DNA of 64,000 nucleotides. Source: Plumapathes pennacea. Its lineage: Eukaryota; Cnidaria; Anthozoa; Antipatharia; Myriopathidae. The notes under the pieces are model-generated. The model was not told the origin of the DNA and searched no databases. It saw only the letters and a program-made list of their open reading frames with translations. A program made the position numbers and the translations under genes. Positions 1-64,000 of this stretch are shown here, in pieces. Every line of letters starts with the position of its first letter. Position 1 is the stretch's first letter. Where the stretch lies: NCBI GenBank assembly GCA_964036295.1, contig OZ038471.1, positions 8,410,684-8,474,683 of the forward strand, given 5' to 3'.

Positions 1-930
1 CTAGATTTTAAACAGGGTTTCGTTGAGGCGTCCGTGAGTAAAGCTTTCCGCTTCATGTATTATGGTGTGGCATGTATTATGTATAATATACGCTGGGCTC
101 GGGAATGAGGCAGTCTTAAAAAGACGTGACAAAGAACTGAATTATGATTAATCTACATTCCTATCTATCAATCGCATACAATTTCTTAAACTATCTTGGC
201 ACCGACAAATAAATGCAATAAATCAAGATTTGGAACGGAAATGTGCAGTCTTGATTGATAGAGAACGAGCAAACCTGAGTAAGAGTCTCAAAAGTAGACA
301 ATAGAGTGGCGTCAACACTACACCCAGGAAATTAATTTGAAATTACCGGCTCTGTGATGTCCCGGAAATAGAGATAAAGGTAATCGACATCCAGTAATAT
401 TAGTATTAGTATTATTATGGAAATGACGTACATGGAAAAGTGAGCAGCAAAATATCAATGGAAGATAAATAGAGAGTATAATTAATATTTAAAATCTTCC
501 TTGTTTATATTCTTACTAAGGTCAACAGGCTAGAAGTAATAGTGCAGCCGTCCTTTTATTATCGTAAGTTAGATTCCCTGCAGTTTTTCCTTGTGCGTAA
601 TTAGATCGTCTTGACGTCAGGTATCCATTTGAATTAACGTCATTTCTCTCTATTCCACCAAATTCAACGCTTTGAGTTAGCGTGCCATTTCCAAGCAATT
701 CATTCCGATCCCTTAATTAAATATACTGACTGCATGATTCTAATGACAACTTCTTTCACTAAAAGCAAGTATTTCCCGCTATAGCTTTTGCCAGTGCTTT
801 TGTTCAGTTCCAAGCGATTCTTTCTTTATTAAATATTCTTAATAAGCCAGTGGACACATTTTTACACTTCTACCTACTCTATTAAAATCAAGTAATATGA
901 TACTTCTAGTAAGCTATTTCTAATAATTTA
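1..930. other. non-coding flank, nothing recognised
   Basis: AT-rich sequence with no coding segment or repeat that I recognise. It lies 3' of the minus-strand receptor gene that follows, so it may include that gene's 3' UTR. It could also be intron of HEX-A, whose upstream exons are not in this window. Confidence 0.4.
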
Positions 931-1956
931 TTATTGCCATGCGGTTCTCTTCCTTGGGTTAGTTATTGGATTGGTGCTAGGCGCTTGGATAGAATTTGAC
1001 CCGCTGGGCGTCAATATTTTGCGATATTCCTTTCTAAACGCCTTGTTCATAACGCCGTATATAACTGGGTTTATTGCGCTGCTCAGCGCACCCATAATGC
1101 TATACGTCATATGCACAAACCGCGACGACGTGTTAACGCCGGCAACACCAAGGATAGTGATAAAAAGCATCGGAAGCCAACAAATAGAAAACCCAATAAT
1201 TACAGCAAACAGGGTTTGGTTGACGTTAATATCTTCGACACTGAGTCCCAATCGGGAGTTACTGTTCGGGTTCATGGTCTTCCTATGACGACGAATAGCT
1301 GCATAGACCCGAGCGTAGCAAACTATCGCGACTATCCACGGAACTGCCAGAAAAATTAATATGATAGCGATCATTGCAGTCAGTGCCACAAGTTGAGCTT
1401 TGTAGAGCATGACGCAAATCGCTTTCGGTGCATAGAATCCGGTGATCGCCCATTTTGCTGCCAGAGGAAGAGACATCGTGCAGAAAACCACGAACCAAAT
1501 AGTCAAAGTATAGCCAATAGTTTTGCGTCTGGTGAAGTGTCTTCGGTAAAATGCGGCTGATCGCACGACCTTACAGTAGCGGTTTACTGCCGTGAACGAT
1601 AGTGTTATAATAGAGACGAATGCGAGGCAGTTGACAAAGTATGCCTGAACAGCACACATGGCATTCCCGAAAATCCACCTTCCTTCAATCAAAACCCCAA
1701 CTGAGAACGGGAGGCAAACGGTAGCGAAAGCTAAGTCCGAGATAGCAAGGGACACGATGGAGTAATTGGTTATGGTGCGAAGTCTTGTGTTTCTGTAAAC
1801 TGCGTAGCAAACTAAAATATTACCCAAAAGAGCAGTGATGTTGATAAGGAAGGCAAGGCTAACCTCAAAACCAATTAAAGCGCTGTGTCTCGGAGGTAAT
1901 TCAAGAAGGGACGGCTGCCCTCTGTTAGAGAGATTTGAAGTGGTATTTTCCTTCAT
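931..1956 (-). CDS. melatonin-receptor-like class A GPCR (receptor 1)
   Basis: Single-exon gene for a 341-residue seven-helix rhodopsin-class receptor. Two N-glycosylation sequons lie near the N-terminus (N4, N8). Helix 1 has the GN motif at 45-46, helix 2 has D74, the conserved cysteines are C101 and C181, helix 3 ends in NRY (125-127) instead of DRY, P206 is in helix 5, CWLP is at 259-262 and NPVIY at 296-300. NRY and the helix-8 stretch FRKEYRKI are typical of melatonin receptors, so the best family match is melatonin-receptor-like; the ligand cannot be inferred and cnidarian members are mostly orphans. It should act at the plasma membrane through G proteins. Residues 100-315 are almost identical to receptor 4 at 16869. 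It lies antisense upstream of the HEX-A exons, possibly inside a HEX-A intron. The C-terminus (SNSIQAPSTNP and on) differs from the HETGST tail of receptors 3 and 4. Confidence 0.9.
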   Translation of the reverse strand: MKENTTSNLSNRGQPSLLELPPRHSALIGFEVSLAFLINITALLGNILVCYAVYRNTRLRTITNYSIVSLAISDLAFATVCLPFSVGVLIEGRWIFGNAMCAVQAYFVNCLAFVSIITLSFTAVNRYCKVVRSAAFYRRHFTRRKTIGYTLTIWFVVFCTMSLPLAAKWAITGFYAPKAICVMLYKAQLVALTAMIAIILIFLAVPWIVAIVCYARVYAAIRRHRKTMNPNSNSRLGLSVEDINVNQTLFAVIIGFSICWLPMLFITILGVAGVNTSSRFVHMTYSIMGALSSAINPVIYGVMNKAFRKEYRKILTPSGSNSIQAPSTNPITNPRKRTAWQ

Positions 1957-2880
1957 CTTTCTGCCTTTTCCGAATGAAGAGAACAGTTTATAGAGCGCAG
2001 CATAAACTCCTTTTAAACTATAAACATGTTAAAATGCACCTGCTTTCTTCAAAGTTTTAATAATCTCCGTTGGATAACGTTAATTTGCATCAGAATTGAG
2101 CCATATTTTGTCAGTTAGGTGACTCTTTTCTAAAGGACATCTCCAGCTGATACGGATTTGCCAGCTCGGTAAACTGTGCTTACACACCTCCTTTGCTGTA
2201 CCAATATTAAACTAAATTAAAAAACAATGAATATTCTGCAGTGGTGTAATGAACTTCATCCACAAGAGTATTATTACTCGGCCCAGCGGCAGGGCGGTAC
2301 TTTTGAGACACGTAATGAAAAGTTAATCTTACATGTGGAAAAGGTTGCCGAGCTACACAAACTTCACCGAATGTTTATCCGGATATTTAAAACTCAAATT
2401 TAATCAGGGGATAACTGTATACGAACAGACTTGAGCGGCGGCCAATGTCTCATTTCATTCTGTTTGGCGGAGTGTATAAAAAATGATTCTGTCTCACAAA
2501 AGATAAATTAATGAACTGAGGTCTCACTTAACATAATGCATGCTGTCTTCGTAAATTAGTAAGAATCTGGTATTTTGTCTAATACCGAATACAAGAGTTG
2601 ATCGTGACTACGACAACAACTTTTAACCTCAGGGTACAGTCACTACTTTTCGCAATGTCAGGTGTAGCGTTTCCGGTTACTATGGGACAATTCGTTTGAT
2701 ACGATGTTGTGGAACTGTGATACTACAATCAATAGGTTCTTCGATAATTTACTCAAAAGTCCGACTAAACGTACAATGTGAAGTCTGCTTTCTCACCTCC
2801 TTCATCCGGTAAATAACGAAATTGTTCGCGCACGTAATATACGACTTCATTAGCATAACTATAAGACAAATTCATAAAAT
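1957..2880. promoter_or_regulatory. 5' flank of receptor 1
   Basis: No coding segment seen. The stretch around 2035-2090, read on the minus strand, contains GAAGAAAGCAGGTGC, also found about 90 bp upstream of receptors 3 (12781-12795) and 4 (16763-16777). The proximal promoter or 5' UTR is therefore shared by the three close paralogues, and similarity fades further upstream. I see no clear TATA box. Confidence 0.4.
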
Positions 2881-2884
2881 GCGT

Positions 2885-3930
2885 TATTTTTCTCAACCAA
2901 CGAGTCGGAAGCTGTGTTGTCTAAGAAACTTATGTTCAGTCTGTTACCTGGAATTAGAACTAACGAACACCTAAGGCTAATATATATACTAAGTGTCTCA
3001 AGGTCATTGCTTAGATCGCTTGTGCTGATATTGTAATGTTGTCTTGTTTTTGCACGTTCGACTTTTAAGGCGGCCCAAACAATGTGTTGCACGTTTTTGT
3101 TAGAAAATAATTTCAAAATTATTCTCAACAAAGGACGTTGCCCTCTACATTGGAGACTTTCTTTCTCAATCAATGAGTCAGAATCTGTGTTACCTGAGGC
3201 AATATATATTAATTCAGTACTGTTATCTGCAACTAGAGCCAACGAACATCTAAGGCTATATGATTGTATGTTTCCTTTAGTACGTGTTTCAAGGTCATTG
3301 TTTATATCTCTTGCAGTTGTCGTTTTGCACGTTCGCCTTTCAAGGACACGAAACCTCAAATTATAGTAATCTATGAAGGCGGTTGAGGTGTTGCAAATTA
3401 TTACATTCAAAATCATCTCAACTAGTAAGGATTATGCTATGTAACTTTAAATTCGGAGGTCCAGTTAGCCATTTTAAAAGTACGTTTGTTTTTGTGTGCT
3501 GTGTCGCGACTCTACCTCACTCTACCTACCCGGAATTTTCCTCAGTGTAAAGTATTAATGGCTATCCTTCGTTATATTAGAAGATCATGACGGTGTAACC
3601 TGTCTTCCTACATTCTTTAACCCTTTTATTTCCAAAATTAAACTACACTGGTTCTAGACTTTTAACAACAGTTCCCAGTACGTATGTCTTCCTCCATTAA
3701 CCGTTTTTCCTCGACCATGCACTGAGTCGGACTTTGCGTTATCTAAAGCAGTATTCAGTCCTCTTCATTAATGCGAACACGTAAAGGCTGTGTAATTTAT
3801 GGAAAGGTCGCCTCAAGGTCAGTATTTAGCTTATAAGGTTCCTTGGGCTGTTAACTAATTGGTCTTCCTGCACTTTCGTTCTTTGAGGACACGAAACCTT
3901 GGTAATTTGTCAAGGGGACCAAACAATTTT
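2885..3930. repeat. diverged direct tandem repeat, about 275 bp period
   Basis: Related blocks recur at about 2890, 3164 and 3709. Each has a start like CTCAACCAACGAGTCGGA, then a TAACGAACACCTAAGGCT-like segment (2960, 3239), then CAAGGTCATTGCTTAGAT-like (3000, 3291, 3817), a TGCACGTTCG-like segment (3050, 3328, 3869) and a GGACACGAAAC-like end (3345, 3886). Spacing is about 274 bp, with a more degenerate unit between the second and third blocks. Units are far from identical, so this is old. No protein is supported. Confidence 0.5.
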
Positions 3931-4503
3931 TCTGGTAGCAAACTTCTCGCAAACTCCAATACCGTGAACTTTGAATCGAAGAATGATTTAAAAGCGCCAA
4001 TTACGTAAACAAATGACTCACTAAACTAGCCCAACAAACTGTATCTTAGCTTGATTTTTTATTTTACATAAATTTCAAAAAAGTTAAAAGTTTTATAACT
4101 TCTATTTTTAGGTTGTTATGACACAGGCCACACATTTGTACTTTGATCACCCGTATGAACCTGACCCCGAGGAGCGTGGGTACTACTGGGCGCCGCGATT
4201 TATCGACACACGAAAGACGTTTGGTTTTATGCCTGATGACCTGTACGCTAACGCAGACTTTACCAGGATGGGGGACCCAATAGTGGACATATGTAATAAC
4301 ATGTACAAGGGAAAGTGCGTACCTCTCAAAACACCTAAGAACATTGCAGGTAAGTCGTCTTTCTCCTGTCATCGAGATGCCCCTATTTCATCTTTGGCTT
4401 TCTTGGTTAAGTCAAGTCGACCTCTGAAATCAAAATAAAAACATTATGGAAATACTGTATTATCTGACAGTAGGTGGGATGAAAGTATGAGTCATATGAT
4501 TAC

Positions 4504-4711
4504 ACCCTTTCACTCCAAAGCTCACTGTGCAAATTCTCTCCGCCTTGTAAAAAGATTAAGCGTAGTGATGCAGTGAGAAACGATTGTCCAATCGGCTTTC
4601 ATCTGAGAAAACTATAAAGTGTGTCAAATTCTCCATACTGTATAGAAAATATATCTGAAAAAATATAGGAGAAAATTTAAGTTGATCACAGTCTTGGGAA
4701 TGAAAGGGTAA
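4504..4711. repeat. dispersed TIR repeat, copy 1 (CCCTTTCACTC family)
   Basis: About 208 bp bounded by CCCTTTCACTCC and GGGAATGAAAGGGT as imperfect inverted ends, in a HEX-A intron. Internally it has a TTCTCCATACTGTAT segment. Relatives occur at 38306-38497 and 51557-51733, so this is an interspersed family in the window, probably a small non-autonomous DNA element. Confidence 0.6.
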
Positions 4712-4833
4712 AGACTTCTATACCTGTACAGGTCAAAGAGAAATATGGCCGAAATGTGCACAGAGTAAGAAAAGTTTGATTCGTTACACAAACAAATCAA
4801 TCCCACCACGAGAAGTTAGAGCAATTTGTAAAC

Positions 4834-4862
4834 ATAAACAAACAAACAAACAAACAAACATA
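4834..4862. repeat. (AAAC)n microsatellite
   Basis: About six AAAC units in a HEX-A intron. Confidence 0.9.
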
Positions 4863-5975
4863 ATGTGATATTTCTGGTATTAATTCAATATAAGGCAATA
4901 TATATATATTTGTCTCTAGTTCTTATGTTTCTATTTTCGCATGGGTTTGGCCTGCAGCTCCCTGACCCGCATGAGTTGGTGTGGTTTGAGCTGGGCGGCC
5001 ATGTTTTTCATTCTGATGAATATTTGTTTCCGTCCCACAAGGCATGGCGGGCGCCCTGTGGAGCGAGACAGTGAGGACCCCATCACAGTTCCATTCCATG
5101 ATTTATCCTCGACTGCTTGCTTTGGCGGAGAGAGCCTGGCACAAAGGCTGCTTCGAAGCAGAACCCGACCCAGCACGCAGAGAGCAAATAAAAAAGATGG
5201 AGTGGGAGATGTTCGCTAACACTTTGGGCTACAAAGAACTAGCTAGGCTGGACGGAATGAATATCAATTATCACATTCCTGTCTCTGGGGCTAGGTAAGA
5301 GTAATAGTAATGGTCTGTCCTTGCCTGATGCGGCTCTAAAGTAGCACATTGCATTTGATGAGGAAAGTTTCATTTGATTGGAAAATTATCATACAATTGA
5401 AACTATTTTTCATAAGGAGGGTTTCCCACTATAAGCCTTGCTTTGAAACAGAAAGGGTATGTCGGAAATGGACTATTGGACTGAACTGTTAAATATCACT
5501 CAAAACCTTAAAAGCTCTCGTAAATGAAAGTACGTTCGCATTGAAATGTTCACGTTTTTGTTGAACGGAGTTTGTCTTTGAGTTCAATTTGTATAGAAAA
5601 TATAACGTCGAAAGCACGATTTCATTCATACATAAAATGTTGCACAAAGACGGGAAAATAAACTGATTTGAACGTTTTTAAAAACTTGCAGGATTGAGGG
5701 CGGTAAGTTGAAAAGCAACTCCGCGTTCCCTGGCCTTCCGATTCAGTACAGCAGCAATGGCGGCAAAACATGGAATGACCTCGGTGATGGGGCCATGGTA
5801 ACGGGCCGGGTGAAACTGGGTACCAGGTCAGAAATTTAAGGCGTCCTAACATATTTCTATAGGGCTATGGCAAGAACCTAATGTTGTTCTTCTTTACGTA
5901 GGTCCGCGGATAGACGCCGCCTCAGCAGGCTGATAGACGTTCAAGTGTAAGGTTCAACCTCAATCCCAACAGATC

Positions 5976-5981
5976 AATAAA
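5976..5981 (+). terminator. poly(A) signal of HEX-A
   Basis: AATAAA lies 25 bp after the HEX-A stop codon, which supports the proposed last exon and its strand. Confidence 0.6.
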
Positions 5982-6860
5982 AGCTTTGGGAGTATATACA
6001 GACACAAATAAAGGTTGAAAAGCAAGAGTGCCAGTATATGCTGATATTTTCAAGGTGTCTTTGCTAGCTTGTTGGTAGCAGTCTTTGGTAATAACTTTAG
6101 TTATACTGATGATACTTCAGATCGTGGGGAGAGTAAAATCACTATAATACAGATATCATTATAACCCCTCCCCCCCCCCCCCCCCCCCCCCCCCCCGCAC
6201 ACACGCCCATGATCAATTATTGAAATAAGCCCTCATGGGCTTACTGGAGCATTTACGGTCGTTGTACTTAGCTGCGGCTTATTATTACGTGGTATTAGAA
6301 TATTATGATTATTTTTGAAGATATATAGTTACACTTAAAAGCGTTCTACTGAGTTTTTTCTTTCTTCATCTTATTGGGTCGTGTGGTGGAATCTTAGAAG
6401 AAGTAGACAGATATGGATAAAAACAACTACAGTGTATTTAAGCTCTTCCATTAATTCGTGCCAACCCAGCCAAAATGCTCACTCATATGCCAGAAAATTC
6501 TCTATACAATAAAATATACCCAGCGATATCTGGAACCCACTGGCCAAGGTCAAAGAGGAGTGCAGCCTCCGCTACTTTTAAAGGAGAAGTTTCAGATTTT
6601 ACGAGATTCAGTACTTAATAATTTTCTCTAATTTTCCAACCTCAGTATGTTTATAAGGATATATTGGTCTTTTGAGAATATTACAAAGGTCCAGACACTA
6701 CATTTATTTCTGGCCGAGACCGCGGTCATTTTTATAGATTTTCTAAGAAAGAAGACCAAGAGATAATAACTTCACTCGATACCAAGGCAAGGCCTCCTGG
6801 TTACTACCAATCGGTTTCTATCAACTCTTTGTATTTGCTGATTGTTTTAGTACATGTAGA
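5982..6860. other. non-coding spacer with a C run
   Basis: No coding segment seen. It contains an uninterrupted C run at 6170-6196. It separates the 3' end of HEX-A from the 3' end of receptor 2, so the two genes converge here. Confidence 0.5.
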
Positions 6861-7847
6861 CTACGCCATGGTCACCCGTTTCGACCGCCGTTTTGGTACA
6901 CAGGATGGCAGTATCTGGAGAAATTCCTTCCTGAACTCTTTGTGCATTACACCATAAATGATTGAATTTATGGCGCAACTTAACGCACCCATGATACTGT
7001 AAGTCATGTGCAAAGAACGCGACGATCTTCCAATCCCATACATATGAAGGAATGAGATAAAAACTGTGGGAAGCCAGCAAAATGAAAAACCACCAACAAC
7101 CGCTAGCAAAGTTCGCGTAATTTTGATGTCCTCGACACTTGATCCCAACTGTGAATTGGCAGCCGTGTTCACTTTGTGCTTCTGAATGGATACGAAAACC
7201 CGCACATAGCAAACCACTGCGACTATCCAGGGAATTACAACGACAAAAGATATAATCATCAACATGGCGGACAGAGGTGCGGCTCCAGCTTTATAAAAAT
7301 AGATACAACATGCTTTTTGTCCTGAAAACACAATGTCTGCTAAAGACGAAGCTGGTGGCACAGCCGATACACAGAATGCCACAACCCAAATCATTACAGT
7401 GAAGACAATGGTCTTGTGTTTGGTGAAGTGCCTCCGAAAACTCGCTGCGGATCGCACGATCTTAAAGTAGCGGTTTACTGCCGTGAATGTCATTGTTAAA
7501 ATGGAAGCTGAGGCTAAAGAGTTTATAAAGTAGGCCTGTACAGCACAGAGGACGTTCCCGTAAATCCATTTTCCATGGATCAAGACCCCCAACGAGAACG
7601 GTAAACAAACGATTGCGAAAAGTAGATCCGAGATTGCCAGGGACACGATAGAATAGTTGGTTACAGTGCGGAGTCTAACGTTTCTGTAAATGGCGGAGCA
7701 AACCAAAACATTGCCCCAAAAAGCGGTGATGTCAATAAGAAAGACCATACCCACTTCAAAGACAACCAGAGCTACGTGTCTTGCAGGCAGCTCGAAAGAG
7801 GAGGGTTTCTTCCCGAGAGTGAGATTCGAAGAAATGTTTTCGTTCAT
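6861..7847 (-). CDS. melatonin-receptor-like class A GPCR (receptor 2, divergent)
   Basis: Single-exon, 328-residue seven-helix receptor of the same subfamily, clearly more divergent than the other three. Sequons at N4 and N8; GN at 45-46; D74; C101 with C180/C181; NRY at 125-127; P206; CWLP at 257-260. Helix 7 has NSIIY (294-298) instead of NPVIY. Loss of the NPxxY proline is also known in melatonin receptors (NAxxY), which supports the family call. The carboxyl end is basic (CVPKRRSKRVTMA) with a cysteine that could be palmitoylated. The ATG at 7847 aligns with the starts of the paralogues. A copy of its first codons and 5' flank lies just upstream at 8236-8460. The ligand is unknown; the receptor is probably active because all core residues are intact. 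Confidence 0.9.
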   Translation of the reverse strand: MNENISSNLTLGKKPSSFELPARHVALVVFEVGMVFLIDITAFWGNVLVCSAIYRNVRLRTVTNYSIVSLAISDLLFAIVCLPFSLGVLIHGKWIYGNVLCAVQAYFINSLASASILTMTFTAVNRYFKIVRSAASFRRHFTKHKTIVFTVMIWVVAFCVSAVPPASSLADIVFSGQKACCIYFYKAGAAPLSAMLMIISFVVVIPWIVAVVCYVRVFVSIQKHKVNTAANSQLGSSVEDIKITRTLLAVVGGFSFCWLPTVFISFLHMYGIGRSSRSLHMTYSIMGALSCAINSIIYGVMHKEFRKEFLQILPSCVPKRRSKRVTMA

Positions 7848-8235
7848 CTTTCTGAAGTCAAAGAGAAAAAAGCCGTGCTGCTCCTTCTATTTGTCATGAC
7901 AGAGATAATAGAAATTTAAATTAGGGAAAGCTGTGTTTGCTTTGTATCCAGCTTCTCTGACAACATCCTTAGTTCACTGGAGTTTTCTTGATTTTTTATC
8001 TTGCACAAGCTCATTTTTATAGTGAAAAGTAGAAAGCTGCCATAAGTGGAGCTTGTAAAGGTTAGTACAGTAAAACATTATCAGTGATGAGGGAGAATTC
8101 CTAGTTTAATTAGCTTTCATCTAAGCAAGGTATCGAAAGCCAAGCCGTTTTCCTTGCTGCCTGATATATTGCTGGTGACAAATTGAAGGAGAAAATAGAA
8201 GTTGATTCATATACCGCGGAATTGTGTGCGGTAAG

Positions 8236-8460
8236 GAAAACTATACCGACTTCAAAGTCAACCAATGCTACGTGGCTTGTAAGCAACTCGGAAAACCGAG
8301 GGTTTCTTCCCGATATTAAAATTCAAAAAAACGTTTTCGTTTATCTTCTCTGAATAAAAAAAAGATAAAAAGGATGATAAGTTTCTATTTGTATCAGACA
8401 TACGGAACTTTAAATAAACCATGTTGTATTTGCTTTGCCTCGCCGTAAGCATCCGTAGTT
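8236..8460 (-). pseudogene. relic of a receptor 2 duplicate (5' end and 5' flank only)
   Basis: Read on the minus strand, this segment aligns with the first ~30 codons of receptor 2 and about 100 bp upstream of it. INENVFLNFNIGKKPSVF corresponds to MNENISSNLTLGKKPSSF, and the flank keeps TTTGCTTTG..CATCC-like blocks. The start ATG is changed to ATA and the rest of the receptor is absent. This is a truncated tandem duplication, not a gene. Confidence 0.8.
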
Positions 8461-8708
8461 CATTTGAGATTCATCAAGGTTTGCCTTGGAGTAACTTTAA
8501 TTTTGATTTTCATTTAAAATGCACCAATCCGTCTAGGATCACAAAGAAAAGATTGAATATAAGCTTATAGTGCAGGGCGGCACCTATGTCAATAATCAGT
8601 GTCAACAATTGTTCACTTATCGATCACTTTTTCTTCAGCTTGATTAAAATTTTCAGACTTAGCGGAAGTCAAAAGAACTCGACCTCAACCCGGACTAATT
8701 CAGTTTGG

Positions 8709-8846
<138 letters not shown>

Positions 8847-8849
8847 ATT

Positions 8850-10914
8850 AAAGTGTCTATCTTCTAGTCGACTACATGTAGTCTACTAATCGGGAACACT
8901 TGTGCAATATTAAAACCTATAATATATGCTTACAAATTAAAGATATTAAAAATTAAAGATTTATACCATATAATTATACTTTGTACTATACTATACTCTT
9001 ATATTATGCTACACCATTCTATACCATACTATATTATACTAATATGCTATCATACTATAATTCATAGCAGCCCTGTTCATCAATTCCTGCACCAAGTTCA
9101 ATTGTTACATAGATCACAGTTTTTGCTGTCAAATCCCACCAAGCCAGTAGCGTCCTATTTTCGAATAGAACTTTTGAAGTGGCTTAGTGATAGAATGTTT
9201 CTGACTTTGGTGGAGAGTTTGGACCCTAGACATGGGCCGAAGTATCTGAGGAAATGCTCGGACAGTTTTAAAACTAGGGAGATGAAAGTACCCGTTTCTT
9301 TACTGTATGATGATGGCGAACTTTTGAACAAGCAATGACTGGGGCTGTAAAATTCTGCAAAATGCAAGCTTTTCGTGAGTACCAATAAACTATCCTTAAT
9401 TTTTCGTTTTCTCTACTTGGCACTAGTTATTATGTATTAGCAATTTCTTATTACTCGTGCCCTTAAAGGGTAGCGAGTCGAAGTCTCACTCCGCTATATT
9501 TTTACTATTTTTGTGAGTCGAGAATCAGCTCACTGTAATTGGTTCTTGGCAATCACGTGATTTTGGTGATCACGTGGCGCTGCGAGCAAACTGCCTAATT
9601 TTGAGGACTAGATGCGAGTGATTTAGGTTTGCATTACTTGCTACTTCAAACCTAAACACCCAATATGCACATGTATCTACTGCTTCGTGGTTTGTACGAA
9701 GCTGTTACTCTTACAACGCTTCGCAAGTTATTTCCAAACATATAAATCTTGGTCAGAAGCATTCCGTTTGCCACGTTAATGCGATGTAACAAAATAAAGC
9801 TTATGAATGAGCTAAAAACATCAAGCAACGATTATGAAGCAAAATATTTTGTTCGCTGCTCAAGCAACCAAATTTGGCGATGAACTGTTTGCGAATCCTG
9901 GTCTGTGCCAATGCAACTTTTTTTCTCATTTCGGGGTTTTGTATCCCCAATTATAAAATAAAAGTTATATAACGAGCGCTCTGATTGGTTTCCAACCGGG
10001 TTTGCATGAGGCTATGTAACATGGAAAGTGTGTTATATTGCTCTGAGGTTGCGCAGTGGGACAAATTTTTGGACTGTTCGAATTTAGTGAAGTTACCGAT
10101 TCTTCATTTGACCTTAGTTTACGAGAAAATCAAGAAATTTTAAGCCTCCAGCAAAGAAACGGCAACGGTGGTTATGGCAGAAGGAATGATTGATGACAGA
10201 TTATTTAGCACTGGGCAGAAACAGTTAGCTAACACTCAAGTTTCTTTGAGATAACAGCGGAAAGGATAAATCCATTGAATTGTTGAACTGGGCCCGGTTT
10301 TTCAAAGCACGATTAGGCTAATCCTGAGCAACAGGCAACTTACAGTAAACATTGAAAACAGGGAACGATAATTTACAGAGCGTTTGTACAAATAGTTGTG
10401 ACAAGTATCGGTTCATCAAAACTCGGTCCCATTCAGGATTACGTGTAAACAAAAAACGTAAAGTAATTATAAAGTACATTCGTGATTACGGCACTGTAAA
10501 ATACTCATCCGTTCAACTCAGCCCGGCAAAGAAGCGACGTGATTTCTCAAAAGATCTTGTGAAAGGTTATCTACTTGTACCATACCAAAATCAGTTTCTG
10601 GACGAGATGTCAGACAAGTGGAGCAGGAAGTAATCATAGCAAAGTAGCTTCCCAAACGTTGTGTTTACATTTAGTGCAGTTCACATCGATCACTTGCATC
10701 GCTTCAATCGGCACAGAAGAAGCTACACTAGCTGCTCGGCAAATTTAAGACAGCTCTGTTCTGGATACAACGGAAGCGCCAACCGAGCCGAAGGAAGTTC
10801 AGTTTAAGAGTCATTGATGGCTTTTTGACTTTTTGATTATTCATTTCTCCAGCATAATCACGTAAAACGGTCGTTTTTGCGGTAGTATTGCTGTCGTTTA
10901 TTTTATAAAAGAAA
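8850..10914. other. non-coding spacer, nothing firm
   Basis: Very AT-rich around 8900-9060 (TATACTATACT-like). It has several open frames up to about 110 codons, none with a recognisable domain. The frame at 10352-10633 (93 codons, Lys-rich) is the most gene-like, but I do not recognise it and it has no supporting context. Probably repeat-derived. Confidence 0.4.
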
Positions 10915-11091
10915 TATAAAACGCTTGCCGTATTTACATAGCCTGATGCCAACACTCGAGTGAGTTTGGGAGAACTCGAAAATTTGTGTAAACCCTCGCC
11001 GCGGCGGCTCGGGTTTACACAGACATTGTCATTCTCCCAAACTCCCTCTCGTGTTTGCATCAGGCTATGTAAACACGGCAAGCGTTTTATA
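10915..11091. repeat. 177-bp fold-back palindrome (MITE hairpin)
   Basis: The left arm starts TATAAAACGCTTGCCGT and the right arm ends ACGGCAAGCGTTTTATA. Matching continues inward through TTTACATAGCCTGATGC and GGGAGAA to a central palindrome around CTCGCCGCGGCGGCTCG (TGTGTAAACCC against GGGTTTACACA). Nearly the whole sequence can form one hairpin. Confidence 0.85.
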
Positions 11092-11102
11092 ATTCTTAAA
11101 TA

Positions 11103-12212
11103 TCCCTCTTTATATCGGAAAAAGTTGGCTCGGGGACCCGAGTCACCCTCTCCCGAGTCAAGTTTACCGTGCGTTTACATGGAGAAGTTGTCCCGGGTAA
11201 ACCAGGTCAACGCTGGCCCTCTGGGTTTGGAGACCGGAACAATTTTTAAAACTCAGTTTATAAAGCCCACGGACGACGGACCAAAGAAAGATCGTCCTAT
11301 CGTTGATTTCTGTGCCCTTGTGTTTTCAATTATGACGAAAGTTTGTTTTCAAAAGGCTTCCGTAAACGCGAGTTTTCTTTCCATCCGAACCAGTGCTTAC
11401 ATGACGAAAAGTTGTCCCGCCATCCAGGGTCACCCTATCTAATCAACCGAGTGTCCCTGCATGCTCGCAGGATTAACCAGTTCCCCAAGCGAAGTTGTGA
11501 TTTGTCATGTAAACGCTCCCTTTGATATACCGTAAAATTCCGAAAATAAGCCCCTCCAAATATAAGCCCCTCAAATTCGAAGCGCAAAAAGCCCTCCTAT
11601 AATAAGCCCCCCTGGGCTTATATTTGGGATTTGCCCTCAAATACAAAATATGCCAAAGCAAATTACACATACTGGTACCATTACGGTCAAGCTTTTTTTA
11701 TTTAGTTTATTGTCGTTTACGTAGTGCACTCCTCACTCACGCCTCGGATTCACACGTTAGATTTCTAAGAACTTTGAACTACCGTGTACCGTATGAACTA
11801 TAAACATAATACGGTATGACATTATGTACGGTATTCCATTTTCAATAAAGTTTGTTGCTGTTGTGTTTGAAGTTGGCATATTCAGAGAAATTTAAGTTGT
11901 TACGAATTTCTAGTTAATGCCCCAATATTATCATTTGCACATGGAAAAATTGCGGACACAAATTTCCCTCCAATTATAAGCCCAGCAGATTTTGAAACGC
12001 AAAGTTCCGAAACAAACGCAAAAAAAAATAAAAATAGAAATAAATAAATAATAAATAAATAATAATAAAAAAAAACTGTGAAAAATATAAGCCCCGGGGC
12101 TTACTTTCGGAATTTTAAGGTATAAAGAAATGTATGAATCGTTGGCAAGCCAAGGGTGACTCGGGGAGAAGGGTGAGTCGAGTCCCGGGCCAACTTTTTC
12201 TCATATAAAGAG
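11103..12212. repeat. inverted-repeat-bounded element containing a nested MITE
   Basis: The left end CCTCTTTATATCGGAAAAAG followed by TTGGCTCGGGGACCCGAG matches, inverted, the right end at 12146-12212 (CTCATATAAAGAGGG). This suggests an older element of about 0.5 kb later interrupted by the 591-bp MITE at 11530-12120. Only its right end is present in the second segmental copy (16135-16202). Confidence 0.5.
11530..12120. mobile_element. 591-bp non-autonomous DNA element (MITE), TA target site, empty site preserved
   Basis: Terminal inverted repeats are CCGTAAAATTCCGAAAATAA at the left and the complement of TTACTTTCGGAATTTTAAGG at the right, flanked by TA at 11528-11529 and 12121-12122. The paralogous duplication has the uninterrupted sequence GATATATAAAGAAATG at 16103-16118, an empty site that fixes element ends and a 2-bp TA duplication. 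The interior has several AATAAGCCCC motifs in both orientations and no coding capacity. TA duplication suggests the Tc1/mariner superfamily. Confidence 0.88.
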
Positions 12213-12238
12213 GGCCCTAGTTTAAATGGTTCCTACGT

Positions 12239-12662
12239 ATTCGAGTCTCGGGAATGCCACTTAAATCGAGGATTTCACGGCGCAAGTCTGCGGTTAGAAA
12301 GGCCCACATGCACTTAGACTAGACCAGAGGGTAAGCCTGAAAAATGTAAGATCAGAGTAGCAAATGCATCATTTTATTTGTATGTGGTTCTTTCGGAAGG
12401 ATGAGAAGATAACTGTCAGACGCTTGTCATCTCTTGATATTATGATTTTTTGCATTTTAAGGCATGAACAACAGGGCCAAGGCACTTTTTCAAGACTTCA
12501 AATTTCAAAGCAAATAAAAACTTGTGGGTTGGTGATGTACCGAAAATTTCCTTACCTCCTCAGTTGAAAGACTCCGCTCTGAAAATATCCGGTCTCAAAA
12601 GTGCCGTCTTGTTTTTGGACAACGTTCACCAAGTCGTTTCAAACAAAAGTGTCTCCTACTCA
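12239..12662 (+). pseudogene. conserved upstream block with possible exon pair, copy 1 (frameshifted)
   Basis: This block is conserved with 16223-16652. It has a donor-like GGTAAGCC at about 12338 and an acceptor-like TTTTTTGCATTTTAAG ending near 12462, after which a short frame begins with MNNRA. Compared with copy 2, an extra A in GACTTCAAATTTC breaks that frame after about 15 codons. It could be a 5'-leader exon of the receptor transcript or a fragment of another gene carried in the duplication. I do not recognise the peptide. Confidence 0.35.
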
Positions 12663-12880
12663 AATTAGTAGCGATGCTAATGGACTTTTTGACACTTTAA
12701 TGAAGTTATTCATTCATCTCTATCGTCAACTAATCTACAGCAGTAACTTAACGCTATTGGACAGTGTTCATTGAAGATCTGAAGAAAGCAGGTGCTTTTC
12801 GATAGTTATTATCCAGCAAATAAAAGAATGTTTGAAGGCTCGATAAAGATTAGTTACCTACCATCTGAACAAGTCAAAAG

Positions 12881-13870
12881 ATGGAGGAACATATTTCTTC
12901 AAATCTCACTAACAGATGGCAGTCCTCCTTTCTTGAACTACCTCCGAGACACAACGCCTTAATTGGTTTTGAGGTTGGCCTCGCCCTCCTTATCAACATC
13001 ACTGCTCTTTTGGGTAATATTTTAGTTTGCTACGCAGTTTACAGAAACACAAGACTTCGCACCATAACCAATTACTCCATCGTGTCCCTTGCAATCTCGG
13101 ACTTAGCTTTTGCTATCGGCTGCCTCCCGTTCTCGGTTGGGGTTTTGATTGAAGGAAGGTGGATTTTCGGGAATGCCACGTGTGCTGCTCAGGCATACTT
13201 TGTCAACTGCCTCGCATATGTCTCTATTATAACACTATCGTTTACGGCAATAAACCGCTACTGTAAGGTCGTGCGATCAGCCGCATTTTACCGAAGACAC
13301 TTCACCAGACGCAAAACTATTGGCTTTATTTTAACTATTTGGTTCGTGGTTTTCTGCACGGTTTCTCTTTTTCTGGCAGCAAGATGGGCGTTCACCGGAT
13401 TCTATGCACCCAAAGCGATTTGCATCATGTTCTACAAAGCCCAACTTGTGGCACTGACTGCAATGATTGCTATCATATTAATTTTTCTGGCAGTTCCGTG
13501 GATAGTCGCAATAGTTTGCTACGCTCGAGTCTATGCAGCTATTCGTCGTCATAGGAAGACCATGAACCCGAACAGTAACTCCCGACTGGGACTCAGTGTC
13601 GAAGACATCAACGTTAACCAAACTCTGTTTGCTGTAAGTATTGGGTTTTCTGTTTGTTGGCTTCCGGTGCTTTTTATCCCTATTCTTGGTGTTGCCGGCG
13701 TTAACACGTCTTCGCGGTTTGTGCACATGACTTACAGCACCATGGGTGCTCTGAGCAGCGCAATAAACCCAGTTATATACGGCGTTATGAACAAGACGTT
13801 TAAAAAGGAATTTCGCAAAATATTCACTTCCTGCAGGTCAAATTCCGTCCACGAAACAGGCAGCACTTAA
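12881..13870 (+). CDS. melatonin-receptor-like class A GPCR (receptor 3)
   Basis: Single-exon, 329-residue seven-helix receptor. Sequon at N8; GN at 45-46; D74; C101 and C181; NRY at 125-127; P206; CWLP at 259-262; NPVIY at 296-300; helix-8 stretch FKKEFRKIF. The first 97 residues are nearly identical to receptor 4, while between about 100 and 315 receptors 1 and 4 agree with each other against this one (for example CAAQ versus CAVQ, LAYV versus LAFV, CWLPV versus CWLPM). It lies 170-900 bp downstream of the conserved duplication block, so it probably shares its promoter with receptor 4. The ligand is unknown. Confidence 0.9.
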   Translation: MEEHISSNLTNRWQSSFLELPPRHNALIGFEVGLALLINITALLGNILVCYAVYRNTRLRTITNYSIVSLAISDLAFAIGCLPFSVGVLIEGRWIFGNATCAAQAYFVNCLAYVSIITLSFTAINRYCKVVRSAAFYRRHFTRRKTIGFILTIWFVVFCTVSLFLAARWAFTGFYAPKAICIMFYKAQLVALTAMIAIILIFLAVPWIVAIVCYARVYAAIRRHRKTMNPNSNSRLGLSVEDINVNQTLFAVSIGFSVCWLPVLFIPILGVAGVNTSSRFVHMTYSTMGALSSAINPVIYGVMNKTFKKEFRKIFTSCRSNSVHETGST

Positions 13871-13979
13871 ACTAATCAAGGAAATTGTCGACTTGACAAT
13901 GAGATGGTGCTAGTAAACAATTAGTGAGAACAGCAAGAGCCGGTACTAAAACGGGCGTGACTCGAGCTTATTTTGACCC

Positions 13980-16047
13980 ATAAAATGTACCAGTAAAAGC
14001 ATACCAAAATTTTACAGTTTCGATGCCTCTAATTGCCCACAATTCGACGATGCTTTAAGAAAGATCTCCAAAAAAGCTGAACAAGAACTGCTAACACTGA
14101 TGGTGAATCAACATGAACACAACATCGACTGTGACAGTGAGACCATAAACAGCCTCAACGCACAGCTTCCGACCCTGTTCCCAGACCAGCCTCAGCTCAA
14201 CCTAGCTCACAAGAGAGTCCATTCAGCTAGCCACAGATCCTTGCAAAGGAGAAACAGAAACCACAAAAGTGCCCAAAAACCCTCAGCAACTCCTACTCAC
14301 TATGCCGCACAACAGGCCAAATTCCAGGAACTACAGGCCATGATGAACACTTTTCAAAACTCCAATGTATCTTCTTGTAATAAGAATAAAACTAGAGTTT
14401 GAAAGTACCCAAGTGTCTCTGTCTCTTACTCACATCGCGCCAACCCTGCGCGACTACACCCTAAGCACAGCTTAAAGCGAAAAACTAGACACAAAACACT
14501 TCGCAGTTATAACAACAAAGAACTAAGGACCCAAAACGAACGGTTCATTAAAAACCTTTCAACCAGAGTCCTACCTGAAAGCGAAGTCAATTTACTGTCT
14601 AAAGGTCTCAAATTCATACCTACCCCCACCACACCGGCTTCAACTAAGTACCTTCTAAAAGGACTTCAACAGATTTGCCCGTTCTGTGCGCATACGCTAC
14701 ATGTTTGCTGACTCAAAATCCACCGCTCATTCATTCCATGTGGTCTCAATGGCAGCCATCACCACAACCCTCTGTGACACAACTACATTCTAGCGGCTGC
14801 ATTGACAAAATGACACATAACTTCCTTGAAAAAGACCAAAAAAAAAAAAAAAAAAAAAAAAACCACCCAGAATCCCTGAATTTTATACATTACAAAAACT
14901 CACAAACCAACACCCGCCGGACGTCCTATAGTCTCGAGTGACGGTGGCCCCACAGAACATATTTCCAGTTTTGTGGAAATAAAAGACACAACTGATTTCA
15001 TCAACGTTATCGAGAAAACATCTTTACCAGACTCAGCTGTTTTAGCTTCAATTGATGTCTGCTCCCTCTACACAAACATTCACCAGCACAAGGGAATCAA
15101 CACTGTTTGTCGCTATTATGAAGACCACTACAAGTCCGCACTATCTATCCCTACAGCAGATCTTAGGGAACTCATGCGACTCATTTTAGAAGAAAACTCC
15201 TTCAAATTCAAGGACAAGCATTATCTGCAGACCCATAGCAATGGGTACCAAGTTGGCTGTGGCTTTCTCGGTTATTTTTATGGCCGACATTGAGACAAAG
15301 CTACTCTCAGCCAGTCCATTCAAACCCATTATCTGGAAGAGATTCATTGATGACATTTTTTCTGCGTGGACTACACCAGAAGCGCAAGTCGACAACTTTG
15401 TTGATTTCGCTAACTCATTCCACCCAACAATCAAATTCACTTGTGAAAAGTCATCTTCCGAAATTTTTTTTCTCGACACTAAAGTACACAAAGGCCCCCG
15501 CTTCCGTACAACAAAGGTTTTAGATGTTCAAACGTTTTTTAAGCCGACAGAGACCTTCCAGTATACACACTTCTCATCTTGCCACCCTTTGAGCGTTAAA
15601 AAGGGATTTATTAAAGGAGAAGCTTTACGTCTACTCAGAACCAACTCTGTTAGAGAATCGTTCGAAAAACTCAAATGGGAATTTGAATTCTTCACCTAAG
15701 AGGCTATCCACATAAACTCGTTCAAACAGTTCTTAACGAAGTCCAGTTCTCATCAAGACAATCGGCTCTTAGTAACAAAACCCGAACATCGAGTAGGTCA
15801 GTCCTACCGTTTGTCACAAGTTTTAATCCGGCCGTACCGAATCTCAAAAAGACTCTTATGAAACACTGCTACGTGATATCTAATCAGCCAAACCTTGCTA
15901 GAATCTTTTCAAATTCTCCCATTGTCTGTCACAGAAAGGAAAACTCATTTAAAGACTATTTAGTCCGAGCGAAGATTCCCTCAAGAGACTAATTAAACCA
16001 TATCCCGGTAAACGATGTAGAAGGTGCGGCAGTGGCAACTTACACAA
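13980..16047 (+). mobile_element. Penelope-like retroelement, frameshifted and 3'-truncated
   Basis: Successive frames give Penelope-type reverse transcriptase blocks in order. N-terminal region at about 14012-14402 (14100-14402 is open, Gln/Asn-rich). LLSKGLKFIPTPT at about 14598-14636. THKPTPAGRPIVSSDGGPTE at about 14893-14952. SIDVCSLYTNI near 15050-15085. Then MGTKLAVAFS at 15241 and the catalytic-type FIDDIF near 15345, FLDTKVHKGP, and HPLSVKKGFIKGEALRLLRTNS. The cysteine-rich linker KRCRRCGSGN follows near 16010, and the element stops at about 16047, before any GIY-YIG endonuclease. It has several frameshifts and an internal 25-bp A tract (14838-14862), so it is dead. It abuts the left edge of segmental copy 2. 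Confidence 0.85.
14838..14862. repeat. poly(A) tract inside the Penelope-like element
   Basis: About 25 adenines within the coding part of the element, between the N-terminal part and the GRPIVSS block. Either an expansion of a Lys/Gln codon run or a later insertion. Confidence 0.8.
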
Positions 16048-16222
16048 CTGATTAACCTGTTCCCCAAGCGAAGTTGTGATTTGTCATGTAAATGCTCACT
16101 TCGATATATAAAGAAATGTATGAATAGTTGGCGAGCCAAGGTGACTCGGGGAGAAGGGTGAGTTGAGTCCCGGGCCAACTCTTTCTCATATAAAGAGGGC
16201 CCTACTTTAATTGGTTCCTACA

Positions 16223-16652
16223 TATTCGAGTCTCGAGAATGCCACTTAAATTAAAGATTTCACGGCGCAAGTCTGCGGTTAGAAAGGCCCACATGCACTT
16301 TGACTAGACCAGAGGGTAAGCCTGAAAAATGTAAGATCAGAGTAGCAAATGCACCATTTAATTTGTATGCGGTTCTTTCGGAAGGATGAGAAGATAACTG
16401 TCAGACGCTTGTCATCTCTTGATATTATGATTTTTTGCATTTTAAGGCATGAACAACAGGGCCACGGCGCTTTTTCAAGACTTCAATTTCAAAACAAATA
16501 AAAATTTGTGGGTTGGTGATGTACCGGAAATTTCCTTACCTCCTCAATTGAAAGACTCCGCTCTGAAAATATCCGGTCTCAAAAGTGCCGTTTTGTTTTT
16601 GGCCAACATTCACCAAGTCGTTTCAAACAAAAGTGTGTCCTACTCAAATTAG
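16223..16652 (+). other. conserved upstream block with possible exon pair, copy 2 (open)
   Basis: The first part has a short frame MPLKLKISRRKSAVRKAHMH ending at a TAG, then a donor-like GGTAAGCC (16315-16322). A ~125-bp intron-like stretch ends in TTTTTTGCATTTTAAG, and a 67-codon frame runs from 16449 to 16652 (MNNRATALFQDFNFKTNKNL and on). The frame is intact here and broken in copy 1. No domain or signal peptide is visible. It could be an upstream-ORF-bearing leader of the receptor mRNA, or a small gene. Confidence 0.35.
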
Positions 16653-16868
16653 TAGCGATGCTAATGGACTTTTTGACACTTTAATGAAGTTATTCATTCA
16701 TTTCTTCGTCAAATAATCTACCGCAGTAACTTGACGCTATTGGACGGTGTTTATTGAAAATCTGAAGAAAGCAGGTGCTTTTTGATACAGTTATTATCCA
16801 GAAAATAAAAGCATGATGTTTGAAGGCTCGATAAAGATTAGTTACCTACCATCTGAACAAGTCAAAAG

Positions 16869-17867
16869 ATGAAGGAATATATCACTTCAAATCTCACTAA
16901 CAAAGGGCAGTCCTCCTTTCTTGAACTACCTCCGAGACACAACGCCTTAATTGGTTTTGAGGTTGGCCTCGCCCTCCTTATCAACATCACTGCTCTTTTG
17001 GGTAATATTTTAGTTTGCTACGCAGTTTACAGAAACACAAGACTTCGCACCATAACCAATTACTCCATCGTGTCCCTTGCAATCTCGGACTTAGCTTTTG
17101 CTATCGGCTGCCTCCCGTTCTCGGTTGGGGTTTTGATTGAAGGAAGGTGGATTTTCGGGAGTGCCATGTGTGCTGTTCAGGCATACTTTGTCAACTGCCT
17201 CGCATTCGTCTCTATTATAACACTATCGTTTACGGCAGTAAACCGCTACTGTAAGGTCGTGCGATCAGCCGCATTTTACCGAAGACACTTCACCAGACGC
17301 AAAACTATTCGCTTTACTTTGACTATTTGGTTCGTGGTTTTCTGCACGATGTCTCTTCCTCTGGCAACGAGATTGGCAGTCACCAAATTCAATGCACCGA
17401 AAGCGATTTGCATCATGTTCTACAAACCGCGCCGCAGACTTGTGCAGGCTCAGACTGCAATGATCACTATCATAATACTTTTCTTGGCAGTTCCGTGGAT
17501 TGTCGCGATAGTTTGCTACGCTCGGGTTTATGCAGCTATTCGTCGTCACAGGAAGACCATGAACCCGCACAGTAACTCCCGATTGGGACTCAGTGTCGAA
17601 GATATTAACGTCAACCAAACCCTGTTTGCTGTAATTATTGGGTTTTCTATTTGTTGGCTTCCGATGCTTTTTATCACTATCCTTGGTGTTGCCGGCGTTA
17701 ACACGTCGTCGCGGTTTGTGCATATGACGTATAGCATTATGGGTGCTCTGAGCAGTGCAATAAACCCAGTTATATACGGCGTTATGAACAAGGCGTTCAG
17801 AAAGGAATATCGCAAAATATTCACTCCCGGCGGGTCAAATTCCATACACGAAACAGGCAGCACTTGA
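16869..17867 (+). CDS. melatonin-receptor-like class A GPCR (receptor 4, mosaic)
   Basis: Single-exon, 332-residue seven-helix receptor with the same core motifs: GN, D74, C101, NRY at 125-127, the helix-5 proline shifted by three, CWLP, NPVIY and FRKEYRKIF. Residues 1-97 match receptor 3, and most of residues ~100-315 match receptor 1 at both protein and synonymous sites. The tail (HETGST) matches receptor 3 again. The exception is helix 4 to extracellular loop 2 to early helix 5 (about 165-200), which is unique and has a three-residue gain: FYKPRRRLVQAQ replaces FYKAQLVAL. That places four basic residues just after the conserved loop cysteine, near the expected ligand entrance. The ligand is unknown. 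Confidence 0.9.
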   Translation: MKEYITSNLTNKGQSSFLELPPRHNALIGFEVGLALLINITALLGNILVCYAVYRNTRLRTITNYSIVSLAISDLAFAIGCLPFSVGVLIEGRWIFGSAMCAVQAYFVNCLAFVSIITLSFTAVNRYCKVVRSAAFYRRHFTRRKTIRFTLTIWFVVFCTMSLPLATRLAVTKFNAPKAICIMFYKPRRRLVQAQTAMITIIILFLAVPWIVAIVCYARVYAAIRRHRKTMNPHSNSRLGLSVEDINVNQTLFAVIIGFSICWLPMLFITILGVAGVNTSSRFVHMTYSIMGALSSAINPVIYGVMNKAFRKEYRKIFTPGGSNSIHETGST

Positions 17868-18017
17868 GCTTATCAAGAAAGTTGTCGACTTGACAACGTA
17901 ATAGTGTTGGTATAACAGTTAGTGAGAACAGCAAGGGTCCGCTTTTGGTGAAAGAGTATAGTGACAGGAGACCCATCCGAGAGCCGGAGAGACTATTTGT
18001 AATGGTAATAGGACTGA

Positions 18018-18357
18018 GTGGAGTGCGATTCGTATAGGATTACTTGTTAATAACATGCATACAATAATTTACGTCGTACAATTTTTTTCAATTTCGTTAC
18101 AATTCACAAGTGTCTCTCAGGAAATTTGTTTTCTCACAAACAGAACTGGAATCGTCCTGTGGAAAGAAAACACGCCCCTTTGTTTTGTTTGGCTTCGCAA
18201 ATACGCGCGCCGGCTGTCGGCAATTTTTAATTTCAAATTTCTGCACTCTTAATTTCACATTTCTGCACTGTTAATTTCACATTTTTGCACTGTTTGGGAT
18301 AAATTGACGTGCGCTCAGCCAATCAGAATGCAGAAATTATTGTATGCATGTTATTAG
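18018..18357. repeat. MITE-like inverted repeat (AATAACATGCATACAATAA ends)
   Basis: AATAACATGCATACAATAAT at 18049-18068 is repeated inverted at 18338-18357. Weaker matching extends outward into the GATTCGTATAGGATTAC and GTAATCATACGAGTAATTAC segments. The interior has repeats of TTAATTTCACATTTCTGCAC. No coding capacity. Confidence 0.7.
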
Positions 18358-18444
18358 GTCTGTAATCATACGAGTAATTACGAAATCGGACGACCGCGCT
18401 TCGCGGGAGTCCTATTTCATAATCACTTATATGATTACAGACCG
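18358..18444. repeat. 87-bp hairpin (GGTCTGTAATCA arms)
   Basis: The left arm GGTCTGTAATCATACGAGTA and the right arm ending TATGATTACAGACC pair imperfectly around a central CGGACGACCGCGCTTCGCGG. It abuts the preceding inverted repeat, and its left arm is shared with that element's outer arm. Confidence 0.75.
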
Positions 18445-18472
18445 ACATCGGACGACACGAAAAAAATCGGAA

Positions 18473-18538
18473 AAATAAGGGACTTTAGTATGGAAGGGGG
18501 GCAAGTGTCCCCAAAAACCATACTAAAGTCTCTTATTT
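18473..18538. repeat. 66-bp hairpin
   Basis: AAAATAAGGGACTTTAGTAT pairs with ATACTAAAGTCTCTTATTTT around a GGGGGGCAAGTGTCCCC loop stem. Likely another small fold-back repeat. Confidence 0.7.
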
Positions 18539-19136
18539 TTGTGATATTTAAACTTTTGCCATTCTGTTTGCATTCGTCCAAATGCACTGAAACTTGGCAG
18601 ATTTACTTATTAGGGTGTGCTCTATCATTTTGTAATGCGATGAATTTATGTGCACTCAGTCCCAGTCCTTTTTTGAACTTTGGAAAGGGGAATTAATCAT
18701 AAATATTACAATATCTGAGAATGGAATGATCATATAGCTTCAGCGTCTTATGCTGTACTATACATAAAAACAAAACATCAAGAAGTACTTCATCGTCGAT
18801 CGATTTTAACACGCGCGTACACACTCTTGCTTATGATTGGTTAAGCCAACTGTCCGATTACAGAACAATAAGTGTCTAATTAATGATTAATCGGGGGGTT
18901 ATGAAGCAATCACAATCGAGGAAATTGTAATATTTATAATTAAATATAATAATCTCTTAGAAATATAAGTTAGCGCATTGCCAACTGGCAAATGTAGCTA
19001 CTCTTGAAATTTATTATTCAGGTTGTCACATGGTGTTTATAGAGATCCTGATTAATACGCACATAAACTGTCAGCACTTAATTAGCACAAATAATGCAGG
19101 AACATCTTTTTTTACTCTTACTATCAGGAGAGGAAC
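18539..19136. other. non-coding spacer, nothing recognised
   Basis: AT-rich. No coding segment, RNA gene or clear repeat seen. Confidence 0.4.
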
Positions 19137-19138
19137 TA

Positions 19139-19389
19139 CAATCCTGGCCACAAGTCGTGGGACACTTAGCCTTTTATCTAAAAAGTACGACACTTTCCCT
19201 CTTCCCGCCCCCCTCCCCCATTACAATGTTGAATGAATGTGCTCAAAGTGCACTCCCTTTATGCAACTTTGTATGGGGGGAGGGGGAGGACTAAGTTTCG
19301 GAAGCAGGAGCCGCTTTCGTTGTTCAACAAGGAGTGCTGGTGAAAACATAGCATTTTTTCAGTGTCCCACATACTTTTGGCCAGGATTG
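19139..19389. mobile_element. 251-bp mariner-like MITE with TA target site
   Basis: Ends are CAATCCTGGCCACAAGTCG (then TGGGACACT) and the inverted counterpart ending TTTTGGCCAGGATTG, flanked by TA at 19137-19138 and 19390-19391. The interior is non-coding, with a G/C-run pair (CCCCCCTCCCCCATT and GGGGGGAGGGGGAGG) that itself is partly inverted. Confidence 0.82.
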
Positions 19390-19654
19390 TAGATGTTTTT
19401 CCTTTTCGAAACCAGTTGCAAGTTTACGCTTTTGATTTGACCTGACGCGGTCATTATCCCATCCATAACACTCATAGATTTAACACCATTACTGCTTTAG
19501 TAGCATTAGATTAGAAACTAATTCAACTACGTAAAAACGATTTTAAAATAATCTTCAACTACACACCACAGGGGGAGGGATATCTGCGATTATCGTATAG
19601 TGAATAAGTAGCTTTATTATATGGCACTGATACTACTCACGCTACGATTGGTTA

Positions 19655-19760
19655 ATTTACCGGTCCATACTTTCCTGTACGGACCGCAAATTGATTTTAC
19701 GCACGTTCTGATTGGTCAATTTTACCGGTCCATAACTTACTGTACGGACCGCAAAATCAG
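19655..19760. repeat. short palindromic repeats (GTACGGACC family)
   Basis: Two blocks with ACCGGTCCATACTTTCCTG and ACCGGTCCATAACTTACTG, each followed by TACGGACCGCAAA, at 19659-19690 and 19723-19755. They share the GGTCCATAACTTACTGTACG core with the hairpin at 20739-20900, so they are relatives of that element. Confidence 0.6.
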
Positions 19761-20738
19761 TTTGCACATGTGGATCGCAAATGATTACTCGAAAAGTTGC
19801 TAAACGTTTGTCATAAAAGGCCCAGAAGTGCAATGGGAAGTTTAAACGTTCCGGATACCCACTGTTAAGTTATGATGATCGAGGAAAGCTTACAATCTTG
19901 GAAAATGAGCTTAACGAAGAAGGAAAACATCCGAGGAAAAAATTGCTTGCGACCTCAGCCGTCATTGACAACAAGTGCTGCAGAGTATGGAGGGTTGTTT
20001 TACCCCTGTGTTAAAATTTGCACACTTGCCAGGAAGAAGGTGGAAAGCGAACAATCACCGTGAACAGTTATGATTAAAACCGTGCAAGAATCAAGTTATG
20101 CAGACATGTTTGCTCGTCATGGCGCACTGTGAGGACTGTAAATATATTTTTCACAATGCACGAGAACTCTGTATTTCGAAATCACTGACTTGGACAAAAA
20201 CGCCGTGGTGATTTGAGGATGTTTATTTTGCTGGAAGAAACCTAAACGCTCCACGAGGAGGCAGGAAAATTAAGCGGTGAGTTTTGAATAATATAACTTT
20301 CAACGATGTGTCGGGCGCAGTTTGTGATGAAATGATTTTCTTTTAGTGCCATTTTGCCTTCTATATTATTGTATGCGTAAGAAACTTATTCAAAAGAATA
20401 AAAAATACTCTGAGTTACAAAGCAGTTTCTTCTGGAAAGAGATAAGACTGCAGTTTTTTTAAATCTTTAGTGAGCGAGCAAGGGCGAGTTCGAGTCGTTC
20501 ACTGAATAAAGTTCACTGCAGTGTCGTTGTTTGACACACGCTATCGGCCATTTCATTCAGCTCAGAACAAATTAGTATTTATCAAGGCAGTTGGTTCGAC
20601 AGACGCTTATTTTCTTTCAAGATTTTAAAATCGGTAGAATTGTAAGCTGTTAACTGAATTTGTTGTGAAAACAAACGTGCGTAATTCATACCTGATCGCG
20701 ATTGATGTTGTTGAATGAACTAAAGCCATATAATAAAT
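19761..20738. other. non-coding spacer, nothing recognised
   Basis: No coding segment or defined repeat beyond common AT-rich sequence. Confidence 0.4.
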
Positions 20739-20900
20739 ATCTTATTAACCTCGTTTGCTTGGTCCGTACCGTAAGTTATGGATCTTCGTTTTTTTCGTCG
20801 CCTTATGGCCCTCGCGCAAAGCGCGCTCGGGCCATAAGGCGACGAAAAAAACTCGGTCCATAACTTACTGTACGGACCAAGCAAACGAGGTTAATAAGAT
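20739..20900. repeat. 162-bp near-perfect palindrome (MITE hairpin)
   Basis: The left arm ATCTTATTAACCTCGTTTGC and the right arm GCAAACGAGGTTAATAAGAT are exact complements. Pairing continues through TTGGTCCGTAC, GTAAGTTATGGA and TTCGTCGCCTTATGGCCC, with a central CTCGCGCAAAGCGCGCTCG. Almost the full length is self-complementary. A truncated relative lies at 22636-22680. Confidence 0.92.
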
Positions 20901-21982
20901 CTATGTAGGGTTAAGAATAGTTATCATTAAATATTGTTGTAAGCGCCATGTTGCTGTTATGTGTCTTCTATTTATCTTTGTAAACATTGTATGGAAAAAG
21001 CGCTATATACAGAAAGACCATTATTATTATTATCATTCTTCTTCTTATTGTTATAAGTAGATACCCTCACCTGATAGCTCAGTTTAATTGGTCCTCCTCG
21101 TGGATTCCCAAGGCCATTAAACTGGCCGTTACTGAAAAAGTAAGTACTGCATTGAAATTATTTTACATTGTTAAAATTGCAAGGGGGTAATTTCATTCTG
21201 CGCGGGACACATTTTGGAATACAGCCGTCCCAATTAGGGTCAAAAATTCGTATATTTTGATCTGAAATAAACAAGGGTTGTAGAACGGACCAGAAATGCG
21301 TCATTTCCTGAGATGGATGCATTGTACTATTATGCACGTTGGATTTCAGTCGACCTCGTTTGTATTTTCTGAATCTTAAACAAACGATAATTTCCAATGG
21401 AGCAGGTTGCTTGTTCGCTCCTTTCTGATTAGTTGACGGTCTTTATTATCTCAACTTTGCTCACGCTTTGTAATTATCAGTATTAATTAGAGAGTTGGCA
21501 GATTGGATATTAGAGAACCAGAGTATTTGTCTCCGCGCAAATTTCTATTTCTATGCCCAATTGCATTGGAATAGGTAAATATCCACTCGTACCATTTGCC
21601 AACAAAACAATACGTTAAAACAACCAAACAAAAACCCTAACCCTGACCCTAAAAACAATGGAAGCAGGGGAGGCACACTTAATATCCAGTTAAATGGAAA
21701 AACACAAATAGATATTGAAAGTGCCTGCATGTAGAGTAGACAGCTTTGTTATCAAGTTCAATGTCAAATGAAGACTTATGGACCATTGGCCATATCCATG
21801 AATGATATATTTTTCCTACGTTTCAACTCTTCCAAATCTACTGTTCTCGTTTGTTCTCTGATTCTCTGAACAATTGTATAATCATAATGCATAGAAAATT
21901 TGACAGTTCACATCTTTATCAAAATGCCAAAAATCAATGATATAAATAGAATGTGTTTAATCGCAGGTAGCATGGTTTTTAT
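20901..21982. other. non-coding spacer with two short CCCTAA-like units
   Basis: No gene seen. ACCCTAACCCTGACCCTAA at 21634-21652 resembles telomeric repeats but is only about three degenerate units. A TAGCTCAGTTTAATTGG segment near 21075 resembles a tRNA A box, but no B box or cloverleaf follows. Confidence 0.4.
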
Positions 21983-22130
21983 TATGCATCAATAAATTTC
22001 AGCTGTTGCGATCTCCGCCCCGGGCCGACCTCGCGGACATTTCATGCGTGGATGCAAATTCCCCGCCCCCGGGGCAACCAAGTCTGACAAATCCCAGATG
22101 GTTACAGATGGAATTGATCTATGCATAAGG
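21983..22130. repeat. TIR element of the TTATGCATCGATCA family, short copy
   Basis: ATTATGCATCAATAAATTTC then AGCTGTTGCGATC at the left is matched inverted by GGTTACAGATGGAATTGATC then TATGCATAA at the right. The interior has AAATTCCCCGCCCCCGGGGC. The same ends and the same internal CCCCGCCCCCGGG segment occur in the larger copy at 34566-35101. Confidence 0.65.
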
Positions 22131-22635
22131 AAATGTATAATGGTAGATTTAGTCGATCGCAAAACTCGGATTTTATGGCAATATTAAAACTTAAAACTTA
22201 CATAAGTTGTTTCTGTGTGGAGACAGGAGACTCCGGCTGCCACTCGGTTGAGTCAGACTCACAAAACCATTCATAACCTTGGTCCCACACGGATCCAAAA
22301 CCCCATCAGCGTGCTCAGCGACGAGGAACTAAAACTGGAATGGAACATCCGCGTATCGAGCTGAAAAAAAAACCTGACCCCAAGTGAGTCTGCTCAGCTG
22401 GCGGTCTCAGCAGATGCGGGCGCTATTTTGTATTATGCTGGGGGAGGGACTGAAGACAAGCGAAGGGAGGGGATGGGGAGAGTTTGAGAAGGTTTCCCTA
22501 CCCTCAGTATACATAGACGGCGTTGCAACCTAAAAACATAACGTGAATTTTACCTGCATCCACTAAAACCGCCAGCTGCGCAGTTGTCTGCAAAGAAAAA
22601 GCAACGCACGTGTCAGTCAACAGTATATACATCTT

Positions 22636-22680
22636 ATTAAGCTCGTTTGCTCGAATTTTTTTCGTCGCCTTATGGCCCAA
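22636..22680. repeat. truncated relative of the 20739-20900 hairpin
   Basis: TTATTAAGCTCGTTTGCTCG then TTTTTTTCGTCGCCTTATGG repeats one arm of the 162-bp palindrome. The other arm is missing. Confidence 0.65.
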
Positions 22681-23733
22681 GCACGCTTCGAGTAGCGGGA
22701 AACCACTCGGTGGCCTCGTGGTTTCCCAACGCTACTTTAGTGTTCTCCCAACTTCCCGCGTGGTTAGATGAGGTTATACTACACGGAACGCGTTATATAT
22801 TTCTTTACTATTAAAGTGCCTCTTGAAAATGACTTGGTACTTTGGTTGCAGTATAACCATTTCTTAATTTTAATTACAATTACATTAGACACACACGTTC
22901 CATCTAACAGCTGTTTAGCTGTCTAGATGCTGTTTTCTTTTTAGTTAATTTAAACCCTAGCCCTAACTTCTGGCTGTATGCCTATGTGATGAAAGCCGCT
23001 CACAGGCCGTTCAAAGAGATACGGACTTCAAGGAGTTTCTGTACTATCCATGCCCCAAGATGATTGTCGGGAAAATGCTGCGGCATTGAATGGTTGATTA
23101 ACTTTTAATAGAGACCTCTTAAAGGCATTTATTGCTGCTTCAGTGAATAAAAAAATGAGTATGAACTGGAAGCACATATACTAAAATAAAAAAATCTTGA
23201 TAAATGTTAGTGTTGCAGCTTAAAAATCGTTCAAGTTACAGCTGTGCTTCAATTTGTAGAGATTTGTATGGACGAAGACAATTTGGCCTTCCTGGCCCCG
23301 CTTTCATGTGTTTGCTACACTTATGAGTAACTTCGCTTCAATTCGGGAAACACTGTTGAAATTGCAAAAACCTACATTTTAAATGTGGAATTTCATGTGG
23401 TATTGCGAGTATTTTTTAAAGATAACCTTTAAAACCGCATGCAAATTAGGTTTATAGTGCACTTAACTTATATTCCAATTGTTACAAGCGAGTTTGAATA
23501 ACTGTCAACATTCCAGCAGGTACCCGCAAACTGTTTATTTTTGTTTCACATGTGAACTGTTTATTTTTCTTTCACAAGACCAGGGTTATGTTCGGACTAC
23601 ACTGACGAGCCGTCATATAGTAACTTCGTCTTACAGTAAGCGAGAATAGACAGTTGGAGCCAGTGCACTCACAAGTGGATACAAAGTGAATCCCACGGCG
23701 CTCGAGCGCGCGAAAAGTGAGCGGGCTTTCCAA
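22681..23733 (+). promoter_or_regulatory. upstream region of HEX-B
   Basis: No coding segment. It contains the presumed promoter and 5' UTR of HEX-B. I see no convincing TATA box close to the start codon. The last 150 bp are more GC-rich and include GGCGCTCGAGCGCGCG, so a TATA-less start is plausible. Confidence 0.35.
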
Positions 23734-36358
<12,625 letters not shown>

Positions 36359-36512
36359 CATCTTCGGTAAGAAACATAACAAACGAACTACACACAAAGA
36401 TGGGAAGCTACGCTTGTACATTGCTTCCTTTAGGGCTTTTCCAAGTACAGTTAGTAGTAGGCAGTTTTAGGATGAAACGTGAATAATAAATACAACGAAA
36501 TGTGAACAATAA

Positions 36513-37248
36513 AACGGGTATGAAAAATATTGAGTTTATTGGTATACAATCCTCATGGCAACTGAACAATATATCGAACTGGGAAAGACGCTTCTTGAAA
36601 TACACATTTCTGTATGCAGATCATCGGAAAGTAGCCATTAACGTCAATGTTATTTTTATGCAAATAGGGAGCCTTTGCTTCTTGGATCTTGTCAGAACCA
36701 CTAATATAATGTGAAAAAATAGAGCATATCAATATCACATGATTATTTTTTAGATATGCCTAAATCATACATCCGCAGAAGGGCTCTTTGTGTTGCTCGG
36801 TATGGTAAAAATAGATAACACTGGAAGTCAGCACCGCTAGAGTTAAGCGCAATAAACCAGCCGTAGTGTAAAGTATACCCCCGATTGGAGTAAAATTATA
36901 GCTGTGTTGTCACGTTCTGAACACCTTCAAATACGACAATATTGGAGTCAGAGGAGTGATAAGTATCAGTTGTTTATCAGCTGCATTTCTTAACAAAAAC
37001 TAAACACTTTGCTTCCGTTTACGAACAAAGAAATGTTCTGATAAAGAAGAGGAAATAGTCTTTAGCCTTCGCCTTTCAAAAGAATAAAGAAAATCCCCTA
37101 CTCATGCGTTTCACGAAACTGATGCTTTTCATCGTTACGGCTAAATAATTAGTGAAGCATGTAGTGTAGAATGCAAGTCTACTACAAAATAACTTCCAGC
37201 GAAAATTAGACATCCTTAGCATAATGTGAGTGTACGACTCGAAATAAC
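36513..37248. other. non-coding spacer between convergent genes
   Basis: No coding segment or repeat recognised. It lies between the 3' end of HEX-B and the 3' end of the first TspO-like gene. Confidence 0.4.
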
Positions 37249-38148
37249 TCACGTAACATACAGAACATCGATCGCTGTTAGGGTTACATCATCGTTGGGA
37301 GCGTTCTTATGGGTTACAACTCGCCAAACCATGTACATGAGCCGGGCAATGAAGATGGCACACGAAGTGGCCAGCAGGACGACCGTGAAGATGGAATTTC
37401 TCTTGGAGGATTCGAAATTCCTCGCAAGGCTGGCTGACAGCGCCCAGATGAGGGCTGGGTAGATGGTCAGAGTGTAACGCACAAACCGCTCCAAGATTGT
37501 GTTTTCCAGGATGAACCAAACAATTACATGCACGCCGATGATGGAAAGGGCGATGGTGGAGGATATGTCTTGTTCGACACCTTGAAAATAAGTTATAGCT
37601 GAGGCCAAGTTAAGATAGAGAGAAACAGTGGACCACGTGGCGTACAAAGCAATGCCATTGTTCACCAAGACTTGAAGCGCCCAGAAATCAAACACGGGGA
37701 ACCTATCGTTGTAAAGTTTGTGCAAACGCCAATAAGACTCAGCCAGAGCTGCGTACTGAACGAGGACGGAGGCCAAGAGCGTTAAAGCGCATATTTGGAG
37801 TCTCCCCCAAGTGTAGAGGATAGCCCAAGTTACGTGGCAAACCCTCGACAGCATGAACAACACAAAAAACAACGGCGAGAGAACTTCTGGGACACGGCTG
37901 CAGCACAGAAGACTAACTGAATACAAAATCCACGTCGACTGCCAGGCGTAAATCAAATACCAGATTTGGAGCACCCAGCGGGCTGGCTTGATTTCAAGAT
38001 AGTAGTTTCTTGATATGTTTACAGTGCTTTCATTGCCGAACAGCGATCGTAAAGGACCATTAACATCACGAGTTGCACTGCTGTTGATTACCAGCGACAC
38101 AGCAAAGACAAGCAGGTTCACTACAGTTACAGTGGCTTGCAGTTTCAT
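37249..38148 (-). CDS. TspO/MBR-like multipass membrane protein, paralogue A
   Basis: Single-exon frame. The ATG at 38148 is chosen because the paralogue at 40343 also starts MKLQ; an upstream in-frame ATG at 38184 would add 12 residues. The product of about 299 residues has a hydrophobic N-terminal segment and some seven to nine further hydrophobic helices. The stretch EIKPARWVLQIWYLIYAWQS corresponds to EITPAGWAFSIWGLIYLWQA in the neighbour, which resembles the Pro/Trp-rich signature (P-x-W-x-F...W..LY) of TspO/MBR proteins. Here the glycine and phenylalanine are lost. TspO proteins bind porphyrins and sterols, but function for this longer animal form is not established. N-glycosylation sequons lie in the first loop. 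Tandem with paralogue B. Confidence 0.75.
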   Translation of the reverse strand: MKLQATVTVVNLLVFAVSLVINSSATRDVNGPLRSLFGNESTVNISRNYYLEIKPARWVLQIWYLIYAWQSTWILYSVSLLCCSRVPEVLSPLFFVLFMLSRVCHVTWAILYTWGRLQICALTLLASVLVQYAALAESYWRLHKLYNDRFPVFDFWALQVLVNNGIALYATWSTVSLYLNLASAITYFQGVEQDISSTIALSIIGVHVIVWFILENTILERFVRYTLTIYPALIWALSASLARNFESSKRNSIFTVVLLATSCAIFIARLMYMVWRVVTHKNAPNDDVTLTAIDVLYVT

Positions 38149-38305
38149 GGCGCTCCCCAGTGTATCCAAGGGACACTGGCTCACAGCTTATATTATCTCT
38201 TAGCTTATATTGACACGTCTCAGACAAGTGGCATATTTTACAACCGGTTCCTACTTTACGTATTGGTTTTGAAACACGGGCCCCATAACGAGGCCACACG
38301 CTTTT

Positions 38306-38497
38306 TTAACATTTTCACTCTCAGGTTCATAATGCAGATTCTCCTAAACATTTAAGAGGAAATTGTATGAGTGATGTAGTGAGAATTGATAGTTCAGTCA
38401 GCTGTCACCTGAGAAAGCTATCTAAGGCCAGGTCTCTCCATACTGTATGATATATCTCTATTGAAGTCGATCACTCTCTGGCCAGTGAAAGGGTTAA
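38306..38497. repeat. dispersed TIR repeat, copy 2 (CCCTTTCACTC family)
   Basis: TTTTCACTCTCAGGTTCATA at the left, CAGTGAAAGGGTTAAGG at the right, with internal CTCTCCATACTGTATGATA as in the copies at 4504-4711 and 51557-51733. Confidence 0.65.
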
Positions 38498-39440
38498 GGT
38501 ATGACCCCTTGAAATGACCGTTTTCGAGCAGACTTTTATGTGAATGACTCAACGGAAGAGATTTTGGATTTTGTGTGCAGAGATTTTCCAGCCTACGCAT
38601 AGAGTTTGAGAAGTCTGGACTTTGGCGTTGGAGATATTTCAACATTCGCCCATATACGGACGTCGATGTGTCGCACACTTTCCATTTGCTTCTCTTGCCA
38701 AAATTCCCTCTATTTCTTTGATTCTCGATTTTTCTGCATTTTATTTTCAAAATCCATCGTATTGTGCTTTCTAGACTGCGCAGCCTACAAGATTACCAAT
38801 GCTTATCAATACTTATGATTGGTAACAAGATTAACCATAGGAAATACGTCATCATTTTTTTATTCTTAAAATAAACTTTATTATTTCGACTGATCATTTC
38901 ATGAATCACAAACTGTCGGAAGAAAAACCTACTGAACACAGAAATATACAGAATACAGAAATTGCTTCACAATGAACGAGTATCACAGATAGCAAAATAT
39001 GTCGAGTTCAATATGTTCATATTGACACCCAATCAAAACACTGAGAAAAGGCATACTAATTAAGTGTGGTTGACACTTTCTTGAAAATGTTTTAAGTACT
39101 GTTGGAAATTTCTTGTTGGTACAGTCGAACCCCGCTATTTCGAAGTCCCACAGGACATGAAAAGAAGTTCGAAATAGTGCGGTATCGAAATAACCAAGCT
39201 AGCATCAAATTACAGGTTGTCAAGCAATGTTATGTCATCAAGTAATAAATCTGTACGAGCTCAAACAAGATTAGATATACAGTACAGCCGCGGTAACTCG
39301 AACTCTGAAGGGAAACCAAGTTTATAAGATGTCAATGTTATAAACTAACCAGGCTAGAATGAAATAGAAAGTTGAATCACATATTATTAAATAACTTAAT
39401 GTACACAGTATGTAGTCCACTGAGCAGATATCAAACAACC
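38498..39440. other. spacer with pogo-like repeat ends
   Basis: No coding segment. CAGTCGAACCCCGCTATTTC near 39122-39141 and CAGCCGCGGTAACTCGAACT near 39286-39305 resemble terminal sequences of pogo/Tigger-like elements, but the element ends cannot be paired with confidence. Confidence 0.35.
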
Positions 39441-40343
39441 TTAGCAACTCATATAACGTTCGTTTTCCTTAAGCTTCATGTTTTCTAGCAGAGAGGCGCG
39501 CTCCTGTGTTTTTAATCGCCGGACCAGGATTACGAGCCGAACCAAGAATAGGACAGATGCCACGCCGAGTAACACCGCCGTGAAGATGGAATTTCTCTTG
39601 TGGGAGTTAAAATTTTTGGCGATGCTGGCTGACAGCGCCCAGATCAGGACTGGGTAGATGGTCAGAGTGTAACGAACGAACCGTTCCACGATTGTGTTTT
39701 CCAGGATGAACCAAACGATTATTTCCACTGACAGTATGCACAGCGAGATGGTGCAGGCGACGTCTTGTTTTACACCGTGGAAATATGTTAAGGCCATGGC
39801 CAAGTTCAGCAGCGAGGCAACAGCGCACCAAGTGGTGTACAAGGCAATTCCGTTGTTCACCAGGATCTGCAAGGACCAGAAGTCTGCCTTGGGAAATTTG
39901 TCGCTGATGAGCTTGTTCAACCGCCAGTAAGACACGGCCAGCGTTGCCATAAGGGTGAAGAGCGTGGCGAATAAGATGAAAGCGCATACCTGCACCTGCT
40001 CCCAGCTGAACAGAACAATCCACGACACGTTACATGCGCTTGCGAGTAAATAGAACATGAAGAACAGCGGCGACAGAACTTCTGGGACGAAGCTACGGCA
40101 AAGAAGGCTCACGGAGTACGCGATCCACGCAGCCTGCCAAAGGTAGATTAAGCCCCAGATGGAAAACGCCCAGCCGGCCGGAGTAATCTCCAGATAGTAC
40201 TTGTCCGATACATCTCCGGTGCTGAGGTTGCCGAAGAGCCAATGTAAGGGACCGCTCCGCACATCACTTGCGCTGTAGTTGATAAACAGCACGACGACAA
40301 AGACGATCAAGTTTAGGACGATTGCTACGGATTGCAACTTCAT
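39441..40343 (-). CDS. TspO/MBR-like multipass membrane protein, paralogue B
   Basis: Single-exon gene of 300 residues. An N-terminal hydrophobic helix (5-22) is followed by a loop with sequons, the signature ITPAGWAFSIWGLIYLWQA at about 53-71, and seven or more further helices. The most conserved part between paralogues is about 155-255, including LQILVNNGIALYTTW and VWFILENTIVERFVRYTLTI. It ends in a short charged cytosolic tail. The Pro-x-x-Trp-x-Phe pattern supports a distant TspO/MBR relationship; the double length and low similarity leave this open. Its promoter has paired TTACGTAA and CACGTG sites 100-190 bp upstream, not seen before paralogue A. Confidence 0.8.
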   Translation of the reverse strand: MKLQSVAIVLNLIVFVVVLFINYSASDVRSGPLHWLFGNLSTGDVSDKYYLEITPAGWAFSIWGLIYLWQAAWIAYSVSLLCRSFVPEVLSPLFFMFYLLASACNVSWIVLFSWEQVQVCAFILFATLFTLMATLAVSYWRLNKLISDKFPKADFWSLQILVNNGIALYTTWCAVASLLNLAMALTYFHGVKQDVACTISLCILSVEIIVWFILENTIVERFVRYTLTIYPVLIWALSASIAKNFNSHKRNSIFTAVLLGVASVLFLVRLVILVRRLKTQERASLLENMKLKENERYMSC

Positions 40344-40442
40344 AGCTCTGGTTCACTGCTCCAAACTCCACGACTACTTAGTTGTAAGTGCTGCGAAATA
40401 TTATATCGTGTCGCGTTGGAGCGCGTTTTTATGTCCTTGGCG

Positions 40443-40533
40443 TTACGTAATCATCAGCGTTACGTAATTTATGGCATGCCGTGACGGACATGCAGCCACG
40501 TGAGGGACCTCTGGCTCGTAGAGTAGCCACGTG
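40443..40533 (-). promoter_or_regulatory. paired D-box (TTACGTAA) and paired E-box (CACGTG) upstream of paralogue B
   Basis: Two perfect TTACGTAA palindromes at 40443-40450 and 40460-40467, and two perfect CACGTG at 40497-40502 and 40528-40533, the latter within a direct repeat AGCCACGTGAGG. They lie 100-190 bp upstream of the start codon. TTACGTAA is the binding palindrome of PAR-bZIP factors, and CACGTG that of CLOCK/BMAL-type and other bHLH factors. Regulation by these factors is inferred, not shown. Confidence 0.6.
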
Positions 40534-40878
40534 AGGAACGAGCACCAAATTTATGCTTATCTGAGGCCTCCGATGTGAAGACGGCTGTATCCTCAGGCTA
40601 GAAACGTTTCTGCAATGTGTTTTGAGCATTTGGTTTTCGCTTCGGTTGGTTCTGAGTCCAAATATTCCTGCGTTCGTCCACAAACGATTATGTAAGAGGT
40701 TTGATGACGCAGGAGTTTTTCAGCTGACACAAAGAAAGAATTTCGTGCACGTTTGTGCCGACTTCTTGTATTTTACAGTTAAAGTTTCCGGCTTTTTTTC
40801 TGGAAGCCCCAAGCTCAGCAGGTTTTATTACCTTAATAAAAGTACCGTGGTTTACGCAGTTTATGAGGTATCTTGTCC
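40534..40878. other. non-coding spacer
   Basis: Nothing recognised between the promoter sites and the fold-back element. Confidence 0.4.
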
Positions 40879-42059
40879 GGCGTTTTAGCGGGTTTAAAAC
40901 TGGAACCGGGAACGGGGAACCGGGAACTTGGGAACCGGGAGCAAGGAACCGGGAACCCGGAACTGGGAACGGGGAACCGGGAATCGGGAACGGGGAACTG
41001 GGAACCAGAATCTGGAAAGGGGAACCCAAAAATTGGGAATTTAATCAAAACAAAACCAAATTACTGGATTTTAGAAGATTTTTTCTCGGTTTTCCCTGAT
41101 AAAGAAACCTATAATTTGTCTGATTTATCCGCAAGTTACAGTTGTTAATGAGTAAAATGGTTTAAAAACCCGTCCCCACAAGAAAAGAGAATATCTGGTG
41201 GCCAGCATCATTGTTGCCAGCTGGCCAATCAGGTTAGATTTTCGCCCACTGACCAATCAGACCAAATCACGTGATTAATGAGTGCATTAGAAGCCAGTGA
41301 CCGCTCATTACGCCTGTCTTTCGTTTCATCATCGCGTGGTGCATGTTACTGTTGGCTGTTTAAGCTTTCGATTAACAAATCTTATGGCTATTGCAGTACA
41401 AAAATGCCATAGAAATTTTGTAATTTTCCGGTTTTGTTGTGGTTAACATTAATTCCAATTTGTGCTGCCTTGGCAAATCAGCAAAGTATTTCCTTTTCAC
41501 TCATTGTTGAACAACTGTAACCGGAAAATAAAACAGAAAAAGCATAAGTATTAGGTTTAGTATATTGCTGCAGGAGCACAAACAGAGGATAAGGCTAGAA
41601 TTTAGCATAACCTGTACAATTGTAGGGCCCTATTGCATTTATTTGCTTTATTTTTTAAAAATTCCATAGAATATTTCTAATTATCCGGTTTTGTTGTAGA
41701 GAAATTTCCCTGCAAGTGTGCTACCAATTATTCCATTTTAGTCGTAAACAACTGTAACTGGCGGATAAACAGACAAATCATAAATTTTCTTTATTAAGTG
41801 AAAACGATTCTTACAAAGGACAAGCGTTTAATAAAATTTTGTAATTTGTTTTGTTCCTAATTTCTGCGTTCCCTTTCCAATTCAAAGTTCCTGTTTCCCA
41901 GATTCCCAGATTCCCAGATTCCTGGTTCTCGGTTTCCCGTTCCCAGATGCCGCTTCCCGTTTCCACGTTCCCGATTCCCGGTTCCCAGGTTCCCGGTTTT
42001 TTAGGTTCCCGGTTTTCAGGTTCCCGGTTCCAGGTTTTAAACATAGCCCGTTTTAGCTG
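40879..42059. mobile_element. fold-back element with GGGAAC-type minisatellite arms
   Basis: The left end GGCGTTTTAGCGGGTTTAAA matches, inverted, the right end TTTAAACATAGCCCGTTTTA. Inside each end is a 140-170 bp array of GGGAACC-type units (40903-41040) or its complement GGTTCCC (41870-42030). The next inner blocks (AAAACAAAACCAAATTACTG at the left, GTAATTTGTTTTGTTCC at the right, then GTTACAGTTG against CAACTGTAAC) are also inverted. Arms total about 280-330 bp around a ~560-bp centre. No coding capacity was recognised. Confidence 0.8.
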
Positions 42060-42681
42060 TTTTACGTCCATCAGCCGATCATGAGTCAGCATGCAAAACA
42101 GAACTTGCGTGGGAACTTCTTATGAATAGGCAATCAGATTCGCAAGTGGGGGGCTTTTCAGTTTTTCGCTGAGTTGTACATTTCTACGGATCTGATTTTC
42201 CTAAAGGCAAAAATATATCAGCCTTTGGGAATAGCGTTTCAGTAATCACTAAATCGGGCATTCTAGACCTCCGATATCTTTAATTCACTTAGGGCTACTT
42301 TGGGAATTACTCATTTATGGTGAAATTGTACAGTGTTGTGAGAAAGCCGGTGAAGTTTACAGTTCTTTCATCTGCAAATTTGTTATCACTGTATTGCAAT
42401 ATTTGATGACACTATGACTGACACAAAGATCAAGCAGCGGCGGTAATGATTCTTTGTTTAATCGTCTTTCTCACTTTTTAAATGAGCCAGTCCATTGTTT
42501 TACTAATTATACACCACAGCCTTCGTCTTCAAACTGGTGTTAAATGAGTGGAAACAAGCTGTAAATGGAACTTTTGACCACATCTTCGGGTTCAGTCTTA
42601 ACCTTTATGCAGACGTTCAGTTCCGTTGAGCCGTTTCAGTATCATTTCAGGGCTTCTTCATATGAGCCCGGTTGTCTGGGC
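42060..42681. other. non-coding spacer
   Basis: Nothing recognised between the two fold-back elements. Confidence 0.4.
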
Positions 42682-43397
42682 GGATCATGTATCACATAGG
42701 TGACATCGGCCGACTGTCGACAGACCGTCGATCTATTGTCGATTAGTCGACAGTCGGTCGACAATAAATCGACGGCCGATGAAGTGTCGACGAGTGTCGG
42801 TCGACAATCGGTGGCACGGCGACCGACTCCACACCGACCAATCGTCGACCAACAGTCGACCGACCGTCGACCGACTTCGATGATTAATTGGCATGACTAC
42901 ATGCCCATTTGCCGGCTAAAAAACCTCCCCTAAAAATAGAATTATAATAAGGGAAAAGATTAATACTTTTTTATTGATTCAACATTGGGGAATCGTGATT
43001 TGGGATGTAACAGTATCCGGAGTTCGCTGGAATAATGACAGTGCAAGCACCTATTTGCAAGTTCCCGGTATATTGACAAGGGAAAACACATATATTAGTT
43101 TTAAATACTTGTGTTTATTAAAAAGAACTATGAGGAAGCAAACCCGATCATTTTATGGTTTGTTGATTATAAATGATGAAACAGATCTTGTGGTTTATCT
43201 AAAAAAAACTACGCATATTTTAAGAAATTTTTAAATTGGTTTCATTTATCTAGAAAGAAAAAGTTCTGAATTGTGTTTTACCTAAATTTCCATACAGAGA
43301 TTAGGAATGTCTTAAAGTGTCACTACTTTGGATCTTCATAAAATGATTCTTTTGTCATGATCGGGATATGCGCCCCTTCAATCTTCCCCTTCTTTTA

Positions 43398-43779
43398 CTA
43401 TACCAACGAGGTAGAAGACCCGAGACAGAGAAATGGGTGCTTGGCTTGTTCGACACTCAGTATACACCGTCTCGTCCCTTCCTCCAGCTTGTTCCCAGGA
43501 GAGATGCCATGACCCTGCTACCACTAATAGGGAGAAAGGTTACCCTGGAATCTGTTCTACATACAGACGGTTGGGCTGCATTTATCATGCCAGGAGAGTC
43601 TTTCGTTCACATTAAATCATTCGGAAAACTTTGTAGACCCCATCACTGGCATTCACACTCAGAAAGCTGAAAGCGGCTGGAATGTCGCAAAAGAAAAGTA
43701 CAAAAGAATGAGAGGAAATACTAACCCTCACTTCTTATTTGAATATCTGCACGAATTCATGTGGAGGCGATGGTATTGA
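43398..43779 (+). pseudogene. Merlin (IS1016/ISXO2-like) transposase fragment
   Basis: Open from LYQRGRRPETEKWVLGLFDT through LVPRRDAMTLLPLIGRKV to ESVLHTDGWAAFIMPGESF, which carries the second catalytic aspartate (HTDGW). A one-base frameshift near 43640 moves the match to VDPITGIHTQKAESGWNVAK and KYKRMRGNTN, containing the HTQ..E..W motif with the catalytic glutamate. It ends at a TGA at 43777. The first catalytic aspartate region expected just upstream (IDES-like) is not visible, so the gene is truncated and frameshifted. Confidence 0.82.
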
Positions 43780-44045
43780 AACCCTCATGCCGAAAATCAG
43801 TTTGGACGATTTCTAGAGGTTTAGCAAAACAATACCCGGTTTAAAATAGAAGACCGTATTGTACTGAGATGTAAAGGAAAAGGGTAGATACATATACCTG
43901 GTGTATGACCTCTTGCGTACGAGCACCTTATGCTATATATCAGTATATTAACGACACAAAGTTTCCAGGAATAAAGTTTCTGTGTAGCGGTCGGTATGTG
44001 TCTGTACCGTTTTTGTCGGCCAGTGACATTGACGAGTTGCTTGGT

Positions 44046-44114
44046 GTATGTATGTATGTATGTATGTATGTATGTATGTATGTATGTATGTATATGTATG
44101 TATGTATGGATGGA
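44046..44114. repeat. (TATG)n microsatellite
   Basis: About 17 TATG units within the Merlin element, with a few TGGA variants at the right end. Confidence 0.95.
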
Positions 44115-44640
44115 TGTATGTCTTTTTTTTCAATAAGGGACCGTTGCTAGCAGAGTAGCCGTTAATTTAGCTGCTTTGTACACATATCACATGTATTTAG
44201 TAACGTAGGACTTATCAAGAAGGTTCTTTTAAGACGTCAGAACGATGAAATAATGAAAAGAACTGTCGATCGTAGTTGAACAATTAATCACTAATGACCG
44301 TTACTTATTCCTTGGCATTCATTGTAGCAGTTACATCCGGCGCTATTTGAAAGGTTTAAGTCGGCCGACGGTCAACGGTCGGCCAATCGTCCGTCGGTTG
44401 TCGACCGACGGTCATTGTTCGACCGAGCGTCGGCCGACAGGCGGCCGACGTTCAGCAAGAGGATCAAACAGATTTTTTTCACCGACTGTCGACCGACTGT
44501 CACTGACAGTCGGCCGACCGTCGCTAGTTGAACGGTCGACGGTTGGTCGACAGTCGACCGACACCACATCGACAGTCGGTCGACGGTTGATCGACAATCG
44601 GTCGACGATCGGCCGATGTCACCTATATGATACATGATCC

Positions 44641-47154
44641 TTAACGTGCAACGCAACAATGTTGCGCGACAAGTTGCACAGTTGCCCGTATTACTGCACC
44701 TTAAGGCGTGCCTTCCCCTTAGCAATGTGAACCACTCTCCATCGCAAATGAATAATCATTATCGGGGGACATGGGGGCCAAAGGCATTGGGAGTAGAGAG
44801 AATGGAGTGTTCAATCATTCCCAATGTCATAGCTCTGAATTGCTCAGATATGGTACCCGTTACGTTCTTGGAGCGAGCGTTTTTTGTTATAGTCTTACCG
44901 ACCGCTTCTCTTGATCAGTGCACGACTACCAGCCCGCAGTGCTTTTTACTGTGTACGTCATAATCAATGCCAGGGAACCCCAACCACAATCTCATGCGTG
45001 GCACTAAGGCGTGACGGAGCAGTTTTTCGCATGGCACACTGATATTTTCTGCGGCCTTCTAACATGCCGAGGATGCTCCCGGCGAGTACATGTTTTTGGA
45101 CAATGAAAAGCGAGTTATGTTGCAAGCTGCATACTCCGTACAACAAATCCGGAAAAAAAGGAACTGTTTTCGACTAAACTCTAACGTCACGACGACCGCT
45201 TGATGTTGATCTGTGCATGATCAAACTGGGTATTTAGTCTTTTCGACTCATTTTTGCGTTTTAGTGTGGAGAACAAAAACGATTCGAAAACGATACAATG
45301 TGGACGGAGAAATCAGTTTTGAAAACAAAAAAACGCCTTGCGTTTTTAGTGAAAACGGATGAATGTGGACAGAGCCTTATGCAGTATGAGGCAACCTGCA
45401 TAGAGGATCCTCAGAGTTCGAACGGCGTGACTGGACAGATCTCCGCTCACGTAAACTTTGGCTGGGCTTGGCTGCGTACATGGAGTGTACTCAACAAAAA
45501 GATATCTACAAACGGCTACGCTCGCGAGTGCAGTGCTGCCATGCAAGGTAGGTCTAAGTGTATGACACCATTGGAGCCGAGTAGCCAAGTACAACAAGTG
45601 AGCCTGCAAATACAGACCCTTCATTTCCGCCTGACGTGCAGGCTACATAGCTACTTTAGTTCATGAGCTGATCGATAGCTCAGTTATTAGAAACACTTTT
45701 AGAGCTTGGCAGAAACCGGTACTGTCAATAAGAAAGTCACCATAGACAGAAGGATCAGTCTGAAACCAGCTTCTTCTAAAAACCATCATTCGCTGACAAA
45801 ATGTGCTCTCAAATGTGCCTACACTAAAAAAAGAAAAACAACTCCAATTAATAATCCAGAAGACCCAGAGCCGGCCTGAAGAGATCCTTTATTGAGATTG
45901 AACGGACCGGAGATCCTATAATGACCATTAATCTATAACACTATAACTGATTTGAGTGGCAGTCTCTCAACGGAGGTACTAAAAGAAGAAGAAGAAGAAG
46001 AAAGAGGGTGAGGGGTCCATTCGCACGGCGGTCTTATCACCGAAATTCTATCTATCCAATGGTTTTGAAGTATTATTTGAAAGTATACGAGCGCCTTACA
46101 AGCATCAGGGCAGCAAGCTAACTAGTCTGATAAAAAATGTTTAAACGCTTCTGGAACTAAGGGAAAAAGAGCTACAACCACCAAACTTGGGCATGTTTAT
46201 GAGTGCTCTATAGAGAAGACAACTGTGATTTTAGAATTGGCTGAAGTCCATTCACAAACGTGTATAATATTTGACCGTTAAGTGCCAATTGCGTTACTTA
46301 AAGCCGTTTTGTCACATTGTGTGCTTAGGAACTGTATTCTGCCTGATATCAGAGCATCATGCAGTGTAACAAGCATGCGATACGTGTTTCAGACCTCGGA
46401 GATAACAGTTTCATTCTTTTTATTAACCGGTACGACATTCTCGAGTGAAATTTGATTCTTTGTTTGACCTCGTCTGGCCCAGTTTGTCATTACTCCCATC
46501 AATACTCCACAGTAAAATGCTGAATAAAAAAATTCAAGACATTTTCAACAAAACTGTAAACGCGATATGTTTGACAAACGTTAGGTAAATCTTTCAATGC
46601 ATTTTTTACTAATTTCACGACAGAATTTTTTTGTGTTTAGAACATTACTCCCATGTAGTCAAACAAAGAAGTTGAACCTAATTATCTCTTTTGTTGTTGT
46701 TCAGCGGAGTATTGTTGTTTTTCCTTCTATACGAGGGAAACATTAAGCGGATTATGCACCAATATGGGCTTTAGATATAACTATTCACGGTAATACACTT
46801 TTCCGGTTTTTAACTGTTTCAAAACGGCCGAATTTGAACCACAACTACGGAGTATTGTCTGGTGTAATGCTGAGCAATCTCCTTCTGACGTCACATGAAC
46901 AGTTGTCGCCGCCATAACACGGCTATTCGCAAGCTGGATGAATTATTATTCGATTCGTCAAAATATCAGGTGTTATAAGCAAGTCCTACAACAACAATCC
47001 GTGAATGAAACTTGCCGTTACAGTGAATTTCCGCCGCTAAACAGCTGCATCCCGGTACCAGACTCGGCATACGTGAATACTGCATTCCCTTTCAAGTAGG
47101 AAAATCAACGAGGATCCATTTCCTTTACACTAAATATCTTTAACATCTTTTCAA
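44641..47154. other. non-coding region with a possible hAT-type end
   Basis: No coding segment recognised. TGTGGACAGAGCC ending near 45377, preceded by AAAACGCCTTGCGTTTTTAG and AAACGGATGAATG, resembles one terminus of hAT-type non-autonomous elements; the other end is not seen. A short (GAA)n lies at 45984-46003. Confidence 0.35.
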
Positions 47155-47163
47155 TACAGTCAA

Positions 47164-48334
47164 CAACCTCGTTCCCAGGTTCTTTCATCTCCCGGCCCCC
47201 GCCCCCGAAGAAAGACCCTGGTTCAGGCTGGTCACGTGCCTTGCTTACAAAGATAATCCGTTGGGAGGGGTCCCCCTGTCAAAGAAATTTGTCGTGGTGT
47301 GCGTTTGTCAAATCAAAACGAGGCTGGCACAAACGACACAAATCAGCCACGCTTTTTGGCAAGCTTCCTATAAAAGGGCGCTTCCCAGGGAAGCGCAGAG
47401 CCGCTTGTCAATCAGCAGCGACCGAGACAACAGCTCCTATTAGTAAAAAGCCAAAAATGTCCAAATTTTGTTTTTCCTTGTACTTGAATACCACGCAAAA
47501 CAAGATAATGTTGCCTCACCAATTTTGCCATCACATAAACATTCATTTTGAGTGCAATGTGAGTAAAATCCAAGAATAATCTTCAAAGTAAAAAATTAAA
47601 TATGCTTGGTGGGCAGCCATGCGTCGCATTGCACCGCGAAATTCAAAATGTACTTTGGCAGCCAAGAGAAAAATTTCGTTTCAAACCCTTCCGTCCAGGA
47701 CTCCACATTAAAGTTGCCCGTATGTGTTTAATTTTAGGTATACTTTTAGTTGCTGCAGAGAAATTTCATGGACAGAGCGACTTCTGAACGCTGTGGACGC
47801 ACATGCGATTCAACAAACATTATGCAAATTTGATGTCGAAAGAGGCGGCCAACGGCCTTTTATAGCGCACCTTCGTGTTTAAATGCATCTTTTCACCCTT
47901 CCGAAGGAGCCTTGACTCTCGAAATTACCTTTTTGAAAGCTCTGAAGTTGTCGAGGCGTCTTTCACATGGTCTGCAGATTAAATGCGGCAAACCTTCGCT
48001 CTGTGGCAACGAGCTGCTGTAAAACTCTTTCGCTGTTTCGAGAAGTGCCTTATTAGCTCAGTTTTCTGCATACGTTTTTGCAGTGGTCTCCCACAGAACT
48101 ACAAGGCCTGCAACAACTTGACGCAGCGTAAACTACATGGGAGGTGTTAAATTTTTATATCCAAATTTTTCTTTCCCCAGTAGACAAAGTAAAGTAAATT
48201 TCCGACTTAACGGCCCCTCCCTTGGTTTCCTTTTTTGCAACCGGCCAGATTCTGGCCGACACGTGACCAGCCTGAACCAGGGTCTTTCTTCGGGGGCGGG
48301 GCCCGGGAGATGAAAGAGCCTGGGAACGAGGTTG
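47164..48334. mobile_element. 1.17-kb non-autonomous DNA element with 76-bp TIRs and 9-bp target duplication
   Basis: TIRs of about 76 bp: CAACCTCGTTCCCAGGTTCT at the left and the inverted counterpart of AGAGCCTGGGAACGAGGTTG at the right, with matching on through TTTCATCTCCCGG, CCCCGCCCCCGAAGAAAGAC and CCTGGTTCAGGCTGGTCACG. The 9-bp sequence TACAGTCAA directly flanks both ends (47155-47163 and 48335-48343). The interior has no recognisable transposase. A 9-bp duplication would suit Mutator-like or Merlin-like enzymes. Confidence 0.9.
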
Positions 48335-51300
48335 TACAGTCAATCGTCTTACTGTAAAATGTAGCTACTTAAAAATATATAAATTTCCTGTCACCAGAGC
48401 TTTTAACCTTTAGAAGCCTAATGTGGGCCCTATTTTCTGCTAGCGGACAGTTTCTCGTCCCCCCCCCCCCCCCCCCCCTTCAATGTTGGGTAGTTGAGCA
48501 TGGTTCGGCTTATAGCTGCACCACGGGCCAACATTGAATGGAGGGGAGGGGGAGGGACTTGAAAACAAGAAATATGAGACCCCCATAGGTTGTACGGATT
48601 TACATTGTGCTTCGTTTGCCGAAAGAGGAGTGAACACTCGACAAAAGGAAATACTGTTTTCGACAACGAACGTATAAGCGCGGCGGTCGGGGTTGGTCGC
48701 AGAAGTCGATCTTTTCCTCTTAATTTCATTATTTAGTTCATCCAGTGAAGGGTTACAACTGTACTCGAGCGAAGCAACACGTCAAGTTTACCAAAATTCC
48801 ACTGTTTGCGCAAAAATATCTAATCGGATCAGTCAGTTCTCGATAAAAGTACTGGCGTTAAAAAATATCAACTCAAACAGTTTTAACAGTTTTAGTAGTT
48901 TTTGTTTGCTTAAACGCAATAAAAATAAATTGACCGCTGGTACACAAATTAACTACTTTTTCGTGGTCAAAAATCGTGTTATCCCAGAAAATATTAATGA
49001 ATAAAAATCATCTGATTTTTGATGCATTCTGAATCTGCATGGGGCGGAGTAATCACATATCATACATCTGACCATTTAGGCGAGGGGACATCTACATACG
49101 AATATCGTATTTCCAGTATATAGAAGCGCTCAGGATATATTGTTTAATTTAAGACCCCTCTGGAACTTTCGATTGAGCGCGCTTTGCACGGCTGGCCAGA
49201 AGGTATAGCTTGAATCTATTCCCTAGATACATAATGAACTGTTTCCTGACAGCATATTTATACACTACAAACAGTAAACGTGTACATCCTTTGGGGACAA
49301 ACTTAGCAAATATTGCAGCAGACCTCTGTACATCCGGTTGGGTACATGAGCTTTGAATTCACCGAATTACTTTTAATGCAAAATGGGCAATACTTAGACA
49401 CACCAGATTCTGATGTGATTCGGAAAGCTTTCTTATTTTTATGATCTGTGGCTTGTTTATAAGTTCGCACGCGTCAAATGAGAAGATATAATACAAACTC
49501 AAAGAAAAGTATTGTGCGCTATTTGCGTCAAGAGCCACTAAATAAGACAAGTAGGACTCTGCGTTCCACATATCGTGTCACCGGCAGCAACATATGCTTG
49601 AGAGATTCCTTGCAGCTCAGGAGCACTTCAAAACTGGAGTGACAGCGAGACAAAGGCCTGGGCAACCGGTCGCAGTATTCAAGTGGTTTCAAGTGATAAA
49701 AGTATTCGTCTGGCTAATCTGATGACCACCTTTTTGCATTAGGGTAGCCATTTTGTACTTATAGTATAAATATCCAGGATTCACGAGATTCACTGTCATA
49801 TTCAAAGACTTTTCGGGCCATAACCGCCTTCTAAATGAAAAATCGGTCGAGGTCAGGCCTTAATTGTACGCAGCCAGAAGGGCGAGCCGAAATGATACTT
49901 TAGTCGGGAAGGATACTTACTTAATCATTTTGCGATAATTTAAGAGTGGAAGTATCCAGATTGTTGTCATAGGTGTCAAGGTGTGGTAAACAAGTGAGCC
50001 ATTGACCTTGACGTTCTATATGCCTGCCATCCACAAACGCTTTAAACCATTTTGACTAATCGATCCAGTGCATAATACATTATGTTTCAATGTGATTGGG
50101 TCAATTTCGACCAGGTGATAGTTGGTGAGGGCAAGGAAAGACAAGCACATTTTAATAACGTATACAGAAAAGGAAAGCCGGATCGATGAAACAAGCTGAA
50201 AAACGACAAGAACGCAACGTTGATCTCGACAAAGACGGTGTCAAGGAGAAACAGTCGAATATCTCGCCTTCCTTGTAAAAGCGTACGTGCTAGATATAAG
50301 TAGATAACTCTTAAGTGATCTGACATCGACTGGAAACAGGAAGATTTTACTATCATCACATCTTCAGAGGGCCATTAACTCACTGGCTTTCTTCTGACGA
50401 TATCACCATTTCCTAAACTAAAGACTTTCTGGAGTGGTTAATAAAAATAAATAATAATATTATTGTAAGAGTCTTAATTCCCATCGCTAGAGGGTGCGTT
50501 TTGGATCGAACAAATAATATGAAATAAAATGATTAGCCTTGGCTAGTATAACTACTAACTACAATCTTGGAACATATCAACACTTAAACATTCCTACAAA
50601 TTATAGAATCTCACACGAATCCCACATCCTCAAACGAAATATATTCTTAAAAGCCTAAACCTAAATGTCTTATGGGTTCCCCCGAGAAGAAGTTGCGGAT
50701 GTCTCGACAAAATAAAGGAAGCACTTTCTGACTTATACCTATCATACATTTTTTAAACTGACTGTTGTAGCAATAAAGCACTTACAAAAAGGTCATTTGC
50801 ATGAGAAAAATAAGACGCGAACTATACGAGAAAGGCTCGCATAAGCTCGTATAAATGGTTCGTGCGCGCAATTGCCCTGACAGTACGTCCCGTGGTTTGT
50901 TACGTGCCTCTGAGAATCCTGGTAAAAATGTCATCCCGGACAGTCTCTTCACAAAATTGCGAGACTGAAGCAAAACGCTCGACTATGATGAAGAAAATCT
51001 AAAGATCTGTGTCCTCTTCGCTGAGGCTAAGTCTAGTACAACAAATTCTTCGCCTATTAAAGCCGCTAATCGAGAAACGAGCGGTTCGTCTCGACTAGCA
51101 TGTTCAATAATGTATTAACAATGAATAACCACATTCTAGAACACTGATTTGGGTCCGCGGAGCACCCAGAAAATTCCCTGATTCAACTCGACCACCTCTT
51201 GATTTTTGTACATTGCCTTACATGTCAAGCAACACTGAGACGGAGGAGGGAGTGACGATAGGGCTCCACAGTTTGGGTGCAGATTGTAGTTTAACTTTTT

Positions 51301-51556
51301 CCCTTCACTCCCGACAGTATAAAGACTCAAGCAAACTTTCGAAATGACAACAAGAAGACTATGGGAGAGATTAAGTGCCACTAACTGGGTTCAAAAACTA
51401 AAATTCATTTAAACTTCTGCAGGTGTATTGTCCAAAAGTAGGCTAACATTTACTGTAAGCTCCCTCGACATAACCGGTTTAGCCTTTATCTATAACTAAA
51501 ATAATACAGAATTGACTTGGATAATGCAATGGCCAATGTCTCAGGAGTTTTGTTTT
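48335..51556. other. non-coding region with a C run and a small hairpin
   Basis: A C run at 48459-48478 is followed by TTCAATGTTGG and, 49 bp on, its inverse CCAACATTGAA, making a small inverted repeat. Apart from that, no coding segment or RNA gene was recognised in about 3 kb. Confidence 0.4.
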
Positions 51557-51733
51557 AATCTTTCACTCTCAAGTTAACTTAATGCAGATTCCTCCCAATC
51601 AATCAAAAGGAAAATGTATATGAGCGACGCAGTCAGAGTGACAGTTCAATCAGCTGTCATCTCAGCAAGATATTAAATGCCAAGTTCTCCATACTGTATT
51701 GTGTCTCGAGCACTGAGAGACTGAAAGAGAAAA
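51557..51733. repeat. dispersed TIR repeat, copy 3 (CCCTTTCACTC family)
   Basis: TAATCTTTCACTCTCAAGTT at the left, then ATGCAGATTC, CAGCTGTCATCTCAGCAAGA and AGTTCTCCATACTGTATTG, aligned in order with copies 1 and 2. The right end (GAGAGACTGAAAGAG) is degenerate. Confidence 0.6.
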
Positions 51734-52054
51734 TTGACACTGGTCAACGTATTAACTGCTTTCTTGTCCAGAATGTTCAATAAAGAGCGCAGCTTAAGGT
51801 CACTCCGGAGTTTCATCGGGCGCACTCGTCCATAACAAACTTTGGATCATAACTTTCTTGGCTTTTATGCGATTCCTATAAAATTTTGAGGAACGTTGCA
51901 GCTATCATTCAGCAATTATATGATTGAATTCAATTTAACTGGGGAAAAATATTTTTAGAGTGATATTATAGCTTAAGTGGACAGCACTTTTTGAACAAAA
52001 TCGCACCCAGTGAAAAATTTTGCTGGTATATTTTTGTTAAACTCCTGGAATCAG

Positions 52055-52212
52055 CTTATATTAACAGAATACATACCTTAACCAAGTTTCAGCAAAATCG
52101 TCGGAGCAGAGGGAAAATTCATGGCAAAATTTTGATGGTTTTATTACCTCCGCTCTTCTGCTCCGACGATTTTTCTGAAACTTGGTTAAGATATGTATCA
52201 AGTCAATATAAA
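52055..52212. repeat. ~158-bp hairpin repeat
   Basis: CTTAACCAAGTTTCAGCAAA then ATCGTCGGAGCAGAGG in the left arm pairs with CTGCTCCGACGAT and TTTCTGAAACTTGGTTAAG in the right arm. Weaker pairing continues outward (TTATATTAAC against GTCAATATAA). A fold-back MITE. Confidence 0.82.
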
Positions 52213-55200
52213 TTATAATATGAACATGCGCATCTGCAATGAGTTCCTATTAGTCAACCCACATGCTGCGTGAAATCGGAAGGGAACTCTCCCACACATC
52301 TATTTCTTGGAGAAACCTTATACATTCAGCTTATACATTCAAGTGGAAAGAAAAAAGAAACCATATATATTTAAAAGAACTGCTTCGTCACTGGAAATTC
52401 AGAAGCAATATTTGCTATGTTGTCATTATGTGTGTTGGCCGGTTGTGTGCACGACACACTGGTTTCCCATGTGGTGTACGTGGTGTTTTTTATTGCGTAT
52501 AAAATGGAGTACCATTTGTTTAATTTGCTTCCCGGAGCCTGTTTATTTGTTATATTGTATTTATGTTGTATTTATTTAGCACATGCTTTTAGGGGCGTAT
52601 CGATTATAATGGCAAAAACTTATCCGTCGAACAACAGCGAATCCGGTCCAATTATATTAAATGACTTGGAAAACGAAATCACTTTGAAAACATCCGTGTG
52701 CTTACTGGCTGGCACATAAAATGAAAGGCATTTGCCAACATATGCATCGCAATACTTTGACCTTGAATATTGTTCCATTTCTGGGAAACGGTTGCACAGT
52801 TTACCCTTGAATGCATGAGAGATGACTATTCCTTGTCGATACATTATGAGCCGTGTGATCTCCATAACAGACTTTACACGGTCGCGAGGCGCTGCTCTGT
52901 AAACCCTAGTGGTGAGTATTGAACTCATAGTAAAATCCGCCAAGGAATAAAATAAATAGGATGATAGCGACCTCCCGAGTGGCGTCTGAGAATTTACGAT
53001 GTTTTGGCGCCAAGAAGGGGTCACCTGTATGTTGGTCGACTATTAGCTGCTGCGACTGTTTTGTCACTGAGACAGCTCCTTAGTCAGACAACAGTTTTCG
53101 GCGCCATGTGACGCTTACATTTTCAGTCGCTTTCGGCTATTTCTTCTTCTCAACTCTATACCGCAGTGATCGTGATAAGAGAAAGATCACTCAGAGCGGC
53201 CTGATAACGACGACGTGAGCAGCTGTTGATCATTATTTTCGACGGTAAGCTTTGTGAAATTTAGGGGGGGGGGGGGGGGGTGTAGGGACAAAGCATGCAA
53301 GTGCAATGCACAATCTCTGGCTAGAAGCTATCTATGAACCTGCATCAATCTGATTCCGCTTTTGTGAGCGTAACTATCCAGCAACAGGACCGACAGTATA
53401 CCCCAGTCAGTATATATCAATCTGTAAAATCGGAGGGAACGGCCGTAGGACTGCAACAACAGAATATTATCCGTTTATAGCGCCATCTCTATGAAGTGGA
53501 CAGAAACGCTGCCGAATGGGAATAATTTTCTGTGTGTGTTCTTAGTATACGAATCATATACTCGAAGCTGTCCAGTTCAATTAACGGCTTTAAAAATGCA
53601 AAAAATCGACACGACAGCTGAGACAACAACTGTGACTTTGAATATGCATTTCAGAGCTTTAGTTTAGGCAGTAAGGCTCCGGTCGCACTCGTAACTTTAA
53701 CGACATAAATACTATCGACATTTGCATCATTTGAAGCGCAAACAGCGCACCAGAAATAAATGTTAGCAAGTCGCTACCAAACATTGAAGATGCCGTCGTA
53801 TTGCTCTCGATGCTGAGTTATTATCGACTAAATTTCCCACTGCGTCCGGGCCCTAAGTTATACAGTTTAGTTTCACTTTACAGTTAGTTCTCTGGGTTGA
53901 ATTAAATCAGTAAATGGTTAGGAATTCCTTACTTACTTCAGTGTAAAATCAAGTTTACCACCGACACTATTCGTACTCTTTGGCTTCTACTTTGTGACAA
54001 AATTATCAGAAATCCTAATAATCGGAAGCCTGGAAAAAATGAGACAGTGCTATACTGCTATACTTTAGTTCGCGGAATTTATGAGATTTTATAGTCAGCG
54101 GGCTAGGCCTAGCTCAAATTTGTACGAGCACAGCCCCAGTCTGTACACGTAACTAACAGTCATTTTACACTCTACAACGAAGGACGTGACAACAGATTGA
54201 CAAGTTGACATATTTCAAGAGTACACTATAGATTGACAGCAAATATGAATTGTTTTGCGTTTTTTTTTCTTTCTTTTATTCATTTGGGATTACTGGCAGG
54301 TCACTGAGATCGGTAGCATAATCTGGACGCAGATTCTGCCAAAATCCGTCGCACATTGTTCTGAGATCCTCGGTTTCAGCGTCACTACAGCTGTGGAGAA
54401 CACAATCTTAAAAACTTACTTCCTATTCTTAACATTTAATAGTGGCTGCATATCATCAGCCACTATATGGCACTGGGAAATATATAAATCACAACACATT
54501 GATCTGTCGAGTTTGGTAATCCATGATTACTGGGAAGAAAAAAGAGTCCTATAATCTTATAAAGCAAGAAACTGTTCCCCTCTCAGCGCCATTTCAAAAA
54601 TGTTGCCAAATTTACAAGCTCGTTAATAATATCTCGGGAAATACTCCAAGAGAAAATATTGCACAGGAAACTGTAGGAAAAATAGTGTTTTTCACCTGTC
54701 ATCAATATTATTGATTCAATCGCAAGGCGAGAACCTCTTATGAACGGCACTTATTGCCCATGGCGGTGACAAGGAGTCTAGCAGGTTCCTCAAATAAGAC
54801 GAGCAACCCCACAGAGTGAGGCAGGTTTGTTTAAATCTCCCGTGCCGCTCCCAGCGTGAAGAGCGCAAATTTAATAAGGTACTTTGTTCCCCTGACGTCG
54901 GCTGTCAGCATGGACTATCACTATGAGTGAAAGTGTCAATAAAAGCACTGGAAGGCTGCATCTGATGGCCTGTCCAAAGCACTCCTTCTTCATAATGGCC
55001 CCACTTATAATGCAATATGTTAGAATTTGGAAATGAAAGTGCAAATCTGGGAAACCCCGACACCTCCTCCATGCAGCTGCTGTGCCTTGTTTTGCTGTCC
55101 GTCAGTGAACACAGGCGACATCTATCGTTTCTCAGCGTGGTGTCACGACTTCTTTCATCCATCACTGCCTCTCATTTTGCCCACAAAGATCTCTGATTTT

Positions 55201-56170
55201 GTACACGGAGTGCTAACTTCTAATTGAAAAGTACGAAAAAATATATATATATTTTGGATCTACTGGTCTATTTTTCCATGGCAGAGTTAGCAGAGGTATA
55301 CGAACTTCGAAATGGAATGTACCCTAAAGCAATGCACTATGATAAGTGATCTGCCGGCACTTGAAAGTTATCACTAAAGTGATAAAATAGAAACAATTAT
55401 TTATACTTGCAAAACACCGACTAATAGTTTTCAGTTGCGTCGGAAAGCGCCATAAAAAAACCCAGCTTTTTTACTAACTCGACAGCCTCCGCGGTATACT
55501 AAACTGATACAGCTTTTCAGTGCTCAAATATAAAACCTTCCAAAACGATCCTCGAAAAAATGGATTGTGGGAGGTTTCTGTCACACGAATACAAAACGAG
55601 ATACGGCGAGATTTGACGACTGAAATTTCTACCAAAAGTTCCGCCGTCTATAAAATACACAAGAAAAAAGAAAGGGGGGGGGGGGGGGGGTGTTTATATC
55701 CTCGGTTGCTGTGAAATTGAACACGGGAAGCTTCGGAAAGCACTGCTGTCAGTCTTTTTGAAAAGTACACGTTTATTGTAAATGTTCATTATGTTTGTAA
55801 GTGGGGCTATCTATTATCTACGACTGACTGCCACGTTATGTTACCCGATCGTTTAAAGGAAGGAAATGTTTGTGCTACTTAAAAATACCCTCACTCGTGC
55901 TTTTCTAGTGCTAAGGCTTTAACAGCTTGTCACCGGATGGTTTTAGCTACACGATTGTTGGGGCTTTCGTGCCCGGAAGGTTGGACACACTGTGGCTCCA
56001 ACTCGGCCGCGCTCCAATCACGTCGGCGCCGAGAGAGCACGCATTCACTGGACAAGCTCTTGAAAGAGAAAAGTCGACATTTCCGCAGCTCGACATCTTT
56101 GACACATTCGGCACGCTTTCATCTTGGCATGAAGCAATCAATAACAAGCCGTCTCAACCCAGAAAGTGTT
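52213..56170. other. non-coding region, nothing firm
   Basis: Open frames up to 134 codons occur on both strands (for example 52417-52719 plus and 52620-53024 minus) but overlap each other and show no domain. G runs at 53264-53280 and 55674-55690. Likely intergenic desert upstream of the zinc-finger gene. Confidence 0.4.
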
Positions 56171-56171
56171 T

Positions 56172-58185
56172 TGATTGACAAGCTCAGGCGCTAATGAGAT
56201 ATTTATTCTCAGCCAGGGCTAATGGGCTTTGGGCAAAAATGGATGGGAAGGCGTCGTTTCAATTTTTGGCCGCCGAAGCTTCTGTGAATAATTGAGAAAG
56301 GTAGCAGATATCGTCCGTAAACTCGCACGCTCTGCAAAGTTAAGTACGAGGGAGTACTTGCAATGTTTGTGCTGACGCCCTTAATTCTGCTCTGCTGATG
56401 TGAATAGAAAGCGCATTTGCGACCGGCGAATACCGTGTGTTTTGGGCCTTAATGAAAGCAATGTTAATCAATGACAAGACTGAGAGTGACAGTTGGATCA
56501 CCTTTTGACAAGTGAGTTCACCGCCAATTGTTTCGTTTTGATACCCATAGATTACCTGTCAAAAACGGAACGAGATGAGACCGTGAAAAACAAATTATCC
56601 GGCGCGTTTTGTTTGCATTGTCAAACCTTTCAACACTTCAATGTATAAGGCTAAAATAATATCTGTTTTTTCAAAGCCACCCGCGAGGACATATTGTCGT
56701 GGTGAGTTCGTGGATATCAAATGGAATATTTGATGAGATAACCGCAGAATGAAGCCGAGTTTGAAGCGACCAGTATTTCCCTTCTCTTCAGCCCTTTGTT
56801 CTAAAGTGTGAACTTGTGAAAAACCACTTAGAAGAAGAGAGTCGTATCGATGATGAGACTCTATCGGTCAATGATGTTCGAGCCGAAGTTTTTGGCCCTT
56901 ATCTACCAAAATCATCTGCTTCTATTTAGAATATGGGCAAACAGGCCGTGCTAGTGTTTTTAAACCGTATTGTCACAAAGTCCACCCAGCTGCGGGCCTC
57001 ATGTCATACGCAGACGGCGGCCCCTATTATTTTTGGACTGAAGAAAGCTAAACAAACACGCCGGGAATTAGGAGCTGCCAAGCAACACTTGAAGGAAATG
57101 AAAATTAATATCTGCTTCTCAAAAAGCTTTCTTTTCAAATCTTGGACCCGCTGGCGTGGCCAGTTTAAGGCGGCGAAACCCCGTTATCACCTCCTATAAT
57201 TGCTTTATTAATTCGGACATGAATTATGTAAATTGCGACGCCTGGAGCCGCATATCTATCTGATTTTCGCAATCTATTTCGATGAGTTTTGAAAAGCAAT
57301 GTTTAAAAAGCGATCTGTGCGTCGCCTCGGAAGCAAGCCAGGATGACTGGCAGGTTCGTTATTGCCTATCTCGGCGGCCCTTTGGTTTTAAGCTAATAGT
57401 TTCTAAATGTTCACTGAAGCATTTGGTGTTATTTGACGTAGCTGTCAAAGCTATTTAGACATGTCAACACATTATCTAATCTCATTCAGAATGGTCTGAG
57501 CGCATGCAGCCTTTGATTGATAACATGATAGGATAACAGCGAGACGTGTCATCGGATCAAACAGCGCCGACGGATAAACAGAAACCAAAAAGGCGCTACT
57601 CAACATAAAGCTGCTCTAGCCAGTCAGTCACTGTGGGAGTAGTTACGGATCGGTTTACCCACCAAAAGTTCTTTTCTTTTCACCTCTTTTCACTAAACAA
57701 TGACAACAATAGAGCGCTTTTGAAAACACACAAGGGCAAGCAAGTTGAAAATTGACAAGTTTTACACCACTCACTTCAACACATAGCCAAGACAATGGGT
57801 GCCAAAGGAAATTGATCGTGATGGACAGCTTGATTGATTTCGACCTGCATCTTGACACCCCGGGCGATCCACTCCTTAATTAACCTCTGTGCAGCCATTG
57901 GTTGAGCGCTAAATCATCAATCAATATCTTATATGGCCAATTACCATGATGTCCCCACATGACAGGTCTGTCACATTGATTATCCAATCGAAGAGTGATA
58001 TATCGCAAAGGCACAAATTTGATTGGAAGGCGGCAAAGTTCCTCTAATCTAGCCAATTCATTTATGACTGAAAAGCTCTCGGGCTTTGTCTGAAGTCGGC
58101 TTGTCGCTTGTGTATCTACACCTTTCATTGTGCAGTATTTAATATTTCACAAGGCCTACCGCACACACAGTCACACAGATCAGAT
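56172..58185 (+). promoter_or_regulatory. putative upstream regulatory region of the NET gene with TALE/Hox-type sites
   Basis: TGATTGAT (PBX/HOX-type TGATNNAT) occurs at 57514-57521, 57831-57838 and, inverted, 57916-57923. PBX/MEIS-type decamers occur as TGATTGACAA (56172-56181) and TGATGGACAG (57819-57828). TGACAG or CTGTCA hexamers (MEIS/TGIF type) occur at 56487, 56556, 57442, 57960 and 57968. The density is higher than I expect by chance for a few kb. No coding segment is supported here. The gene's promoter lies at the right end, without a clear TATA box. Confidence 0.5.
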
Positions 58186-59704
58186 ATGCCTACGCGTACA
58201 CACAACTATCGAAACAGCGAGGAATTGGCAGAAAGCTCTCCACGCAGCAAGAAAGTCCCTCTCGAGGCTCTACAAATGTTGACTCAAAGTGTGTCCAAGT
58301 GTAATCAAGAATATATGCATCCACTTCCTTTCAAGGTAGCGAAGAGAGTCTTCTATGCTAGAAAGATATATACATAAATATTCTTCTTTCAGGAGGAATT
58401 GTTGGTACACGCGCTATTCGCCTCATTCGGTTTAAAAATACTGACTTCCATTCTTTGCGATACAGGATGAAGAACAGAAGAAGTCTCCGCTAGCTTTGCT
58501 TGCAGCAACCTGTAGCAGTATCGGAAAAAGCGAACCGACAAAAGCGACGAGTGCTGACTCCGACAGTCACAACAACAAAAAGATAAGCAACGAAGAAACC
58601 AGATCCTCTTTCAAGCCGTACAAGCAGACCAGCGAGAAGGAAGAGGACGAGATGAATGAGAAGGCCGGCTTCAGAGCGCCGAGCAAGGAAAGCACGTCCA
58701 GTTCACCGGTCTCGAGCGCGAAGGAGGAGAGAGCAAAAATCGTGCCAGGTTTTCAGTACCCATCAAATGACGCCACGGACACACACTGCGGCCACGCTGC
58801 GCAGAACAGAATCTGTGGCATGTTTCTAGAGACTGGTCAACAACTTCCTCACTCCACGACGAGACTTCACAAGGACTGCTCTGGAGGATGTAGTCATCCT
58901 GCCTCGCTATTGCCCTTCAAGGGAGCAATACCGCCCTATCCATCGCCAGCACTGCCTGGACAGGACTCTACAGGCTTTAAGACACATGGCCTGAGCACCT
59001 CACTACCGGCGAGCATGTACGCGCAGTGCGGCTGTGGTTTTTGTGCAGCAGCACAACACGGAGATCCGGCGTCTCAAAGCGCACTGGCAATGAACAATCT
59101 AGCGTCTAGACCGCTAACCATACACGGGCCAGGCACTCCGTATATAGACTACCTTCACAGGACGGTCTGCCGAGATGCGAACTGCACAAACTGTATCAAG
59201 CCGCAGGTTTCTATCTCGCCGTACGGATTTCCATCCGCTCCGCAGCAGTGCGGCCCACATTGCGTACAGTGTGATAACGTGAAAAGCGAACAGAACGCTT
59301 CAGCAGCAGCTTATTCCTGCTACTATCCTCACAACCTGGCTATGTTTAAAAGCTCGCAAGACGAGGCACAGCCGTTTGTTTGTAACTGGGTAGCGGGCAG
59401 CAAGCACTGTGGAAAATCGTTCGCGACTTCTGAAGACTTGTTTCAGCACCTCCGAACGCACACTCAGGTTGGCAACACAGCCGTGAGCTCGCCGTCTCTC
59501 GTTCAACCCTCGTGTAATGTTCACGGATGTCCGTGCAAACTTCGAGCCAGTCCTGTGCATTCGAGCTACCACAGCCCTCGCTATCGACCATATTACTTCA
59601 AACCGGCCTCGTTCCCTCCTCCGCCAAGTGGCTGTTACACCGCGTCGCCTTATCAACTTCACGGCGTCACAGCAGCTTACGACACTCACAGACTTTTCAA
59701 ATAA
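58186..59704 (+). CDS. NET-family zinc-finger protein (Noc/Elbow, ZNF503/ZNF703-like)
   Basis: Two exons, 58186-58335 and 58466-59704, with a 130-bp GT-AG intron in phase 0; 462 residues. Exon 1 ends VPLEALQMLTQSVSKCNQEY and MHPLPFK; exon 2 opens DEEQKKSPLALLAATCSSIG. This corresponds to the conserved N-terminal block of ZNF503/703 and Drosophila Noc/Elbow. The single zinc finger is FVCNWVAGSKHCGKSFATSE then DLFQHLRTHT, with C356, C365, H378, H382 and the long C-x8-C spacing typical of NET proteins. A Cys-rich segment TVCRDANCTNC lies at about 283-293. The middle is Ser/Pro-rich and disordered. NET proteins are nuclear corepressors in appendage, tracheal and neural patterning that act through Groucho-type partners. 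I see no clear Groucho peptide (FKPY near residue 100 is the closest). It stands alone in a gene-poor region, as expected for a developmental regulator. Confidence 0.93.
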
Positions 59705-61062
59705 AGACAATAAGAAGAGTAGGACAGCGTTTTAATAAGACAGGTTAAATGCGCCCTCTTTGCGCGCTGCTCTGTCGATCCACTCGGAAAAGCAATCGTA
59801 TGAGAAGTGGGACTTAACGGAAGGAAGTCTTGTACATCTTTTTTTTTTTTTTCTTTTTTTTTTTCTTTTTTGTGACTAGCACCGATTCGATTCACCAATT
59901 TCCTCGACATCTTTTGCCTTCTAAAGACAGGAGTTTGAAAAAAGGAGCATACGTGCACCGATGTGAATATATAAATAAAACATACCTTGTTAGGACAAAA
60001 AGAAGATCTCTTGTTATGATTTACAAGCGAGAGGCAATTCTTTATCTTTGGCCGCAATCTTTTTCAAACACCGCTTGGCTTTTTGGCGCGTGAGAGAACT
60101 TCAAAACAGCGAGACTTATCGCTAAAATTAATAGTTGGCAAAAAGGGAACACGGATTTTCTAGAACACCATCCGCTGTAAATGACGAGATAACCATTGAC
60201 AGCCTGACTGTCTTGCTAAATATTGAGTTGGCGGAAAAAGCGCTTCAGGGCACGAGGAAAAAATAGCACAACTGGGAGTCTTTTATCTCTGAACAACAGT
60301 TATCCAGTTTCCAACAATTTGATGGACAGCAATAAGCTTGCCGTCATTAGTCTTGCAGCTTCTCTTTCAGCTGGGAATTGACAAGGTTGACAACTCCAAA
60401 GGAAGCGGCAAGATTAAAGACATTTTCATGACTTAGCCCACATGTCCAAACAGTTTTCAAGAGAGTTCAATTTGGGGTTGGAGACGGAAAACGGCGATTA
60501 TCATTTATTTATTTATTTTGACGTATCTTAGCACACGTTTCGCACACGATCGATTACAAGCTGTCAATCAAGCTGTCGCCTGCCGCGAAAACCAATCTTG
60601 TGCTAGCGGCTGACGAGGAAATGAACTGTCAAAATGGGATTCCCGACGAAAAATTAAATGAATATTTTCAAGTTGATCTTTGCTAATGAGATAACATTAA
60701 CAACTGTATATCACCTTTAGTTAAAACAAGGCCGCTTGTCATGCTCACACAAGGGCTGCATGATATCTTGACAGGTCATCGCGATAGCAGGAAAATGAAA
60801 AATGAAAATTGCTTTTTGAGAATTTTTGCCGGTAAGATCAATGCTTGTGATGCTTCGATTGAGGAGCCATCAATCTTCCGTTGAGATCGTTATCGGCCAG
60901 ACTTTGGTGATATGGTGCGCATTCAAAGCATGCTATCACACGAGAACAAAGTCCTTGCCCAAAGAGACTACCACAGGACGTTTTGAACGATATCGAACGC
61001 ATGAGTCGAATTTTGCGAATTGTTCGTAAGTTAATTTCGCAATGGTAGGACAGCTGATTGAT
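59705..61062 (+). promoter_or_regulatory. 3' region of the NET gene with further TALE/Hox-type sites
   Basis: An AATAAA overlaps the stop codon region (59700-59705) and another, AAATAAAAC, follows near 59972-59980; the latter is the more likely poly(A) signal. The region has a perfect PBX/MEIS decamer TGATTGACAG on the minus strand (60561-60570), TGATGGACAG at 60320-60329 (same decamer as upstream), CATTGACAG at 60194-60202 and TGATTGAT at 61055-61062. Interpreted as possible enhancer sequence, based on motif content only. Confidence 0.45.
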
Positions 61063-64000
61063 CATGTTGATGAAGTTGTCAACCGGTACTAATAGGAAGA
61101 TTCTAAAGCCGGTCTATTACTTATTATAATGCCTTTCTTCCGAAGACAGCTTGATAGACGTCGGGGAACCTCAAAGTAACACCGAACGAGTTGAAAGACA
61201 GAAGAGATTTTCGCACAGTTTGATCAAAATAGAACCAATACACACAAAATTAGAATTGCGGCTTTAAATTCTTGATCCGCTGAATGATTTGTCTAATTTT
61301 ACTTTCATATCTCGGAGTATTTCCCGGTTCGATACGCTGATTACATCGCTTTCACATAGTTGTGTCTTGTGAGGGGGAGAGGGGTGGGTTAGTTGACAAC
61401 GACAGTGGACAGACGAACACGCCATTTTTATTGCGGATACATCGAACAAAGCCAGATCATCTCAAAGAAAAACTCAGCTGTTCTTGTGTTGATTTAGACT
61501 GTTAATTCCAGTCAGCTATGCTGTTGGGACGGAACAAGCGACTGTTAATGTGCAAACAGCGCAAATCGTATCATTAGTTGCCCAGAGGGAAAAATTTAAA
61601 AAAGACAGACGTATTATTAGTAACATTATTCGGTCCAGCTATTTCCACTTTACTTTGCCCAAGGTCAATTTGAGTGTAATAGAACTCATTTCGTATACTG
61701 TCAGACTGATTTTCGAAAACTGAACCTAATTTCGGAGTTGTCCCTTTTAGGTTAGATTGGTAATGCATCAGTTGAAACCTATCTATAAGCGGTTATTCAT
61801 ATTTCGTTGTTGGCAAAATGAACCTGTCACACTTAGCTAAAAGGCCTTTTTGCCATTTGTACCAAGCAAACAAAACTTCAAGGGCCATTCTGTTTTTCTA
61901 TCGCTCAAAAGAAAAGCACAGGCTAGCGAATTGATGCAAAAACGTCGGCACATCCAAAGCGTCTTTGTTTTTAGCATTTACGTTTTCTTTAATCCAGCGA
62001 CAGCGTAATCAGTAGGCTTGGTGGCTTAAGAGTGTTCCACAAAATTTCAAAACATCTCTTTGTCGACTTATCACGTATTGATTTGTACTCTGAAATAACT
62101 AAGAAAGACAAAAAGAAACCCGGCAAAAACGTGACGAGTTTGCCCAGAGACTTACGAGCAAAACAGGAAACACAGTTTTTGAATTTAAAGTTTCAATTGC
62201 ATGACTGAACCAGCAATCTAATACTGTTGTTCGGTTGAAAGTGCACATGTGTTGCAACGGCTGACATCACGTCGTGGGATTTATCACATGAAAAGCTTAG
62301 CCCTCAAAGCTGTCAGCGATCTTGATGGGTTTAGATAAGTATTGATGGAGACTAAAAGCCGCCAAGGTTTTTAACCGCTGAAAGCCCGAGGGTTCCTTTA
62401 CAGAGTCACGTCCCAGCATAAATTTGGCTGTTTCCCTTTCAGCATTAAAGGACGTGCACTTAGTGATGATTAGAGAGGACAGATTAACTATCAGTTGTGA
62501 ATATTGAAACAAGTGGAAGTACTGGGCGAGGAAGCCACAGAGAAATGCCACACTCGAAACGTGAAGTGATGTCCAGACTTCAAAGAATGAAGGCAGCAAT
62601 TTTTTCTTTTCTTTTTTCTTTTTTTTTTTTTTTTTTGGTAAGTCAAAATACAATGGGTGTGAATACATTTATGAGACGTGTCATCACTGGCGCGAACCTT
62701 TCTAAGTCTGTGCCACTTGGCTTGGACGCGTTTCGTGGAGTGTTTCCTGATCAAAATAAACATTAATCCACGAAACTTTTCAGTATTGGCTTCGCTTCCA
62801 TAAAATAAAAGTACAGAGACGACTGATGAGTTTTGAAGTTTTATCTCCTAAAAAGGTTGGGTGGAAAAGCCTGAAGGCATCAGATAAAACGTTACGTCGA
62901 ACCATATTCGCCCTCGAAGATTAGTTTACTTGCGAGATCTAATTAAAGCCAACACCTCTCAAACTTTGTTTCTTCGCCTGGCGCGCGAGCCCTGAAATCT
63001 GTTTGGCAAGAAGGAGAATAAGGTTACTTCTTTACGGTTCACACGGAATAGACGAGAATAAGGAAACAGAGAAAAATAAAGTGCTGAAAAAGGAACAAAC
63101 AGACACGTACTAAACAAACAGGAAGGACATCGTGTGTTAGAAGAGTACACGACAGAAGCATAGCAGAACCAAATAGCCAAACCAGTACACCTGACTGCCG
63201 ACTGACCGACATATAGCGCTGACAGAAGAAGGAAATACTCAGATAAGCTGAAGGGTATTACACAGACAACAAATGGACAGGGTCAGGTGAAATAAGCAGA
63301 CAGAATCAATTAGAAATGAAAGATACCAAAGAGAGCACTCTGCAGGGGATAGTTACCTTGGCTCAGTGAAATGAAAGTTGCCGAAAAGCGTGCTTGCTCG
63401 TCTGTCGACGTGAAGATATGTGTGTCACTATGAAGTTTCAGTGAAATCACGCCGTGTCCTCACGTATCGGTTTACCGTTGTATCCCTTGTTGTTCTGTTG
63501 CATCGGCAACACGTGAAAGACGACTTTTCGAATAACCAGAATGAACCACATGGAACAGAAAAACCCACTCTTCTCCATTCTTTTTTCTGTCTTTGTCCCT
63601 TATCTTTCTGTCTTCACTCCATCTCTCTCCCTTGACTCCTATAACTACTTCGTTTCTCCTGTTGCACAGAGTTGTCAACTCACAAGAAAATCTATCAAAT
63701 CTTCTTCTTTATGATTTCGAAAAAAATTGTGGTGCGCCAATAGTTTGACTCAGTGAGAAAGTGAGATGTTCACTTGGTGCTGAGACACTGCCACCCTTTC
63801 AGTCGGGGAAGTGGAACGACGAGAGGGTGCGGACGTACATTGCAGTACTACGATTATTGATTAACCGAGCTCCTACAATATACTTGTTGGGGGTGAGCAC
63901 GGTTAATGCTGAGCACCAAAGATTAAGCTAACGGTGAAAATAATCGCACTTATAGAAAATATAAAATATACTCCCGAAGACACCTTGATTTGATTTTTGC
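61063..64000. other. non-coding region, nothing firm
   Basis: No coding segment, RNA gene or transposon recognised. A T run at 62611-62637 creates lysine-rich artefact frames on the minus strand. A CT-rich stretch lies at 63575-63640. Confidence 0.4.

Follow-up and report, generated by a model that had tools for sequence, protein, structure and literature searches.

Does a receptor gene that resembles two of its neighbors in turn owe its coding sequence to copying between them, even when one of them lies on the opposite strand? This question is raised by R4, one of four intact single-exon open reading frames (ORFs) for class-A G protein-coupled receptors (GPCRs), R1, R2, R3, and R4, in the first 18 kb of a 64,000-nucleotide stretch of DNA from Plumapathes pennacea (positions 8,410,684-8,474,683 of the 16.9-Mb contig C10; assembly of 290 Mb and 24 contigs), referred to here as the window. 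The initial annotation had described R4 as a mosaic of R1 and R3 that arose by conversion between inverted loci, an R1-like tract having been copied in. The available parts of two papers report or suggest gene conversion in coral fluorescent proteins (PMC2481297, PMC4657232). Conversion among cnidarian GPCRs is not reported in the titles or abstract openings of the papers among the matches listed for coral GPCRs, cnidarian tandem duplicates, Nematostella paralogues, and Acropora, and the available parts of PMC12005167 and PMC9897584 contain nothing on receptor conversion. From the analysis described below, we conclude with a probability of about 0.8 that ectopic (interlocus) gene conversion has moved short stretches of sequence among R1, R3, and R4.

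Receptor genes of the window

R4 is a rhodopsin-family (class A) GPCR with a full-length 7tm_1 match (E value 1.3e-43, profile positions 1-260 of 260), and R1 is located 15 kb from it on the opposite strand (Table 1). R1, R3, and R4 share 92-93% DNA identity among themselves, with a coding divergence of 7-8%, and R2, which shows no sign of exchange with the other three, is 65-66% identical to them. The closest solved relative of the receptors in a phmmer search was the melatonin receptor MT1 (7db6, 5e-32), with dopamine D2, beta-1, and H2 receptors close behind; we do not claim the name melatonin receptor for R1-R4. Among the best candidates scored in a protein search of the genome, R1-R4 were each other's only close relatives, and the next matches by E-value had 35-40% protein identity.

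Table 1. Receptor genes, duplicated units, and tracts of R4, numbered from the first base of the window
Feature	Position	Strand	Description
R1	931-1956	-	ORF; intronless rhodopsin-family GPCR; 7tm_1 E 3.2e-43; inverted relative to R3/R4
R2	6861-7847	-	ORF; diverged paralogue (65-66% nucleotide identity); outgroup
R3	12881-13870	+	ORF; duplication partner of R4
R4	16869-17867	+	ORF; mosaic receptor
R3 copy of duplicated unit	11471-13937	+	broken by a ~600-bp element (11526-12124)
R4 copy of duplicated unit	16050-17935	+	first ~155 bp match a genomic repeat
Tract A	16906-17160	+	R3 (12918-13172) = R4, 0 differences in 255 bp
Tract B	17161-17366	+	R1 and R4 close, 4/207 differences (counted from 17160)
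Tract C	17367-17568	+	R4 outlier with 9-bp insertion; R1 (1266-1458) and R3 (13379-13571) alike
Tract D	17569-17746	+	R1 (1088-1265) = R4, 0 differences in 178 bp; TM6 to TM7
Tail and 3' flank	17822-17935	+	mainly R3/R4 alike again (tail HETGST)

The view that R3 and R4 are duplication partners was confirmed by a shared stretch of 1.83 kb with 92.7% identity. In the duplicated unit of approximately 1.9 kb, the two copies mismatch at 39 of 814 positions upstream and at 10 of 66 downstream of the genes (alignment bins summed). The element in the R3 copy, which is absent from the R4 copy, has 29-bp inverted ends that are 93% complementary. The repeat at the 5' end of the unit (16050-16204) matches the genome in at least 43 places, the R3 and R4 copies among them, and a 31-bp inverted pair (11104-11134 and 12184-12214) surrounds the repeat in the R3 copy. 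Between R3 and R4, an open frame at 15241-15699, which gave no Pfam match, resembles a piece of a Penelope-type reverse transcriptase. A partial copy of the R2 start (8232-8354, 80%) lies just upstream of R2. Further along the window, two membrane-protein-like open frames on the minus strand (37249-38184 and 39441-40343) are alike by eye; the former had no Pfam match at 0.001 and the latter none above the Pfam cut-offs. An Rfam search of the window returned no match.

A three-way patchwork in R4

We aligned R1, R3, and R4 and found 110 variable sites, at which R1 and R4 agree in 41 cases, R3 and R4 in 34, and R1 and R3 in 31, all three being different at the remaining 4. The sites are clustered, with 42 switches of affinity among the 110 (permutation P = 5e-5), and so are the 34 sites in silent codons only (12 switches, permutation P = 2e-4), although such shuffling tests, interval scans included, are not specific by themselves, the switch test having given low P values in other receptor groups too. 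The longest silent run was significant for R1=R4 (P = 5e-4) and R3=R4 (P = 7e-4) but not for R1=R3 (permutation P = 0.35).

After a start of mixed affinity over the first ~40 bp (16869-16910), R4 follows R3 up to about codon 97, as had been annotated, and at 15 variable sites in a row in tract A (16911-17123) R1 is the only gene to differ. From residue 100 on, R4 had been read as R1-like. Long stretches shared with R1 do occur further on, but tract B consists mostly of private sites of R3, most of them amino-acid-changing, the sites at 17167-17359 being mainly of the R1+R4 type, and in tract C, R4 stands apart from R1. At 30-31 of the 204 sites of tract C, R4 differs from R1 and from R3, and it carries three inserted residues there (the positions given for R1 and R3 are arithmetic from the alignment). 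Aligned with MT1, the tract runs from the end of TM4 through extracellular loop 2 and TM5. This stretch, in which R1 and R3 agree and R4 is the outlier, had been overlooked in the description of R4 as a mosaic of those two genes. In tract D it is R3 that differs, at 16 sites, of which 10 are in codons silent in all three genes, and the R1+R4 sites span 17583-17738. Silent identity with R1 had been put at 200 bp or more at the 3' end; it is exact for 178 bp and is followed by three R1-R4 differences in 17747-17821, where affinity is mixed until 17821. The return of the tail and 3' flank to R3 was seen as described, and 17822-17935 has no significant similarity to the 3' flank of R1.

A three-state hidden Markov model (HMM), one parameter of which was at the edge of its grid, placed switches near 16893, 17148, 17364, and 17576 and changed state for a single base at 17412. 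A heavily penalised change-point model set breaks only at 17367 and 17507 (BIC 844.8 for three segments vs 862.0 for four). The switch predicted near 17155-17165 is approximated by the HMM break near 17148, but there is no change-point break at 17161. R1 is the only gene to differ at 6 of the 71 variable sites in 17124-17821 and at 28 of the 39 towards the gene ends (P = 9e-12, with core and end limits for the Fisher tests picked after the data were seen), and an interval scan for such sites was reached by 0 of 1000 shuffles.

We polarized the sites with R2, the only outgroup, which is distant and partly saturated. Tract A contains 6 shared-derived R3+R4 sites, 7 private to R1, and 2 with a third state. 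In tract B, 7 sites are private to R3, 3 private to the other genes, and 3 of a third state, with a single shared-derived site each for R1+R4 and R3+R4; over 17124-17366, seven R1=R4 sites are R3-private and one is shared-derived. Tract C has 10 shared-derived R1+R3 sites, 8 private to R4, 4 other, and 10 of a third state, and 10 of the sites at which R4 differs match R2. In tract D there are 8 shared-derived R1+R4 sites, 6 private to R3, and 2 of a third state. Because of these counts, a real grouping signal is present in tracts C and D and none in tract B, and a copy from R1 was ruled out for tract B, where most sites are R3-private. The best likelihood trees joined R1 and R3 in tract C, R1 and R4 in tract D, and, by a negligible margin, R3 and R4 in tract B; approximately unbiased (AU) tests, with R2 as the sole outgroup, allowed every topology at the 0.05 level in all seven alignments, the lowest value being 0.066 for tract D. 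The mosaic is real, but it is a three-way patchwork and not a simple R3-R1-R3 succession, and the initial annotation is confirmed in part.

Silent sites and flanking sequences

The upstream flank of R1 is homologous to those of R3 and R4 over ~250 bp (score reached by 0 of 300 shuffles), with a mismatch of 25-27% (best local), 30%, or 38-41% depending on the alignment. No significant similarity was found for the R1 3' flank, where 81 of 300 and 218 of 300 shuffles reached the score. Silent sites in the R1 coding region diverge from those of R4 and R3 by 10-14%, which is far below the flank: 23/237 silent vs 75/254 flanking differences between R1 and R4 (P = 3e-8) and 30/238 vs 76/256 between R1 and R3 (P = 3e-6). 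The R1 coding region has therefore been homogenized. An origin of R1 as a retrocopy is not favored, since the ~250 bp of upstream flank are still recognizably homologous. GC-biased conversion was also considered and set aside, third-position GC being alike between tracts by eye.

The silent differences between R3 and R4 are distributed very unevenly, at 0/66 in tract A, 2.5/54 in B, 14.5/50 in C, and 11/40 in D. In tracts C and D together (25/90), they are about six times as frequent as differences in the upstream flank (39/814, P = 7e-11), and the excess is also seen against both flanks together (49/880, P = 6e-10) and for tract D by itself against the upstream flank (P = 6e-6); against the short 3' flank alone, the comparison of C and D gives P = 0.08. 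Divergence in this 3' flank is itself higher than upstream (P = 0.002). Judged on silent sites alone, the match between R3 and R4 over tract A does not reach significance (P = 0.11). Because silent divergence in tracts C and D exceeds that of the upstream flank, these two tracts were probably acquired from outside the R3/R4 pair, either by R4 or by R3.

Direction of copying and origin of the central tract

Direction and timing of exchange were assessed indirectly, from a single assembly. For tract D, the genome still contains a copy, R1, that is identical over the whole tract. Silent divergence between R1 and R3 in tract D (11/40) is not distinguishable from that of the R1 flank (76/256, P = 0.85; 85/209, P = 0.16), so that tract D looks like native R1 sequence, and it was most likely copied from R1 to R4, the reverse being less favored. 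Given the higher divergence of the R3/R4 pair in its 3' flank, the 5' half of the pair could have been homogenized instead, and for this reason the reverse direction keeps some probability. Conversion between inverted loci is well supported, and for 17569-17746 copying from R1 into R4 is the direction that we favor. As a story of a single donor and a single recipient, it is too simple: the R1 coding region has been homogenized, R1 and R3 share the center, and tract B is mostly divergence of R3.

The center of R4 is derived from neither present-day R1 nor present-day R3. Among the best candidates scored, a DNA search of the genome with R4 tract C returned only R4 itself, R3 (85%), and R1 (84%). 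The candidates scored in whole-genome protein and DNA searches (121 of 1654 in one search) included no close paralogue beyond R1-R4, and none exceeded 85% identity to R4 tract C; no relatives were found in other genome contigs or viral contigs. We therefore rejected a third present-day donor for tract C, nothing closer than R1 and R3 being present in the genome among the best candidates scored. R4 tract C may instead be old R1 sequence that was delivered with tract D before R1 was overwritten by R3-type sequence, or it may be the trace of a lost copy.

The latter case, in which R4 tract C and perhaps tract D came from a receptor copy that is lost, unassembled, or present only on other haplotypes, is a conceivable but doubtful account. 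It would explain why R4 tract C stands so far from both R1 and R3, with a 9-bp insertion of its own and 10 differing sites that match R2; no such copy was found among the best candidates scored in the 290-Mb assembly, however, and old R1 sequence suffices as the origin. Somewhat further from our expectation, and in our judgment unlikely, is a variant of the conversion explanation that differs in direction and makes R1 the chief recipient, from R4 in tracts B and D and from R3 in tract C, so that the R3/R4 duplication would be older than its homogenized 5' half suggests. R1 was overwritten in its coding region in any event, as its flank comparison with R4 indicates, and the similarly high R3-R4 silent divergence in tracts C and D, together with the 10/66 of the 3' flank, would fit an old pair. 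This variant, however, requires homogenization of the upstream 800 bp of R3/R4 plus tract A, and the flank-like silent divergence between R1 and R3 in tract D is what native R1 sequence would show.

Two further explanations dispense with exchange, and we give very little credence to either. Private changes could cluster because constraint is uneven or because individual receptors are under positive selection; this reading would agree with the replacements private to R3 that make up most of tract B, with the position of tract C in loop 2-TM5, with the weak topology tests, and with the lack of specificity of the switch test. It does not account for runs of R1=R4 and R3=R4 in silent codons alone, for the sixfold R3-R4 silent excess in tracts C and D over the upstream flank, or for R1 coding silent sites far below the R1 flank. 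An assembly chimera or uncollapsed haplotypes are just as improbable, because the copies differ in surroundings and orientation, the insertion is found only in the R3 copy, coding divergence is 7-8%, and the window sits within a 16.9-Mb contig.

Interlocus conversion thus remains our preferred explanation, and the sequence contains what it predicts: tracts whose closest relative differs from that of their surroundings (by shuffling tests that are not fully specific) and a signal at silent sites, except for the R1=R3 run (P = 0.35). The coding core would be the stretch still similar enough to pair, and flanks and gene ends would keep their own history. Copied tracts may measure perhaps 180-400 bp, despite the distance and inversion of R1. 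In an older step, the R1 coding region would have been overwritten by R3/R4-type sequence; later, tract D of R4, and perhaps tract C as well, would have been copied from R1; next, R1 tract C would have been overwritten by R3-type sequence, so that what R4 now carries in tract C would be left over from old R1 sequence or from a paralogue since lost. Mechanistically, one gene probably served as the template during break repair in the other. Such exchange would mix the modules TM1-2, TM3-4, loop 2-TM5, and TM6-7 between receptors, which might influence ligand choice.

A second cluster and other receptor groups

The comparison was extended to 40 additional receptor loci in this genome. A cluster on contig C1 (39.356-39.397 Mb; L053-L056; 39356100-39397200), with two compared receptors per strand and a further fragment at 39,376,505 that was left out of the comparison, encodes receptors with about 38-40% protein identity to R4. 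Its flanks are 1.5-4.6% diverged within a strand, and between strands the 700-bp flanks on either side gave no collinear blastn match. When the strands are compared, silent sites in codons 44-266 are 7-9% diverged, against 44-49% for the 5' end and 34-37% for the 3' end (core vs ends, P = 2e-8 for L053-L054); the within-strand value in the core is 6%. Of the 41 sites in the core, 4 are strand-specific, all at 379-444, as are 56 of the 67 towards the ends (P = 1e-14), and the interval scan was reached by 0 of 500 shuffles; silent-only switch tests were weak (P = 0.02, 0.16, 0.17, and 0.37). An excess of core over flank divergence within a strand was seen in the pair L053-L055 (P = 0.005); in L054-L056 it was not significant (P = 0.14). 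The layout is similar to that of the window cluster, where R1-only sites are likewise few in the core and common at the ends, and conversion mainly in the coding core explains both clusters.

The switch test is unspecific, because low P values were also obtained in several other receptor groups: 6e-4 to 9e-3 for L034-L037, 1e-3 to 0.21 for L041-L044, and 2e-4 to 0.15 for L066-L069. Comparison of silent sites with flanks gave mixed results in these and further groups. L042 differs from L044-L047 by 8-10% at coding silent sites vs 3-5% in the flanks, and L034-L035 by 3.5% vs 16% upstream and 0.9% downstream. Divergence is even for L036-L037 (18.5% silent vs 19.5% upstream), L044-L047 have flank-like silent divergence among themselves without excess, and L070-L071 show no silent excess over the flank. 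No clustering of sites was found in L070/L071/L072 (P = 0.77). In this group (L070-L072, C4:2620800-2659000), L072 differs from L070/L071 by only 5.5-6.6% at coding silent sites, but detected flank similarity between them stops within 34-71 bases. L048 (C10:13267900-13271900) and L049 (C10:13429900-13433900), 162 kb apart, have identical coding sequences and 1 mismatch in 1400 flank bases, and are either a very recent duplication or an assembly duplicate.

Discussion

Conversion of GPCR genes is a known kind of event, seen here also in a second, more distantly related cluster of the same genome. As far as the available parts of the respective papers go, a close parallel is the mammalian CCR2/CCR5 pair (PMC2880985), in which closely spaced class-A GPCR paralogues likewise swap coding tracts including TM segments and extracellular loop 2; those are chemokine receptors, whereas the present case involves three exchanging copies, one of them inverted, plus a second cluster. 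Clustered GPCRs are also found in the mouse V1R pheromone receptor clusters (PMC2644715), where conversion was inferred, as here, from out-of-line silent divergence, but from two mouse species and not from one genome. The coral genes meffGFP and meffRFP (PMC2481297) similarly combine a tract identical at every silent site with a diverged part, but they do not encode receptors, and direction was argued there from a related sequence of the kind that is missing here. BMP8A and BMP8B (PMC2720389) are inverted paralogues in concerted evolution like R1 and R4, but these seven-exon growth-factor genes are ~235 kb apart, unlike the intronless receptors 15 kb apart in the window.

In the available part of a coral genome paper (PMC10236652), the domain found most often in the amplified gene families of corals is rhodopsin-like GPCR (34 of 192 groups), and gene conversion is called very rare in corals, against which our finding is notable. 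As the argument made there is based on exon/intron structure and on mutations that are mostly in introns, intronless receptors escape it. We further suggest, tentatively and as a rather unlikely generalization, that the coding cores of intronless GPCR clusters in this animal make up a common pool across both strands, in which conversion repeatedly mixes TM modules between inverted copies and the ends, tails, and regulatory flanks remain private to each gene.

The middle of each receptor gene shows a different family history from its ends. With conversion mainly in the coding core, as it appears to be in two clusters, gene trees of such receptors, their duplication dates (Ks), and scans for selection on them would give misleading results. 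If the idea of a shared pool of cores is true, these receptors would keep their expression identity and swap ligand-pocket sequence.
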